Shown here piece after piece: positions 1 to 57,785 of a stretch of DNA of 57,785 nt (within the stretch, counting starts at the first letter, position 1; each line of letters opens with the position of its first letter). Both the position numbers and the translations under genes were made by a program. Under the pieces are notes generated by a model. The model was given only the letters and a program-made list of their open reading frames with translations, searched no databases and was not told the DNA's origin. Source of the stretch: Acidobacteriota bacterium (lineage in GTDB: Bacteria; Acidobacteriota; Terriglobia; Terriglobales; Acidobacteriaceae); the NCBI GenBank assembly GCA_021779935.1, contig JAJXZT010000015.1, forward strand, positions 1-57,785, read 5' to 3'.

Positions 1-534
1 AAGATTCCAACCAGAGAACTCTATCGATGGGCTGAGCAGGTCAGCACAAGTTCCTCGGTGACGTTGATTGCCTTGCCATCTCGCCGTTTCGGCTCAGGGC
101 TCAAGGGAGTGATCCTGATGCCGTATGACACGTCGCCATGCTACGAGGCGCTGGTTGCGCCAGAGCACCGGGGACTGCCCTATCACGACTTCTATTACAA
201 CGTAACGTTCGAGGCGGTTTCGTGGGCGGCGAGGAATTGGGGTTCACGTCGGATCGCCACCACTCACCTGTCAGGCTGCGGTCAGCCCTTCCATCCCGAC
301 ATTCCGCTTACCCAATGCGAGGCGCTTCTTCATGCAATCCGCCAGCCTGAGCCCATTGGCATTAAGCACTTCTGTTTCTTGGGCTGCGGGTGCTTTGGTG
401 ACGAGGTCTTTAGCGGCTTCGGAGACAAGTTCACGGCGCTCGATGGGAAGCACCGCCCGATTGCGGTTTCGGTTGTTGATCACGAGAGCGGCGTCAGTTG
501 TTTGACGCTCAACTGGAAGCAGAAAGGAAAGTGA
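1..534 (+). CDS. hypothetical protein, possibly partial at window edge
   Basis: The frame is open from the first base, so the start may lie outside the window. Internal candidates are GTG at 58 and ATG at 118, the latter preceded by AAGGGAG eight bases upstream. The product has no motif I can name. It contains a run of strand-like hydrophobic segments, a Cys/His-rich middle (TTHLSGCGQPFHPDI) and a second Cys cluster (CFLGCGCFG). The stop is 2 bp before the next gene, suggesting an operon with the three genes that follow. It sits in the cargo part of the integrative element. Confidence 0.5.
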   Translation, partial: KIPTRELYRWAEQVSTSSSVTLIALPSRRFGSGLKGVILMPYDTSPCYEALVAPEHRGLPYHDFYYNVTFEAVSWAARNWGSRRIATTHLSGCGQPFHPDIPLTQCEALLHAIRQPEPIGIKHFCFLGCGCFGDEVFSGFGDKFTALDGKHRPIAVSVVDHESGVSCLTLNWKQKGK

Positions 535-536
535 GC

Positions 537-737
537 ATGGACAGGATCATCAAAGACGGCACCGGAAAACCACAGGGCATAATCCGGCAACTGGCCGGTG
601 GACGAGAAGCCCTTTTCACAAATTCCGGACGCCAGATTGCCTACTACGACCCAAACACCGATGCCACGTACAAAGCTGGCGGAAGCAAGATCGGCAGCGG
701 CAATCGCCTCGCCGGAATGGCGGGACAGGAATACTGA
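537..737 (+). CDS. small hypothetical protein (66 aa)
   Basis: A 66-residue protein begins at ATG 537, preceded by AGAAAGGAAAGTGAGC, which supplies a Shine-Dalgarno sequence; this start is preferred over one 39 bases upstream inside the previous gene. The sequence is built of short polar strands (GRQIAYYDPNTDATYKAGG) and resembles small bacterial proteins in which a glycine-rich strand is followed by YYDPxTDxTYxxxG; members of that group have no assigned function. It is tightly spaced between its neighbours (2 bp and 5 bp), so it is probably co-transcribed with the J-domain protein. Confidence 0.6.
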   Translation: MDRIIKDGTGKPQGIIRQLAGGREALFTNSGRQIAYYDPNTDATYKAGGSKIGSGNRLAGMAGQEY

Positions 738-742
738 AGAGG

Positions 743-1780
743 ATGACCGCAGACTATATGAACAGGCAAGTGCTCCCGTTCGTCGTCGCCGGGCTTCGAG
801 TACCGATGTTCGCACAAACGCAAGCTCCGAGGTCATTCCTCCTCAGTCATCCGATTTTGGTGATTGCAGAACAGGTTGGGCTTCCTGAAATAGCGATCTT
901 GGTTGCTTTCAGCAGCGTGGTCGTCCTTCTCGTGACTAGAAAATACCTGAAAGAGCAGAAGCTCGAACGAGAGGCAAATCAGCGACGGATGCTGAGAGAG
1001 AAAGAGGTTGAAGACGAACGGCGCAGGATCGCAAGCCGAGACAAGGCAGAGAGAGAAGCCACCGCCAATGAGTACAAAGAACTCGCTGACGAGTTCGCAG
1101 TCATCGTGACATTGGGCACTCCGGTGTGGAGCGAACTTAACCGTGCTGCCAAGGCACTGCACGGCGAATTTGCCAGCATCCCCTATCTGCAAGTTGTTGA
1201 ATACAACCTGCTCGAAATCATGAAATGTATGTCAGTTGCGAACGACGGTGTTCCTGATGGGCTGGGCCGATTACATCAAGCTGTGTTCGGACGCATTGAC
1301 AGCGGCTTCAACTTCTCAGTAGCAAAATGCGAAACCGCCGTTGAGAGATGGGAGCACAGCCCGGTCAAACTTCCCGTTGGGTTGGAGGAATTTCAGGCAG
1401 TTGAAGGAATGAATGGAGGAAATTTGTCGAGTTCAACTGCGACAGCGTATCTCGCATTTCTTGATGCATCCGCAAAATACTTCCGAAGCACAATGGCAGT
1501 GGAAACGGTAAAGGGCAAATACATCAAGCTGCTCAAGCCTTTTCTTTCAAACGGGCAAGAAGCGAGTTGCCCGAACTGTTCCGACTTTTACGGCGTTTTG
1601 CGATTGCAGCCGAAAGCCACCGTGGAGCAGATCAAGTCGGCGTACCGAGACCTCGTTCAGATTTACCACCCGGATCGGTTCAATGGGAACGACCGTCTGT
1701 TCCGAACTGCGCAGGAGGAGATGAAGAAGGTCAATGCCGCCTACGAGCACATCATGAGCCACTTCGAGCAGCCAACCTAG
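743..1780 (+). CDS. membrane-anchored J-domain (DnaJ-like) protein
   Basis: This 345-residue protein has a single hydrophobic segment at about residues 46-64, a highly charged probable coiled coil (65-115), a central region I do not recognise, and a C-terminal J domain (about 281-340) containing the diagnostic HPD tripeptide at 309-311. A CPNC pair at 276-279 directly precedes the J domain. J domains stimulate the ATPase of Hsp70 (DnaK). A membrane-tethered J domain at the C-terminus would recruit host DnaK to the membrane. There is no G/F-rich segment, zinc-finger or substrate-binding domain of classical DnaJ. The start at ATG 743 lies 5 bp after the previous stop. Within a mobile element this is an unusual accessory gene, and its role is unknown. 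Confidence 0.8.
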   Translation: MTADYMNRQVLPFVVAGLRVPMFAQTQAPRSFLLSHPILVIAEQVGLPEIAILVAFSSVVVLLVTRKYLKEQKLEREANQRRMLREKEVEDERRRIASRDKAEREATANEYKELADEFAVIVTLGTPVWSELNRAAKALHGEFASIPYLQVVEYNLLEIMKCMSVANDGVPDGLGRLHQAVFGRIDSGFNFSVAKCETAVERWEHSPVKLPVGLEEFQAVEGMNGGNLSSSTATAYLAFLDASAKYFRSTMAVETVKGKYIKLLKPFLSNGQEASCPNCSDFYGVLRLQPKATVEQIKSAYRDLVQIYHPDRFNGNDRLFRTAQEEMKKVNAAYEHIMSHFEQPT

Positions 1781-1794
1781 CAACGGAGCCTTGT

Positions 1795-2280
1795 ATGGAA
1801 CCGGACATCAAGCAAATCTCGGATGATCTTCACCTGATCGCAACGCCATTTCGTCTCATTCGCAACGTGATTGCGGCCTCTCTCGCAATCCTATTTGCTC
1901 CAGCGATCCTCGTGTTGCTGGTCATCGGCAGCTACTCGCACCCCAACGACTGCGGGTTTGCCAAGGTTTTGATCGGCGTCTTCGGGCCGATGGTGTTTGG
2001 CATCTGGTTCGTTGTGGTCGTTGGCTGGTACGACCGTTCTGATCCTGAGTCCGAATTGGCAGCCTACTTCTGCGGACTGGCGTGGGTCGGAATCCTGCTC
2101 TCTCTGATGAACAGCCTCACGGGAATCCAGTCGTTGTGGGCGATGGTGGCGGGGCTGTTCAGCCCTGCGGTGTTCTACGTTCTCGGGCGCATGTTTGGGA
2201 TGTGGCTGACCACGGCGCTTGCGATTTTGCAGGTTGGAGCAACCGTGTTCCTCTTCGGCAGAGGTTTCGGGTTCTTCTGA
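1795..2280 (+). CDS. hypothetical integral membrane protein
   Basis: This 161-residue protein starts at ATG 1795, 14 bp after the J-domain gene, and has about five hydrophobic segments (approximately 24-46, 56-79, 90-107, 113-132 and 134-158). A polar loop containing DRSDPESE lies between the second and third segments. There is no recognised family motif. Its position suggests co-expression with the membrane-anchored J-domain protein. It is the last gene of this rightward group, and the next gene converges on it. Confidence 0.65.
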   Translation: MEPDIKQISDDLHLIATPFRLIRNVIAASLAILFAPAILVLLVIGSYSHPNDCGFAKVLIGVFGPMVFGIWFVVVVGWYDRSDPESELAAYFCGLAWVGILLSLMNSLTGIQSLWAMVAGLFSPAVFYVLGRMFGMWLTTALAILQVGATVFLFGRGFGFF

Positions 2281-2409
2281 GGTCAAGCAAGGGCAGTCCG
2301 GGCTGGTTCGAATAGCTCTGTCCAAGGTGGTTCACGGAAAGCAGCATGTCCCTGATTCAGCAATGGTCTAAAATCCCCATTATTCTTGGGATGTTCGAGA
2401 CCTTCCTCG

Positions 2410-2424
2410 GTTCACCAAGTGAAC
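2410..2424. other. short perfect inverted repeat between convergent genes
   Basis: GTTCAC-CAA-GTGAAC forms a 6-bp stem with a 3-base loop in the 167-bp gap between the converging membrane protein and PLD genes. There is no T-run on either side, so a terminator role is only a guess. Confidence 0.25.
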
Positions 2425-2447
2425 GCAATGGGCCACGTCACAGCGGA

Positions 2448-4292
2448 TCAGGGCGCTCCCCTAGTTGCCGCCTCCGCTTTCTTCTGCATTTCACTGAGAA
2501 ACCGATCGCGCAGATGCGAAACCCTGCCCTTTAGCACCGTACCTGTTTCTCTACGACCATCTGTTCCCGCATATGAAAGCCAATTGAAACTGGAATTCAC
2601 AAACATACTGTCATCCACAATCAGAACCTTTTCATGAGTAGTTAACTCAATCAGGTGAAGCCTGCCCGTTTGCTGCCGCTCCTGCAAGACTTTAATGGCA
2701 TCAGGATCGGATGTGTCCTGATGATGCCTGCTTTTCGGCATACCGTAGCCGACCCACACTTCGCAGCCCCTACCTAGAAGGTCGTCGAGATCGGGAAGCA
2801 GGGGTCGCAAGACTCTCATCTTGATCCACGGTGAAATGATAATCAGACTACTTTGGGCATCTTTGATAGCCCGCTTGAGCAAGGGAGGATGCTCCCGAGA
2901 CTCGATTAACTCAGTCGTTGGCATCTCCGATATTTTATCTAGCAGTCTTCGTCGTTCTGCGTCGCGATTTGCAATTGCCTCTTCGTAACGACGAATAATT
3001 TCATCATTAGCCGTCGTCCCCGTTGTCTCGAAAGTTGTGAGCCGGAGTTCAGTCGCCATCAATTGCAGCAAGGCGACAGCCCTATCCGCAGTGACCTTCC
3101 GATCTGAATCGCTGAGTCCCTGCGCACTGATACCTGAATCGACGATTTGAGTGATTTCGAGCAGTCGCTCATATTGATCAGGAGCAATCACTCTCGCGTT
3201 TTTCAATAATTCGATTGTTTGAGGAAGATCGCCATGGTGGGCGTCTATTGCCGCTCGCTTCGCAAGACCCTGTACTAAGTCCGTGAGCGCATCCAGTGCC
3301 GCGATTAGTGCTTCGCCTGACGGCGTGCTCCGGGCTAACTCCACATTTTGTGAAAAACGAGTCGAGCACGCGACTGCCTTTGCCGCTTCGTCATTCTGTG
3401 TCTTGACGCTTTGAAGTTCGTTGCGAGTCTCGCAAAGCTCGTTCTCGATGACGGACAAATGCTCGCGGATTTCAAAACCCATGAGAGGCATCCGAAGCGA
3501 TGTCCAGAAACTCGCTCCCGTGCCGAGCGAATCATCTGAGAAATACGTAGGGATAGAGCCCTTTCTCAACAATTGCTCGAACTGGAAGCTCAGATCATCA
3601 AGTGGTTGATCCCCTTGCTCCGGATTCAACAACAAAACTCGTCCGGCTTTCTTGTCGTCGGATTGGAACAACAGTAATCGCAGCGCTACCCAAACAAGGC
3701 CGGTCGCCTTGGGAGGTTCGTAGCTGTGTATTTCGACATCTGCATCAAAAGTCGAAAGTGCGCTCCGGCAGACATCACTTAGTTCTGATGTGTCGATGTT
3801 CGGTGTCTTAAGCGTCCCCAACAGACGACTTGGTGACATTTCCTGGGTCGGATTATCGATTAGTTTGAACCGGGTGTCGCCGTGACTAATCCAGAATCCG
3901 AACAGTCCGTCGCGGAGCAAGTCACGTTCTTCTGATGCCAAGATTGTGCGCTCCCGCGATGCGACAGCGGAGCGTGTGGCAGATGTGGGCGACCAGCCAA
4001 GTGGCGAGGCGGATACGTAAGGCGTCACCCCGGCTCCAAGATACTTACCCATCGTATCGATGTAGGTAGGAGAGCAGCCCAACAACCTTGATATATCTTC
4101 GGGAGACGTGAGGCCGGAGTCCACAAATCGAAGAAGCCCCTCTTCCAAAGCATCCAATTCTGCCGATTGACGCAGATGTACCGTCAAACCGAATCGGTGA
4201 ACTGGCCAATAGACCGTCTCCACAGCCGCAAGAGTGAGCCCATCGAAAAATGACCCGTACAGCTCGCGAACATTGTCTAACGTGTCAGCCAC
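2448..4292 (-). CDS. PLD-family nuclease-like protein, partner of the helicase
   Basis: The 614-residue product carries one phospholipase-D signature near the C-terminus, HEKVLIVDD (H553, K555, D560), followed by NSSFNW and a downstream RRETG, the usual order in PLD-type nucleases. A single HxKxxxxD suggests the active site forms by dimerisation. The N-terminal ~500 residues are not recognisable beyond a helical and coiled-coil stretch in the middle (roughly 270-420). The start is a GTG at 4292 that overlaps the end of the helicase gene by 8 bp and is served by AAGGGAGG 6-7 bases upstream, so translation is probably coupled. A PLD nuclease next to a COG1112-type SF1 helicase is the hallmark of Mokosh defence. 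Other PLD-helicase loci such as DISARM lack support here because their other components are absent. Confidence 0.75.
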   Translation of the reverse strand: MADTLDNVRELYGSFFDGLTLAAVETVYWPVHRFGLTVHLRQSAELDALEEGLLRFVDSGLTSPEDISRLLGCSPTYIDTMGKYLGAGVTPYVSASPLGWSPTSATRSAVASRERTILASEERDLLRDGLFGFWISHGDTRFKLIDNPTQEMSPSRLLGTLKTPNIDTSELSDVCRSALSTFDADVEIHSYEPPKATGLVWVALRLLLFQSDDKKAGRVLLLNPEQGDQPLDDLSFQFEQLLRKGSIPTYFSDDSLGTGASFWTSLRMPLMGFEIREHLSVIENELCETRNELQSVKTQNDEAAKAVACSTRFSQNVELARSTPSGEALIAALDALTDLVQGLAKRAAIDAHHGDLPQTIELLKNARVIAPDQYERLLEITQIVDSGISAQGLSDSDRKVTADRAVALLQLMATELRLTTFETTGTTANDEIIRRYEEAIANRDAERRRLLDKISEMPTTELIESREHPPLLKRAIKDAQSSLIIISPWIKMRVLRPLLPDLDDLLGRGCEVWVGYGMPKSRHHQDTSDPDAIKVLQERQQTGRLHLIELTTHEKVLIVDDSMFVNSSFNWLSYAGTDGRRETGTVLKGRVSHLRDRFLSEMQKKAEAATRGAP

Positions 4293-7200
4293 GATAGACC
4301 TCCCTTGATGCGTGGTTTGCGGCTAAGCACGCTTCAAACAAAAATTGAAGTTCGTTCAAAGGATTTCGAACAGGTACTCCGGCGGCACGCACGGTTGCCC
4401 TCCGCCCGAGGACATCAAGCCCACCTACAAGAACAAGCAGTTCACGCGCCCGAGACAGGGCTACATTCAGACGCTTACGATCATAGAAGAAACGTAACTT
4501 GTTCGGGTTCGTCTCTACAAAACTCACGATTACAGCGTCTTTTTCTCGGCCCTGAAATGCATCGACGGTGCCCACTTCGATTGAAGCTCTGTCCGTCGCT
4601 ATTTTGGTCTTGGCGAGGGCAGCCTCCAGTGCAAGTGCCTGCTGCCTGTACATCGCGATAACGCCAATCTCGTAAGGGTTGCTGTTCTTACGTTCTCGTA
4701 AGAACTCTCCGAATTCATCGGAGTGGATGAAAGGCACAAGCCCTGCAATAAACTCCCGAATTGCTTCAACTTCGGCCCAATTGCGGATTCCATAGCCCAC
4801 TTGCTCAGCAACGTTCCTCTCACCGTCGCACTTGATCCAATGGATTGGTGCCAAATCCTTAAATGGGTGCATTCTTTGGAGTGCATCCCCGGCTGTCTCG
4901 ATGGCTGACTCTTTCTCGCGGTACGAAATCTCGCGAACGACATCGCAGATGGTATCTACCATCCTGTACTGCTTTCGTAGTGATTCCTTACGAGATGTCG
5001 GCAAGCCCTTAAATAATCGCTCGAATAGGGTGAGGCGGTATTCGCCGTTGACGCTTTCGATGTCGGGGTCGTTCAGAAGCTCTGCTTCGATCTCCTGATT
5101 AAGAAGTGGGGGAAGTTGCTTGTGGTCTCCCACGAGGACGATGGTACGTCCTCTGACCATCGGCATGAGAAGATCGAGCGGCGTTGCCCTCCCCGCCTCA
5201 TCGATGATTACGCAGTCAAAGTCCTCCGCAAAGTCGCCGCTTCCGGCGATTCCGCTGCAAGTCGCCCCGACTACGTTTGCCTCAGCTATCGCGGCCTTCG
5301 ACATGTCAATCGCTTCTTCGGACAGTCGGGCGTGGTACGCCGATACGGCAAGAGCGATCTGAGGCCACTTCTCCTGACGACTCCGCAACTTGTCGGAAGT
5401 GTTGCGGTATGTCTCCGCAATATTCAGGAAGACATCTCCATTGGCAGTTTCTAGGCGCTCCGGAACCAAAACTCCTAACGAAGAACAAGAAGCGTCCAGT
5501 TCAGCGATGACAATCCCAAGTTCCGATTTCCTTTCGCCGATTTCATCGAGCATCACTTTTAGTTTCTTGAGTTCCTGCTCGGCAGTCCTATCCGTATCGG
5601 TCGCGAGCTGTAACTCATGCCACAGCCGCTCAATCGCGGACGCGGTTTGCATTTTGCTAGCGAACTGAAGTCCTCCGCACGGGATGAGAATATCCGCGAC
5701 TGCCAGATCACCTTCGATCTCGTTGACCTTAAGTTCTAATTCGAGAGCCCCGCCGACAACTCCAAAACCAGTGCTCGCTTCTTCACGGGCTACCCGGCAT
5801 CGAGCGGCTACATCATCGGCGTTACGCTTTTCCTGTTGGGCGGAAGGCAAAGAGGCTTTGGCGGCACTTGCAGCGAGATTGCGGATTTCCCGCTCTAGCG
5901 GCTCCAGATCATGCACTATGTCGGTGAGGTACGAGCCGAGTTTCTTCCAGAAGCCTACTGTTTGCCTCTTGTATGCAATGGTTTGATTGTGCAAGCGGAG
6001 GCGTTCGAGTTCCTTTTGTTTCTGAGCAGATTGTTCGATACGTTGTGTCAGTTCTTCAATCTGCTTGTCTGCTTTTCTACACCGCTGTTCAGCTTCGTTC
6101 TCAGCCTTAAGCGCATTTTTTGCATTCTGTAGTTGCAGACGCTTCGACGGAGCATTCGTTATTTGACCGTGACGGCTGAATACCGATTCTGGCACAATTG
6201 ACGCCTTCCCAAGTGCGGCTATCGCCTGAAGGTATCCTTCCAAATCAGCAGCGTTCAAGCTCGCCTGACGCAAAGCTGAATCAAGCGCCGTTTTGGCCGA
6301 ACCCAATTGTGCTTTGGCATTCTCGCGTGCCAGTTTCAGTCCCGCTAGTCCATTCAAGGTTTGCTGGTACCTTTTGCACACGTTCACATAGGTCGCGACC
6401 CGAGAACAGAGCGCGTCAACATCTCCAGAAGATCGCACCGAAGTAGATGCGAGTTCCGCCTGAACGGCCTCAAACGTCCGTTTGCTCTTATCCAGAAGCA
6501 TTCGACGAAATCGATCTGACGCTCGTTCCTTCAGCAACTCTTGATTAAATCGGACTGATTCTGGACGACCAATACGAATCCGGAATATCTGATCGGAATC
6601 CAACACACGTTCGAGCGCATTATCGACAGCCAAGTTCGACTGCGAGGAGATCAACACGCGCCTTCCCATGCTTGCAAACTGTGATGCAATCTCAGCAATC
6701 ACTGAAGTCTTTCCAGTTCCCGGTGGGCCTAGGATCGCAGTTATCGTTCCATCGGACAGTGCCTTCGAGATCGAACGCACCTGTTCCTCGTTGTACGGCT
6801 TATCAAGTAACTGCGAGAACTCAACTCTTTCCCCTTCGGCATTTTCTCCCGAAGGCAAGATCGCATTTAAGGCAGGCAGCGCGGTTTGGCCTAACCTCAA
6901 TCTGTGGAGGGCATCTTCGCGTCTTTTTCGTTCGGATTCGATGCTGATCCAATCAATCTTGATCAATCCACTTTTAGGGATTTGATCGAGTTGGTAACGC
7001 TGCAACGGCGCGGCGGCGATCCACTGCTCTGCAATAGGCTTGCGGATTTCGAAACGCAGAAACGCAGCGCGACCACGATCATCGGTGCGATTAGTCGGAA
7101 CCAGTAACCGTCCTGAAGAGTTCGTGAGAATCTCGGACTGACTATCACCAACATTGAAATCGACACAGCCTTCCAAACCCCATCTACGCTGTGAATAGCC

Positions 7201-7752
7201 CCAACCGGGATGTTCTCGCTTCGACTTTGCTTGTTCTTTTTCCTTTCCGATGTATTCGCTCCAAAACTCCCAAAACGATTCTTTATCAGCGTGTCCGGCA
7301 GAGAACCCTCTTACACTTTCGAGCAGAGCGTCGCGCTCAGCCTCGCTGTAGCTATGGTCTGCCGTCCAAGTGAAGCGGCACGGCAATGCGGAACGCTTGT
7401 CGGCACGCCAACGATCAGGGGAACTTGCCTCCACAGACAGCACAATGACCGAATTCTCATCACGCGCGTCGGGGAAGAACCTCACCCGCAGCCGGGGCGT
7501 AGAAACCACAAAATTCTCACGCTCCCCGTTCGAGTTGTGCAGGATCAAAGATCGATGCTTATCTTCTGTTAAGAAATCAGCTAACTGGGCCAGAGGGTTC
7601 ACCCGCCATCCGAAGTCCGCTGATAAACGTAACCGCAGATCACCATTTGGCAGTGATTTGAGGCGAATGCTGCGTCTGAGTTCAGCCTCGATTTCGGCAC
7701 TTACTCCGGCAGTTGCCGCCGATGTTTGTCGTTCGTACGCTCTGAAAGTCAT
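4285..7752 (-). CDS. superfamily 1 (Upf1-like, COG1112-type) helicase
   Basis: This 1155-residue protein contains a full SF1 helicase set. It has a Q-type motif (YNEEQ, ~320), Walker A GPPGTGKTS (~342-350), Walker B IIDEAG (~849-854), motif III VGDHKQLPP, motif IV-region KQYRM, motif V VGTVDAFQGREKD (~1060) and motif VI NVALSRAR (~1096). About 450 residues between Walker A and B form a long coiled-coil insertion. The N-terminal 320 residues show no kinase signature, unlike Mokosh type I helicases. The gene precedes and overlaps the PLD gene. Its promoter should lie in the divergent gap 7753-8017, which carries two perfect inverted repeats. The likely role is nucleic-acid sensing or unwinding in antiphage defence; RNA versus DNA preference cannot be told from sequence. 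Confidence 0.85.
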   Translation of the reverse strand: MTFRAYERQTSAATAGVSAEIEAELRRSIRLKSLPNGDLRLRLSADFGWRVNPLAQLADFLTEDKHRSLILHNSNGERENFVVSTPRLRVRFFPDARDENSVIVLSVEASSPDRWRADKRSALPCRFTWTADHSYSEAERDALLESVRGFSAGHADKESFWEFWSEYIGKEKEQAKSKREHPGWGYSQRRWGLEGCVDFNVGDSQSEILTNSSGRLLVPTNRTDDRGRAAFLRFEIRKPIAEQWIAAAPLQRYQLDQIPKSGLIKIDWISIESERKRREDALHRLRLGQTALPALNAILPSGENAEGERVEFSQLLDKPYNEEQVRSISKALSDGTITAILGPPGTGKTSVIAEIASQFASMGRRVLISSQSNLAVDNALERVLDSDQIFRIRIGRPESVRFNQELLKERASDRFRRMLLDKSKRTFEAVQAELASTSVRSSGDVDALCSRVATYVNVCKRYQQTLNGLAGLKLARENAKAQLGSAKTALDSALRQASLNAADLEGYLQAIAALGKASIVPESVFSRHGQITNAPSKRLQLQNAKNALKAENEAEQRCRKADKQIEELTQRIEQSAQKQKELERLRLHNQTIAYKRQTVGFWKKLGSYLTDIVHDLEPLEREIRNLAASAAKASLPSAQQEKRNADDVAARCRVAREEASTGFGVVGGALELELKVNEIEGDLAVADILIPCGGLQFASKMQTASAIERLWHELQLATDTDRTAEQELKKLKVMLDEIGERKSELGIVIAELDASCSSLGVLVPERLETANGDVFLNIAETYRNTSDKLRSRQEKWPQIALAVSAYHARLSEEAIDMSKAAIAEANVVGATCSGIAGSGDFAEDFDCVIIDEAGRATPLDLLMPMVRGRTIVLVGDHKQLPPLLNQEIEAELLNDPDIESVNGEYRLTLFERLFKGLPTSRKESLRKQYRMVDTICDVVREISYREKESAIETAGDALQRMHPFKDLAPIHWIKCDGERNVAEQVGYGIRNWAEVEAIREFIAGLVPFIHSDEFGEFLRERKNSNPYEIGVIAMYRQQALALEAALAKTKIATDRASIEVGTVDAFQGREKDAVIVSFVETNPNKLRFFYDRKRLNVALSRARELLVLVGGLDVLGRRATVRAAGVPVRNPLNELQFLFEACLAANHASREVYRG

Positions 7753-7899
7753 TTGCGATTGGGATTATCCGAGTGTTCTCAGGATCACTACATCTCGTCA
7801 GGAACTGTTTGTAACGAAGGCAGTATAGCGGCCAAATCGTCGGAGACGGCACTGACCTCGAATTGGGGGAAGCAGTGACTGCGAGATTTGTTAGCCTAC

Positions 7900-7914
7900 G
7901 GTATCGTCGATACC
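7900..7914. promoter_or_regulatory. palindromic candidate operator GGTATCGTCGATACC
   Basis: A perfect 6-bp inverted repeat around a 3-base centre lies in the gap between the divergent helicase and membrane-protein genes, about 150 bp upstream of the helicase start. Position and symmetry fit a repressor binding site. No cognate regulator is identified. Confidence 0.4.
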
Positions 7915-7976
7915 CTCCACAGTGTTGCATGTCACTTCGGAATGTGAGTATGACTTGGCAATTTTAGTTTTAAGCG

Positions 7977-7997
7977 TTTTGCCGTAAAGTGGCAAAA
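7977..7997. promoter_or_regulatory. 7-bp inverted repeat just upstream of ribosome binding site
   Basis: TTTTGCC-GTAAAGT-GGCAAAA ends 5 bases before the CTGGAGG ribosome binding site of the gene at 8018. It could be an operator overlapping the promoter or a leader hairpin. It is 63 bp from the other palindrome in the same gap. Confidence 0.4.
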
Positions 7998-8017
7998 GAA
8001 CCGCTGGAGGAGTGCCA

Positions 8018-8932
8018 ATGGCAACGACGGTAAAGCGGATAGCGATTCTCGTGTCCGTGTTTGTCATTGTTGTTTTCGCGATTTTCGTATTCAACCAGAC
8101 AGTGCAGATCGTACAGTCTGCACGGGCCTTGAACCCGATCTTCGGCCAAGCGGTGATGTGGGGGCTGATCTTCACGTATGTGTTATTGCTGATCTCTCCA
8201 GCAATCTTGTGGTTCCGCTTGCCTAAGCGTGCGCTCCCGCCAGTTGTTGCCCAAGGGGCGGAATACAACCGATTCATAGCAGATTTTTCCAAACGTCTGT
8301 CCCGAAATCCTCTTCTTCGAGGCATGACCATCAAGTCGCAGGATGATTTCAAGTCGGCACTCCAGATTCTCGACAAGCAAGCGGATGCAGCGGTCGCATC
8401 TGCCGCCTCAACCGTCTTCCTTAGTACGGCTGTGTTACAAAGCGGACGACTCGACGTGCTCGTGGTGCTTGCCGCTCAGACGCGGATTATTTGGAACGTC
8501 GCTCACGTCTATTATCAGCGCCCTTCACTGCGCGATTTCGTTCAGCTTTATGCGAATGTAGCCTCCACGGCATTCATTGCTGCGGGGATTGAAGATGTAG
8601 ACGTTGATGTTCTAGTGAGCACGATTTTCGGTTCGACCGTAGCGGCAATTCCGGGCATGCATCTACTCACCAGTTCAGTGCTAACTGGTTCTGCAAACGC
8701 TTTCTTAACGCTGCGAGTTGGGATGATCACGAAAGAATACTGCCGCTGCACCGTACGATTAGAGAAATCCGGGTTATGCCGGGCCGCCACGATGCAGTCC
8801 GCAAAGTTGCTCGGCAATATCGTCCGAGACGGAACCGTAAAGCTGTCAAAGGCGGCGGCAGATGCCACCTCAACAAAAATAAAGGGACTGTTCGGGCGAG
8901 GTGAGAAAATACGCGAAACGACTGCACCTTAG
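8018..8932 (+). CDS. membrane protein with DUF697/YcjF-like core
   Basis: The start is ATG 8018, seven bases after GGAGG, rather than the in-frame GTG six bases earlier. The 304-residue protein begins with two transmembrane helices (about 8-28 and 45-66). A cytoplasmic helical segment follows, then a hydrophobic core beginning STAVLQSGRLDVLVVL with a later LVSTIFGSTVAAIPG segment. This organisation resembles the DUF697/YcjF group of small membrane proteins, which often accompany GTPases, though no GTPase is adjacent. It is transcribed divergently from the helicase and followed after 44 bp by the glycosylase-like gene. A function in the element is not established. Family assignment is from pattern recall, not a search. 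Confidence 0.55.
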   Translation: MATTVKRIAILVSVFVIVVFAIFVFNQTVQIVQSARALNPIFGQAVMWGLIFTYVLLLISPAILWFRLPKRALPPVVAQGAEYNRFIADFSKRLSRNPLLRGMTIKSQDDFKSALQILDKQADAAVASAASTVFLSTAVLQSGRLDVLVVLAAQTRIIWNVAHVYYQRPSLRDFVQLYANVASTAFIAAGIEDVDVDVLVSTIFGSTVAAIPGMHLLTSSVLTGSANAFLTLRVGMITKEYCRCTVRLEKSGLCRAATMQSAKLLGNIVRDGTVKLSKAAADATSTKIKGLFGRGEKIRETTAP

Positions 8933-8976
8933 AGACTGCGGACTCCCCGAGAACACATAACCAACGGGAGAGGCAT

Positions 8977-9795
8977 GTGAAAGATTACAAGGCTCTATTC
9001 GACAGTGTGGAGCGCACACTTCTTGAAGTCGGCTCTCGCAGCATTCCTGCGGAACAAATACGCGCAGAGTTGGATTCGTATAAGCACTTCGAAGGAATGT
9101 GTCTCACGGACGAGCAGTACTACCGAAATCTAGTCCACATCATTTTCTATTCTGGATTCAGAGCGGAAACCGTCAGCCAACGGCTTGAGGCGATTGACCG
9201 CAGTTTCCCTGACTATGCCACGGTCGCCACTTACTCAGAGCCCGATATTCAGCGGATCATTAGCGACCCGACGATGATCCGGAACGAGCGCAAAATCCGG
9301 GCGTGTGTGGCGAATGCAAAGCAGTTCGAGAAGATCGTTACAGATAATGGCTCATTTTATGATTTCTTGAAGGCGTTCCCGCCGCCATCAACGGACGCCG
9401 AGATTCTGGCGCTGCGCAATCGCTTCCAGCGGCTTTTCGCCTTTTTGGGTGGAATCACGGCCTTCCACTTTATGACGGACATTGGAATTGCAGTGCTCAA
9501 GCCAGATCGCGTAATCCAGCGAATCTTCAAGAGGCTTGGACTTGTGGACGGCAGCCTTACGGACGATGTTCTCTATCTAGCTTGCATTCGCGAAGGCCAG
9601 AAATTTGCCCATGCCACGGGTTACCCAATCCGCTACATCGACATCGTCTTTGTCGCCTACGGACAGGTTCAGTCGAGTGAGATCGGGATCATGCAAGGCA
9701 TCTGCTTGGAAGAAAGCCCTAATTGCTCAATTTGTGGAACAAAGGGCTTCTGCGAATACTTCGACTCCAAATCGAAAGTCGCAACCGCTCGGTGA
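8977..9795 (+). CDS. HhH-GPD DNA glycosylase, Tag-like core with EndoIII-type Fe-S loop
   Basis: The 272-residue protein starts at GTG 8977 with GGGAGAGG just upstream. The N-terminal two thirds resemble DNA-3-methyladenine glycosylase I (Tag): FEGMCLTDEQYYRNLV, then a block ending MIRNERKIRACVANAK. A segment at about 160-185 (LKPDRVIQRIFKRLG) resembles the helix after the helix-hairpin-helix of the HhH-GPD fold, with an Asp in the catalytic position. The C-terminus has cysteines spaced C-x6-C-x2-C-x5-C (from CLEESPNC to GFC), exactly the [4Fe-4S] spacing of endonuclease III and MutY. It should excise a damaged or modified base from DNA. In a defence-rich element the substrate could be modified phage DNA, but that is inference. 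Confidence 0.7.
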   Translation: MKDYKALFDSVERTLLEVGSRSIPAEQIRAELDSYKHFEGMCLTDEQYYRNLVHIIFYSGFRAETVSQRLEAIDRSFPDYATVATYSEPDIQRIISDPTMIRNERKIRACVANAKQFEKIVTDNGSFYDFLKAFPPPSTDAEILALRNRFQRLFAFLGGITAFHFMTDIGIAVLKPDRVIQRIFKRLGLVDGSLTDDVLYLACIREGQKFAHATGYPIRYIDIVFVAYGQVQSSEIGIMQGICLEESPNCSICGTKGFCEYFDSKSKVATAR

Positions 9796-9899
9796 TGTAC
9801 TCCGCTTCTGACGAATCTGGAGTCTGCTGGAAATCATCAGTCCCCCCTGCAACCATCATTGTTTGCCTTCAGCCCCGAGGGAGAGTACTTCATCGCTGC

Positions 9900-10391
9900 T
9901 CAAGGGATAAGGTCAGCCCGAACGAGGTTGTATATGACCAGTGCGGCAAGCGCCGAGAAGCTGAGTACCTGTTGAGAAGCCATTCCCCAGCGATATTCGT
10001 GCTTTAGGTGCTTTCTTTGAGGTACGGACAGGTCTGGAACATCGACCATTGTGCGAAGCCGATCAAGATATAAGTTCTGTTTGGCTCGAAAGTATTCTTG
10101 TCGTTCTTTAACTCGGAGCGATATGTACCAGAACACAAGATACAGAACCAAACTCGCAGCGATCCCCGCCATGGCAACAGCCTGTGGATGACGTGCGTGA
10201 TCGTGCAAATGCGTAGTAGCGATGGCAACCGCAGCATAGCCTGCATACACCTGAAATGTGAGCCGCCATTCAAGCTGTTGCATCGATTCATAGCGTTTTT
10301 CGTATTCCGTTGCACGATACTGAAGAAACGAGAACGTTTGTTTAGACTTTAATTGCTGCTCCATCATTCTCTCCGGGTTTACCGTTGTCAC
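9900..10391 (-). CDS. small membrane protein with cytoplasmic helices, effector-like layout
   Basis: This 163-residue protein has an N-terminal helical cytoplasmic segment of ~45 residues and hydrophobic segments at about 49-61 and 71-91. A charged linker with VKERQEYFRAKQNLYLDRL follows, then a final hydrophobic helix near 141-158. The pattern of helices around a short membrane hairpin recalls SLATT-type or DUF4231-type effector membrane proteins of bacterial defence loci, but there is no decisive motif. The gene overlaps the end of the upstream methyltransferase-like gene by 4 bp (ATG inside its terminal codons), so the two are translationally coupled and probably work together. Confidence 0.6.
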   Translation of the reverse strand: MTTVNPERMMEQQLKSKQTFSFLQYRATEYEKRYESMQQLEWRLTFQVYAGYAAVAIATTHLHDHARHPQAVAMAGIAASLVLYLVFWYISLRVKERQEYFRAKQNLYLDRLRTMVDVPDLSVPQRKHLKHEYRWGMASQQVLSFSALAALVIYNLVRADLIP

Positions 10392-11719
10392 ATAATCAGC
10401 CGTGGTCGGTCGGGTGAGCCTACCGATTCGATTGTGGAATCCGGTTCCTGCCCTGTCACCTTTAGGAAATGCTCTGCCAGTACCTCGATCCGCTTGCGAA
10501 TGTCGGGTTTTGCGTTGATGTCCCGACTTTCGAGTACCAGACGGGACATTTCTGTTGCAATCTCGATTGGCGCATTAGGTATTGACCATTCGGATTCCTG
10601 ACGCAATCCTGCACGAGCTTCAATGAGGGCTTGTCTGGCTTGTGAGGCATCGGTCTTCCCTTGAAGCATGTACTGGATCGTCCGCAAGCTGCGCCCGAGC
10701 TTGTGACGCTTAGTTTCGACCCATGCAGTCCACGTCAAATCAGACGGAGCCCCTTTTCGAAGATCGGTTCTTCTTCCGGGGGCACTCAGGCGTTGGTGCA
10801 TTTCGAGGAGGTATGGCAACAAGGCCGAGAAATCCTTGGCGATGAGATCGAGTCCACCCTCGATCCTCTCATCGAGCGCCTTAAATGAGAGAGAGGCAGC
10901 GTCCGAAATCGCCCGAATTTGCCCTTTGACGGTGGGTGTCAGCATGCGCTGGGACTTCTCGATTTCAGGCGTGAAATTCGCCCATACGCACTCGTTCCTT
11001 TCCTCACTGCCTGTTTTCATTCGTACGCAGAGCAACTCCATGTCTTTTGCCCAAACAGGCGTACCGAGTCGATTCAGTAAAGGATGCGGGTACCCGCAGT
11101 AAATCCATTTGAATTTTGCTTTCAGGAGCAGATCGACAAGCTGCTCGTAGTTTACGGTGGCATCCGAATACGTTTTCACCCTTGCATGGGGGTAGGGTGC
11201 GTCGATGACCACCGTGTCTCGACTTGAGAGCTTTTCAAGTCCAAGTAGCGTCCAGTCTACCGCCGTAATCTTAGGGTTCGTGCGATGAAGGATTTGGTGG
11301 CATTCTCGCAGGGTGTTTTCAAAACCTTTTGAGCTAACGCCCCCGCCATCGTTGCCGTCTCCCGACCCGCCCTTAACACCGCCGTCAAACAGACCGCCCG
11401 AGTAGGACAAGTGCGGCGCAAGCAAAATTGCGGTCGGATCACTCTTCTGGAATGCCTCGCGTTGCTTCTCGAATTCCTGCCTGCTGCGCGGAGGTACCTT
11501 GATCTTGTGCCCGTGGCTCTTGATCGCTTCGAAGAACGGGGCGGTTGCGATGTCATTCAAATGCCAACGTTCATACTTGAGTCCTTGCTCGACGGCGGCC
11601 CAAAACAGATTTCCGCGTCCGGCAAAAGGCTCGATGTATGTGCGACCTTCTCGTGGGAGAAGAGAGATGATTTGCTTAGCAAGGCGGGCCTTGCCGCCCG
11701 GATACGGGATTTTGGGCAT
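10388..11719 (-). CDS. D12-class-like N6-adenine DNA methyltransferase with DAPY motif
   Basis: The 443-residue protein opens with PYPGGKARLAKQI (motif X of Dam-type enzymes) and has the SAM-binding motif I in EPFAGRGNLFW. Motif IV appears as VVIDAPYP where most family members have DPPY. The methyltransferase core ends near residue 270. The remaining ~170 residues are a helical C-terminal extension with no recognised domain and are not usual for Dam. It likely methylates adenine in DNA, as a solitary modification enzyme or as the sensor half of a two-gene module with the overlapping membrane protein. No restriction endonuclease is adjacent. Whether DAPY still catalyses cannot be decided from sequence. 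Confidence 0.75.
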   Translation of the reverse strand: MPKIPYPGGKARLAKQIISLLPREGRTYIEPFAGRGNLFWAAVEQGLKYERWHLNDIATAPFFEAIKSHGHKIKVPPRSRQEFEKQREAFQKSDPTAILLAPHLSYSGGLFDGGVKGGSGDGNDGGGVSSKGFENTLRECHQILHRTNPKITAVDWTLLGLEKLSSRDTVVIDAPYPHARVKTYSDATVNYEQLVDLLLKAKFKWIYCGYPHPLLNRLGTPVWAKDMELLCVRMKTGSEERNECVWANFTPEIEKSQRMLTPTVKGQIRAISDAASLSFKALDERIEGGLDLIAKDFSALLPYLLEMHQRLSAPGRRTDLRKGAPSDLTWTAWVETKRHKLGRSLRTIQYMLQGKTDASQARQALIEARAGLRQESEWSIPNAPIEIATEMSRLVLESRDINAKPDIRKRIEVLAEHFLKVTGQEPDSTIESVGSPDRPRLIM

Positions 11720-11848
11720 CTTCTGGGTTTAGCTGAAGGCCGGCCAGCAGGGGAAGTGGCAATAAGGATTCGCGGCGTCTGACGGTTCCGTTGCGATTTC
11801 GTGAACCGTTCGATTTACTGCCGCTTTGCCGTGTTGGCGGTACGCCGC

Positions 11849-12139
11849 TTATAGCATCTCGTCATATTCGCTGCGCGAATCCGAGACGAGCAGCTTGGTT
11901 TTGCGTTGCGGTTCAATGTCCGCAGCATCGATCTCTTCAGCGTCGATCTCTTCTCGCACGATGAGGTACATCTCGGCAAGGACGGCTTCGAGTCCAAACT
12001 GTTTTGCAAGCTGAGAAGCTGTGTCACAAGTGGCAGGAGTATTCCAGACGGCCCGCAGTTTCTTGTTTATTTCAGCATGACTCATAATTCCGGCAATGGA
12101 TTCCGCATTCTTGATCTCTTCATTCGTTGATTCGTTCAT
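11849..12139 (-). CDS. hypothetical acidic protein (96 aa)
   Basis: This small acidic protein has a helical N-terminus and an Asp/Glu-rich stretch (EEIDAEEIDAADIEP). No domain is recognised. It lies between the primase and methyltransferase genes on the same strand, 129 bp upstream of the methyltransferase start. Because the frame ends in a low-complexity acidic region and there are no close overlaps, the gene is plausible but not certain. Confidence 0.5.
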   Translation of the reverse strand: MNESTNEEIKNAESIAGIMSHAEINKKLRAVWNTPATCDTASQLAKQFGLEAVLAEMYLIVREEIDAEEIDAADIEPQRKTKLLVSDSRSEYDEML

Positions 12140-12294
12140 GTATGTAACCTTCTGAAAATAAGTTGGGCGGCATTCCTAGCGTCGAGCCTGCGGTTTCACA
12201 GACGAGATTCCCTTCCTCGTTCAGCCAACGGGTAGAGCATCTGTGTCCTGACCGCCCTGAGTGGTAATACTGCGGGCCGAGCAGGCCGAGACGG

Positions 12295-12570
12295 TTATCG
12301 TGCGCTGTAGACTCTGACCACGGTCAGGTTCAGACGCTCGGCGATCAGCGGATACCGCTGCATGAGCTTCAGCACGTTGCGCCGGGCACGGGCGGGAGGG
12401 CACTTGACTTCATGGAGGGGATACTTGAGAGCGTTCCACCAACGGCGCATGCGTTTTTCGATGAGCAGTTCTCTAATTTCGGGACGGCAATTCATTTGTT
12501 CTTCCAGTGTTGATGGGATTTTCGGGATGCAAGGCGGCGTTGATGTGCCGCTTGTGTTTCCCTCGCCCAT
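12295..12570 (-). CDS. hypothetical basic protein (66-91 aa)
   Basis: The longest frame gives 91 residues from ATG 12570, without a visible ribosome binding site. An internal ATG at 12492 has GGAAGAAC just upstream and would give a 66-residue basic protein starting MNCRPEIRELL, which I consider the likelier start. The product is rich in Arg and Lys with a helical look (KRMRRWWNALKYPLHEVKC) and could bind nucleic acid. No family is recognised. It is downstream of the primase on the same strand, separated from it by a repeat-containing gap. Confidence 0.45.
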   Translation of the reverse strand: MGEGNTSGTSTPPCIPKIPSTLEEQMNCRPEIRELLIEKRMRRWWNALKYPLHEVKCPPARARRNVLKLMQRYPLIAERLNLTVVRVYSAR

Positions 12571-12675
12571 GGAAATGAAAGTTCGGGAACTTGCCGGAAC
12601 TAAACTTCAAAACCGCTGAAAGGCGGGGCTGCCGTGTCGAGCAGTGAGATGCTACGAGGCAGTGTCACCCGGTGT

Positions 12676-12750
12676 CGTCACTTTGAGAGAAGTTTTTCAA
12701 TAAATGCTTATAGAAGAACTTTACCTAAAGTGACGGCACTAAGCGTCACT
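12676..12750. repeat. CGTCACTTT repeats in inverted and direct orientation behind the primase gene
   Basis: CGTCACTTT occurs at 12676-12684 and in inverted orientation at 12727-12735. CGTCACT recurs at 12744-12750, overlapping the primase stop codon. The last two form a 7-bp hairpin with an 8-base loop. Several GTGTC-type near copies lie just to the left. Clustered short repeats near a primase-helicase gene could be replication iterons, a regulator site or a transcription end. Confidence 0.4.
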
Positions 12751-14326
12751 GGATTGCTTTCACCACCTTCTCTTGCTCGTCGGTCGAAAGCTGTTCAAAC
12801 TCAGAATCAGACCGAACCGCGACACCTTTCCAGTGACGACCACGAGGCCCTGAGCGTCCTTCTTCGAACTGAAGTTGAAACCGTTCGGTGAACTCAGCCA
12901 AAGGCATAACGAATTCGCCCATGCGCTCAGCCCAAGCTCGGTATGAATCGTACATCGGCTGCTTACCAGCCCACTTGTCCGTCCCGACGACGCACCGATC
13001 TTCGATGAAGTGCCGCAATACGTCCTGCTCTGCTCGGTAGTCTTTCGTTGCCTGTCGGACGCATGATGGAACGTTCAGTCCTTGTCGTTGCCATTCCAGA
13101 CATCCCTCGATAATCCAATTTAGGACACCTGAGGCTTCCGCCTTCAGCTTCTCGCCGAGCTTAAGGTCTCGCTCTTTTTCTGAGAAGTACCGATTGAATG
13201 GGATCAGGTGTGTGCGATCCCAAATGGCATCGTCGGTACCAACGACCTTTGGTTTTGCATTTGTCACCAGCCAGATTTTGTAGCTTGGAACGTAGCTGAA
13301 CTGCTCTTGGTACTTGAACTCGCCTGTGACGGCCTCATCGCCAGTCATGCGCTTGATCTTTGCTTCCGCCAGTCGCTTGCAGTGTTCCGATTCGCTAGCA
13401 ACGATCAACCGTGCGCCCCGGAATCCGGCGATGTCGTTCAGTTTCTCATCGCCCTTACGAGCAACGAACGTATCGAACGAAGCGACCCTGCCGTAGTCGC
13501 CAAGCACGTGCCGGAACGTCTCAATGAACTTGCTCTTGCCATTCCTGCCACGAGGCCCCCAACACACAAAGAAGCATTCTTCGTTGATCCGACCCGTCAG
13601 CGTATAGCCAACCGCACGTTGCAGGAAAGGAACACAGCATTCCTCGTGACCGGGCATGATTTCGTTGAGGAACTGATTCCAGCGTGAACACTTCGCATTA
13701 GGGTCATATTCGACCGGGCTGATCTTTGTCAGAAAGTCGGCACGTTGATGCTTTCGTGGTGCTCCTGTCCGTAGGTCGATGGTGTAGTTTGCGGCGTTAA
13801 AGAGCCACGGATCACCATCGAAGTCCGAGTACTTGAACGTGCGGCAGAGCGATTTTGCGGATTGGATCATCGCCACGAGTCGAGCCTGACTTTCGCTTGC
13901 CATTGCCCATTTCAGTTGCCCTTTGCGTACGTCCTCGTCTTTTTGCCCCGCTGCACTGAGGAAGAACCGTTCGATGGTGCGCTTCGCCATGCGCAACATC
14001 TCAACCTCGCCCTTGTCTTCTGTCCACACTCTGCCATTCCAGACGAACCACGCCTTGGCTTCCGGAACGTAGAGCACGTCGTCGTACCACATTTTGGCGA
14101 GGCGGATGGCGTTCCCGGCATCCGTGTTGCGAGGCTCTTCGATGATCGCAGGGTCGTATGTGTCGGCAAACGGCCCACCTTCCGATACTTCGTCACGACG
14201 CAAGTAGTCCAGCGTTGCCAGACCAAACTCTCTGGCGCAGATTCGGCAAGAGCTTCCGATTACAACCGGATATTTGTTGCAATCTTTGCAGAGGGGTTTT
14301 TCGTTTTGTTTTGGTTTATTTGGCAT
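12746..14326 (-). CDS. P4/D5-type phage or plasmid primase-helicase
   Basis: The 526-residue protein starts with a Cys4 zinc-binding element (CKDCNKYP and CRICAREFG). A D5-N type domain with the block WFVWNGRVWTEDKGE follows, then an SF3-type ATPase: Walker A as GPRGRNGKSKF (~270), the segment SFDTFVARKGDEKLNDIAG, Walker B-like GARLIVASESE, and the sensor motif IWLVTNAKPKVVGTDDAIWDR. Such proteins initiate replication of P4-like satellites, plasmids and integrative elements. The Toprim or AEP primase catalytic domain of the longest family members is not visible, so this may be helicase-only. Its start codon lies directly behind a 7-bp hairpin that includes the Shine-Dalgarno sequence. Confidence 0.85.
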   Translation of the reverse strand: MPNKPKQNEKPLCKDCNKYPVVIGSSCRICAREFGLATLDYLRRDEVSEGGPFADTYDPAIIEEPRNTDAGNAIRLAKMWYDDVLYVPEAKAWFVWNGRVWTEDKGEVEMLRMAKRTIERFFLSAAGQKDEDVRKGQLKWAMASESQARLVAMIQSAKSLCRTFKYSDFDGDPWLFNAANYTIDLRTGAPRKHQRADFLTKISPVEYDPNAKCSRWNQFLNEIMPGHEECCVPFLQRAVGYTLTGRINEECFFVCWGPRGRNGKSKFIETFRHVLGDYGRVASFDTFVARKGDEKLNDIAGFRGARLIVASESEHCKRLAEAKIKRMTGDEAVTGEFKYQEQFSYVPSYKIWLVTNAKPKVVGTDDAIWDRTHLIPFNRYFSEKERDLKLGEKLKAEASGVLNWIIEGCLEWQRQGLNVPSCVRQATKDYRAEQDVLRHFIEDRCVVGTDKWAGKQPMYDSYRAWAERMGEFVMPLAEFTERFQLQFEEGRSGPRGRHWKGVAVRSDSEFEQLSTDEQEKVVKAIQ

Positions 14327-14327
14327 T

Positions 14328-14347
14328 GCGACCTGCTTCGAGGTCGC
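14328..14347 (-). promoter_or_regulatory. hairpin covering the primase ribosome binding site
   Basis: On the coding strand GCGACCT-CGAAGC-AGGTCGC is followed by one base and the primase ATG. The only Shine-Dalgarno-like triplet (AGG, five bases before ATG) lies in the 3' arm of this perfect 7-bp stem, so folding should hide it. This could restrain replication-gene translation. Confidence 0.45.
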
Positions 14348-14585
14348 ATGGAGATTCTGAATGCTGGATTCTGATTTTCATACGATTGCTCTCAAAGTGA
14401 TTTCGGGAAGGCGGTTCCCACATACGCGAATGGTGAAAAGTTGGGGGACTGGCGTATGAAACAGCCCCCCGATTCTTCTGAGCGAAGAACCCCACCTGTA
14501 AAAAGAGATCAGTAGTCGCCGAATCTCTGTGCGTTAGCAAGACACACAAAACTCAATACTCGGGCCTTCTGTAGAAACGAGAGAA

Positions 14586-14603
14586 CCCCCGCCGAGGCGG
14601 GGG
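14586..14603. terminator. GC-rich hairpin without clear T tract
   Basis: CCCCCGC-CGAG-GCGGGGG forms a perfect 7-bp stem in the intergenic gap upstream of the small gene at 14625. It lacks a run of T on either side, so it may be a factor-dependent or phage-type stop, or a leader structure. The rest of the gap between 14327 and 14624 shows nothing I can name, but must hold promoters for the primase and for the gene at 14625. Confidence 0.35.
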
Positions 14604-14624
14604 TCGCACATGAAAGGCCTGTTT

Positions 14625-14831
14625 ATGAACAATACTGCGTTTGCAAAAGAGATCGCCGAAATGACGGACACCGATGTTGAGCGCCAATGGGAATCGGCCC
14701 ACAACCTTTTACATGGGGAATGCTACTGCGGTGACCACGAGGCCCGAGCCGCAACCGCCAAGCGGCTCAACCTGCTTGCTGTCGAACTGAAACGGCGTCG
14801 GGACGGCGGCCGCCCGATAAACATCCTCTAG
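14625..14831 (+). CDS. small hypothetical protein (68 aa)
   Basis: ATG 14625 is chosen because AAAGG lies seven bases upstream; an in-frame ATG at 14610 has no such signal. The 68-residue product is polar and helical, with one CYCGDH element that could bind a metal. It has no recognised family. It converges on and overlaps by 4 bp the end of the frameshifted gene 14828-15345. Confidence 0.5.
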   Translation: MNNTAFAKEIAEMTDTDVERQWESAHNLLHGECYCGDHEARAATAKRLNLLAVELKRRRDGGRPINIL

Positions 14832-15345
14832 TTCGCTGCTGCGAGAGCTTTCTCCTCAATCGGCTCAGCTTCGGCTTGCTCTTCCTCGCCGACGAAGAAA
14901 AACTCGCCCGAACGAGCGATGAGCGTCAACATGATCTCGATCTGGCGATAGTGTTGCCGAGCGATCCGGACGATTTTTTTGCATCGAAAACAGTCGCAGT
15001 GAACCGAACCGGGATCATCATCTCGACGTACGGCTGATGCTCGTACTCCGACTCGCCACACACGGCCGGGAAACGGGTCAGTCCGCCGCTAACGTTCCGC
15101 AAGGAAGCGTAGACATACTGATGGTGTTCCTTAGTAAAGCGGACTCCATGGTTGTCCTTCTTAGGGACGAGAATTTCCCAAAGGTGTTTCTCCTCAGGGG
15201 TGATGGGAACAACTCTGTTGCGGTCAGGCACAACGATCCTCTCCGGATCATTGCGTCCCACGAGTAGCAGGGCGGAGATCGTGGAAGAATCGCCTATGAC
15301 CACCAACGGCGAGGGTCCGCTTTCTCCCGGAAGGACGATGTCCAT
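14828..15345 (-). CDS. hypothetical protein encoded in two frames, putative -1 frameshift
   Basis: Frame one runs from ATG 15345 (GAGGG just upstream) for 139 codons to a stop at 14926. At residues 122-124 it passes the heptamer A_AAA_AAA (14980-14974) in the phase required for -1 slippage. The -1 frame continues open to 14828 and encodes 48 plausible residues (IVRIARQHYRQIEIML and an acidic tail), giving a 172-residue product. The 15 residues after the heptamer in the zero frame look random (SSGSLGNTIARSRSC). This fits programmed frameshifting. A one-base deletion in a homopolymer, natural or from sequencing, would look the same. The family is not recognised. It follows the HTH gene at 15376 by 30 bp, probably as an operon. 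Confidence 0.55.
14974..14980 (-). other. A_AAA_AAA slippery heptamer
   Basis: Seven A residues on the coding strand, read GCA-AAA-AAA in frame, match the X_XXY_YYZ rule for -1 frameshifting. No strong downstream stem-loop or upstream Shine-Dalgarno stimulator is obvious. Confidence 0.5.
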
Positions 15346-15375
15346 TTACCCTCAGGCCTGCGTTGCAGGCTCCAT

Positions 15376-15864
15376 TCACAGCCCCAAGAACCATCTGGTT
15401 ATGGTGCCATCATCCGCTATGCCTTGAATATTGTTGCCGTATTCATCGGAAATGATGCTGCTGATCTTCTGCTTGTGAAACTTGACACCATCGATGCTCA
15501 TCCCTAGCTTCTCTCCGATGTCCTGCCGTGTCAGTGCCGCCGAGTTAGCAATGCAGTAAGCGACCAACCACGTGTTGCCTTTTTCGCCCGAAGCGGATTC
15601 GAGCTTGCGGTGACGTGACATTGCTACCTTGTAATTCTCCGGGCCGCCAAGTTTGAGCTTCTTCGCCGTTTCCCAAAATCCGGCGTTGTGCATCTCGCTG
15701 CTGTCGTGGCTCTGCCGATACCTCATCAGCATGCGTCTCTCCTCCTGACTTATGTCCTCACGACCCAGCAGCGAATCGATCATCTTTGCTTCCACTTCTG
15801 ATCCTTGCGGAGCCAGCCAATTCTCCCGCATTGTCCGCCGGGCATTTTCGTTGAGTTTGCTCAT
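15376..15864 (-). CDS. hypothetical protein with LuxR-type helix-turn-helix
   Basis: The C-terminal half of this 162-residue protein contains LTRQDIGEKLGMSIDGVKFH, matching the pattern of a LuxR/GerE helix-turn-helix in which the recognition helix follows a glycine turn. The N-terminal half is charged and helical with no receiver or ligand-binding domain visible. It is probably a DNA-binding regulator of the element. It is divergent from the seven-gene operon starting at 16035, and the gap contains two TTGGCTGC repeats 11 bp apart, a possible binding site. Confidence 0.6.
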   Translation of the reverse strand: MSKLNENARRTMRENWLAPQGSEVEAKMIDSLLGREDISQEERRMLMRYRQSHDSSEMHNAGFWETAKKLKLGGPENYKVAMSRHRKLESASGEKGNTWLVAYCIANSAALTRQDIGEKLGMSIDGVKFHKQKISSIISDEYGNNIQGIADDGTITRWFLGL

Positions 15865-15908
15865 ACGGCGATTATCACTGACATTCCGAGTCCCCGGACA
15901 CCTCTCTT

Positions 15909-15927
15909 TTGGCTGCCTATTGGCTGC
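15909..15927. promoter_or_regulatory. direct repeat TTGGCTGC with 11-bp period
   Basis: Two identical octamers at 15909-15916 and 15920-15927 are one helical turn apart in the divergent gap between the HTH gene and the seven-gene operon. This spacing suits a dimeric regulator on one DNA face. No further evidence. Confidence 0.35.
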
Positions 15928-16034
15928 TTAGTTACCGCCGAGCCGGGTAGTGGCTAATCGATGGAACAAACCGACAATGAGACTCGTTGCTTGGAACCTT
16001 CCAACAAAGCCTGATTGGGGCAAAGGAGATGACA

Positions 16035-16313
16035 GTGAAAAAAGTGAAGTCGATGACCGACGCTGAATTCTGCGCTTATCAGACACAGCGTATTCGCAAG
16101 CAGCTACTCGATCTCGGCGAGTTTTCTCGTGAGGCTTGTGAGTCCGTGCATGTGGTGCCAGCAGGAAACGGGCGCTTCAAAGTTCATTCGTACAACATGC
16201 CAGCACCTGAAGCGGCACACTTGATCAACACTCTCGTCGCTAACGGGTTCATGACCGAACCAGTTGTTCTAGCTCAAGCGAAAGCGCCGACTGCAAACCA
16301 CGAAATGAACTAA
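16035..16313 (+). CDS. hypothetical protein (92 aa), first gene of coupled operon
   Basis: AAGGAG at 16023-16028 stands six bases before GTG 16035, but directly abuts the in-frame ATG 16029, so GTG 16035 is the better start. The product contains no recognised motif. It is a compact alpha/beta-type sequence (FCAYQTQRIRKQLLDLGEF then VVPAGNGRFKVHSYN). It opens a row of seven genes on the same strand that end at 19468, all of unknown family. Confidence 0.55.
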   Translation: MKKVKSMTDAEFCAYQTQRIRKQLLDLGEFSREACESVHVVPAGNGRFKVHSYNMPAPEAAHLINTLVANGFMTEPVVLAQAKAPTANHEMN

Positions 16314-16342
16314 TCAGGCTCACATCACTTGGAGATGAATGA

Positions 16343-16801
16343 ATGAAGAAGAGAAATACGCAATTCAACACTCGCTTAATCGTCACGGAACAATCAGACC
16401 GAAATGCATTGCTGATGGCGTTCCGCCATGTTGCCGGACAGATCGTTGATCGCCAGATCGAGTGGACACCCGGTCAGAACGGGCGGTGGGACATCCCTGC
16501 GTTGCAAGACACTCCGTCTGGCGTGCCGCAGATTAAATTCAGCGGATTCCCCGCTGAAACAATTCTGACCTTGCGTTCTGCCAATCACAGTGTCGTGAAG
16601 CTCGGGCTCGATGCTGCGGCACTGGCTATCAGCGTGGTCGCTTGGAATTGGGTGGTGTTTCAGTCCTTCGAAGCCGGAAAGCACGATTATGGGCGCAAGG
16701 CTGAAGAGTATTTCAAGGCCCTGCACTACCACATCTTTCGTAGCCGCAAATCAGGTGTGACCAAAGACGAGGAAATTTCAATTCATCGCTATATCGATTA
16801 G
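16343..16801 (+). CDS. hypothetical protein (152 aa)
   Basis: ATG 16343 has the short purine run GGAG in the preceding segment. The protein has a mixed alpha/beta look and ends in a basic, tyrosine-rich helix (YFKALHYHIFRSRKSG). A hydrophobic stretch around residues 85-105 is interrupted by polar residues and is more likely a buried helix than a membrane segment. No family is recognised. It is 29 bp behind the previous gene. Confidence 0.5.
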   Translation: MKKRNTQFNTRLIVTEQSDRNALLMAFRHVAGQIVDRQIEWTPGQNGRWDIPALQDTPSGVPQIKFSGFPAETILTLRSANHSVVKLGLDAAALAISVVAWNWVVFQSFEAGKHDYGRKAEEYFKALHYHIFRSRKSGVTKDEEISIHRYID

Positions 16802-16902
16802 CACAGACGTTGTGCTTCAAATCAAAACGCTGCGGGGCATTTGCCCACGGATTGAGTGAAAGCCAGATAGATCAGTTCAAACGCACAAGAGGAGATGTTG
16901 TC

Positions 16903-17184
16903 ATGGAAAAAGGTAAGAAGCAGACAGAAGCTACGTGGCGTGAGATCGTCAACCAAGTGGCGCTCGCATTCCTGCGGGGTGCCTCCACCATCGAGGAAGC
17001 AGCAAAGTTCGCTCACTGCACATTCGATCAAACCGAAAACGCTGTTATCCAATTGAACCGTGAATCAATTGCGAAGACAGGCAAACCGTGCCTCGTCGCC
17101 GAGGACTGCTGCGTCGAGGCGTACCGCCCCAAGGGCGTGACTTCAGAGAAGAGTGACGCTCACAACATGAAGGCGGTGCAGTGA
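16903..17184 (+). CDS. hypothetical protein (93 aa)
   Basis: The start at ATG 16903 is set by AGAGGAG about ten bases upstream. A longer in-frame version from 16810 lacks a ribosome binding site and would abut the previous stop. The product has a helical N-terminus with a possible helix-turn-helix-like segment (GASTIEEAAKFAHCTFDQ) and a Cys pair (EDCC). Its last codons (encoding KAVQ) contain the near-consensus ribosome binding sequence AAGGCGGTG for the next gene, whose ATG overlaps the stop. Confidence 0.55.
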   Translation: MEKGKKQTEATWREIVNQVALAFLRGASTIEEAAKFAHCTFDQTENAVIQLNRESIAKTGKPCLVAEDCCVEAYRPKGVTSEKSDAHNMKAVQ

Positions 17185-17186
17185 TG
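17170..17186 (+). promoter_or_regulatory. coupled stop-start junction AAGGCGGTGCAGTGATG
   Basis: The sequence combines an extended Shine-Dalgarno (nine bases with one mismatch to AAGGAGGTG), a stop codon and an overlapping ATG. The same 17 bases recur at the next junction (17607-17623). Shortened forms occur at 18190-18204 and 19023-19039. It explains why successive proteins end in KAVQ, KAVQ and GVQ. Confidence 0.6.
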
Positions 17187-17621
17187 ATCGACTACAAGGC
17201 GGTTATCAAGAAGAACGAAGAACGCCAGCGGCGGCAGATCGCCGCTGGCACACACACCACGTGCCCGGTCTGCATGCAGCACGTCCAAGTTCGGAACAGC
17301 AGGATTGCGCTGCACTACGACATCGTCGCAAACAATATTGATGTTCCTTGCGTGGGTTCACGGAAGGCGGTGGTGACAGCCGTTGCCGGAAGCCTCTTAA
17401 AGTCGGTCATCGCAGAAAACAAGCTGAGTACCACTACGAAGTACGAGGCATATCGCAAGGCGCACCCGGAGTTGTCACTGCCGAAATGGCAGCAGGTTGC
17501 CGTGGCATACAACGAATGCGGCGGATGGAATTTTACGATTAGTGGAATCGAATTCCGGAAGACATCTTTCGGCAGCTTCAAAAAGTTCTCGTCAGAAATG
17601 CTCCAGAAGGCGGTGCAGTGA
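17184..17621 (+). CDS. hypothetical protein with Cys/His cluster (145 aa)
   Basis: Translation begins at ATG 17184 in a TGATG overlap. Near the N-terminus, CPVCMQHV followed by H and C (about 29-57) forms a C-x2-C...H...C set that could bind zinc. The rest is a basic alpha/beta sequence. The C-terminus reads KAVQ because its codons carry the ribosome binding site of the following gene. No family is recognised. Confidence 0.55.
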   Translation: MIDYKAVIKKNEERQRRQIAAGTHTTCPVCMQHVQVRNSRIALHYDIVANNIDVPCVGSRKAVVTAVAGSLLKSVIAENKLSTTTKYEAYRKAHPELSLPKWQQVAVAYNECGGWNFTISGIEFRKTSFGSFKKFSSEMLQKAVQ

Positions 17622-17623
17622 TG
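17607..17623 (+). promoter_or_regulatory. second copy of the coupled stop-start junction
   Basis: AAGGCGGTGCAGTGATG is identical over 17 bases to the junction at 17170-17186. Identity across two unrelated reading frames points to selection for translation coupling or to a duplication of the junction. Confidence 0.6.
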
Positions 17624-18202
17624 AGGGGGAATAAGAACCGTATCGCTTGGCATTACACGTACAGTCATCGCATCAATGCAATTTTGGAGTCCGGCATGCT
17701 CTTGCCGCCAGCGGCATTGCATTTGGATTATTGGGCTTCTCTGCGGTTGTCTGTGACGACTTCTCTGGGATTCCAAGCCGACGAGAAGCTGCTTCTGTTC
17801 AGCGAGAACTCGCTGTGGGAGCCTGCGTCGTACCGGGGAGTTCAGGGGCCGGACGGAACTATCGTGGACATCCATCGTCTGGACGACTATCAGCGCTACG
17901 GCTTCAAGGTCTACCGGATAGCCGTGCCAACTTACCGTCTTAAGCCCTACACGCAACTGCTTCGGGAGGTACATATGCCAAAGGAAATGGCGAAGTCGCT
18001 GGATGAGAGCGCCCGGAAGCTCGGCTCTAATCCCTACCAGTGGTGGGGAACGACGAAGCCCATACCTGAAGCGAATTGGCTCTCGGTCGAGGCATACGAA
18101 GACGGGCGTTGGGTGCCGTACGTGGATGGCTGGAACGAATCGCAGGTCAGCGTTGTGCCGCCTGATCCGCAGCCCCCGTCGTTCGAGGCAGGGGTGCAAT
18201 GA
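17621..18202 (+). CDS. hypothetical protein with ADP-ribosyltransferase-like pattern (193 aa)
   Basis: The start ATG 17621 overlaps the preceding stop. The N-terminal block, WHYTYSHRINAILESGMLLP, followed later by LLLFSENSLWEP, follows the H-Y-T ... IL-x-SG-x-L-P and F-S-x-N-x-W spacing that I associate with small proteins of the RNA 2'-phosphotransferase/DarT-like ADP-ribosyltransferase fold. There is no confirmed catalytic Glu, so assignment is tentative. The C-terminal 40 residues are proline-rich. If correct, it would use NAD to modify DNA, RNA or protein. The neighbours on both sides are unknown genes of the same coupled operon. Confidence 0.45.
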   Translation: MRGNKNRIAWHYTYSHRINAILESGMLLPPAALHLDYWASLRLSVTTSLGFQADEKLLLFSENSLWEPASYRGVQGPDGTIVDIHRLDDYQRYGFKVYRIAVPTYRLKPYTQLLREVHMPKEMAKSLDESARKLGSNPYQWWGTTKPIPEANWLSVEAYEDGRWVPYVDGWNESQVSVVPPDPQPPSFEAGVQ

Positions 18203-19047
18203 TGGCGACTACTTTGTTTTCAGGACTGACTCGTTATGGCAACTACACGTCCGACACTGTGCCGAAGGACGGTGTGTACCGCCTTCCCCTCGACGGCACC
18301 ATTCGCACCGTTCGGGCTCTCGGATTACCGCACGTTGAGATCGTCGATATTGTCAATGCTTACGGGAACCATTGGTTTCCACAGCGGGTTGGATACGCAA
18401 TCCTCTCCTCTGACAAAGACAAACTATTGGCGGCTCTCTCGGCTAAGAAGAAGCTTTCGTCTCCTAAGCCGCACCCTCACCTTCTTCTTTGCGTCCGTGA
18501 GGCGTCCCGTGCGGCTCATCGGGAACGTGACAGTGCGCAGGCGGCATATCAAGCAGGGCGTCATACTCTCGCTCAGAACGCTAAGAGCCGCAAGAAACAT
18601 TGGTACGACTTGAAAGATCAGGGAATTGTTGCTGCTCATCGTCAGGATTTGCTCAGATATGTAGGCGCTTCTCCGCAAGGGATGGCAGTGTACGAGTACG
18701 GCGACGGCGGAATGTCTTGCTTCCATTCGACGTTGCACCCGGTGGGAACTGAGCGCCGGACAGTCGAGCATCATCCCGAAATTCTCATGGTTGAAGCAAA
18801 AGACAAGGTCAAAGGCGTGTCACATAAGCGTGTAGAAGCAACACTCAGTGCGCTCCCAGATGACTTCTCAGGGTACGAGCGCAGCGAAGCTCCCGCAATT
18901 AAGCAGACCAAGCGAATCGTCTGTTGCGAATGCGGAGAAGAAGGTCATACGAGCCGCTGGTGTCCGCTCCACGAACGGAATGACTATGAGTGGGACTCGA
19001 ATGAATCCGAAGGATTTTCGAAGAGGGGGTGCAGTGATGGCGAATGA
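18199..19047 (+). CDS. hypothetical protein with CCHC zinc knuckle (282 aa)
   Basis: Two adjacent ATG codons (18199, 18202) overlap the preceding stop. The N-terminal ~80 residues look globular. A charged helical region with many Ala, Arg and His residues follows (EASRAAHRERDSAQAAYQAG). Near the C-terminus, CCECGEEGHTSRWC fits C-x2-C-x4-H-x4-C, the zinc-knuckle pattern of retroviral nucleocapsids and some RNA-binding proteins, which is uncommon in bacteria. Binding of single-stranded nucleic acid is a fair guess. The last 11 bp overlap the next gene. Confidence 0.55.
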   Translation: MMATTLFSGLTRYGNYTSDTVPKDGVYRLPLDGTIRTVRALGLPHVEIVDIVNAYGNHWFPQRVGYAILSSDKDKLLAALSAKKKLSSPKPHPHLLLCVREASRAAHRERDSAQAAYQAGRHTLAQNAKSRKKHWYDLKDQGIVAAHRQDLLRYVGASPQGMAVYEYGDGGMSCFHSTLHPVGTERRTVEHHPEILMVEAKDKVKGVSHKRVEATLSALPDDFSGYERSEAPAIKQTKRIVCCECGEEGHTSRWCPLHERNDYEWDSNESEGFSKRGCSDGE

Positions 19048-19468
19048 TTGGGCAGGGCAAATAGAACCCGGCGATATTTGGGTGACTGTAGGTTTCGCCA
19101 ACAAGGACGGCAAAACCCGTGCATGCTGGATATATATGACTCGCAACATGCCCAATGCATTTATCGAAGAGCGGCTAAACGTTCTGCGGCAACAGGCACG
19201 CATCTTGGGTGTGATCCAGTTCTTCCGGGATGGAACTCCAGCGAGAATCGTTCCGTACCGTGGCGAGGACTCGGCGATTCAAACTGACGAAGGAGAACAG
19301 AATGCCATCACGATCATGCAGAGGGTGAAGGAAAAGGTGGTGGAAGACCTGATCCGGATTCTCAATAGCCAGAGTATTGAGTTAAGTGTCGGCAGTGGGA
19401 AGACGACCTTTGATCAAGAAAGTAGTGCGGCAGTTTTGAAATCCCTGAATTGGACAGAGCGCAACTGA
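19037..19468 (+). CDS. hypothetical protein (143 aa), last gene of coupled operon
   Basis: ATG 19037 is preceded by AGAGGGGGTGCAGTG, the variant form of the operon's junction motif, and overlaps the preceding gene; a longer in-frame version would lie inside that gene. The first half is strand-rich (GDIWVTVGFANKDGKTRACW), the second half helical (VKEKVVEDLIRILNSQ). No family is recognised. A 7-bp hairpin 88 bp downstream may end the transcript. Confidence 0.55.
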   Translation: MANDWAGQIEPGDIWVTVGFANKDGKTRACWIYMTRNMPNAFIEERLNVLRQQARILGVIQFFRDGTPARIVPYRGEDSAIQTDEGEQNAITIMQRVKEKVVEDLIRILNSQSIELSVGSGKTTFDQESSAAVLKSLNWTERN

Positions 19469-19780
19469 TCAGGGACGCAACGAACGTCGAGGGTTCGCAC
19501 GTAAATTTAAGCAACGGTTGATTCGATGGAAATCCTTAACAATCGCTATTCAGTCCGCCACCTTGGGCCGGTGGCGTTACGTTCAATGATAGGGGAATTT
19601 CATTACGCAATCATAGGATTGCTGCGGATTTCCCACAATCACGCAGCGGGGAGTGGCGGGGATGGAATCGGACGTAAGGCATCCCCGTTCCCCGGTATCA
19701 CCTAAGTCTCGGAATTGGGAACGGCCCAGCCGAAGTGGGTATTAGATAGAGGGAAGAGAGGAGAAAGAATAGTAAAGACA
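19469..19780. other. intergenic region with hairpin, between operon and excisionase
   Basis: This 312-bp stretch has no convincing gene. CGCCACC-TTGGGCC-GGTGGCG (19556-19576) is a perfect 7-bp stem without a clear T tract. GCTGCG and CGCAGC arms follow at about 19620-19650. The region is where arm-type integrase or excisionase sites or the promoter for the HTH gene would be expected, but no repeated core was found. Confidence 0.35.
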
Positions 19781-19972
19781 ATGGATTTGTTGGAAGTGCT
19801 GGAAAGCAAAGCAGTCTGGAAGATCGAAGAACTCGGCGATCTGTTGAACGTGTCGCCAAAGACCTTATACAAGCAGGCCTCCCGGAAAAGGATTCCTGCA
19901 TTCAAACTTGGCACGTGCGTGCTGGTCTACGGGAAGGCGTTCGCTGACCTGATTCGCAACAAGCTGAAGTAG
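19781..19972 (+). CDS. excisionase-like helix-turn-helix protein (63 aa)
   Basis: The product is a MerR-like HTH_17 domain: KIEELGDLLNVSPKTLYKQA forms helix-turn-helix and KRIPAFKLGTCVLVYGKAF forms the winged strand. Length and position next to the integrase fit a recombination directionality factor (Xis). ATG 19781 lacks a well-spaced ribosome binding site, with AGGAG about 17 bases away. An upstream TTG at 19715 would extend the protein by 22 residues with no homology benefit. It converges on the integrase gene. Confidence 0.7.
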   Translation: MDLLEVLESKAVWKIEELGDLLNVSPKTLYKQASRKRIPAFKLGTCVLVYGKAFADLIRNKLK

Positions 19973-19981
19973 AAATGAACA

Positions 19982-20002
19982 CCCCGGCCCACGAGGCCGG
20001 GG
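19982..20002. terminator. hairpin between convergent excisionase and integrase genes
   Basis: CCCCGGCC-CACGA-GGCCGGGG is a perfect 8-bp stem followed on the plus strand by more G. It lies between two converging stop codons, where a bidirectional terminator is expected. There is no T tract, so strength is uncertain. Confidence 0.5.
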
Positions 20003-20024
20003 GGGGGGCGTGTCTCTGATCCAC

Positions 20025-21329
20025 CTATTCAGAGAACTTCGGGAATTCGATGCTCGAAGGCATCTTCTCTTCTTCGGCCTTGGTGGTTGTCGGCAGAACA
20101 TAAAGCTCAGCAAGCCATGCCGGGCAGTTCTCGGCGGCTCCTACGTATTTCGCCAACGTTTCCAGATCAGAATGTCCCATCCATTCCTGCACCAGCCTGA
20201 TGTCGTTCCGCTTCAGAGCGTACGACGCAAAACTCGACCGGAAGTAGTGCGTGTGGAAACGATGGCATTCGTTCCGGGCCGCACAACCAAGACAGAGTCC
20301 GCAGTTCAAGCCAGCCTTGCGTGCCTTGCGTTTCAGGGCATCGAGAATCTTGACGTTAGGTTGGTCGTTCGTTGTGCCGACCACGAATACCGAGTTCGGT
20401 CGCTGTTTGCGCCACTGTAGCAGTTCTTCCCTCAGCATCGGGAAGATCGGGATATTGCGGGCCTCACCATCCTTCAATTTGAAAACGATCTGCTTCCCCT
20501 TGTGCTGGATCACGTAGTCTTGCAGTCGAATCACATTGGCTTCAAAATCGATCTGCTGCCAAAGGAGATGAGAGAGTTCGTTGTCACGCATCCCGCTCAG
20601 TAACGCCAACATGAAGAGTGTGTGGTGGTACGGGTCGCAAATCTTCAACAGTGCCGTAATTTCAGCACCGCTGTAGATACGCACCTTCCTCTTCTCATAA
20701 CTCTTCAGGCGCTTGTGAACGGATGCTGAAATCAGCCGCTTGGGCTCCAAGCCGCAGTAAAACAGAAACCCCCGCAAACTGGTATAACGGGTGGAACGAA
20801 CCCTGGCGGCATACCGCTTGTCCAAAACGTCGCAATAGCGAATGACATCTGCCTCGGTGATGTCTTGCGGGTAGGTCTTGCCTGAAATGGGGATGAATTC
20901 TTCCACGATAGCCGTGTAGAGCTTGATTGCATCTTCAGACAAGTTCAGGGAAGGACTCTTCTTGTGCTCCAAGAACTCACAACCGAATTCAGCGAGTGAT
21001 TTTGTCTTAGGTTGCTTCGGCGAGGGGATGATAAATCCGGCAGCGTCGGCTGCGTTCTTGAGCCTCAGTTCTCGCTGGGCCTGTTGCAATTGTTCCAGAG
21101 CGTACGTCGGATCGTTCCCAACATCTCTATAGCGTGGGAGCTTGCCATCGAAATAGCGGAGTTCGTAGTGACCATCTGGTGCGTAGATTTTCTGTTTGTT
21201 GTTTTGCGCCCCGAACAACATGTAATCAGGTGTGAGTTTTCCGGTCTTTCCAAGAATCGCTTTTCCACGTCGCCAGCCGAGACCGGGTAGCTTGGCGTAC
21301 CTGAGTAAAGACACTGTTTGATTTGCCAT
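20025..21329 (-). CDS. tyrosine recombinase / integrase
   Basis: The 434-residue enzyme integrates and excises the element by site-specific recombination. An N-terminal strand-rich DNA-binding region and a core-binding domain precede the catalytic domain. In that domain LSGMRDNELSHL supplies the first Arg and KLKDGEARNIPI the strand Lys. HYFRSSFASYA gives His-x-x-Arg, EWMGHSDLETLAKYVG gives the His and the nucleophile Tyr. A cysteine cluster (CGLCLGCAARNEC) lies inside the catalytic domain. ATG 21329 is preferred over the TTG at 21356. The N-terminus points to the tRNA-Ser-like repeat 158 bp away. The gene looks intact. Confidence 0.9.
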   Translation of the reverse strand: MANQTVSLLRYAKLPGLGWRRGKAILGKTGKLTPDYMLFGAQNNKQKIYAPDGHYELRYFDGKLPRYRDVGNDPTYALEQLQQAQRELRLKNAADAAGFIIPSPKQPKTKSLAEFGCEFLEHKKSPSLNLSEDAIKLYTAIVEEFIPISGKTYPQDITEADVIRYCDVLDKRYAARVRSTRYTSLRGFLFYCGLEPKRLISASVHKRLKSYEKRKVRIYSGAEITALLKICDPYHHTLFMLALLSGMRDNELSHLLWQQIDFEANVIRLQDYVIQHKGKQIVFKLKDGEARNIPIFPMLREELLQWRKQRPNSVFVVGTTNDQPNVKILDALKRKARKAGLNCGLCLGCAARNECHRFHTHYFRSSFASYALKRNDIRLVQEWMGHSDLETLAKYVGAAENCPAWLAELYVLPTTTKAEEEKMPSSIEFPKFSE

Positions 21330-21486
21330 TGTGGGCCGGGGCTCCTTGCTCCCCAATGGCTAATACCGAGCGGCCCGGATTTTCGAGCGAACTTCGAGCT
21401 ATTGCCCATCTTCGGTATTGTGCATCTTGTTGTAGGTCTGTATTTTCCGCAACTTACGTGGGATGCACCGCCGCTGTTAGTTTGTC

Positions 21487-21501
21487 CCCCCCTCTCCGCC
21501 A
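21487..21501 (+). repeat. candidate attachment site, tRNA-Ser 3'-end-like direct repeat copy 1
   Basis: CCCCCCTCTCCGCCA recurs exactly at 29889-29903 in the same orientation. CCTCTCC-G-CCA is the usual 3' acceptor strand, discriminator base and CCA of bacterial tRNA-Ser. There is no full tRNA around it. Such fragments are the normal right-end trace of integration into a tRNA gene. Confidence 0.6.
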
Positions 21502-21870
21502 TACCTTTTTGCCAACCACAAAACTTCCGGCAATTTGGTATTTTTCGCGCAACCTAAAGAGTACGCGTGCGTTGTCGTGGTGAACGCTTCCAAGGCGATT
21601 CAGTGCAGTCCAGTTCTCGCCAGCGCCTGAACCGAAGGAAATTGGTACTTTTGGTACTCAGCCAGCTTGTCGAATCCCATACAGAAAGACCCCGGAACGT
21701 CTGATGCCCCGGCGCTCACGAAGAATTACCCGCTTTGTGGAAGGCGTGCTCGCCAGAATCTGACCCACCCCGAAGACGTGGACGCCGCAAGTGCTACCTA
21801 GCCGCAGACTGGCCGCAAGACGAGGCATCAGGAACAGCCCGGATACGTGCAGTTGTCGTGTCCGAGATTA
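21502..21870. other. gene-poor stretch
   Basis: These 369 bp between the attachment-like repeat and the peptidase pseudogene hold no convincing reading frame, tRNA or insertion-sequence end. GGTACTTTTGGTACT near 21640 is the only local repeat noted. Confidence 0.4.
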
Positions 21871-22549
21871 TTATGAGTCTTTTTCGGGTTCGAAGTCCCG
21901 CAGGGCTTGTTCGCGAAACCCAAAGCGCAGGTCCTTGTAACCAATTTTGAATGCTTCACGAAGATGATGCAGGTCCTGTTCAGCGCAATGGCGGTTGTGG
22001 AGCGACTCCTTCATGCGCCTGTTATTGACCCAGATGCACTCATGCTCACTGTCTCTTTTGAGCGCAGCGGAGAAATTTCGGTAGATTCATTCCCGGGCCC
22101 GACTCTTGTCTGCTTCGGCTATGAGGTTTTCTTCTTCCCAGAATTCAGGGGGATGCGCTAACCACTTCCCTCGGCTTGATCCGGGTGTGTACGAGTTTGT
22201 GCTTGAGAACATGAGCGAAAACGCAGTCCGGTGTGGCCGGATCGTTTAGTGCGTGGTGCATCCAGATTGTTGACCACTGCTCGCTCTGTGAGGCCTCTAT
22301 TAATGCCAAGGTTGGAGTGCGACCGAAGAAGACGAGCGGAGCTGTGGTTCCCTCTGGAAAATAGGTTGCGAGAATCTGGCTGAGTAGTTCGTTGATTGCC
22401 CTACCGCAAAAGGGGAGCTGGGGTTGAAGCAGCCGCACGTTTAGCTTTTTTCGCTTTTGCCAGCGCGCGAAGTTCATTCGGTCACTCTTCGTCCACAGTT
22501 TCCTCCAATGAGTTTCTCTGGTCAAACTCCTAGCGTGGTGGTCCTCCAA
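21871..22549 (-). pseudogene. frameshifted metallopeptidase-like protein (M48/SprT-like)
   Basis: The first frame gives 134 residues containing DPATPDCVFAHVLKHKLVH and IKPREV, which resembles a zinc-peptidase helix but reads HKLVH where HExxH is expected. It stops at 22145. In a second frame, HPPEFWEEENLIAEAD continues the family-like sequence, is interrupted by a TGA, then stays open as IWVNNRRMKESLHNRH to a stop at 21871. The frameshift, internal stop and lost glutamate together indicate decay. The family assignment is from memory and tentative; the pseudogene state is directly visible. Confidence 0.5.
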
Positions 22550-22606
22550 CCGAATTGCGAACGGTCATGTACTGGCACAGCGGGATGTCGTGGATCAACT
22601 GTCGGT

Positions 22607-22786
22607 TTCAAGAAGCTGCGCGTGAATATTTTCATACGCACCGTGCTCAAGTTGGACCCCAGAAGAGGTCTGATCACAAAACGGGACGCCCAAATGCCCG
22701 ACGGAGAAGAGGTTGAAATCTACGATGATGAGCAGCTGAAGTGCTTCTTTGCCGCCTACCGTCCGCACGAAAGATTGTTGTTCCAA
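22607..22786 (+). pseudogene. tyrosine integrase, N-terminal half remnant
   Basis: About 60 residues resemble the end of the core-binding domain and start of the catalytic domain of tyrosine recombinases: [17 protein letters not shown], then [20 protein letters not shown]. The frame loses resemblance after the segment ending LLFQ, about 20 bp before the start of an IS256-type repeat (22806). The matching C-terminal half is at 29340-29858 on the same strand. Confidence 0.55.
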
Positions 22787-22805
22787 GGTAAGCGTCTGAC
22801 CAAAC

Positions 22806-22987
22806 ACTCTGATAACGTACGAATTCTTTCGCACATTTGAGTTGAGGAACCGTGGCTGATAGAACACGGGGAAGCAGTGGAGACCCCAAGGGGATGGAAG
22901 CCAGAGGGACGAGCAAGAACAAGGTGGAGGAGTGCGAAGTCTGAACCGGGTAGTTCAGATCGACGAAGGCCGGATTGCGGCGCATTT
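22806..22987 (+). repeat. IS256-type left end and transposase start, copy 1 (182 bp)
   Basis: This segment matches 28735-28916 with only two substitutions seen. It includes about 125 bp of non-coding left end and the first codons of an IS256-family transposase beginning at GTG 22932 ([12 protein letters not shown]). Similarity stops abruptly at 22987, where opposite-strand transposase sequence begins. Confidence 0.8.
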
Positions 22988-23396
22988 GCATGGGACGCTC
23001 CCACTTGACAACCCGATTGCGCAGCTCGGTCAGTACCTGCAGCCAGAACTTCGCGCCCTCGTTGGACGAAGTCCACAGCCCAAGCACGTCCTTGTGCCCC
23101 CGCCAGATCGATGCCGATAGCCACGTAAACGGCGCGGTTCTCTACATGCCCTTCGTAGCGCAGCTTCACCATCAGCGCGTCCAGAAACAAGATCGGATAC
23201 AGCGGCCCAGCGGCCGCATCTGCTAAGCCTTGACCTCTTCCATTTCCATGACCGCGTCGGTGACCTCGGAGATCAGCGACGGGGACACCTCGACTCCGTA
23301 GATCTCGCAAAGATGTCCCTGAATCTCGCGCGTGGTCATCCCCGCGCATACAGCGACCCCGCAGTCTTCGGAACGCCCATTCTGATCCATGATCGG
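22988..23396 (-). pseudogene. IS256-family transposase, internal fragment in reverse orientation
   Basis: Reading leftwards from about 23390, the fragment encodes MTTREIQGHL and IYGVEVSPSLISEVTDAV. After an in-frame TAG comes PLYPILFLDALMVKLRYEGH with [10 protein letters not shown] frame change then leads to [20 protein letters not shown]. These are the characteristic central blocks of IS256 transposases, including the first catalytic Asp region (FLDAL). The N- and C-terminal parts are missing. It faces the plus-strand start at 22932, so the element has been rearranged. Confidence 0.8.
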
Positions 23397-23426
23397 CTCC
23401 TGTGCTTTGCTCAGGAATTCTGCCTG

Positions 23427-24986
23427 TCAGCGCGGGACGTACTCGACGACCGATACCTGGTCGTATTCGCCCACGCGCACCATGCGGTAGGAACTTTCAG
23501 TGGTTGTGGTGATCCAATTGATGGTCTTCGTGGAGGCGCCGAAGGCGACGACGAAGAACTTCTGATGCGCAGGTATCGCAGTGGCAAGAAACCTCTTTAC
23601 CTGCGACTCGGCAGTCGCGTTGAGGGCACGCGGCAGCGGCATGACCGGTGACTTGACCTTGTAATAACTGAGTTGGGCAAAGAGAAAGCTCGTCTTCGGA
23701 TCGGCGGGCATGGGCACAAAGTTGGATTCGGGAAAATCGCTGCATATCAACAGAGGAGCGTGGTCGGGAAGGGCCCTGGCGTCGGCAGCCTCCAAAGCGT
23801 ACTTCCACGTGTATCCATGACTCTCCCACAGCGTGAAATGGATGCCGTTGGAAAAGGAGACAATAAGGGCAACGGCAAAGAGAGCACGCGCGAATTTCCA
23901 ATTCAGACAACTGACCAGCAAGCCCCAGCACAGTGCCACACCGGGAAGGCCCACCAGGCGGTAGCGCTCGACGAAGACGTGTATCGGAGTCCACACACTT
24001 ACGCCATAGAGAACTCCCAGGGGGACCATCGCCAGCAGCAGGCTTGTAATCCCCGCGCCGGCGGGTTCATTGGAAGGCACGGCAACTTTTCGCGCAACGG
24101 CCGCAAGAAAAGCGACTTCGGCGAAGAGAAGGGCGATATTGCCCGGCATCAGCGTACGGGACAGCTCAACCGTGGATGGGACACCCTCAAAGACGTGCGA
24201 CTGGCTGGTCTGGAACAGGTACACCAACCGGGAGAACACCGGCAACATCATCAGGAAGAACGGAATGGCGGCGATGACGAGTTTGGGCGCAAAAGCCCGA
24301 TACTCGCGCCATTTCATGAGGAGGAAGATGAGGGCGTACGCAACCAGAATGACGCCGAAAAGATAATGGAAGTAGAAGATACCGGCAGCGGCGACTCCAA
24401 AAAGGGCGGCATGGCGAATGGAGTTTGCCCTCATCCACCGCAGCAGCATCAGCGTGGCCCAATTGACGGCGAGAACCGCAAAAGCGTAGGGGCGCGCGTC
24501 GATGGCGGCAAAGGCGACGATGGGACTAAATGCAAAGACAGCGGTGACGATCACCGCTACGTCGAATTCGAAGAACTCCCGCGCGATGAGGTAAAGCACG
24601 TAGACGGCGCCGAGCATGGCGAGGACGGACGGCATGCGCAGGACGATACCGTTGGAGCCAAAAAGGGAGTCGGTGAGCCACAGGATGTACGAGTACGCCG
24701 GAAAGGACAGGCCTTGGCGGTGCCAGATCTGAGAGAAGCCACCGCTGATCTGCCAATAGGAGACGGTTTCATCGAGCCAGAGAGCAGAGCGAATGGCGGA
24801 GAACCAACCCGAGACAGAAGCGGCGAGGGCCAGTACTACGGCGATGTTCGTCAGGCTATCCGAACGCAGGGAGGTACGCTTTGCTCTGCCACGCTGCGAA
24901 CCTGCGTCAGAGGGCGAATCCGGCTCCACGGCACACTGGGTTGATGGCGTAGCTGACATCGCGAGACTGCCGCTCCAAACGTTCAT
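23427..24986 (-). CDS. GT-C fold membrane glycosyltransferase (PMT/ArnT-like)
   Basis: This 519-residue multi-spanning protein has the GT-C signature in its first extracytoplasmic loop, LWLDETVSYWQ, where the Asp-Glu pair is catalytic in this superfamily. About nine to eleven transmembrane helices follow, then a soluble C-terminal domain of ~110 residues. Such enzymes transfer a sugar from a polyprenyl-phosphate donor to an acceptor outside the cytoplasmic membrane. The reading frame is open as far as 25190, but that would overlap the divergent gene; ATG 24986 is the first sensible start. It is divergent from the GT2 gene that could make its lipid-linked donor, so the four genes form one pathway. 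Confidence 0.8.
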   Translation of the reverse strand: MNVWSGSLAMSATPSTQCAVEPDSPSDAGSQRGRAKRTSLRSDSLTNIAVVLALAASVSGWFSAIRSALWLDETVSYWQISGGFSQIWHRQGLSFPAYSYILWLTDSLFGSNGIVLRMPSVLAMLGAVYVLYLIAREFFEFDVAVIVTAVFAFSPIVAFAAIDARPYAFAVLAVNWATLMLLRWMRANSIRHAALFGVAAAGIFYFHYLFGVILVAYALIFLLMKWREYRAFAPKLVIAAIPFFLMMLPVFSRLVYLFQTSQSHVFEGVPSTVELSRTLMPGNIALLFAEVAFLAAVARKVAVPSNEPAGAGITSLLLAMVPLGVLYGVSVWTPIHVFVERYRLVGLPGVALCWGLLVSCLNWKFARALFAVALIVSFSNGIHFTLWESHGYTWKYALEAADARALPDHAPLLICSDFPESNFVPMPADPKTSFLFAQLSYYKVKSPVMPLPRALNATAESQVKRFLATAIPAHQKFFVVAFGASTKTINWITTTTESSYRMVRVGEYDQVSVVEYVPR

Positions 24987-25173
24987 AACAGTCCCGCCAT
25001 TATCTCCCAAGAACAAGCACACTGAAACCGATACGAAGCCCGGAAGAGCAGACACGATAGTAATAGCCCGGTTACCAACACCATGCCAGAAAATGGGTAT
25101 TCTCGCGTACACTGTTGTGCACCGGCGGCTCCAATGAAACGGCGGCAACAGGAGTTGCGGCACCCCGATTTCG

Positions 25174-26382
25174 ATGAGCAACGTCGTCAACTGCGTTCAA
25201 GACTCCGCCCACGAGCCTCTTCCCGCTCGTGACGAGAACGTGGAATTGTCGGTGGTGCTTCCCTGCCTGAATGAAAGCGAGACAGTGGGCATCTGTGTAC
25301 GCAAAGCGGTCGAGGCCCTGCGCGCAAACAGAATTCAAGGTGAGGTCATCGTCGCGGACAACGGATCGACGGACGGATCGCAGGAAATTGCGCGCGCGGA
25401 AGGGGCACGCGTGGTAGCGGTACCGGAAAAAGGATACGGAAGCGCGTTGCGCGGAGGAATCCAGGCAGCCTGCGGCAGGTACGTTTTGATGGCCGACTCC
25501 GACGACACTTATGACATCAGCCATCTGCCTCGGTTCCTGGAAGAATTGCGGGCCGGGGCCGACCTCGTCATGGGAAATCGCTTCCTGGGTGGCATCCACG
25601 ACAATGCGATGCCCTTTCTACACAGGTACCTGGGTAATCCGGTGTTGACCTGGGTGGGCAGAGTATTCTTCCATTCGGATTGCGGAGATTTTCACTGCGG
25701 GATGCGTGCCTTCCGGAAAGAGAAAGTGGAAGAAATGGATCTGCGCACCACGGGGATGGAGTTCGCGAGCGAGATGGTGGTGAAGGCAAGCCTCCGCGGA
25801 CTGAAGGTGAAAGAAGTTCCCACGACGCTTTCTCCGAGCGGACGCAGCCGCGCACCGCATCTGAGAACATGGCGAGACGGATGGCGGCATCTCCGGTTTC
25901 TGCTGATGTACAGCCCCCGCTGGCTCTTTCTTTATCCTGGGTTTGCGTTGATGACGATTGGAGTTGCAGGGTGTATATGGCTGCTTCCGAGGCCAGTACA
26001 CGTCGGAGATATAGGATTCGACGTTCACACTCTGTTGTATGCCTTCGTTGCGATCACTCTCGGTTTCCAACTGGTCGGGTTCGCGGTATTCACAAAGGTG
26101 TTCGCAATAGCAGAGGGATTACTTCCGGAAGATGAGCGCCTGAAGCGAGCGTTTCGCTATATCACACTGGAGACGGGACTGGTGGCTGGCTTTCTGATGG
26201 TGGCGGGCGGCATCGGCGGATCGGCCCTGGCAGTGAGCGATTGGGGGGCGCATAACTTCGGCGCTCTGAATCCGTCATACATGTTGCGGCTGGTGTTGCC
26301 GTCCGCTTTCTCCCTGATGCTCGGAGTGGAAGTCATTTGCGGCAGCTTCTTCTTGAGTATCCTAGGACTGAAGAGGCGATGA
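25174..26382 (+). CDS. family 2 glycosyltransferase, polyprenyl-phosphate sugar synthase
   Basis: The GT-A fold domain (residues ~24-250) opens with LSVVLPCLNESETVG, has VADNGSTDGS, and the metal-binding MADSDDTYD. The segment with CGMRAFRKEKVEE is typical of dolichyl-phosphate mannose synthase/ArnC-like enzymes. Four hydrophobic helices fill the C-terminal 150 residues, as in the membrane-anchored members. It should load a sugar from a nucleotide donor onto polyprenyl phosphate at the cytoplasmic face. The next gene overlaps its stop codon (ATGA). Confidence 0.85.
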   Translation: MSNVVNCVQDSAHEPLPARDENVELSVVLPCLNESETVGICVRKAVEALRANRIQGEVIVADNGSTDGSQEIARAEGARVVAVPEKGYGSALRGGIQAACGRYVLMADSDDTYDISHLPRFLEELRAGADLVMGNRFLGGIHDNAMPFLHRYLGNPVLTWVGRVFFHSDCGDFHCGMRAFRKEKVEEMDLRTTGMEFASEMVVKASLRGLKVKEVPTTLSPSGRSRAPHLRTWRDGWRHLRFLLMYSPRWLFLYPGFALMTIGVAGCIWLLPRPVHVGDIGFDVHTLLYAFVAITLGFQLVGFAVFTKVFAIAEGLLPEDERLKRAFRYITLETGLVAGFLMVAGGIGGSALAVSDWGAHNFGALNPSYMLRLVLPSAFSLMLGVEVICGSFFLSILGLKRR

Positions 26383-27641
26383 GCAAGCCTTGCCCCGGAA
26401 AGCCGCGCGGCACCTTCTCGAAGAAATGGCCGGAGCAGCCCGTGATGAAACTTCTGATGGTCACTCACTATTTCGATTCCCACCCGGGCGGAATCGAATT
26501 CGTCGCACGCGAGATTTTTCGACGGCTTGCGCGTCCAGAGTGTGAAGTGACCTGGGCAGCCGCGGACGTAAGCCGTCTGCCAGAAACTTCCGCCCACGGC
26601 AGGAGTCTTCCACTGGCTACATGGAATGGCGTGGAAGAGGCGACTGGTGTCCCCTTCCCCGTGCCCAAGCCAGGCGCAATTAAGAAGCTATGGTCGGAAG
26701 TCAAAAAGAGCGATGTACTGCTTCTCCACGATTGTCTCTATCTCAGCAACATCGTCGCCTTTCTGTTTGCCCGGATTCGATGCAAGCCGGTGGTCATTAT
26801 TCAACACACAGGGGAACTGACCTCAAGCAATGTCGTTGTGAACGCGATGATGCAGTTGGGAAAAGCAACCATCGCCCGGCACATGCTGCGGTCGTCCGGC
26901 CAGGTGGTGTTCATCAGCCGAAACACTCAGTTCTACTTTCGGAGCCTTCGTTTCTCGCGGACACCCTTGCTTATTTTTAATGGAGTGGATACGGATATTT
27001 TTGCGCCTCCCGAGGACGATGCTGCCAGAGCTACACTGCGCAAAGCCTTTGGACTGCCCGCGGATTGTCGTGTTGTGCTGTTCGTCGGCCGATTTGTAAC
27101 GGCAAAGGGTCTTCCTATACTGGAAGAGATGGCGCGGAGCGCACCGGAGCTCACGTGGACTTTCGCGGGGGCTGGTCCACTCGATCCGCAGGATTGGGAT
27201 TTGCCGAACGTAAAAGTTTTTTCGGGTCTTTACGGCCATAGTCTTGCCCGTCTCTACGGTGTCGCGGACGTGTTTGTGCTCCCGAGTGAGAGAGAAGGAT
27301 TTCCCCTGGTAGTGCAGGAAGCGCTTGCCTGCGGAGTTCCCGTGGTGTGCAGCGATGAGGCGGCAAGGGCGGACGATGCTCTCGCGCCATTCGTAAGGAT
27401 GGTTCCTCTTGTTGCAGCGGACGGCCGCAAACAACAGGCGAAGGATTTCCTGCGCGTCATTTGCCAGACTCTGCAGAAAATGCCGGATCACGCGGCAGCA
27501 GACCGGCGATTCCAGTTTGTAAAGAGCCGATACTCGTGGTCTCATGTTGCCGACATGTACTACGAAACCATCTCGGAACTCGCGTCTGGACCTCGGGCGA
27601 ATCGTTCGTCAAACTCCGAAGCGGAGACATGGCAGCGATGA
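26379..27641 (+). CDS. family 4 glycosyltransferase (GT-B fold)
   Basis: The start ATG 26379 overlaps the stop of the GT2 gene. The 420-residue protein has the GT-B pattern: an N-terminal acceptor domain with HPGGIEFVAREIFRRL, a hinge, then a nucleotide-sugar domain with FVGRFVTAKGL and the EGFPLVVQEALACGVPVV block, in which E-x7-E is catalytic. It probably adds a sugar to a lipid-linked glycan in the cytoplasm. It is the second gene of a three-gene operon ending with the flippase-like protein. Confidence 0.85.
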   Translation: MSKPCPGKPRGTFSKKWPEQPVMKLLMVTHYFDSHPGGIEFVAREIFRRLARPECEVTWAAADVSRLPETSAHGRSLPLATWNGVEEATGVPFPVPKPGAIKKLWSEVKKSDVLLLHDCLYLSNIVAFLFARIRCKPVVIIQHTGELTSSNVVVNAMMQLGKATIARHMLRSSGQVVFISRNTQFYFRSLRFSRTPLLIFNGVDTDIFAPPEDDAARATLRKAFGLPADCRVVLFVGRFVTAKGLPILEEMARSAPELTWTFAGAGPLDPQDWDLPNVKVFSGLYGHSLARLYGVADVFVLPSEREGFPLVVQEALACGVPVVCSDEAARADDALAPFVRMVPLVAADGRKQQAKDFLRVICQTLQKMPDHAAADRRFQFVKSRYSWSHVADMYYETISELASGPRANRSSNSEAETWQR

Positions 27642-28663
27642 ATGCCCGTTCGATCCTGATGGCGATTGTTTCCCTGGCGATCGGCGTGGCGCTGCTGATG
27701 CTGCTCGTCGCGATGTCCGGCGTGCACTTGCAGGCGTTATTGTCGCGGCTGGCCGAAATGAATAAGACGGCCTTTGTTGAACTCGCCGCCCTGATGGCCG
27801 TCAACGCTTATCTCTCCTCGCAAAAGTGGCGACTTACGGATCGCGTGATGCGCGGCAAGTCGGGTGCGGCATTGCCCAAGTTTGAATATTTCGCGCTGAC
27901 CAGCATGGGAACGGCGCTGGGCCAATTCCTGCCAGTGCAGTTGAGTATGCCCATCGTGCGAACGATGGGAACGTGGGTCCACGGCCGGGCAATCCGGCGC
28001 GGCGCGCTGGGCACGTACTTCGAGCAGGGATTCGAGATGTTGTTTGCCGTCTTTATCATGGCTGGCTCGCTCGTAACGTACCTGCTGCACGGCGGGTTTA
28101 TCCTCTGGCTCATCCTGGCAGGCGCGTCCGCTTTATTGGCCTTTCTGTCGGTGGAAATCATAATGATTGTTGCGAGAAGGCTGGCGGCAAGGGTTTGTGC
28201 TGACACAGAATCGGTGCGGTGGCGACGGTCTGTCGCGGAGCTAAGCAAGTCCGGCCTGCTTGAGCCGGCGCTTGGACGCAAGTTAATGTGCCTTTCGGGC
28301 TTGCGCTTCATTGTATTTGTGCTGATGGCGGACAGAACGACGACCGCTATTTACGCTGACATTCCCCTCTGGCACTTCGCGATGGCCATGCCCTTTGCGA
28401 TGTTGGCCACTGCACTCGGAATTACTCCTGGAGGTCTCGGAGTCACGGACCTCACCTATGCCGGTCTGCTCCACGCGATGGGAACACCACTGGCCGTGAC
28501 CACGCAGTGGGCCCTGGCAAACCGGGTGCTCATATTCGCGGCTGCCATGGTGATGGCAGTCCCGATTCTTCCCCTCTTCTTTGCTCTTCGCGCACGTAAA
28601 GCCGCATCGGAGTCTTCCCCTCAAGCGCAACCAGCAGATTCGACGTTGGAAAGATCCGAGTAG
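27638..28663 (+). CDS. flippase-like membrane protein (lysylphosphatidylglycerol synthase TM family)
   Basis: ATG 27638 overlaps the stop of the GT4 gene (ATGA). A longer frame upstream is inside that gene. The 341-residue protein has about eight transmembrane helices with the family's blocks SSQKWRLTDRVM, then GQFLPVQLSMPIVR and PGGLGVTDLTYAGLL. This UPF0104/AglD2 group often accompanies polyprenyl-linked glycosyltransferases and is thought to help move or bind lipid-linked sugars. The gene ends 71 bp before the second IS256-type fragment, so the operon looks complete within its flanking fragments. Confidence 0.8.
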   Translation: MNARSILMAIVSLAIGVALLMLLVAMSGVHLQALLSRLAEMNKTAFVELAALMAVNAYLSSQKWRLTDRVMRGKSGAALPKFEYFALTSMGTALGQFLPVQLSMPIVRTMGTWVHGRAIRRGALGTYFEQGFEMLFAVFIMAGSLVTYLLHGGFILWLILAGASALLAFLSVEIIMIVARRLAARVCADTESVRWRRSVAELSKSGLLEPALGRKLMCLSGLRFIVFVLMADRTTTAIYADIPLWHFAMAMPFAMLATALGITPGGLGVTDLTYAGLLHAMGTPLAVTTQWALANRVLIFAAAMVMAVPILPLFFALRARKAASESSPQAQPADSTLERSE

Positions 28664-28734
28664 ACGCTTGAATGCAGGCCGGGCGCGCCTGCGCGCATGA
28701 ATTCACAATTGAAATTACCTATTTCTCTACGCAA

Positions 28735-29095
28735 ACTCTGATAACGTACGAATTCTTTCGCACATTTGAGTTGAGGAACCGTGGCTGATAGAACACGGGG
28801 AAGCAGTGGAGACCCCAAGGGGATGGAAGCCAGAGGGACGAGCAAGAGCAAGGTGGAGGAGTGCGAAGTCTGAACCGGGTAGTTCAGATCGACGAAGGCC
28901 GGCTTGCGGCGCATTTAGACGAGGTGATCCGCAGTACGGTGGAGGAGACATTTAATGCGCTGCTGGGTGCCGAGGCCGACCGGCTGGGCGGAGCACAGCG
29001 TTACGAGCGCAACGAGACGCGGCAGGACATGCGGGCCGGATTGTATCAGTGGCAGTGGCAGACCAAGGCCGGCGGAAACGACGTTTGTCTGTTCA
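28735..29095 (+). mobile_element. IS256-family left end with truncated transposase, copy 2
   Basis: The 182-bp segment 28735-28916 repeats that at 22806. From GTG 28861 the transposase N-terminus reads [20 protein letters not shown], with TVEETFNALLGAEADRLGG and YERNETRQDMRAG, typical of IS256. Homology breaks off near 29095 after about 75 codons. The right end of the IS is absent, so it is not mobile by itself. Confidence 0.8.
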
Positions 29096-29339
29096 GGCAT
29101 GTCTTTGTGCAGCCATTGCCTCAGGTTTCAGCCCGCACGAACCACAGCTGCTCCCCTGGCCTCCGGGCGTCAGCTTGCGAAGAATACGGTTCCGGCAAGC
29201 AGGCGGACGCTGCGGCGGAGTCGGCGTTCGGAGAAGCGAGATGCTCTTCGGCAGGGAAACCGTAAATCTCCTTTCCAAACAGGAAGGACTCGGCGCTACG
29301 CACCGCATCGTATTTAGGACACAGGAACTTTCATGACCC
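29096..29339. other. unassigned debris between IS256 fragment and integrase remnant
   Basis: No convincing reading frame on either strand. Composition and position suggest remains of another insertion. Confidence 0.35.
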
Positions 29340-29858
29340 TTCTCAATACGGTGAACATGCGTCGTCCGCGCCAAGGAAGATATGGAATTCAAGGTGAAGG
29401 ATCGGGAAGAGCGCCTCACTCCCGTGCCGCATGCTCACGTGACCGACCTAGAGGCGAGAAGGAAAGCTAATCAGCAGACCCGGTTCATCATCCCCGGAAA
29501 CAACGGTCAGACGAACGGACACATGCTTCAAAAGTTGAAGAAAGTTGCCCTGCATGCCGGTCTCAATTGTGGCCACTGTACGAGCAAGATCGGCCAGTCT
29601 TGTGCAAGCATCCGGTATGCAGCAAGATCACCCTGCCCTCGTTCCGGCGCAGCTTCGCTACTCTTCATTTTGAGGCTGGGGTGCGCGCTCATACATTGCG
29701 GCGTTGGCTGGGACACAGCGATATGGCGCTATCTCGCTGTTGCGGATGTTCACTCGGAGGCGGTTCGCGCGCAGGTGGAAAGCACCTTTTCGTCGTGGGC
29801 GGTAAGTGGTACTCCAGTTAGTACGCCTCGCGATCAAGGGGATGCTAACTCGCGGTAG
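29340..29858 (+). pseudogene. tyrosine integrase, C-terminal half remnant with two frameshifts
   Basis: Frame A from about 29350 encodes EFKVKDREERLTPVP and LKKVALHAGLNCGHC. Frame B then carries SFRRSFATLHFEAGVRAH and LRRWLGHSD (catalytic Arg and His). Frame A resumes with YLAVADVHSEAVRAQVESTF, containing the nucleophile Tyr. The two frameshifts compensate. With 22607-22786 this makes most of one integrase related to the intact one at 20025. The part between the halves (about 30-40 residues with the first catalytic Arg) is missing. Confidence 0.75.
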
Positions 29859-29868
29859 GCAAGAGAGT

Positions 29869-29903
29869 TGGCGGAGGAGTGGAAGATACCCCCCTCTCCG
29901 CCA
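29869..29903 (+). repeat. candidate attachment site, direct repeat copy 2, with inverted repeat
   Basis: CCCCCCTCTCCGCCA at 29889-29903 is identical to 21487-21501. Within the same stretch TGGCGGAG (29869-29876) is the inverse complement of CTCCGCCA (29896-29903), making an 8-bp inverted repeat. This marks the likely right boundary of island DNA; ordinary chromosomal genes follow. Confidence 0.55.
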
Positions 29904-30044
29904 GATACTTCCTTGTAGTTTCCCGCACGGCTTTCCCTAAATAAGATTTATTGTTTCCATTTCAGTCGCCCTTCATGTGGACGATGCGGATAATACCAAA
30001 GTGCCATATTGTATTTCCGGCGCCACGGCTGTTCCCGGTTCCCC

Positions 30045-31262
30045 ATGAACTTCGACGTCATACTTCGGCAAGCGGTATGCGCGGTGCGCCGCAACAAGAT
30101 GCGCAGTGCGCTGACGGTGCTTGGCATCATGATCGGCATCGCCGCAGTGATCTGCGTCGTGGCGATCAGTTCCGCCGGGTCGCGACAACTGCAACTGGCA
30201 CTGGACAATCTCGGCGACAACCTGGTGTGGGTGGAAGCGGGTGGACGTACCGTGAATGGAGTCCGCACCGGAACCGGCGGCACCAAGTCGCTTACAGTGG
30301 AAGACGCGAAAGCCATCCTTGCGCAGGTACCGCTTGTCAAGAAGGTCTCTCCCCAGGTCGATGGTCACGTTCAGATCGTCTATGGAAATCAGAATTGGGG
30401 CACGCACTACAGAGGAGAATCTCCCGAATACCTGGAGATCCGGCTGTGGGAGATCGAATCAGGCGTCAATATATCGCAAGACGACGTTGATCGTGCGGCT
30501 GAAGTCTGCATCCTTGGACATACGGTTCGCACGCAATTGTTCAGTCAGGAAGATCCGGTGGGGAAAGTCATCAAGGTCGCCAACTTCCCCTGCAAGGTGA
30601 TTGGTTCGCTTGCGGCCAAAGGTATCTCGGTTGACGGTCAAGATCAGGACGATTTCATCCTTGTTCCTTACACGATGGCGCAGCGCAAGATAGCTGGCAT
30701 CACCTGGCTGAAGGACATCATGTGTTCGGCGGTGAGCAATGATGCAATTCCAATCGCCAGCGCGCAAATCAAGGCGCTGCTACGCGACCGCCACCGCATT
30801 CGATCCGGCCAACCCGATGATTTCAATATGCGCACTCCGCAGGACGTCATCAACGCTCGCATGGAGTCGAGCAATACGCTTTCGCTCCTTCTTATTGCAG
30901 TGGCATCCGTCTCGCTCCTGGTGGGAGGCATCGGCATCATGAATGTGATGCTGGTCTCCGTCACGGAACGGACACGCGAGATTGGCATCCGCATGGCAGT
31001 GGGAGCCACCGAAGGCAATGTCCGTCTTCAGTTTCTTGGCGAAGCCGTTACGCTGAGCTTGTTGGGTGGACTGATGGGTGTATTTCTTGGGGTGATTGGA
31101 TCGTATGTCATCGGTCTCCTCCTCGGTTGGCCCATGCTGATTTCGCCGCAGGCTATCGTTACTGCCGCGGCTTTTGCCGTCGCCGTCGGAATCATCTTTG
31201 GCTACTATCCCGCCCATAAAGCGGCCGCACTCGATCCAATCGTCGCACTACGATACGAATAG
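30045..31262 (+). CDS. MacB/FtsX-type ABC transporter permease
   Basis: ATG 30045 gives 405 residues. An N-terminal transmembrane helix (about 20-42) is preceded by RRNKMRSALTVLGIMIG. A periplasmic MacB-type core domain (about 45-270) and three C-terminal FtsX helices with VGGIGIMNVMLVSVTERTRE complete the fold. Such permeases work with an ATPase and a membrane-fusion protein in macrolide or lipid-type efflux. Neither partner gene is in the window. It is the first chromosomal gene right of the island boundary, 141 bp after the repeat, and its ribosome binding site is weak. Confidence 0.85.
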   Translation: MNFDVILRQAVCAVRRNKMRSALTVLGIMIGIAAVICVVAISSAGSRQLQLALDNLGDNLVWVEAGGRTVNGVRTGTGGTKSLTVEDAKAILAQVPLVKKVSPQVDGHVQIVYGNQNWGTHYRGESPEYLEIRLWEIESGVNISQDDVDRAAEVCILGHTVRTQLFSQEDPVGKVIKVANFPCKVIGSLAAKGISVDGQDQDDFILVPYTMAQRKIAGITWLKDIMCSAVSNDAIPIASAQIKALLRDRHRIRSGQPDDFNMRTPQDVINARMESSNTLSLLLIAVASVSLLVGGIGIMNVMLVSVTERTREIGIRMAVGATEGNVRLQFLGEAVTLSLLGGLMGVFLGVIGSYVIGLLLGWPMLISPQAIVTAAAFAVAVGIIFGYYPAHKAAALDPIVALRYE

Positions 31263-31350
31263 CTTGAAAATTTTTCGCGGTATCTTTCGCATGAACCGCT
31301 TGCGAGGGCGTGCAATGCTGTGATTCAATGGCGGACCGCTGGAGGTTGTC

Positions 31351-33105
31351 ATGCGCAAATTACGGACTGTCGTCCCGATCTTCTCATTATTGCTGGTGTT
31401 GCAGGTATTCGCGCTCGGTCAGACGCAAACCAATAATCAAGGTGAAACCGCAGTCATCCACGCTGGAGCTAACGTCGTCACGGTTCCCGTGATTGTCACC
31501 GACAAGCAAGGTCATCACATCATGGGATTGAACAAGGATGATTTTCAGATCGAGGAAGACGGCAAGAAGGAAAAGGTCGAGTTCTTCGATGCCGTCGTGC
31601 CGACCGATATGACTCCCGTGCAGCGTCCTCCGCAACCACAGCCGAACGCGTACACCAACGAACTCGTGACCGACCAAAATCCTAAGCGCCTGGTCATCGT
31701 CGCGCTGGACCTTGCGGGCGCCACCTTCGAGAACCAGGCATACGCCCGGCAGGGAGTCATCGACTTTCTGAAGAAAGAACTGAACGATAAGAACAGCCTG
31801 TTGTCGCTCGTCGTCATTGATGATTTCGGCGTGCATATGATTCACGACTTCACTTCCGATCCATCGATACTTCTGGATGCATTGCAGCAAGTGAAGCCGT
31901 CCAACAATTCGGCATCCGGGGCACTGGTTGCCAGCACTTCCGGTCTGGCCAGTGCAACGCAGGAAGCGGACAACCTGGCGACAGTTTTACAGAACATCGG
32001 CGCCCAACCGACCGCGATCATGAAGGCGCAGATGCAGGCGAACTTCGATCGTGCGATGTACAACACCGCATTATCGCGCCAGGGATTGGCGGCCATCACC
32101 GTTGTACAGGCATTGCAGTATCTCGCTCAGTACTATGCCGTTGTGCCCGGCCGCAAGACGTTGATCTGGGCGACTACTGGATTTCCTTTCACATTATCCA
32201 GTGGCATGGCCGAACTTACCGGCGGAGTCAGCCAGGATCTGTTCGAGCGCACGATGCAGATGCTGAACAACGCAAATATTTCCGTTTACCCGATAGATAT
32301 TCAGGGATTGCTTGGCGCCAAGCCGCTATCGACGCAGCCGAGCCCAACCGTTGACATGTCCGGCAGTGGCGCCAATATCAACCAGCGCAGTTCGGAACTG
32401 AATTCCATGCAGGCGCAGGTGCTGAACGATCCGCACGAGGGCCTGATCAACACCATGCGCGCCGTCGCCGGAGCAACCGGCGGCGTGGCTTCGTACAACC
32501 ACAACGATCTTGGCGGGTCGTTCGTTCGTGCGGCGGATGATTCCTCGAGCTATTACGTCCTGGGCTATTACGTTACCGATACCAAGAAAGAAGGCTGGCG
32601 TAAACTGAAAGTCAAAGTGAACCATCCCGGAGTGGAGGTGCGCGCGCGCGACGGCTACTTCTACACAAAAGCTTCTTTCGATCCGATGGCAAGCCGCCGC
32701 ATGGATGAGATTGTGGCATTGCGGTCGCCGCTCGACTACACGACCTTGCCGATACTTGTGGCGTGGCAGAAAACAGAGAAAGAGGGAAGGCTTCGCAAGG
32801 AGCAGTTCATGATCGTTGTGCCGCCTGAGTCGGTACAGATTGACACTTCCAACAAGAATCACGTCAGCCTGGACTTTCTCGCGCTGGCGCGAGATGAGTC
32901 CGGCGCTATCGCGATGAAGACCCCGATGTCGCAGGTCTACGACCGGAATCTTCCAGCCGACGGCGCTGACCAGGTGCGCAAATACGGCGTGACTTACAAG
33001 AACGAACTGACATTGCCTCCCGGCAAGTATGAGGTTCGGTTCGTGGTGCGCGATAACGTGAGTGGCCGTATGGGCAGCGTAATGGCTCCCCTCACCGTGC
33101 AGTAA
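31351..33105 (+). CDS. VWFA-related secreted protein of acidobacterial type
   Basis: A signal peptide (residues 1-23, ending ALGQ) leads a 584-residue exported protein. Residues ~35-75 form the typical VPVIVTDKQGHHIMGLNKDD start, and a von Willebrand A-like domain covers ~105-330. The metal-ion site that would read DxSxS is DLAGAT here, so metal binding is doubtful. A C-terminal beta-rich part with YYVLGYYVTD follows. ATG 31351 has GGAGG five bases upstream. The family is very expanded in Acidobacteriota; function unknown, perhaps cell-surface adhesion. A 7-bp GC-rich hairpin follows the gene. Confidence 0.85.
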   Translation: MRKLRTVVPIFSLLLVLQVFALGQTQTNNQGETAVIHAGANVVTVPVIVTDKQGHHIMGLNKDDFQIEEDGKKEKVEFFDAVVPTDMTPVQRPPQPQPNAYTNELVTDQNPKRLVIVALDLAGATFENQAYARQGVIDFLKKELNDKNSLLSLVVIDDFGVHMIHDFTSDPSILLDALQQVKPSNNSASGALVASTSGLASATQEADNLATVLQNIGAQPTAIMKAQMQANFDRAMYNTALSRQGLAAITVVQALQYLAQYYAVVPGRKTLIWATTGFPFTLSSGMAELTGGVSQDLFERTMQMLNNANISVYPIDIQGLLGAKPLSTQPSPTVDMSGSGANINQRSSELNSMQAQVLNDPHEGLINTMRAVAGATGGVASYNHNDLGGSFVRAADDSSSYYVLGYYVTDTKKEGWRKLKVKVNHPGVEVRARDGYFYTKASFDPMASRRMDEIVALRSPLDYTTLPILVAWQKTEKEGRLRKEQFMIVVPPESVQIDTSNKNHVSLDFLALARDESGAIAMKTPMSQVYDRNLPADGADQVRKYGVTYKNELTLPPGKYEVRFVVRDNVSGRMGSVMAPLTVQ

Positions 33106-33116
33106 CATCCTCGACT

Positions 33117-33143
33117 GGGGGCGCTCTGTCGCGTGTCGCCCCC
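33117..33143 (+). terminator. GC-rich hairpin after the VWFA gene
   Basis: GGGGGCG and CGCCCCC arms enclose 13 bases, 11 bp after the stop codon. Only two T residues follow, so it is a weak candidate. Confidence 0.4.
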
Positions 33144-33737
33144 CTTCACGCGGGAGTTCATCGATTGACATCGATGAATGCATAGTGCCATCTTGGTGCC
33201 ATGCGATCACCTTCCAGAAATAATAATCGGCATTTTAGTGATGCATTTCGGGTAGCACTGTGGTGAAGAAACTGCGCCGCCGTCTTATATCGGATTACGA
33301 TGTATGCCGTGGAAGCACTGACCTTGGATCGCTCGCGTCTGTTTTTCCGATGTTCGACTGTAAACATGGAACCTTAGTGCTTATTTTGGTCGAATTTCCG
33401 CTGTATTTCTGCGCTCCCAACACCGATAGTTTGTTATCACGACAATTCGTACGGCGAAATATCGTATAAAAAATTAGAGATTTCCGGATACCAGTCTCCG
33501 GAATTTTGAAGATTTCTTCCAGAAATTATCCCCGATCTCCGCAAGCCACTGAAACCGCAAAGATTAGTTAATCCCCGGGTTTGGAATTCGGATTGCCAGC
33601 TTAAATATCACCAATCAATAAGGATGGTTCTGTTTTCGGGTGGGCAGACCTGAAATCAGAGAATGTGGTTATTCCTGCCTGACGTGCGTTTAGGTCCCTC
33701 AAACAATTAGGTCCGAAAAACAATCTTCAGGAGGCAC
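33144..33737 (+). promoter_or_regulatory. long AT-rich upstream region of TonB receptor 1
   Basis: This 594-bp gap has no gene. TTCCGGA-8 nt-TCCGGAA followed by TTTT (33482-33503) is a hairpin with a short T run. TTAGGTCC occurs twice 17 bp apart (33690-33697 and 33707-33714) directly upstream of the AGGAGG ribosome binding site. A long regulated leader for the receptor is plausible. Confidence 0.4.
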
Positions 33738-36700
33738 ATGATGAAGCTACGATTTACTCGGGCGCTTGTGGGCCTGTTCCTGCTCATCGGGTTGTCGACA
33801 TTCGCTTATGGCGATAACGTTTACGCGACGATCCGTGGAACAGCAACAGATCCTACTGGCGCAGTCTTACCAGGTGTAAAGGTCACCGCGACGAATACGG
33901 CCACCGGCCAAACCTTTTCGGTGACTTCGCGGCAGAGCGGAGAGTACCAATTCCTTCAGTTGCCGGTTGGCTCCTATACCGTCACGGCGACGAAAGACCA
34001 GTTCAAGACGTTCAAGACCAGTACCATCACCCTTTCGCTGAACCAGGTCTACAGCCTGCCGATCAAGCTTGAAGTCGGTAGTACTAACGAAACGGTCGAG
34101 GTCAATGCCAACGCGGTACAGGTCGAGACGACCAATACGCAGTTGCAGACCATCGTCGAATCCAAGAAGATCACCGATCTTCCGCTGATCGGCCGCAACT
34201 GGACGCAGTTGGAGCAGTTGGCACCCGGTGTGCAATCTTCGTCCGATCGCTTCGGCACCTACTCCGTAAGCGGCAGCCAGTCGAACCAGAGCAGCTACCT
34301 AATCAACGGCATGGATTCCAATGACCTTCCGTTGAACACTCCGCTCATCATCCCGAGCGCGGATGCCATTCAGGAGTTCAACCTCATCACGAACACGATC
34401 AACCCGGAATACGGCCGCAACTCGGGCGCCATCGTGAACGCGGTCATCAAGAACGGAACCAACCAGTTCCACGGCGACGTTTTCGATTTCTATCGCGACT
34501 CGTTCCTCAACAATAAGAACTACTTCCAGAAGACCGCACCGAAGTACCACCAGAACATGTTCGGTGCCACGATCGGCGGTCCGATCATCAAGGACCGGAC
34601 ATTCTTCTTCCTGTCGTTTCAGGGAATCCGCGCCGTCCAACCGGGAAGCGGCGGCAATGTCCACGTCTTCTCAGCCGCTCAGCGCGCCGGCGACATGACT
34701 GCTGATTTTGCCAAGTGGTTCGGCACTGCGGCGAATTCCGGTAAATGTCCGATGGGGGCAGCCGTTGCACCTAACGGGCAAACGTATTGCAGCCAGTACT
34801 TCAACCCGACAGCCCCGAATGCGTATGGAACATTGGGCACGGTAATTATCCCGACGGGCAATTTCAATCCGCTTGCGGTAGCGTTGATGAACAAGTACGT
34901 ACCGCTGCCAAATGCCGGAACCAACTATCACTTCAACCCGCAGAACAAAACGTTCCAGAACCAGTACCTGGCCCGTATCGATCACACCCTCTCGCAAAGT
35001 GATGCACTTTGGGGTGTGTTGTTCTACCAGCGGTCTCCAGGTAGCGCCACCCTGCCTTTTACGGGCGCCAGTCTCCCTGGGTTTGGAGAGGTGGACACTC
35101 GATATGCGTACCAGTACACGGCTGACTGGACGCACACCTTCAGCGGCACAACGCTGAACGAAGTCCGCGCTGGTTGGACGTACTATAGATTTGGCGCAGT
35201 CAATCCTCAGACGGTTGCTCAGCCAGCTTCGTTTGGCTTCACGGGCATCAAACCGCAGGACGCCGCTGGCGCCAGCATGCCATATGTAGGCGTAACGGGT
35301 TACTTCAGTCTCGGCTTCAGCACTAACGGTCCGCAACCGCGCGATGACCAGACGTATGAATTGACCGACAACTTCTCCCACATCGTCGGTCGGCATACCC
35401 TGAAGTTCGGCTTCGACGGCCGGCGCTTCTCGGTGGACAATCCGTTCTATGGCCGAAACAACGGCAGCTTCAGTTTCAGCACCTCCGGTAAGTACTCTTC
35501 GGGCGATCCAGCGATCAACTACCTGCTGGGCGTTCCGTCCTCGTACGGTCAGGGTGCCGGCGGTATCATCAATGCTCGTGCTTATGAGGTCTATCTCTAC
35601 GCACAGGACAGCTGGAAGATCAGGGATAACGTGACCCTGAATTACGGCACGGGTTGGCAGGTGGATACTCCTTTGAACAATAACCAGTTCAACGGTGAAG
35701 CCGTCAACTGCTTCATTCCTGGACAGCAGAGCAAGATCTTCCCGACAGCACCGGTGGGGATGGACTATCCTGGCGACCCGGGTTGCACAAAGTCTGGAAC
35801 CACCACCCACTGGGGCCACTTCGGTCCTCGCATCGGCATCGCTTGGGCTCCGAATCTCGGTTGGCTCTCCGGCGGCAGTTCGAACAAGTTCTCAATTCGA
35901 GCTGGCTGGGGAATCTTCTATAACCGGTCTGAAGAAGAAGGTTCGCTGCAAAACCTCGGCGCACCGCCATTTGGCCTGAACTCCACCGGCGTTGCTGATG
36001 CGGGCGGCTCTCCGAGCTTCGCCAACCCTTGGGTTGATATTGCCACGGGAGCTTCGATTCCTAACAAGTTCCCGTACAACGCATATCCCAAGCCTGGGTC
36101 TGCAGTGGATTTCTCGCCCTTCCTGCCGTTCCAACTTAACGTCACGGATCCGAAATATGACGTTCCATACGCGCAGAACTTCAACGTTACGGTTGAACGG
36201 ATGCTCCCCAGCGATATGTTGCTGAGCGTTGGGTACGTGGGATCCGTCGGACGGAATCTCATCCGTGCCTACGAAGGCAATCCGATTTCGCTGGCGGGCG
36301 CGGCGGCGTGCGCTGCCGACCCGACCTGCGTCGACAATGCTGTTTACCAACACTATTACTACCCGTCGCACTCTCCGTTGGCGCCGGGCAACATCTTCTC
36401 CACCGTTGGTACGCAACACACCGATGGCATTTCGAACTACAACTCCTTGCAAGTCAGCTTGAAGAAGGGCACGACGCACGGGCTGAACTTCCAGATGAGT
36501 TACACCTACTCACACGCGCTCGACAATGCCTCTGGTTTGGAAAACAGCGGCTTCGGTCTGCGCGGCACCAATCCGTATCCTCAGTTCGCGTACTTGAACT
36601 ACGGCAACTCAGGTTATGACGCGCGTCATCGCCTGGTAGTCAGCTATGTGTACCAGGTTCCGAACCTGCACAACTTTGTGAGCTGGGCACCCAGTGCGGT

Positions 36701-37175
36701 ATTTAAGGGATGGATGTTATCTGGTATCACCACGCTGCAGAGCGGATTCCCAATCACGATCGGCGATTCGGGCTTCACCTCTCTGACGTGTGATGGCCTC
36801 ACCTATTACGCATGTCCGGACGTGCCGAACTACCTTGGCGGACTGAAGATCACGGATCCCCGCGCCAAGGGAAATCTCTACTTCAACGCGTCGGCATTTG
36901 CTCCTGCCACGATCGGTAAATTCGGCAATGCCTCTCGTAACTTCTTCCGCGGTCCCGGAATCAACAACACCGATTTCGTGATCGAGAAGGACACTTACCT
37001 TGGCAGCAGTGAAACACGCTTTGTGGCCATGCGCCTGGAAGCGTACAACCTGTTCAACCACACGCAGTTCCTGGGAAGCGGCATCGACACTGATGTTCAG
37101 TCGGGTACCTTCGGCCAGGAGTTCTCGGCGGCGGCTGGCCGCCAGGTGCAGCTTGCGTTGAAACTTTACTTCTAA
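33738..37175 (+). CDS. Oar-like TonB-dependent receptor 1
   Basis: The 1145-residue protein has a signal peptide (cut near FAYG-DN, ~residue 25). A carboxypeptidase-regulatory-like beta domain covers ~28-110 (GTATDPTGAVLPGVKVTAT). A plug with LPLIGRNWTQLEQLAPGV and the block YGRNSGAIVNAVIKNGTNQF follows, then a long beta-barrel ending in the outer-membrane signature ALKLYF. It takes up a large substrate, such as an oligosaccharide, siderophore or peptide, across the outer membrane using TonB energy; the substrate is unknown. Two ATGs (33738, 33741) follow AGGAGG, and 33741 has the better spacing. A strong terminator closes it at 37200-37227. Confidence 0.85.
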   Translation: MMKLRFTRALVGLFLLIGLSTFAYGDNVYATIRGTATDPTGAVLPGVKVTATNTATGQTFSVTSRQSGEYQFLQLPVGSYTVTATKDQFKTFKTSTITLSLNQVYSLPIKLEVGSTNETVEVNANAVQVETTNTQLQTIVESKKITDLPLIGRNWTQLEQLAPGVQSSSDRFGTYSVSGSQSNQSSYLINGMDSNDLPLNTPLIIPSADAIQEFNLITNTINPEYGRNSGAIVNAVIKNGTNQFHGDVFDFYRDSFLNNKNYFQKTAPKYHQNMFGATIGGPIIKDRTFFFLSFQGIRAVQPGSGGNVHVFSAAQRAGDMTADFAKWFGTAANSGKCPMGAAVAPNGQTYCSQYFNPTAPNAYGTLGTVIIPTGNFNPLAVALMNKYVPLPNAGTNYHFNPQNKTFQNQYLARIDHTLSQSDALWGVLFYQRSPGSATLPFTGASLPGFGEVDTRYAYQYTADWTHTFSGTTLNEVRAGWTYYRFGAVNPQTVAQPASFGFTGIKPQDAAGASMPYVGVTGYFSLGFSTNGPQPRDDQTYELTDNFSHIVGRHTLKFGFDGRRFSVDNPFYGRNNGSFSFSTSGKYSSGDPAINYLLGVPSSYGQGAGGIINARAYEVYLYAQDSWKIRDNVTLNYGTGWQVDTPLNNNQFNGEAVNCFIPGQQSKIFPTAPVGMDYPGDPGCTKSGTTTHWGHFGPRIGIAWAPNLGWLSGGSSNKFSIRAGWGIFYNRSEEEGSLQNLGAPPFGLNSTGVADAGGSPSFANPWVDIATGASIPNKFPYNAYPKPGSAVDFSPFLPFQLNVTDPKYDVPYAQNFNVTVERMLPSDMLLSVGYVGSVGRNLIRAYEGNPISLAGAAACAADPTCVDNAVYQHYYYPSHSPLAPGNIFSTVGTQHTDGISNYNSLQVSLKKGTTHGLNFQMSYTYSHALDNASGLENSGFGLRGTNPYPQFAYLNYGNSGYDARHRLVVSYVYQVPNLHNFVSWAPSAVFKGWMLSGITTLQSGFPITIGDSGFTSLTCDGLTYYACPDVPNYLGGLKITDPRAKGNLYFNASAFAPATIGKFGNASRNFFRGPGINNTDFVIEKDTYLGSSETRFVAMRLEAYNLFNHTQFLGSGIDTDVQSGTFGQEFSAAAGRQVQLALKLYF

Positions 37176-37199
37176 AAAGTTTGTCCATTGCACGACTTC

Positions 37200-37227
37200 G
37201 GGCGCTCTTCGGAGCGCCCGTTTTTTT
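37200..37227 (+). terminator. intrinsic terminator after TonB receptor 1
   Basis: GGGCGCTC-TTCG-GAGCGCCC forms a perfect 8-bp stem with a stable UUCG loop, followed by G and seven T. It lies 25 bp after the stop codon. Confidence 0.9.
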
Positions 37228-37478
37228 CGCTGCGAAGTCCACGAATTCGTTGGTCGGAGAGGTGGGAATCCTGGGCGGGAGGCTGGTGGTTCCAGTTCAG
37301 GACCAAGATCAAATATTTTTTATCCAACAACACCAAAGCGCCATTCTTTTTGCTTGGCTTGCGGCTACTATCTCTCAACCTGCTGCGACCCCACCCAGCG
37401 GTAAATATTCATAAATCGATATAAGTAAATCTGCTCGCGCCCATACTCGCGACCGCTCTACTACCCATAGGAGGGCGA
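37228..37478 (+). promoter_or_regulatory. leader of TonB receptor 2
   Basis: The 251-bp gap must contain the promoter for the next gene. AT-rich sequence lies at 37400-37430, and GGAGGG is four bases before the ATG. No repeat or riboswitch fold is recognised. Confidence 0.35.
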
Positions 37479-40400
37479 ATGAGGAGCAGAAGTTGTTTAT
37501 ACAGGTTGTTGGCGATTACGGTGTTCGCCGCGTTATCACTTGCCGGAAGCAGTCTGTGGGGGCAATCGACCTCCACTATTTACGGCACGGTGAAAGACAG
37601 CGGAGGAGCCGTCATAGCCAGCGCAAAAGTGATAGCAACAAACCAGGGGACCGGAATCGCGTACACCGGCCAGACGGATGGCACGGGCAACTACCAGATT
37701 ACCGGCCTGCCACCGGGCACTTACCGCATCGAAGCCTCCGCGCCTTCGATGCAGAAGAAAATTGTCACCGGCATGCAGGTCGAGATCTCGCGCAACATTC
37801 AGCAGAATTTCGCGCTGGCCGTTGCGGCAACGTCACAGGAGGTCACGGTTTCCGCGGAGACTCCAATCATCGAGTCGTCCACGATGACCGTCGGGCAGGT
37901 TATCAGCCAGAAAACCGTGCAGGAGGTTCCGCTTAACGGCCGGCACTTCGTCGATCTCGGACTGCTTGTTCCGGGCTCGGTGACGCCGCCACAGTCGGGA
38001 TTCCTCACGGCGCCTTTGCGCGGCCAGGGATCGTTCGCGTTCAACACCGCCGGTCAGCGGGAAGATACCGTCAATTTCATGATTAACGGCATCAACCTGA
38101 ATGACATGGTGCAGAACCAGATCACATTCCAGCCGTCGATCAACACTGTCTCCGAGTTCAAGGTCGACAACCAGACCTACAGCGCGGAGTTCGGCCGCAA
38201 CTCGGGAGCGATCGTCAACATCGCCACCCGCTCCGGTACGAACAAGTTCCACGGCGAGGTGTTCGAATTCCTGCGCAATGAAGCGATGGATGCACGCAAC
38301 TACTTCCAGACCAGCGGAAGGAAGGCACCATTCAAGCGCAATAACTTCGGCATTTCTCTCGGCGGTCCCATCGTGAAGAACCGGACATTCTTCTTCTTCA
38401 GTTATGAGGGAACCCGTCAGCGCCAGGGACTCACCATCAACCAGACCGTGCTGACGTCGGCAGAACGCGCGGGTGTCACGGATCCTACGAGCCAAAAACT
38501 CGTGGCCATGATTCCGCAGGCCAACGTCGGGTCAAACATCTACCAGAGTGCGGCTACGGCTCCCGTGGATATTGATCAGGAAACTGGCGACATCTACCAC
38601 CGGATCGGCAACAACGACAACCTGCACGGCTATTACGCGTTCCAGCGCGACAAGCGTATTGAGCCGACCTTGCAGGGCAACAACATTACTGGCTTTGGAG
38701 ACAATCGCGCCAGCCATCGCCAGATCGGCACCATCAATGAAACGCACACCTTCTCTCCGACGGTTGTGAACGAAGCGCGACTCGGCTTCAATCGCATCCA
38801 CATCACCTTTGCCCCGAACTTCGACCAGAGTCCGGGGTCTGCCATCGGAGTCGCCACCGGCGCCGCGGCAGGCATTCCGCAGTTCACCATCAACTCCATC
38901 GGCGTCAATTTCGGCGGTCCCGCCGGATTCCCGCAGGGCCGTGGCGACACGACGGTTGTTCTCTCGGACACGGTAAGCTGGCTGAAGGGAAATCACTCCC
39001 TGCACATCGGCGGAGAGTTCCGCAGGTTCAACAACAACAATTTCAGCGGCGATACGGGCCGAGCCACATTCCTGAACGTTGCCGCCTTCCAGGCCGGCGA
39101 CATCAACTCGTACTCCATCACCCCGGGCAACCACCCGAGCCGGATCTACACTTCTTCACTTGCCGGGTTTATCCAGGACAACTGGAAAGTGAAGCCGAAC
39201 GTCACGCTGGAACTTGGCCTTCGCTACGAGTGGAACGGAACTCCAGTGGAAGCACAGGGGCGTTTCGTCAACTTCATCCCGTCGTCGGATTCGCTCGTGC
39301 AGACTGACAAGCCGTATCCGCAAAGCGCGAAGAATTTTCAGCCTCGTCTCGGTTTTGCCTGGGATGTCTTTAACAACCAAAAGACAGTGCTCCGCGGCGG
39401 ATATTCGCTGGCGTCGGATCAACCGGTCACCAACGCTGTCACCGGGTTGGCGTCGAACCCGCCGTTTGCCGCTCCGGTATCGTTTGCCGGCAGCACGGGC
39501 ACGCCGTTCATCCCGCTCAGCACAGTCGGCAATCTCACTCCCGCGCTGGGTACGCTTTCGCCCTCGGCGATTGACCCCAACTTCCACACTGCCTACGTGC
39601 AGTCCTACAACATCAACATTCAGCATCAACTCACTCCGACCATGGCGCTCATGATCGGCTACTTCGGCAACAGGGGCACGGACCTTCGTATTTCGGAGAA
39701 CATCAACCAGTTCGTCAACGGTGTTCGTCCGTATCCCACGGTTTCTGCCTCCAGCCCCTATGCGGCGGGACGTCCGCTCGGGTTCATCGGTCAGATCGAC
39801 AGCGCGGGCCGTTCGAGGTACAACGCACTGTGGGTCACGGCCAACAAGCATATGGGCCACGGCCTGCAGTTCGACGCTTCGTATACCTACTCCAAGTCGA
39901 TGGATTACAACTCGCTCAGTTCGCAGGGCGTTGTCATCCAGAACAGCCTTAATCCGAAGGGTGACTGGGGACCGTCGGATTTCGATGCGCGTAATCGCTT
40001 CGTGATCAGCGCCATCTACGACCTGCCGTTCAAAGGCAATCGCCTGAAAGACGGCTGGCGCATGACGACGATCACGCAGGTGCAGAGCGGCAATCCCATC
40101 CCGAACATCTCTGTTTCCGGATTGACTCAGTTGACCGGACTCCAAACCATCCGTCCAGATGTCAACGGCTCCATCGGCACCACCGGCAATCCGACGCAGT
40201 GGTTCACAAATCCGAAAATGTGCGATCCAAGAACTACGAACTGCAGCTCGGCAACATTCATCCTGCCGGTTACCGGAACTCCCTCGAGCTATACCTACCA
40301 CTTCGGGGACATGGCGAGAGGCGCGGTGTACGGACCGGGCTTCGTCAACAGCGACGTCTCTTTGACCAAGACAACGAAGATTACCGAACAGGTCTCGAAC

Positions 40401-40565
40401 GAGTTCCGCTTCGAGGTCTTCGATCTCTTCAACCACCCTAACTTCGGAAACCCCGGGACGCTGGTCGGAACCTCCTCCTTCGGAGTGATTCGCAGCACTC
40501 GCTTCCCAACGGGCGATTCCGGTTCGTCGCGTCAGTTACAGGTCGCGATGAAGTTCATCTTCTAA
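37479..40565 (+). CDS. Oar-like TonB-dependent receptor 2
   Basis: This 1028-residue paralogue has a signal peptide (to about residue 29, LWGQ). It has a carboxypeptidase-regulatory-like domain with GTVKDSGGAVIASAKV, a plug containing VPLNGRHFVDLGLLVPGS and EFGRNSGAIVNIATRSGTNK, and a barrel ending MKFIF. GGAGGG precedes ATG 37479 by four bases. The large aromatic-rich barrel fits uptake of a bulky nutrient. It shares the plug motif order of receptors 1 and 3 but diverges in the barrel, suggesting different ligands. A terminator at 40584-40612 ends the unit. Confidence 0.85.
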   Translation: MRSRSCLYRLLAITVFAALSLAGSSLWGQSTSTIYGTVKDSGGAVIASAKVIATNQGTGIAYTGQTDGTGNYQITGLPPGTYRIEASAPSMQKKIVTGMQVEISRNIQQNFALAVAATSQEVTVSAETPIIESSTMTVGQVISQKTVQEVPLNGRHFVDLGLLVPGSVTPPQSGFLTAPLRGQGSFAFNTAGQREDTVNFMINGINLNDMVQNQITFQPSINTVSEFKVDNQTYSAEFGRNSGAIVNIATRSGTNKFHGEVFEFLRNEAMDARNYFQTSGRKAPFKRNNFGISLGGPIVKNRTFFFFSYEGTRQRQGLTINQTVLTSAERAGVTDPTSQKLVAMIPQANVGSNIYQSAATAPVDIDQETGDIYHRIGNNDNLHGYYAFQRDKRIEPTLQGNNITGFGDNRASHRQIGTINETHTFSPTVVNEARLGFNRIHITFAPNFDQSPGSAIGVATGAAAGIPQFTINSIGVNFGGPAGFPQGRGDTTVVLSDTVSWLKGNHSLHIGGEFRRFNNNNFSGDTGRATFLNVAAFQAGDINSYSITPGNHPSRIYTSSLAGFIQDNWKVKPNVTLELGLRYEWNGTPVEAQGRFVNFIPSSDSLVQTDKPYPQSAKNFQPRLGFAWDVFNNQKTVLRGGYSLASDQPVTNAVTGLASNPPFAAPVSFAGSTGTPFIPLSTVGNLTPALGTLSPSAIDPNFHTAYVQSYNINIQHQLTPTMALMIGYFGNRGTDLRISENINQFVNGVRPYPTVSASSPYAAGRPLGFIGQIDSAGRSRYNALWVTANKHMGHGLQFDASYTYSKSMDYNSLSSQGVVIQNSLNPKGDWGPSDFDARNRFVISAIYDLPFKGNRLKDGWRMTTITQVQSGNPIPNISVSGLTQLTGLQTIRPDVNGSIGTTGNPTQWFTNPKMCDPRTTNCSSATFILPVTGTPSSYTYHFGDMARGAVYGPGFVNSDVSLTKTTKITEQVSNEFRFEVFDLFNHPNFGNPGTLVGTSSFGVIRSTRFPTGDSGSSRQLQVAMKFIF

Positions 40566-40583
40566 TCGCTCCCTGTTCCCTGT

Positions 40584-40612
40584 GGGCTGCAACATTGTTG
40601 CAGCCCCTTTTT
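40584..40612 (+). terminator. intrinsic terminator after TonB receptor 2
   Basis: GGGCTGCAAC-ATT-GTTGCAGCCC is a perfect 10-bp stem followed by C and five T. On the other strand it would also serve the converging MFS gene. Confidence 0.9.
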
Positions 40613-40621
40613 ATGTGGAAA

Positions 40622-41971
40622 TCATCCTTCGGGCGGGGTGCTTAGAGTCGCTGCGCTTTGGATGCCCGTGGCAACCTCGGGCAGTATTCCAAGGTCGCGA
40701 TAGATCGGGTGGATAAGCTCGCGAACTTGTTTCAGTTGCGTGGCGAACCATATTCCAGCCAGCACGCAGACACCTCCGCCGATCCGTAGCATCCCTGGCG
40801 CGCCGATACGGCTTGCGACAGTTCCGGCCAGCAAACTGCCAAACGGAGCCATGCCGGTAAAAGCCATGGAGTAGAAACTCATCACGCGTCCGCGCTTCTC
40901 ATCGCTGACTATCGTTTGCAGGATCGTATTGCTCGACGCCAATTGAGTGATCATCGCGTAACCGGCCACCAGCATCAGTGGAAGTGAAATCCAAATTACG
41001 CGCGAGCTGGCGAATAGCATCAGTGCTATGCCGAACAGTCCGGCGGCATAGGGAATGGTCCTGCCAAGTCCGAGCACGGTCTTCCGTGCCGCAAGTCGCA
41101 TAGCTGCCAGCAATGCACCTACTCCAGTGGCGCCCATCAGGAAGCCCAGCGTATGTGGGCCGCCATGCAGTACCTGGCTTGCGAACACCGGCATCAGGAC
41201 CGTATAGGGCATACCGAACAGGCTTATCAGCGCCAGTAGAATGAGTATGCTCCGAATCGGATGGAAGCGGCTGACGTAAGTCCATCCCTCGCGCAAATCG
41301 TGCAGAACGCGTGCTTCAGTAGTTTTTGAGCGAGCGACTTGCGGCGCAATATGCATCATCAACAGGGATAGGATCACGGCGCTGTAACTGATGCCGTCGA
41401 TCAGAAAGCAGACGCCTTCGTTACTCGCCGCGATTATGAGTCCGGCAATCGACGGCCCGACAAGCCGCGCCGCATTCACCATCGAAGAGTTCAGGGCAAT
41501 CGCATTTCCGAGATCGGAGCGATTCTCCACCATCTGCACGACAAACGCCTGCCGCCCGGGCATGTCGACGGCATTGACCACGCCCTGGAAGAGGCTGAGC
41601 CAGAGAATGTCCCAGAACGTAATCCTGTGGGTCAGCGTCAGCGCGGCAAGCGCGAACGATTGCAGCATCGAGAGGGTTTGCGTCAGGACGAGAACACGAT
41701 GACGATTCAATCGGTCCACCCACACGCCGGCGAATGGACCTATTAGAAACGTCGGAATCTGCCCGGCGAATCCAATCACTCCCAGCAGGAACGCAGAACC
41801 AGTCAACCGGTAAACGAGCCAGGCTTGCGCGATGCGCGTCATCCAGGTGCCGATCAGGGAGATGCTCTGGCCGCCGAAAAACAACCGATAATTTCGCGAT
41901 CGCAAGGCCCGGATGGCAAATGTCCATCCTGAACCAGCCTGTTTCGTCGTGTTTGTAGACAAATTTCCCAC
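40622..41971 (-). CDS. MFS exporter of the EntS/MFS_3 type
   Basis: The 449-residue protein has about twelve hydrophobic helices. The loop after helix 2 has GVWVDRLNRHRVLVLTQ, matching the family pattern D-R-x-N-R-R. Members export siderophores, drugs or other small molecules; enterobactin exporter EntS is a known relative. It lies downstream of the amidase on the same strand (108-bp gap) and between two TonB receptors. Substrate is not apparent from sequence. Confidence 0.8.
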   Translation of the reverse strand: MGNLSTNTTKQAGSGWTFAIRALRSRNYRLFFGGQSISLIGTWMTRIAQAWLVYRLTGSAFLLGVIGFAGQIPTFLIGPFAGVWVDRLNRHRVLVLTQTLSMLQSFALAALTLTHRITFWDILWLSLFQGVVNAVDMPGRQAFVVQMVENRSDLGNAIALNSSMVNAARLVGPSIAGLIIAASNEGVCFLIDGISYSAVILSLLMMHIAPQVARSKTTEARVLHDLREGWTYVSRFHPIRSILILLALISLFGMPYTVLMPVFASQVLHGGPHTLGFLMGATGVGALLAAMRLAARKTVLGLGRTIPYAAGLFGIALMLFASSRVIWISLPLMLVAGYAMITQLASSNTILQTIVSDEKRGRVMSFYSMAFTGMAPFGSLLAGTVASRIGAPGMLRIGGGVCVLAGIWFATQLKQVRELIHPIYRDLGILPEVATGIQSAATLSTPPEG

Positions 41972-42078
41972 CGCTCGACAGTTAGATCCAGATCTTCACT
42001 TTAGTAGAAACCGCCCATCGTTGCATAGCACGGGGAAGATGCTCTGCATGCTCATCCGCGGGCAAGGGCGGGCCGAAG

Positions 42079-43461
42079 CTATGCCTCGCCAGCCGGGGAT
42101 AGCAATTGTTCCACCAGATGTGCCAGTCGCAGCACTTCATAGTCCGCTCCGGGAGAACCGCTGATCTGAAGTCCAACTGGGCAGCCCGAGCCGGTTGTAC
42201 CGCAGGGCACGGTCACAGAGGGAAGTCCGAGAACATTGAATGGCCGTGTATTACGCAGCATCAGCAATTCGTGTCTTCGCAGGGTCGCCATATCGGTCAA
42301 GCCGGACAGGAGCGGCGGTTCGATGGGGACGGTAGGTGTCAACAATATATCTACATCCGTAAATATGTCACGGGTGCGGCCGCGCAGCAAATCGAGTTCG
42401 CGCCGTTTTTCCACATATATCGCCATGGGAGTGTCGCGTCCGCTGAGAATTCTCTGCAATGTCGCAGGCTGATACTCTCCGCCATGGACATGTACAAAGC
42501 GCTCGTGATATGCGTAGGATTCCGCGGTAGAAACCGTACGGTCGGTGTCGACAGGAATGGTCGCGTCCTTGATTTCCCGGACATTCGCCGCCAGTGCCTT
42601 CACAGCCTTTTCAAAGCAGTGCTCGACGCCCGGAGCGATCTCGTCGAAGAAAAATTTGCGGACGATCCCCAGCCGCAGCGCTGCAGTGTCAGGCTCTCGT
42701 TCCGGTTGCACGACGGTTCGCGGAAAGCCAAAGGTCTGACCGGCCAGCGACGACATCATGATCTCTGCGTCGCGGACCGTGCGCGTGATTGGGCCAACGT
42801 GGTCGAAAGACCAGGACAAGGGGATTACGCCGTCGGTGGAAACCAGGCCGTAGGTGGGTTTGTGGCCGACCAATCCGCAACAGGCAGCCGGCAGGCGAAT
42901 CGATCCGGCCGTGTCGGTGCCGAGCGCAGCGAAACAGAGGTGCGCGGCGACGGCTGCGGCCGAACCGGAAGAGGAGCCGCCGGTTGTGCGCTCGGGGCAG
43001 ACTGGATTCTTCGCTGCTCCATAGGCGCTGATCAATCCGCTGCCACCGTAGGCGAATTCATGTAGGTTTAGTTTGCCTAGCAGGATGGCGCCGGCGCTAC
43101 GCAGTCTCCGCACAACCGGAGCGTCCGAGGTGGGAACATTCTTTTGCATTACGTTGCTCGCGGCCGTTGTTGGGACACCCGCCACGTCGATCAGATCCTT
43201 GAGAGCAACCGGTACGCCATGCAGTGGCCCGCGCCATCTGCCGTTCATGAGTTCGTTCTCCGCGAAGTGTGCCTCCGCCATGGCCTGTTCCGATGTGACG
43301 GTAATGAAAGAATTCAACAACGGATCCAGTTGCGAGATCCTCTCCAGGCAACGCTCGGTCACCTCTACTGGAGAGAGTTGCAGATTGCGTATCAGAGGTG
43401 AAAGTTCCGCAATACTGAGCTGCAAAAAGTCCGTCGCGGAGAACGTGGTCTGTGCCATCAA
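42079..43461 (-). CDS. amidase-signature family hydrolase
   Basis: The 460-residue protein has the Ser-cisSer-Lys machinery: Lys in PVALKDLIDVAG, the first Ser in GGSSSGSAAAV and the nucleophile in GTDTAGSIRLPAA, the order seen in GatA and other amidases. It hydrolyses an amide bond. It is more likely a free-standing amidase than GatA because no gatB or gatC is adjacent. Two ATG codons start it (43461, 43458). It may form an operon with the MFS gene downstream. Confidence 0.85.
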   Translation of the reverse strand: MMAQTTFSATDFLQLSIAELSPLIRNLQLSPVEVTERCLERISQLDPLLNSFITVTSEQAMAEAHFAENELMNGRWRGPLHGVPVALKDLIDVAGVPTTAASNVMQKNVPTSDAPVVRRLRSAGAILLGKLNLHEFAYGGSGLISAYGAAKNPVCPERTTGGSSSGSAAAVAAHLCFAALGTDTAGSIRLPAACCGLVGHKPTYGLVSTDGVIPLSWSFDHVGPITRTVRDAEIMMSSLAGQTFGFPRTVVQPEREPDTAALRLGIVRKFFFDEIAPGVEHCFEKAVKALAANVREIKDATIPVDTDRTVSTAESYAYHERFVHVHGGEYQPATLQRILSGRDTPMAIYVEKRRELDLLRGRTRDIFTDVDILLTPTVPIEPPLLSGLTDMATLRRHELLMLRNTRPFNVLGLPSVTVPCGTTGSGCPVGLQISGSPGADYEVLRLAHLVEQLLSPAGEA

Positions 43462-43829
43462 TCGATCCTCATCAGAACTCTAACGCAGGTACGGCGCGAT
43501 GGTGTAGCAGGAAACTTCGGCGCCGGCAGGGCTTTTGCCAATTGCGACCTTTCCTATCGACAAATCCGGACTGAAACAGACAGCACCAAAGCCCCAGCCA
43601 GTAGCGCAAACATGGCTGAGCGCGAATGGATTGCTTGCATATCGGAAAGCTTTAAGCTCCGTTGGAACCTTTGAAAATGCGGCAAAATCAATGGCACTTC
43701 GGTGCTTTTTGAGGATGTATATTTCATCGGACCTTCAACTTTTCCACGGTGTTATTTGCTACGTTTGTACCAGCATATTAGTGCTTGCAATTGTTGTGCT
43801 GCACGATTTTTCCTTGGAGAACTTGAGCG
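43462..43829 (+). promoter_or_regulatory. divergent gap between amidase and TonB receptor 3
   Basis: The 368-bp region has no credible gene and should contain two divergent promoters. It is AT-rich from 43690 to 43800. No clear operator or riboswitch was recognised. Confidence 0.35.
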
Positions 43830-46800
43830 ATGCAAAAGCAGTTTATGAGCCGCTTCGTGCGTCTGTTCGTCGTGGTGTTTGCGCTGGCTGGTCTTAGCCT
43901 TGCGCAATCCCTGGCGGGTGGAAGCATCGGAGGTACAGTAAAAGATGCGAGCGGTGCCGTGGTTCCCGGCGCCAGTCTCGTTGCGAAAAACCTTGCGAAT
44001 GGTGCTACGTACACCACGACCTCGAACCAGGTCGGATTGTTCGTCTTCCCGATTGTCCCTGTCGGCGCCTACCAGGTGTCCGCCACCAAGGCGGGGTTTG
44101 CCACCGCTGCATTGAAGAACATCAATGTATCGGTGGGCGCTCAGCTCAACTTACCCATCACGTTGAGCGTTGCCAGCCAGACTCAGCAGGTCACGGTCAC
44201 CGACGAAGCGCCAGTGGTGGAAACCACGCGCACCCAGGTCAGCTCGACCGTCAATGACCGCTCGATCAAGCAGCTGCCGGTCAACGGTCGCAACTTCATC
44301 GATTTCGTTCTGCTCACGCCGGGTGTTACGCGCGACGTGCGCACCGGTGACATCAGCTTCGCTGGCCTGCGCGGAACACTGAACTCCCTGACCGTGGACG
44401 GCGCCGATAACAACAACACGTTCTTTGGCCAGACGACCGGCCGCGCGGGTTCCGGCCGCGCTCCGTACCAGTTCAGTGAAGACGCCGTGCAGGAATTCCA
44501 GGTCGCTTCCAACGCATACTCTGCAGAGCTCGGACGCGCCGGTGGCGCGGTGATCAACGTGGTCACCAAGTCCGGCACCAACAAATTCCATGGCGAGGCT
44601 TTCGAGTTCTATCGCGACCAGTCGCTGAATGCGAACGATCCCATTCTCAAGTTGAAGAACTCCCTGAATCATGTCCCGACGACGACCAAGCCGAAGTATC
44701 ACTTCAACCAATTCGGCGGCAATCTCGGTGGGCCAATTGTGAAGGACAAGCTGTTCTTCTTCTTCGATTTCGATGGCCAGCGCAACGCTCAGCCGAACGT
44801 CGTCGCCTATGTTCCTCCGGTGATTGCGTCTCCGGACCAGTACGAGCAGAAGGCGTTGAGTTATCTTTCGGCGCGTTCCGGTTCTTACAACCGTACGCTC
44901 AATCAGAACACCTATCTTGGCAAACTCGATTACAACCTGAATCAGCGCAATCAGATCAGCGCGCGCTGGAATCGCCAGCTCTTCACCGGCGGTTCTTATG
45001 AGAATGGCGGCCCGACCAACTCGTCCGAACACACCGGCGACTCCGTCGTACATTCCGACACTGTTACCGTCTCCGCCACCTCCACGTTGAGCAACCGGAT
45101 GGTGAACCAGTTCCGCTTCACCTGGCTCCGCGACAAGGAACCAGGCCTTGCTAACAGCATCCTTCCGGAAGCGAATGTCCGGCAAAGTGGACAGTTGCTT
45201 CTCACCGTGGGCCGCAACTTCTTCAGCCCGCGTGAAACCACCATCAAGCGCGAGCAATACGGCGACACCCTTACCGTGCTGTGGGGACGTCATACACTGA
45301 AGTTCGGCGGCGACGTTATCGTCGACCACATTCTGAACTTCTTCCCCGGCAATTTCTCCGGCTCGTACAACTTCAACAGCCTGGAAGATTTCGGCCGCAG
45401 TTTGATGGGTGTTGCGCCCCTGGGCACCGTGACCTACACGCAGGCATTCGCCGGCACAGGCACCACTGGTCCCACCACGCATCCTGACATGACGCAGCCG
45501 GCTTTCTTCGTGCAGGACGACTTCCACGTCAATAGCAAGCTGACGCTCAACCTTGGCTTCCGCTATGACGCGCAGCTCGCCAAGCAGTCCGGTGTTACGA
45601 ATCCGGCTGCGTTGGCCTACGGGTTCAACACGGCGAAGATCGACATTCTGAAGGACGAGTGGCAACCGCGCTTTGGATTTGCCTACAGCCCGTTGGACAG
45701 CAATAAGTTGGTTGTCCGCGGCGGATACGGCATCTTCTACGGCAACACTCCCACCATCATGCTGGGCACGGCGATGTCGAACAACGGCATCAACGTCAGC
45801 ACATTCACTTACTCGGGAGCAATTGTTCCCCTGTATCCCAACACGCTTTGCGGTGCTCCGACGAACTCGCCCAGTTGCGCGCCTCCGGTTGGTGGCAGCT
45901 CCGCGCCGCCGACGATCTTTGTCGTGCAGCCGAAGTTCCACAACCCGATCGTGCAGCAGGCGAACTTGAGCGCAGAGTACCAACTGACTCCGAACACCTC
46001 GCTGACCGTTGCGTACCTCTGGGTGAAGGGAAATCATTTACAGCGCTCGGCTGACCAGAACCTTGGCACGCCGACGCCTGCGACGATCACCGACACTGTC
46101 ACCGGCAAGACGTTCACGTACCTGAAGTATCCGTCGGTTCGCCCTTACGCCGGTTTCAGCCGCATTGAAGAATTCCAGAGCAATGCGAATTCGATCTACA
46201 ACGGATTAACGATGCAGTTGAATCGCCGCTTTGCCCGCAATTTCCAAGGCAGCGTGGCATACACCTGGGGACACGTCATCGACGACGCTCCTGACGCTAC
46301 TTCGGTTGTCCCGTTCAGCTTCGGTGATGACGCGAAGATGGTCGAGTATCCGACGATGCCGTGGCTCGATCGCGGTAACGGTGTAAACGATCAGCGTCAG
46401 CGCCTGGTGGCCAGCGGAGTGTGGGAGTTGAAGTACGGCCAGAATCTTCCGAAGCTCGCCAAGGCGGTCGTAAGCGGCTGGCAACTGAGCGGTATCCTCA
46501 GCGCGCAGAGCGGTCAGCCGTATTCGGCCATTGTCAATGGCGATCTCAACGGCGACAGCAATCGTGCTACCGACCGCGTACCGGGAGTCGGGCGGAATAC
46601 GTTTGTTCTTCCAGCAACGTGGTCGTTTGATCCGCGCATCCTGCGCAACGTCAACGTCTATGGCGATCGTTTGAAGGTGCAGCTTTTTGCTGAGGCGTTC
46701 AACCTGTTCAACCACTTCAACGTGACCGGCGTGTACAACACGCAGTATGCGTTGATTGGCAGCACGCTGAAACAGCAGAACCCGACGACCGCGCCTTTCA

Positions 46801-46871
46801 CGTACTTTGGTCTGCCGAACTCGGCTGCCGGTCAGCGTATCGTGCAGCTGGGCGCCAAGATCATCTTCTAG
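43830..46871 (+). CDS. Oar-like TonB-dependent receptor 3
   Basis: The 1013-residue receptor has a signal peptide (about residues 1-27, LSLAQ). Its regulatory-like domain contains GGTVKDASGAVVPGASLV. The plug has LPVNGRNFIDFVLLTPGV and ELGRAGGAVINVVTKSGTNK, and a long barrel ends in GAKIIF. ATG 43830 follows TTGAG; an in-frame ATG lies five codons later. Function as in the other two copies: TonB-driven uptake of an unknown large ligand. It is closed by a terminator at 46895. Confidence 0.85.
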   Translation: MQKQFMSRFVRLFVVVFALAGLSLAQSLAGGSIGGTVKDASGAVVPGASLVAKNLANGATYTTTSNQVGLFVFPIVPVGAYQVSATKAGFATAALKNINVSVGAQLNLPITLSVASQTQQVTVTDEAPVVETTRTQVSSTVNDRSIKQLPVNGRNFIDFVLLTPGVTRDVRTGDISFAGLRGTLNSLTVDGADNNNTFFGQTTGRAGSGRAPYQFSEDAVQEFQVASNAYSAELGRAGGAVINVVTKSGTNKFHGEAFEFYRDQSLNANDPILKLKNSLNHVPTTTKPKYHFNQFGGNLGGPIVKDKLFFFFDFDGQRNAQPNVVAYVPPVIASPDQYEQKALSYLSARSGSYNRTLNQNTYLGKLDYNLNQRNQISARWNRQLFTGGSYENGGPTNSSEHTGDSVVHSDTVTVSATSTLSNRMVNQFRFTWLRDKEPGLANSILPEANVRQSGQLLLTVGRNFFSPRETTIKREQYGDTLTVLWGRHTLKFGGDVIVDHILNFFPGNFSGSYNFNSLEDFGRSLMGVAPLGTVTYTQAFAGTGTTGPTTHPDMTQPAFFVQDDFHVNSKLTLNLGFRYDAQLAKQSGVTNPAALAYGFNTAKIDILKDEWQPRFGFAYSPLDSNKLVVRGGYGIFYGNTPTIMLGTAMSNNGINVSTFTYSGAIVPLYPNTLCGAPTNSPSCAPPVGGSSAPPTIFVVQPKFHNPIVQQANLSAEYQLTPNTSLTVAYLWVKGNHLQRSADQNLGTPTPATITDTVTGKTFTYLKYPSVRPYAGFSRIEEFQSNANSIYNGLTMQLNRRFARNFQGSVAYTWGHVIDDAPDATSVVPFSFGDDAKMVEYPTMPWLDRGNGVNDQRQRLVASGVWELKYGQNLPKLAKAVVSGWQLSGILSAQSGQPYSAIVNGDLNGDSNRATDRVPGVGRNTFVLPATWSFDPRILRNVNVYGDRLKVQLFAEAFNLFNHFNVTGVYNTQYALIGSTLKQQNPTTAPFTYFGLPNSAAGQRIVQLGAKIIF

Positions 46872-46894
46872 TGTGAATTGAACACTCACTTCTA

Positions 46895-46920
46895 GCGGAG
46901 CCACCCGGCTTCGCTTTTTT
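46895..46920 (+). terminator. intrinsic terminator after TonB receptor 3
   Basis: GCGGAGCC-ACCC-GGCTTCGC (one G-T pair) is followed by six T, then C and three T. Confidence 0.85.
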
Positions 46921-46945
46921 CTTTGTGCGGAGCTGTGTAAAAGCA

Positions 46946-46974
46946 AATGGCCCGCGCACGCCGCACGGGCCATT
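46946..46974 (-). terminator. terminator of the small minus-strand gene
   Basis: AATGGCCCG and CGGGCCATT form a perfect 9-bp stem around 11 bases. On the minus strand a T-rich stretch follows, 45 bp downstream of the gene 47019-47249. Confidence 0.7.
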
Positions 46975-47018
46975 GTATTTCTTCCAGTTATGTCTATCGT
47001 GCCGCTATGGAAGCGCGA

Positions 47019-47249
47019 TTACTGGACCATGGCGATCCGGTTCAGTTCGCGCTGAATCACGTCGATCGCGCAACCCGAACCTTCCACCGTCGAAATCGCA
47101 TCGCGAGCCGCCTCTGGTGAAACCCCATAGCCTCGTCCGGCGAGAAACATCTGCAGTAACTCTGCTGCGCCCCGCGAGTCCAGCCCGCTGTCGAGCAATT
47201 CGTTCCGTAACGCTGCCAGTTCCGGTACTGAGAATTTTTCCACCATCAC
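47019..47249 (-). CDS. small hypothetical protein (76 aa)
   Basis: This acidic, helical protein of 76 residues begins MMVEKFSVPELAAL and contains LDSRGAAELLQMFLAGRGYG, the pattern of a small all-alpha protein. GTAACATG just before the start provides only a weak ribosome binding site. A clear terminator follows it, supporting a real transcript. No function known. Confidence 0.6.
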   Translation of the reverse strand: MMVEKFSVPELAALRNELLDSGLDSRGAAELLQMFLAGRGYGVSPEAARDAISTVEGSGCAIDVIQRELNRIAMVQ

Positions 47250-47679
47250 ATGTTACCTCCGACTCCGCGAGCCTTTGTAGAATTAGACAGCGTGGATGGC
47301 GGATAGTTTCACCCTTTTCGTAATATTTCTAGCCTTGCTGCTTTCCCTGTGTGGACTTATACAATATTTGTGAATCTTTTTCTGAAACTTTTCCGGCCTT
47401 TCTGCGTTCACCGTCCACATTTCGGTTACATGGCATTTATCGGACAGCGCCGCGAGAAAGTTCAGCAGGAAAAGAATTCGCGAGGGATTGAGGTTATCGA
47501 GCGGATTTTTTTGACCGAGGGCCGCAACGGGACGGTTCCCGCACAACCCTTTCATCATCCCGAGGTTACCTCGTCACAGGAAGGCGCTTTGCTCCGATTT
47601 TGCACAGTCACTGCCGAACACTCGCAGCGCCGCGTAATAAGATATTGTTAACGGTCCAATTCGCTCGACTGGGGAACTC
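47250..47679. other. intergenic region upstream of folD
   Basis: The 430-bp gap contains several open frames on both strands that overlap one another and have no codon bias, so none is called. AT-rich tracts near 47320-47400 and at 47636-47650 could hold promoters. Confidence 0.4.
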
Positions 47680-48615
47680 ATGGCAGCCACAATTCTCGAT
47701 GGCACTAAAATCGCCGCGGACATCAAGACTGAAGTTGCTGAACAAGTCCGGCAACTGATCTCAATCTCTATCCGTCCCGGGCTTGCTGCCGTATTGGTGG
47801 GGCATGACCCGGCTTCTGAAATCTACGTCCGTAACAAGGTGAAGACTTGCGAGACACTCGGCATCTACAGTGAAAAAATCACTCCGCCCGAAACCTGGAC
47901 GACTGAACAGATGTTGCAGCTTGTTGCCGAGTTGAATGCGCGCGATGACATTGACGGCATCCTTGTGCAGCTTCCGCTTCCGCGGCAGATAGACGCAAAG
48001 AAGGTTCTTCTCGCCGTCGATCCCGCCAAGGACGTTGACGGCTTCCACCCGATGAACGTCGGATTTCTCTCCACCGTTCGACCCGCACTCGTGCCCTGCA
48101 CGCCAGCCGGTTGCATGGAGATCCTTCGTCGCAGCGGCATTGCCATCGAAGGGAAAGAAGCGGTTGTCGTTGGTCGCAGCGATATCGTGGGCAAGCCCGT
48201 GGCAATGTTACTGACCAACGCGAATGCTACGGTTACTATCTGCCATTCGCGGACCCGCGACCTGCCGGGCGTCTGCCGCCGTGCCGATATACTGGTTGCC
48301 GCCATTGGCAAGGCTGGCATGATCACGCCCGAGTTTGTGAAGCCGGGCGCCACGGTGATCGACGTCGGCATCAATCGAATTACGGATCGTACGCAGTTTG
48401 AGCAGTTCTTCGCCGGCGATGCCAGGCGTGAGGCCAGCTTCGCCAAGAACGGATCCACGCTTGTTGGTGATGTTCATCCCAAAGTAGTCGAGATCGCCGG
48501 AGCCTTCACGCCGGTGCCCGGTGGAGTTGGCCCGCTGACCATCGCCATGCTGATGTCGAACACGGTAAAGGCTGCACGAATGCGCCGCGGGCTGGAACCC
48601 GGCGAGTCCAAATAG
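47680..48615 (+). CDS. folD: bifunctional methylene-THF dehydrogenase / cyclohydrolase
   Basis: FolD converts 5,10-methylene-THF to 10-formyl-THF with NADP in the cytoplasm. The 311-residue protein shows the family landmarks: IYVRNKVKTCETLGI with the catalytic Lys, QLPLPRQID, KDVDGFHPMNVG, then PCTPAGCMEIL and VVGRSDIVGKPVAMLL for the nucleotide fold, and PVPGGVGPLTIAML near the end. ATG 47680 follows GGGGAAC. It is followed after 10 bp by coaE, so one operon is likely. Length is slightly above the usual ~285-300. Confidence 0.97.
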   Translation: MAATILDGTKIAADIKTEVAEQVRQLISISIRPGLAAVLVGHDPASEIYVRNKVKTCETLGIYSEKITPPETWTTEQMLQLVAELNARDDIDGILVQLPLPRQIDAKKVLLAVDPAKDVDGFHPMNVGFLSTVRPALVPCTPAGCMEILRRSGIAIEGKEAVVVGRSDIVGKPVAMLLTNANATVTICHSRTRDLPGVCRRADILVAAIGKAGMITPEFVKPGATVIDVGINRITDRTQFEQFFAGDARREASFAKNGSTLVGDVHPKVVEIAGAFTPVPGGVGPLTIAMLMSNTVKAARMRRGLEPGESK

Positions 48616-48625
48616 TGAGGGCAAC

Positions 48626-49261
48626 TTGCTGAAAGTCGGACTGACTGGCGGCGTGGCCTGCGGAAAAAGCACTGTGCTCGCAATGTTTGCCGCGCACGGT
48701 GCGCAAGTGCTTCGTGCCGACGAAGTTGCACATCTCCTGATGCAGCCGGGCAAACCTGTTTACAAGAGCATCATCCAATCCTTCGGAACCAGCATCCTAG
48801 ATAGAGATGGGTCGATCAGCCGTCCGGCACTGGCGCAACTTGCTTTTGCGGGGCGCATTGAAGAGTTGAACGCGATTGTGCATCCGGCGGTCATCGCATG
48901 GCAGGATGAGTGGATGGCGGAGGTTTTCCGCCGCGCCCCACGGGCCATCACGGTTGTGGAAGCGGCTCTCATGGTGGAGGCCGGCTCGTACAAGAGGCTG
49001 GATAAGTTGATTACCGTGACTTGCTCGCTTGAGCAGAAGATTCAGCGTTTCGCCGTACGCTCTGGTCTTCCTGAAGACGTGGCCCGTCGGGAGGTGGAAC
49101 TCCGGATGGCCGCGCAATTCTCCGAAGAGGAGAAGGTGGCACTGTCAGACTATGTGATCGACAACTCTGGCACCATCCGGCACTCTGAAGAGCAGGTCAA
49201 TCAAGTTTGGAACGCTCTCTGCAAGGATGAGGAAGGTCACGCGAGGCAAATTCCGACGTAA
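48626..49261 (+). CDS. coaE: dephospho-CoA kinase
   Basis: CoaE phosphorylates dephospho-CoA in the last step of coenzyme A synthesis. The 211-residue protein begins MLKVGLTGGVACGKST with the P-loop (GGVACGKS), then RADEVAHLLMQPG and a C-terminal block ALSDYVIDNSGT typical for the family. The start is a TTG at 48626, four bases after GAGGG. An in-frame alternative downstream would remove the P-loop. It is 10 bp behind folD. Confidence 0.95.
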   Translation: MLKVGLTGGVACGKSTVLAMFAAHGAQVLRADEVAHLLMQPGKPVYKSIIQSFGTSILDRDGSISRPALAQLAFAGRIEELNAIVHPAVIAWQDEWMAEVFRRAPRAITVVEAALMVEAGSYKRLDKLITVTCSLEQKIQRFAVRSGLPEDVARREVELRMAAQFSEEEKVALSDYVIDNSGTIRHSEEQVNQVWNALCKDEEGHARQIPT

Positions 49262-49309
49262 CACGTTTATATAAGATGTGATCTTGGCGGTTCCCATGCC
49301 CGCGCTCAA

Positions 49310-50473
49310 ATGACGGAGACAAAGATGAAACTGGCAAGGCCGATTTTTCTCGGGGTAGTTTTCGCCATCGCATTCTTCATGTACACCAGCTACCGCTTCG
49401 CGACTCCGCCTGCGAGCTGGGTAACGCGCAACAAGCTGCAAATTACCGAGGCTGCCGGCCCGCAATCGCTGGACCCCGAAGAGCTGAACAATATCAATAT
49501 CTACAAACGAACCCTGCCCTCGGTCGTCAACATCACTTCGACTTCGGTGGCGTATGACTTTTTCTGGGGTCCCGTGCCGGAAGAAGGCGCCGGCTCCGGC
49601 TTCATCATCGATAAAGAAGGTCACATTCTTACCAACTATCACGTCGTGGCCAACGCGCAAAAACTGCGCGTGACACTTTCCAACAAGAAGCAGTATCCGG
49701 CTCAACTCGTTGGCGTCGACAAGACGCGCGATCTCGCTGTCATACAGATTAAGGCGCCGAACCTTGTGCCCGCCGTGCTTGGTGCATCGAAGGGACTTCA
49801 AGTAGGGCAGAAGGTGTATGCCATCGGGGACCCCTTCGGAATGTTCAGCGGCACTATGACGCGCGGCATCATCAGCTCCATTCGCACTGTCCAGGAACCG
49901 AACGGCACCTACATTGACCAGGCCATTCAGACCGACGCGGCGATTAATCCCGGCAACTCCGGCGGTCCCCTGTTGAATTCTCATGGCGACGTCATCGGTA
50001 TCAACACGATGATCGCCGGCACGGCTGGCCAGAATGCCGGCATTGGCTTCGCCATCCCTATCGACGGCGCCAAGGCTGTTATCAATGACATTGTGCAATA
50101 CGGTCGCGTGCGGCGTCCTTCGCTCGGAATCGTTCCTCTTGCCGTTGGCCCCGACCTTGCCGATCAGCTTGGTCTGCCGGTCGGGAACGGCGTCCTTATC
50201 ATGAAAGTCATTCCGGGCGGTTCCGCCGATCGTGCCGGATTGCACGGCGGCGACCAGCGCGCTTATCTCGGTAACAGTGAAATTCTTCTCGGCGGAGATC
50301 TCATCGTCGCCATCGATGGACAGCCCGTGGAAGACATGCCGGATATTGTCCATGTCATGGACAATCACCACTCCGGCGACGTTGTTACCGTCACCATCTA
50401 TCGCGGACGCCGCAAGATGGACATCAAGGTGATACTCGAAGAGCCCGGCGGCGGAACCGAACGCGCCGTTTAA
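49310..50473 (+). CDS. HtrA/DegP-type serine protease with PDZ domain
   Basis: The 387-residue protein has an N-terminal membrane anchor (about 10-25) and a trypsin-like domain with the triad His111 (TNYHVVAN), Asp141 (TRDLAVIQI) and Ser217 (GNSGGPLL). A C-terminal PDZ domain (about 265-375) follows, with VLIMKVIPGGSADRAGL. It degrades misfolded envelope proteins in the periplasm. ATG 49310 or 49325 are both possible starts. A hairpin with T-run follows at 50493. Confidence 0.95.
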   Translation: MTETKMKLARPIFLGVVFAIAFFMYTSYRFATPPASWVTRNKLQITEAAGPQSLDPEELNNINIYKRTLPSVVNITSTSVAYDFFWGPVPEEGAGSGFIIDKEGHILTNYHVVANAQKLRVTLSNKKQYPAQLVGVDKTRDLAVIQIKAPNLVPAVLGASKGLQVGQKVYAIGDPFGMFSGTMTRGIISSIRTVQEPNGTYIDQAIQTDAAINPGNSGGPLLNSHGDVIGINTMIAGTAGQNAGIGFAIPIDGAKAVINDIVQYGRVRRPSLGIVPLAVGPDLADQLGLPVGNGVLIMKVIPGGSADRAGLHGGDQRAYLGNSEILLGGDLIVAIDGQPVEDMPDIVHVMDNHHSGDVVTVTIYRGRRKMDIKVILEEPGGGTERAV

Positions 50474-50492
50474 AACTGGAAGGCAGAAGTAT

Positions 50493-50525
50493 AAGGCCCT
50501 CGCTGCTGATCCGCGCGGGCCTTTT
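50493..50525 (+). terminator. terminator after the HtrA gene
   Basis: AAGGCCC and GGGCCTT form a 7-bp stem around 17 bases. T residues continue to 50525. Confidence 0.7.
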
Positions 50526-50563
50526 GCATCTTCGGACACACCGCACACTACAATGGATTTCCC

Positions 50564-50992
50564 ATGAACATCGATTCCGTCCGCGAATACTGCCTCACTT
50601 TTCCTCACGTGACTGAAAAAGTTCAGTGGGATGATGATCTTTGTTTTAAGGTCGCCGGGAAGATCTTCTGCATTCTTCCGCTCGAACCGCGTCCTCTCGT
50701 TATCTCCTTCAAGTGCACGCCCGAGAGTTTCTTTCAGCTTCAGGAGATTGAAGGCATTGTTCCCGCGCCCTACCTCGCGAAGAACAAATGGGTGAGCCTT
50801 GAGCGCTTCAGCGTCCTGCGCGATGACGAACTCCGCGATGCCCTCGCAACATCGTACCTCCTCGTGTGGGAGAAGCTCCCGAAGCGAGTGCAGAATGAAT
50901 TGGCGTCTCCCGTCACCGGCAAGAAGGCTCCAAAGAAAAAGCCTGCGCAGAAACCAAGCGCAGGCACTTCATCCAAATCTCGCAAACGTTAA
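50564..50992 (+). CDS. MmcQ/YjbR family protein (DUF419)
   Basis: The 142-residue protein has the family look, with FPHVTEKVQWDDDLCFKVAGK near the N-terminus and the segment RDDELRDALATSYLLVWEKL later. A basic tail rich in Lys and Pro (KKAPKKKPAQKPS) extends beyond the usual ~115 residues. YjbR-type proteins have a cyclic-bacterial-DNA-binding-like fold and are of uncertain function. The gene converges on the alcohol dehydrogenase, 12 bp apart. Confidence 0.85.
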   Translation: MNIDSVREYCLTFPHVTEKVQWDDDLCFKVAGKIFCILPLEPRPLVISFKCTPESFFQLQEIEGIVPAPYLAKNKWVSLERFSVLRDDELRDALATSYLLVWEKLPKRVQNELASPVTGKKAPKKKPAQKPSAGTSSKSRKR

Positions 50993-51004
50993 TCGATTGC
51001 CGCT

Positions 51005-52015
51005 TTATTCCATCATCAATACCGCCCGATTCCGCAGCGTTCCCTTATGCATGGACTCCAGCACCTCGTTTGCCTTTTCCAGCGGGAACTTTGTGATGAC
51101 CGGCTTCACTCCATGTGCGGCGGCGAACTCCAGCGTCGCGCGAATATCGCTGCGTCCTCCTGATGGAGATCCAAGCAGTTTGCGCCGTCCGCCGATTAAG
51201 TCCATTGGAGTCACCTGGATTGCTCCCGCGTCTGCGCCCAATACAACCATGGTTCCATCTGCCGCCAGTCCGGGGAATGCCTTCGTCATCGATGCCACGT
51301 TAGGGGCTGTGGCCAGGATGATGTCCGGGCCTCCGTCCCATCCACGCAGTGCCTCCACTACGTCTTCCTGTTTGGCATTGATGAATTTCTCTGCGCCCAT
51401 CGCGCGCGCTTCTTTTTCCTTGTCGCTTGATGTCGAAATGACGGCCACTCGTCCTGCCATGGCTTTCGCGAAGAGAATCGCGAGATGCCCCAGTCCACCC
51501 ATTCCGATGACCGCGACTTTCTGCCCAACTGCATACTTCGCGTTTCGCAATCCGTTGTAGACCGTCAATCCAGCACACATTAGTGGCGCAGCGTCGGCGA
51601 AGTCGAGCGCTTCTGGAATTGGTGCCACGAAAGCCGCCGGGGCCAGCATGTATTCCGCGTATCCGCCGTCCGTTGTCACTCCCGTGACCTGCCCTTCCCG
51701 ACAGAGAATTTCGTTCCCGCTGACGCAGTACTTGCAATGCCCGCATGCCGAATACAGCCATGGCATCCCAACGCGATCTCCAACGGAAGGCCAGTTCACA
51801 CCGGGACCAACTTCGTCGACGACACCCGCGACCTCGTGTCCCGGCACGACAGGGTATTGTTCAAATCCAAAGGCGTGTTGCTGCACGAACAAATCGCTGT
51901 GGCACACGCCGCACGCCTTAATTTTGATGACGACCTGCCCCGGCCCCGGTTTCGGCTTTGGGCGATCCTCCATCACGAGTGCTTTCTGTGGTTCACGAAT
52001 GACTGCGGCTCTCAT
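51005..52015 (-). CDS. zinc-dependent alcohol dehydrogenase
   Basis: The start ATG 52015 has AGGAG six bases upstream; a longer frame to 52126 has no such site. The 336-residue protein carries catalytic zinc ligands in ACGVCHSDLF and PGHEVAGVV. The structural zinc cysteines lie in CGHCKYCVSGNEILC, and a Rossmann NAD(P) loop in VIGMGGLGHLAI. It oxidises alcohols or reduces aldehydes. The pattern is closest to AdhP-like propanol-preferring enzymes. Confidence 0.95.
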   Translation of the reverse strand: MRAAVIREPQKALVMEDRPKPKPGPGQVVIKIKACGVCHSDLFVQQHAFGFEQYPVVPGHEVAGVVDEVGPGVNWPSVGDRVGMPWLYSACGHCKYCVSGNEILCREGQVTGVTTDGGYAEYMLAPAAFVAPIPEALDFADAAPLMCAGLTVYNGLRNAKYAVGQKVAVIGMGGLGHLAILFAKAMAGRVAVISTSSDKEKEARAMGAEKFINAKQEDVVEALRGWDGGPDIILATAPNVASMTKAFPGLAADGTMVVLGADAGAIQVTPMDLIGGRRKLLGSPSGGRSDIRATLEFAAAHGVKPVITKFPLEKANEVLESMHKGTLRNRAVLMME

Positions 52016-52176
52016 ACGAACTCCTGCTTTGAAAGTGATGGGTATATAGATGTTGCGACGACCATTTGCGATCCAGACTACATCGCGGGCCATCCCGTTG
52101 CACGGAAAACAATATCTTCTCAGCAATTGACTCGGCTTTCCGGGTGAGATAGTTTCAATCCACTACAGGACGCCAC

Positions 52177-53904
52177 ATGGTCAAACGACTCCACGGATAT
52201 ATCTGTTTGCTTGCGCTTTTTACCTGCGCTGCTCCGGCACTCGGTGCCGGATTCCATCCCGTGCATGCGAAGAAGGCGATGGTTGTCAGCGTGCATGAAG
52301 TTGCCTCCAGGGTTGGTGCCGGCATCATGAAAGCCGGCGGCAATGCTGTCGACGCCGCAGTTGCCACGGGCTTTGCTCTTGCCGTTGTGCATCCCGCAGC
52401 GGGCAACCTCGGGGGCGGAGGATTCATGCTCTTCCGCAAGGCCAATGGCGAAGCCCATTTCCTCGACTTTCGCGAGAAGGCTCCTGAAGCGGCCACGGCC
52501 AATATGTATCTCGACGCCAACGGCAACGTCATCCCCGGCATGAGCACCATCGGCTACAAGGCCATCGGAGTCCCCGGTTCCGTTGCCGGTTTCGTTTATG
52601 CCGAAAAAAAATGGGGCAAGCTGACGCTGGCGCAAGTCATGGCGCCTGCCATTCGTCTTGCTCGCGACGGCGTCGTTCTGACCCATGCCGAAGCGCAGAT
52701 GATGCGCGACCCGCTGCTGGCAAAGTTCCCCGAAACCTACCGCATCTTTCAGCGCAACGGTAAGCTCTATGAACAGGGAGAGCTCTTCAAGCAACCTGAG
52801 CTCGCGCGCACTCTCGAGCGCATCGCGAAGAATCCCGACACTTTCTATCGCGGCGCCATGGCCCGCCAACTCGCCGCCGATATCCAGCGCGGCGGAGGCA
52901 TCATCACCGCCAAGGATCTGGCCGATTACAAAGTTGTCGATCGCCGGCCTCTGCGCGGAACCTATCGCGGCTACGAAATCATCAGCGCTCCGCCGCCCTC
53001 GTCCGGCGGAGCCGTGCTCATCGAGATCCTCAACATTCTTGAGGGCTACGACATGGCTTCCTTCGGACGCAACTCCGCCGAAGCCATTCACCTCACCGCC
53101 GAGGCCGAGCGTCGCGCCTTCTATGATCGAGCGGAGTTCATGGGCGACCCTGATTTTTCCAACGTCCCCATCGCGCAACTGACAGACAAAAAATACGCCG
53201 CCGAGTGGCGCGAGTCCATCGATCCCGACCACGCCACGCCGAGCAATGAACTCAAGCGCCCCAGCTTCGACGGCCTTGATCGTCTAGCTGCGCTGCACAA
53301 GCCCTACATCGGCCCCGAGCCCGATCACACCACGCACTACTCGGTTGTCGATCCCGAGGGCAACGCCGTTTCCGTTACCTACACGCTCAACGACTCCTTT
53401 GGATCGCGAGTCACCGCCACCGGTCTCGGCTTCCTGCTCAATGACGAGATGGACGACTTTGCCTCCAAGCCCGGCGTGCCGAACATGTACGGACTCATCC
53501 AGGGCAAGGCCAATGCCATCGGGCCGGGACATCGTCCGCTCTCGGCCATGACGCCGACAATGGTTACGCGCGACGGGAAACTCTACATGGTGCTCGGTTC
53601 GCCGGGCGGACCGACGATCATTACGACCGTGCTGAATACATTGATGAATGTCATTGATTACCGCGTCGACATTCAACGCGCCGTCGATTCCGCCCGTTTT
53701 CATCATCAGTGGATGCCCGACGAGTTGCGCGTGGAAGCCTGGCAGCTTTCGCCGGACACGATGAAGATGCTGGAAAAAATGGGTTACAAGCTGCGCCACA
53801 CCGGTTCCTGGGGCGACGGCGAGTGCATTATGATTGATCCAAAGACCGGCGAACGGCTGGGCGCAAGCGACTCCCGCAACAACGGAAAGGCGGTGGGCTA
53901 CTGA
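52177..53904 (+). CDS. ggt: gamma-glutamyltranspeptidase
   Basis: Ggt cleaves gamma-glutamyl bonds of glutathione outside the cytoplasm. The 575-residue precursor has a signal peptide (residues 1-24), the large-subunit start VDAAVATGFALAVVHP, and the autoprocessing nucleophile Thr385 in HTTHYSVVDPEGN. RPLSAMTPTMV and GSPGGPTIITTVLN form the substrate pocket. Length is normal for bacterial Ggt. Its stop overlaps the start of the next gene (TGATG), so the two are coupled. Confidence 0.95.
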   Translation: MVKRLHGYICLLALFTCAAPALGAGFHPVHAKKAMVVSVHEVASRVGAGIMKAGGNAVDAAVATGFALAVVHPAAGNLGGGGFMLFRKANGEAHFLDFREKAPEAATANMYLDANGNVIPGMSTIGYKAIGVPGSVAGFVYAEKKWGKLTLAQVMAPAIRLARDGVVLTHAEAQMMRDPLLAKFPETYRIFQRNGKLYEQGELFKQPELARTLERIAKNPDTFYRGAMARQLAADIQRGGGIITAKDLADYKVVDRRPLRGTYRGYEIISAPPPSSGGAVLIEILNILEGYDMASFGRNSAEAIHLTAEAERRAFYDRAEFMGDPDFSNVPIAQLTDKKYAAEWRESIDPDHATPSNELKRPSFDGLDRLAALHKPYIGPEPDHTTHYSVVDPEGNAVSVTYTLNDSFGSRVTATGLGFLLNDEMDDFASKPGVPNMYGLIQGKANAIGPGHRPLSAMTPTMVTRDGKLYMVLGSPGGPTIITTVLNTLMNVIDYRVDIQRAVDSARFHHQWMPDELRVEAWQLSPDTMKMLEKMGYKLRHTGSWGDGECIMIDPKTGERLGASDSRNNGKAVGY

Positions 53905-54740
53905 TGTTGAAGGCAATGTCAACCTACGTGCACGTCCGCGAGCGTCTCCACCCCGGCATGCTCGACGCGCTGGCCCGGGGCGGAGCGCAGGGCATTGAAA
54001 TCTTTGCCGCGCGCGGCCACTTCGACTACACCAACCTGCAGACGGTGCGCGAAATTGCCTCGTGGTTCCGCGCCACGCCCGGCGTGGAGTTCCACTCCGT
54101 GCACGCGCCCATGTTTGCCGACGACGACTGGGGCCGCAGCGGCGGGCCTCCGCTCAATATCGCCGCGCGCGAACGCAAGGACCGCATCGAAGCCATGGAC
54201 GAGATCAAGCGCGCCATAGAGGTCGCCGAGCAGTCGCCCTTCCGCTTCCTCATCCAGCACATCGGCATTGGCGGCGAAGTGTTCGACGAGCACAAGTTCG
54301 ACTCGGCCATGACCTCCATCGAACACCTCCGGGCCTTTGCCAAGCCGCTCGGCGTGCGCGTCCTGCTGGAAAATATTCCCAACGAACTCTCCACGCCGGA
54401 GCGCCTGCTGGAGATGATCCAGACGGGCCACTTCGAGGACGTCGGCGTCTGCATGGACCTTGGCCACGCGCATCTCGAACAGGGCGTCACGGCCACCTTC
54501 GAACACCTGAAGGAGTACATCCGCTCGACCCACGTGCACGACAACAAGCGCGACCGCGACTCGCACCTCTGGCCCGGCGAAGGCACCATCGACTGGACCG
54601 AAGCGATGGAACTGCTGCGCACGGCGCCGCACGTTCCGGCCGTACTGCTGGAAATCGACGGCGATCCCGAAGGCAACCCCGACTTCGGCCGCAAAGTCCC
54701 CGACCTGATGCTGAAAGCCTGGGAGATGCTGAAAGTGTAA
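53904..54740 (+). CDS. sugar phosphate isomerase/epimerase-like TIM barrel
   Basis: The 278-residue protein belongs to the AP endonuclease-2-type xylose-isomerase-like barrels. It has VEFHSVHAPMF and FLIQHIGIG with metal-binding His residues. VLLENIPNE supplies a Glu, CMDLGHAHLE an Asp and His, and THVHDNKRDRDSHLWPGEG the closing His/Asp set. ATG 53904 overlaps the ggt stop; ATG 53916 is an alternative. The specific substrate cannot be named. GC content is higher than in the neighbours. Confidence 0.85.
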   Translation: MLKAMSTYVHVRERLHPGMLDALARGGAQGIEIFAARGHFDYTNLQTVREIASWFRATPGVEFHSVHAPMFADDDWGRSGGPPLNIAARERKDRIEAMDEIKRAIEVAEQSPFRFLIQHIGIGGEVFDEHKFDSAMTSIEHLRAFAKPLGVRVLLENIPNELSTPERLLEMIQTGHFEDVGVCMDLGHAHLEQGVTATFEHLKEYIRSTHVHDNKRDRDSHLWPGEGTIDWTEAMELLRTAPHVPAVLLEIDGDPEGNPDFGRKVPDLMLKAWEMLKV

Positions 54741-54840
54741 GAAGTGCCGGCGGAGTTGGGGCAGATCAAAATGGGACAGAATTAAACGATGACGGATCGG
54801 TGTTTGCTGCGGCAGGTGTTCTTTGTCGCCCTAAAGGTCG

Positions 54841-56406
54841 TCAGCGCAGGAGAAATTCGTCACCGAGTGAGCCTTGAGATCCCTTAAGCGGGCGATTCGG
54901 CAGTAAGTTGGCAATTTCCGGAAGTGGCACATTCGCCAATTCTCTTGGCTCCAACTTGTGGAGTCCCCCTCCATAGACTCGACCTTCTCCCGTCATGTGT
55001 TGCATCGGAATTGATCGCAGAATCTGGAATACCTGCTGACGGGTATCTGCGCCTTCAAGTAGGTGACGTACTGCGGGCTTGGGATACAGCAGCAGATAGA
55101 CGTTTGCCGCTGTAGCTTGTGAGTGATTCAGAATAAATCGGAATGCAGGTTTCCCTTCCGTGCCCTCCCTCCCCATGTAGGTACAGAGTATTGGCGACGG
55201 TGGTCTGTGCTCCTGCGAGTACCAAATAGTTCTGGATCTGCACAAATAGCCATTCGCCGTTGTCCTGGCTCCAGACTTCAAATAATCTGCGAGTGCCGGA
55301 TCGGCATTCTCTAGTTCCCGCTCGTCGAGCGGGCAATCGATAAGAAACAACTTGGGTGAAACGATCGGATCTCCGTGTTCGTCGGCTTCGATTTCATCCC
55401 GCTTGAGATAACGCGGACTAGGCAATATTGGTTTAAGAAATTTCCTTGAAATCCCGAGGTCGGCCACCTGTTGCTCTGTGAGGATGAAAAACTTATTGTC
55501 GCCAGTAGCCAAACCTCGCTTTATCGAGAACAAGTCGCCGAGGCGAACTGAGTCTTCCGTCGCGCCTCGGACCTCTCTATGGAGCAGGCGCGTCCATTTT
55601 GGCTCTCTCCAAAGTTCGTCAATTGAGAACATCGCGGATCTGCGTGGTCGAGCTAAGGTGCCACCGAAGGACAGGTTTACTTGTGTTTCCTTAGTTGGCT
55701 TTCTATTTCTGAACCACACAACAGCAGACGATACCAGCGCGTCGTCAAATTGAACTTCTTGAGGATCAAAGCGATGAATTCGGAGAAGAGTTACATTTCG
55801 GAGAAGGTAGTCTTTGATCGCCTCTCCGTAGTTAACGCCCATAAACTCACTTGGCACAAGCCACGCGGAAACGGCGTTTGGTCGTAGCCATCGATGTGCC
55901 AAGACCATAAAGTAACAATACAGGCCCGCAAGTCCGCTAAGTGTTATGCCGATACTTTTACAATCGCGTTGCAGTTTGGCTTTCACTGCCGCAGAGAGGT
56001 GGTGATGCCGGACATAAGGAGGATTGCATATGAGCAGGTTGACCATACCTTTGTCAGTCTGAACATTGGTGAAATCTGCGATATGCAATTGCAGGTTCGT
56101 CCCTTTCCATAATTCAACGGAAGGCGCCCCGTAGTGATTGTCGATCTCAAAGCCTATAGATGAAGCCACCCGGTCGGGAAACTCGTTAAGGAGTGCGGAA
56201 TAGAACGCTCCAGTACCGAACGCCGGGTCGAGAAAATCTAGCGGCTCATTTGGTCCAAGATACCCCAATGACTCAATGGTAATTTCGCGGGCAAGAAGAA
56301 ATGGGGTCGCGAATTGCCCCATGCGATTGCGTTCCATTTGGGTGCGCTGCTCGTCGCACCTACGCTGTAATTCAGTTCTGGCTCGTTCAAGACTCGCGAT
56401 ATCCAT
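54841..56406 (-). CDS. N6-adenine DNA methyltransferase of a XamI-like R-M system
   Basis: The 521-residue protein starts at ATG 56406, overlapping the endonuclease stop (TGATG); upstream in-frame codons lie inside the endonuclease gene. Motif X (RNRMGQFATPFLLA), motif I (LDPAFGTGAFYS) and motif IV (LLICNPPYVRHHH) identify a gamma-class m6A methyltransferase of the Eco57I/TaqI type. The C-terminal half should form the target-recognition domain. By analogy with XamI/SalI the site may be GTCGAC. It protects the host against the linked endonuclease. Confidence 0.9.
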   Translation of the reverse strand: MDIASLERARTELQRRCDEQRTQMERNRMGQFATPFLLAREITIESLGYLGPNEPLDFLDPAFGTGAFYSALLNEFPDRVASSIGFEIDNHYGAPSVELWKGTNLQLHIADFTNVQTDKGMVNLLICNPPYVRHHHLSAAVKAKLQRDCKSIGITLSGLAGLYCYFMVLAHRWLRPNAVSAWLVPSEFMGVNYGEAIKDYLLRNVTLLRIHRFDPQEVQFDDALVSSAVVWFRNRKPTKETQVNLSFGGTLARPRRSAMFSIDELWREPKWTRLLHREVRGATEDSVRLGDLFSIKRGLATGDNKFFILTEQQVADLGISRKFLKPILPSPRYLKRDEIEADEHGDPIVSPKLFLIDCPLDERELENADPALADYLKSGARTTANGYLCRSRTIWYSQEHRPPSPILCTYMGREGTEGKPAFRFILNHSQATAANVYLLLYPKPAVRHLLEGADTRQQVFQILRSIPMQHMTGEGRVYGGGLHKLEPRELANVPLPEIANLLPNRPLKGSQGSLGDEFLLR

Positions 56407-57365
56407 CACAGTCCAAGCTTTGCGAGATCGTCGATTCGATGTTCCCACACCCAGTCTATCCCTTCTGCCGCCTCATAGCCGAGGTATCCGCTATCGAAAT
56501 AGCCACAAAGGAAAAGATTAAGCTTAGCTTCTTTACCATATGTCTTACGTATCTGGCTGATTTTTGTTGCTTCTTCTTTCCGCCTCTTGTTCACATTCGT
56601 AAAGTCGCCCGCAGATTTTGCCTCAATAAGCACTGGCAGGGAGTTCGGAACGGCAGATAGAGGTAGAACTACGGCGTCCATGGGGATGTTGATTTGTTTT
56701 CCTCCGTCCATAGTCACGGGCACGTTAACCCTAAACGCAAAGGTTCCGGGAGTCATTTCGCGGAACTTTACGGTTTTTCCCAACGGGGCTTGGGTGTATC
56801 CGTGTGACTTTAGCCACTTGCCAATTGCAGCAAGTTGTCGTTGTTCTTGTGCATTTCGAATAATCGGATCGGCTACTGCTCCGCAAAGACGGTCCGCGAC
56901 TACAGTGGCTGCGCGCTCGGTTTCCTTATTGCCGGGGTTTTTGTGGGTTCCGAACCAAACGAAGATGTCAGGATCGACCATTCGGCTAATCGTAATGACT
57001 ATTCGCTTCAGGTCCTCCAGAAGTGCTTCCTCGCCCATCTTCGCCGGGAGGCATCGGCCAATTTCCATGCACTTAACCAGGTTTGACGAGACTTTTGCGA
57101 GGCCAACCAAACGATCGCGCGCAATTGGTGGGCACGTTGCCATTCGCAGCATCGGAAGAATTTCCGGATTGGATTTCAGCGTGTTCGGAGTCAGTAACTT
57201 AAGATTTCTCGTTAGGCGAAGTGCTGTTTCTACCTCCTTCGTCGCACTGCTTCGGCTGTCGCGGAATGCCTTTGGGGCAAATTTCACGAACCAGTCGTTG
57301 TACATGTCAACCGACTCTGCGATATCAACTTTCCAGTGGTCTGGCTTGTCCCGGTTTACGGCCAT
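56406..57365 (-). CDS. type II restriction endonuclease, XamI family
   Basis: ATG 57365 starts a 319-residue protein (MAVNRDKPDHWKVDI) that matches the N-terminal pattern of XamI-type enzymes, with VDMYNDWFVKFAPKAFRDSR and the conserved block EILPMLRMATCPPIARDR. A PD-(D/E)xK-like nuclease site is visible as IPMDAVVLPL and, further on, PVLIEAKSAG. The longer frame to 57542 has no ribosome binding site and no family resemblance. The gene overlaps the methyltransferase start. Confidence 0.85.
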   Translation of the reverse strand: MAVNRDKPDHWKVDIAESVDMYNDWFVKFAPKAFRDSRSSATKEVETALRLTRNLKLLTPNTLKSNPEILPMLRMATCPPIARDRLVGLAKVSSNLVKCMEIGRCLPAKMGEEALLEDLKRIVITISRMVDPDIFVWFGTHKNPGNKETERAATVVADRLCGAVADPIIRNAQEQRQLAAIGKWLKSHGYTQAPLGKTVKFREMTPGTFAFRVNVPVTMDGGKQINIPMDAVVLPLSAVPNSLPVLIEAKSAGDFTNVNKRRKEEATKISQIRKTYGKEAKLNLFLCGYFDSGYLGYEAAEGIDWVWEHRIDDLAKLGL

Positions 57366-57542
57366 TGGTGTTCGATTTGTCCTCAAACTCTCAGAATGCT
57401 GGAATCCTCGCATTCGATTGGCGGAAAGGCAACACGAAACTAAATTGGCGTGGTGGCCCACATTTCGGCCTCCAGTGGTGAGGGTGCACCATATCTGAGC
57501 CGTTGGCAGATGTGGGTCTTTTCGTCTCCATCTGGCAATCAA

Positions 57543-57749
57543 TTCAACTGCGAACTGAACACTCGTAGGCCTTCCCTTTGCGTTCCTTCCTCGGTGTCTC
57601 GGTGCCTCTTGTGGTTAGCTTTTGCCGACGACCGACGACTATCGACCAACGACCGCCCTTGTCACATGATTTCATAACGACGTCGGCTCCTTGCAACCCG
57701 AGTAGTCTTGGAAGTACCACGACCAAGGCTCAGGAAGAAGGAGCCGAAC
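57543..57749 (+). other. non-coding region upstream of IS110-type transposase
   Basis: The stretch contains imperfect tandem CGACCGACGAC-like units around 57630-57660. It lies where the left end and, in IS110-group elements, the bridge-RNA gene are found. The left boundary of the IS is not marked by an inverted repeat and cannot be fixed here. Confidence 0.4.
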
Positions 57750-57785
57750 ATGTTGATTATAGGATGTGATTTTCACCCTGGGATG
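57750..57785 (+). CDS. IS110-family transposase, N-terminal fragment at window edge
   Basis: The first twelve codons read MLIIGCDFHPGM, the typical opening of IS110 transposases, in which the Asp of GCDFH is the first residue of the RuvC-like DEDD site. AAGGAG lies eight bases before the ATG. The gene continues beyond the window. Confidence 0.7.
   Translation, partial: MLIIGCDFHPGM

Follow-up and report, generated by a model that had tools for sequence, protein, structure and literature searches.

The pair and its relation to Mokosh type I

The locus studied here raises the question of whether a helicase and a PLD nuclease encoded side by side, with no kinase, belong with the Mokosh systems or with something wider. 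A COG1112-type SF1 helicase and a PLD protein on separate genes is the arrangement described for Mokosh type I (PMC11672841), for which a NERD domain has also been tabulated (PMC10952713), so that type I is itself heterogeneous; named subtypes such as Type I-A exist (PMC12735699), and a kinase-less subtype may already have been catalogued. We analysed a stretch of 57,785 nucleotides from an Acidobacteriota bacterium (contig JAJXZT010000015.1; hereafter the window), and our favoured reading, to which we give a probability of about 0.68 from sequence comparison, is that it encodes a kinase-less relative of Mokosh type I, a defence pair directed against phages (or mobile elements), in which a helicase would act as sensor and motor for a PLD nuclease. 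The features concerned are the following:

2448..4292, minus strand: mkoB-like gene (614 aa, GTG start) with an N-terminal adaptor, a middle region and a C-terminal single-HKD PLD domain (ORF; PADLOC; Pfam PLDc_2)
4285..7752, minus strand: mkoA-like gene for a UPF1/DNA2-type SF1 helicase (1155 aa) without a kinase domain (ORF; PADLOC; Pfam)
4285..4292, minus strand: mkoA/mkoB overlap of 8 bp (sequence read)
6706..6729, minus strand: Walker A GPPGTGKT, aa 342-349 (motif survey; invariant across 11 rows of alignment A2)
5185..5211, minus strand: motif II VIIDEAGRA, aa 848-856 (motif survey)
2508..2879, minus strand: PLD nuclease domain (aa 472-595) containing HEKVLIVDD (aa 553-561) at 2610-2636 (Pfam; motif survey)

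An earlier, sequence-only reading had described an SF1 helicase with all its motifs that overlaps by 8 bp a PLD gene with a single HxKxxxxD site, and its coordinates, strand and motifs are all correct. In addition to Walker A and motif II (DEAG from aa 851), the helicase has motif III (GDHKQLPP, aa 875-882), motif V (VDAFQGRE, from aa 1063) and motif VI (NVALSRAR, from aa 1096), and it is matched by Pfam AAA_11 (150 bits) and AAA_12 (124 bits); the single HxKxxxxD of the PLD protein lies at aa 553-560. A Shine-Dalgarno-like GGGAGGT was read within mkoA, directly upstream of the mkoB start.

The proposed Mokosh-like identity was borne out by a PADLOC profile search, in which MkoB (PDLC03922) matched the PLD protein with 124.6 bits, a second matching stretch covering its N-terminal part, and MkoA (PDLC03920) matched the helicase with 343 bits; that both profiles match is one ground for our reading. 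The MkoA match is confined to the helicase part, with its best stretch at positions 551-1082 of 1112, whereas the same profile ran nearly end to end, kinase included, over other MkoA proteins (4/4 scanned, 619-777 bits). The pair thus has two features of Mokosh type I, separate genes for helicase and PLD nuclease and an MkoB match with an HKD motif, and its helicase lacks two others, the Ser/Thr kinase and the full-length MkoA match. The MkoC profile of Mokosh type II, which likewise combines helicase and PLD, matches both window proteins (135 and 57 bits), although type II has them in one chain and the window in two overlapping ORFs. No scanned profile with a cut-off placed the pair in a different characterised system; such a placement is what the sequence-only reading had named as its own refutation. 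DISARM DrmC was ruled out (equivalog 19.3 bits, cut-off 133), as was the PLuB system helicase (NCBIfam NF040671; 144 bits, cut-off 999).

Absence of the kinase

Four lines of evidence agree that the helicase N-terminus carries no kinase signature, as had been claimed, and by sequence none was found of the kinase whose presence there would have told against that claim. Kinases are absent among the 25 listed of the 33 Pfam families at E<=1; a kinase HMM from 10 relatives did not match the helicase at E<=10; a six-frame kinase scan of the whole window (1543 segments) gave at best 4.3 bits (E 1.6); and an in-frame stop four codons upstream of the helicase start closes the reading frame there. That a misplaced start, a frameshift or location on the opposite strand hides a kinase was ruled out by this closed frame together with the six-frame scan. 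The start of the window helicase falls close to the first residues of the post-kinase linker in its relatives, and the linker HMM matches it with 68 bits (HMM 60-341 of 344 on aa 77-358):

6730..7524, minus strand: homologue of the linker that follows the kinase in kinase-type MkoA, aa 77-341 of the window MkoA (linker HMM; collinear alignment A2)

A nearby kinase supplied in trans was also ruled out, the Pkinase places of the genome (five over the cut-off, one below) all lying off this contig; a kinase acting in trans from a distant locus is possible. Homology, intact motifs, overlapping genes with an RBS-like stretch before mkoB and the lack of a kinase in the window are established. The absence of the kinase that defines type I was counted against our reading.

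The long insertion of the helicase

The helicase carries a long insertion between Walker A and motif II:

5353..6480, minus strand: extended insertion within the first RecA domain (aa 425-800), coiled-coil-like in part (Walker A-motif II spacing 506; heptad z 5.5)

The spacing of 506 residues compares with 148-288 in 18 kinase-type helicases and 117-153 in three outgroup helicases, and from the latter we put the excess at about 350-390 residues. Of the earlier claim of a 450-residue coiled-coil insertion, the long insertion stands and the single 450-residue coil was not borne out; heptad periodicity relative to shuffles is raised in this region (z 5.5; N-terminus -1.3, C-terminus -1.0), which is coiled-coil-like in part. 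Among kinase-less helicases, 9/11 have spacings of 392-787 (L068 has 181 and L069 has 217), and heptad periodicity is not raised in the insertion of L059 (z 0.9); the association of kinase absence with a long insertion is not perfect. AlphaFold2 models made without an alignment had pLDDT values of 39.2 (MkoB) and 36.1 (helicase).

CoCoNuT Type II/III systems have a UPF1-like helicase whose Walker A is followed by a large helical insertion, and judged from its sequence the window helicase has one. Their effector protein starts with an elongated wHTH domain; the candidate counterpart in the window, the N-terminal domain of MkoB, is homologous to other adaptors of MkoB type. In section 9 of the 2024 CoCoNuT paper (PMC11090510), a wHTH-effector gene is described as typically lying downstream of such helicases, and CnuH/CnuE are, by description, like the window pair in the UPF1-like helicase, the large insertion after Walker A and the downstream adaptor-effector gene. 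Type III-C has PLD effectors with two PLD domains in CnuE, whereas the window protein has a single HKD motif and a single PLDc_2 stretch. McrB/McrC-type (CnuB/CnuC) Pfam matches were absent among the window genes scanned, and AAA_5 (McrB-type ATPase) occurs at 31 places in the genome, none of them on this contig. McrBC PF10117 and DUF2357 had no match genome-wide, negatives that carry little weight because the same profiles matched only 1/14 and 0/14 control genomes. Type III-C was ruled out, there being no McrBC-type neighbours up to the contig end, which lies 2.4 kb left of mkoB, and no second PLD domain.

The adaptor and PLD domains of MkoB

The N-terminal part of the PLD protein is homologous to that of kinase-type MkoB proteins (hhalign probability 95.1, against 0.3 and 0.2 for two negative controls):

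3870..4274, minus strand: MkoB N-terminal adaptor domain, aa 7-141 (hhalign vs kinase-type MkoB N-termini)

Adaptor homology extends to other effectors, with hhalign probabilities of 94.9 for DarT and 87.7 for PIN (controls 0.2-0.3), and on these profile comparisons the MkoB N-terminal domain is also found joined to DarT and PIN effectors. At 614 aa the window protein is longer than the MkoB of 18 kinase-type Mokosh type I pairs (434-597). Its C-terminal domain matches Pfam PLDc_2 with 29.1 bits (cut-off 27). Compared with 13 alignable kinase-type PLD domains it scored 60-88 bits in 12 and 51 in one (L054-L056 gave no match; L076 and L077 were left out), versus 42 and 51 bits with the two kinase-less cyanobacterial PLD domains described below (L057/L058), and the higher scores with most kinase-type domains favour our reading.

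Comparison with other helicase and MkoB pairs

The window pair resembles Mokosh type I in its neighbouring genes for an SF1 COG1112/UPF1-like helicase and a PLD protein, in their order, in the adaptor-PLD layout and in its profile matches, and differs in the kinase and the insertion spacing. In a non-random sample of comparators, chosen for their coverage, their annotation and how closely they resemble the window, 18/20 other helicase and MkoB pairs have the Ser/Thr kinase; L041 (G202), a PLD gene without an adjoining MkoA, was kept outside the pair counts. The two without it are plasmid pairs of Aulosira laxa (L057) and Cyanobacterium sp. HL-69 (L058), each a kinase-less long-insertion helicase with an adaptor-PLD gene. 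The suggestion of a third arrangement, read as one seen in the window alone, was not supported, given these pairs and the published layout of the CoCoNuT-related family, where a wHTH-effector gene lies downstream of a UPF1-like helicase that has a helical insertion. The two helicases differ from that of the window in length (1478 and 1626 aa) and spacing (787 and 722), and cluster with that of a DarT pair (L060) rather than with the window's.

The helicase gene directly precedes the PLD gene in 12/12 pairs (10 plasmid, 2 same-family), and a concatenated tree of 18 pairs joins the window to 15 kinase-type pairs against L057/L058 (100/100); both observations support our reading. The helicase tree, with L053, L078 and L079 as outgroup and counted after removal of L061 and L062, in which the motif II pattern was not found, grouped the window with 18 kinase-type rows (94/89, not starred). 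The window branch is long (2.2-2.6) and identity to any row is at most 32-37%, which makes its position unsure. A single clade of all kinase-less helicases was not rejected (AU p 0.108), nor were trees that nest the window with L034/L035/L064 (p 0.104) or with L035/L064 (p 0.081).

These results bear on a rival in which the pair is a stand-alone member of a wider family of UPF1-like helicases with adaptor-effector partners (CnuH/CnuE type) rather than Mokosh, namely the minimal core behind Mokosh (with a kinase), PIN operons, DarT pairs and CoCoNuT modules (with McrBC). We regard it as rather unlikely: the wHTH-effector genes that typically follow this helicase family, the adaptor homology across effectors, the long insertions of most kinase-less helicases and the unrejected kinase-less clade speak for it, but the window sits with the kinase-type rows in the helicase tree, its PLD domain is nearer to most Mokosh PLDs, and the CnuH/CnuE likeness comes from descriptions, not from direct sequence comparison. 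We found no link between Mokosh and the helicase-adaptor-effector family in the open-licence literature; the CoCoNuT paper and its preprint never name Mokosh, and in the part consulted of a P. aeruginosa survey (PMC12735699) the two are unconnected entries.

More improbable still is that a mobile element carries the pair as a degenerating or defective Mokosh type I system which has lost its kinase. Both frames are open with every catalytic motif intact, the start is clean behind its upstream stop, an RBS-like stretch precedes mkoB, and no kinase remnant is present in six frames, against which stand the long branch, the unrejected nesting with L034/L035/L064 and the rarity of the pair in its clade. 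The first 320 helicase residues matched in 1/396 genomes of the phylum, its own. Scans with MkoB found no relatives in viral contigs and no matches in phages, the helicase scan of viral contigs gave at least two distant helicases, and the genome contig scan gave one distant Dadabacteria helicase; a close relative of the pair was not found in these genome, viral-contig and phage scans. The long branch, low identity and lack of a close relative were also counted against our reading.

Probable mobile-element context

The pair occurs once, on a segment of low GC content that also bears an integrase, and a phage-like primase lies nearby:

20028..21356, minus strand: tyrosine integrase, probably marking the right end of the carrier mobile element (Pfam Phage_integrase 66.9 bits; GC step near 22 kb)

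Direct repeats of at least 20 bp, as a candidate att site, were not found in positions 1-24000. That the pair rides on an integrative element is the best reading, and the proximity of integrase and primase further supports a Mokosh-related defence pair. A housekeeping IGHMBP2/DNA2-like repair helicase next to an unrelated PLD nuclease is most improbable: the NCBIfam IGHMBP2 family model does reach 217 bits, under its cut-off of 349, but the neighbour is matched by the MkoB profile, with the second stretch over its N-terminal part, the genes overlap, and the low-GC, integrase-bearing setting of this single-copy locus does not suit it. A repair helicase with a chance PLD gene was ruled out by the MkoB match and the overlap.

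Proposed mechanism and implications

We infer complex formation, substrate, nuclease activity and defence along the following lines. The helicase, as sensor and motor, would hydrolyse ATP and load onto RNA or single-stranded nucleic acid of foreign origin, and its long helical stalk might dock the PLD protein through the N-terminal adaptor of the latter. The PLD protein, with one HKD half-site, is probably active as a dimer, and would be released or positioned by helicase action to cut DNA or transcripts of the phage. Helicase binding and ATPase alone would exert control in the absence of a kinase.

Tentatively, and at less than even odds, we speculate that the window represents a pre-kinase state of Mokosh, a minimal machine of helicase and adaptor-nuclease, that the kinase type arose from it by kinase-helicase fusion, and that sister lineages retained this helicase-adaptor core but swapped the effector (PLD, PIN, DarT) or gained phosphatase or other partners, such that Mokosh, PIN/DarT operons and CnuH/CnuE would belong to a single modular family of immune systems in which the kinase is a control switch that can be removed.

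That a Mokosh-like pair exists without the kinase part suggests a simpler core for sensing and cutting, to which the kinase may be an optional extra. Should the pair prove active, Mokosh would be shown to be able to do without its kinase, and a natural kinase-minus version would be to hand from which the role of the kinase could be learned. The pair also connects Mokosh to a wider helicase-adaptor-effector family with exchanged effectors.

The window pair and its Mokosh matches

The gene pair in the window is related to Mokosh type I and differs from it as a variant that lacks the kinase. Our ORF call agrees with the sequence-only reading on two minus-strand genes, which share 8 bp where the helicase gene ends and the PLD gene starts:

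7752-4285, minus strand: mkoA-like helicase, 1155 aa
4292-2448, minus strand: mkoB-like PLD protein, 614 aa, GTG start

A few bases ahead of the mkoB GTG, within the final codons of the helicase gene, is the stretch GGGAGGT, which together with the overlap forms the pattern expected for coupled translation. As had been described, the translated helicase has all SF1 motifs and the PLD protein a single HxKxxxxD site (aa 553-560); among solved structures, the helicase best matches DNA2, SMUBP-2 and UPF1/NAM7. The Mokosh profile search proposed earlier gave PADLOC matches to both proteins, namely MkoA to the helicase (343 bits, strongest over positions 551-1082 of the 1112-position profile) and MkoB to the PLD protein (124.6 bits), and the MkoC profile of the fused type II chain matches both. 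The four other MkoA proteins scanned all match the MkoA profile nearly end to end (619-777 bits). Given that the kinase domain alone of one of these four (comparison locus L037) matches PDLC03920 (positions 4-279) and PDLC03921 (positions 318-467), both PADLOC MkoA models include the kinase, which is absent from the window.

Absence of the kinase

With the window MkoB as tblastn query we obtained 17 plasmid records, of which 10 were examined; all 10 carry an adjacent MkoA-MkoB pair, with Pfam Pkinase in every MkoA. The kinase is also found in pairs of two genomes from the window's own family (L039, L040), two further genomes of the phylum (L076, L077) and four further plasmids (L054, L055, L056, L064), giving 18 kinase-type pairs, and is missing from two further pairs (L057, L058). 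A kinase HMM built from 10 of the 18 pairs scored the kinases of the eight held-out pairs at 198-308 bits, gave nothing at E<=10 in the window helicase and reached at most 4.3 bits on the 1543 six-frame open segments of the window. An in-frame stop lies four codons ahead of the helicase ATG and a divergent ORF begins 259 bp from the helicase start, so a kinase domain would not fit. The HMM searches of protein and six frames and the closed frame agree that the helicase N-terminus has no kinase, as first read. Much of the post-kinase linker of other MkoA proteins is present (HMM 60-341 of 344 against aa 77-358, 68 bits).

Walker A and motif II are 506 residues apart in the window helicase, compared with 148-288 in the 18 kinase-type MkoA proteins and 117-153 in three outgroup helicases. 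Heptad periodicity is well above shuffles in aa 425-800 (z 5.5) but not towards either terminus; this supports a partly coiled-coil-like stretch of about 375 residues, and the 450-residue coiled coil proposed earlier was an over-reading.

Phylogeny and rarity

In a helicase tree of 32 rows, the window is a long branch adjoining the 18 kinase-type rows (94/89), and the remaining 10 kinase-less rows form one clade (96/90); uniting all 11 kinase-less rows was not rejected (AU p 0.108). In a concatenated tree of 18 pairs rooted on L057/L058, the window falls outside the 15 kinase-type pairs (81/74), and nesting it inside them was not rejected (p 0.104 and 0.081). From these placements and nesting p-values, Mokosh I appears to be a closer relative of the window than the other kinase-less PLD pairs are, and a kinase not yet gained seems slightly favoured over a kinase lost.

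Relatives of the pair are rare in the class and phylum genomes surveyed. The MkoB alignment matches 9 of 399 class genomes, over its length in only 3, the window's own included, and, at E<=1e-30, the alignment of kinase-less helicases matches 5 of 396 phylum genomes: its own, two with kinase-type Mokosh (G544, G596) and two with other helicases (G545, G052).

Effector exchange and variant loci

The two further kinase-less pairs, both cyanobacterial (plasmids of Aulosira laxa, L057, and Cyanobacterium sp. HL-69, L058), were found among helicases fetched from the plasmid collection, and in the PLD genes downstream of their helicases the MkoB HMM matches both the adaptor and the PLD part (87 and 109 bits). 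The window's separate kinase-less helicase and PLD protein are not a lone arrangement. In other loci a similar helicase precedes a PIN gene (from Pfam in L059 and L063; from annotation in L065, L066 and L067) or a DarT gene (from Pfam in L060 and L069). The L060 helicase is 46.6% identical to that of L057 over 81% of its length, and the first part of the L060 DarT protein shares 33% identity with the N-terminus of the L057 PLD protein, a direct case of one adaptor with its effector exchanged. Queried with a profile of kinase-type MkoB N-termini, hhalign gave its highest probability to the Rhizobiales group (99.9), followed by L057/L058 (97.2), the window (95.1), DarT of L060 (94.9), the PIN group (87.7) and L068 (41), whereas the two negative controls reached 0.3 and 0.2.

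On the Nostoc sp. C052 plasmid (L060:3568-8887), the kinase-less MkoA-like helicase and the fusion of an MkoB-type adaptor to DarT lie between BREX pglX and pglZ. The PIN loci are a four-gene plasmid operon of kinase-less MkoA-like helicase, PIN-domain protein, ~370-aa protein and AAA ATPase, one copy of which is on an Acinetobacter pNDM1 plasmid. Two Aliarcobacter plasmids have loci with a DUF2779 gene and a dGTPase as common neighbours. The A. faecis locus (L034:3776-8435) contains kinase-type MkoAB, and the A. cryaerophilus locus (L068:3244-7504) a distinct pair of a kinase-less helicase and an effector of no recognised kind, adjoining Qat genes.

Three Rhizobiales plasmids (L054:2992-8688, L055:2980-8625, L056:3010-8703) encode a kinase-type MkoA, then an MkoB homologue, then a PP2C phosphatase (annotated in all three; Pfam 48 bits in L054). 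The HxKxxxxD motif was not found in any of these MkoB homologues, and the loci may represent a Mokosh variant that is regulated by kinase and phosphatase and whose effector is degenerate. The Mycobacterium gallinarum MkoB (L036:7086-8855) extends further at its C-terminus, and its annotation, S1 RNA-binding domain protein, is a hint that the substrate may be RNA. A same-family genome (L041:7385-8617) encodes a PLD protein resembling the MkoB C-terminus, with no adjoining MkoA.

Genomic setting

The pair and a tyrosine integrase are 12-18 kb apart, with the integrase on the right:

8015-8929, plus strand: DNA glycosylase, divergent from mkoA
8980-9792, plus strand: DUF697 protein, divergent from mkoA
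within 9903-11719, minus strand: D12-type adenine methyltransferase, 443 aa, long C-terminal extension, between pair and integrase
within 9903-11719, minus strand: 163-aa protein, by eye probably membrane
12749-14326: phage-type D5 primase, between pair and integrase
20028-21356: tyrosine integrase
54844-56448, minus strand: Eco57I-like type II methyltransferase (Pfam; PADLOC 450 bits)

In 2-kb bins, GC ranges over 0.511-0.543 for the eleven bins of positions 1-22000 and over 0.535-0.596 for the seventeen bins of positions 22001-56000. Integrase, primase and GC shift fit an acquired element that carries the pair and whose left end is past the contig edge; a search of positions 1-24000 found no att-like repeats. 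The glycosylase (Pfam Adenine_glyco 55.6 bits; PADLOC OGG model 52 bits) and the DUF697 protein are possible further island genes, and the start of the 163-aa protein overlaps the end of the D12-type methyltransferase by 4 bp. The Eco57I-like methyltransferase is outside the element, amid chromosome-like genes. For a large outer-membrane protein on the right, the plasmid matches with the best coverage come from Granulicella and Acidisarcina, which makes an acidobacterial host probable.

Discussion

In the published descriptions cited here, Mokosh type I has separate helicase and PLD genes and includes a Ser/Thr kinase domain, and type II is one fused chain (PMC11672841). Because this defining kinase was sought and is absent, we do not count the window pair as a type I member. 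The observation made from sequence is confirmed, and its interpretation as a third, kinase-less Mokosh arrangement is partly supported; as named subtypes such as Type I-A are on record (PMC12735699), a kinase-less one may already be catalogued.

The pair also resembles CoCoNuT systems, for which one account (PMC11090510) describes UPF1-like helicases in which Walker A is followed by a large helical insertion, typically with a downstream elongated wHTH-effector gene, PLD effectors in Type III-C, and models in which the adaptor might dock on the insertion. By sequence, the window pair fits this scheme of helicase insertion and downstream effector, but a McrBC-type neighbour is absent among the window genes scanned.

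The motifs, the gene overlap and the adaptor homology are observed. In the proposed mechanism the helicase would be sensor and motor, the helical stalk an arm on which the partner docks, the adaptor the coupling of helicase to nuclease, and a PLD dimer the cutter. Docking of adaptor on stalk follows the published model for a related pair and would apply here by analogy; substrate, activation step and defence role we infer. Mokosh is described as degrading viral transcripts (PMC11291487). Together with the Mokosh I kinase and the Rhizobiales PP2C gene, the TerY-P kinase-phosphatase described in many CoCoNuTs (PMC11090510) suggests a phosphorylation switch in the related systems, with which the window pair would dispense.
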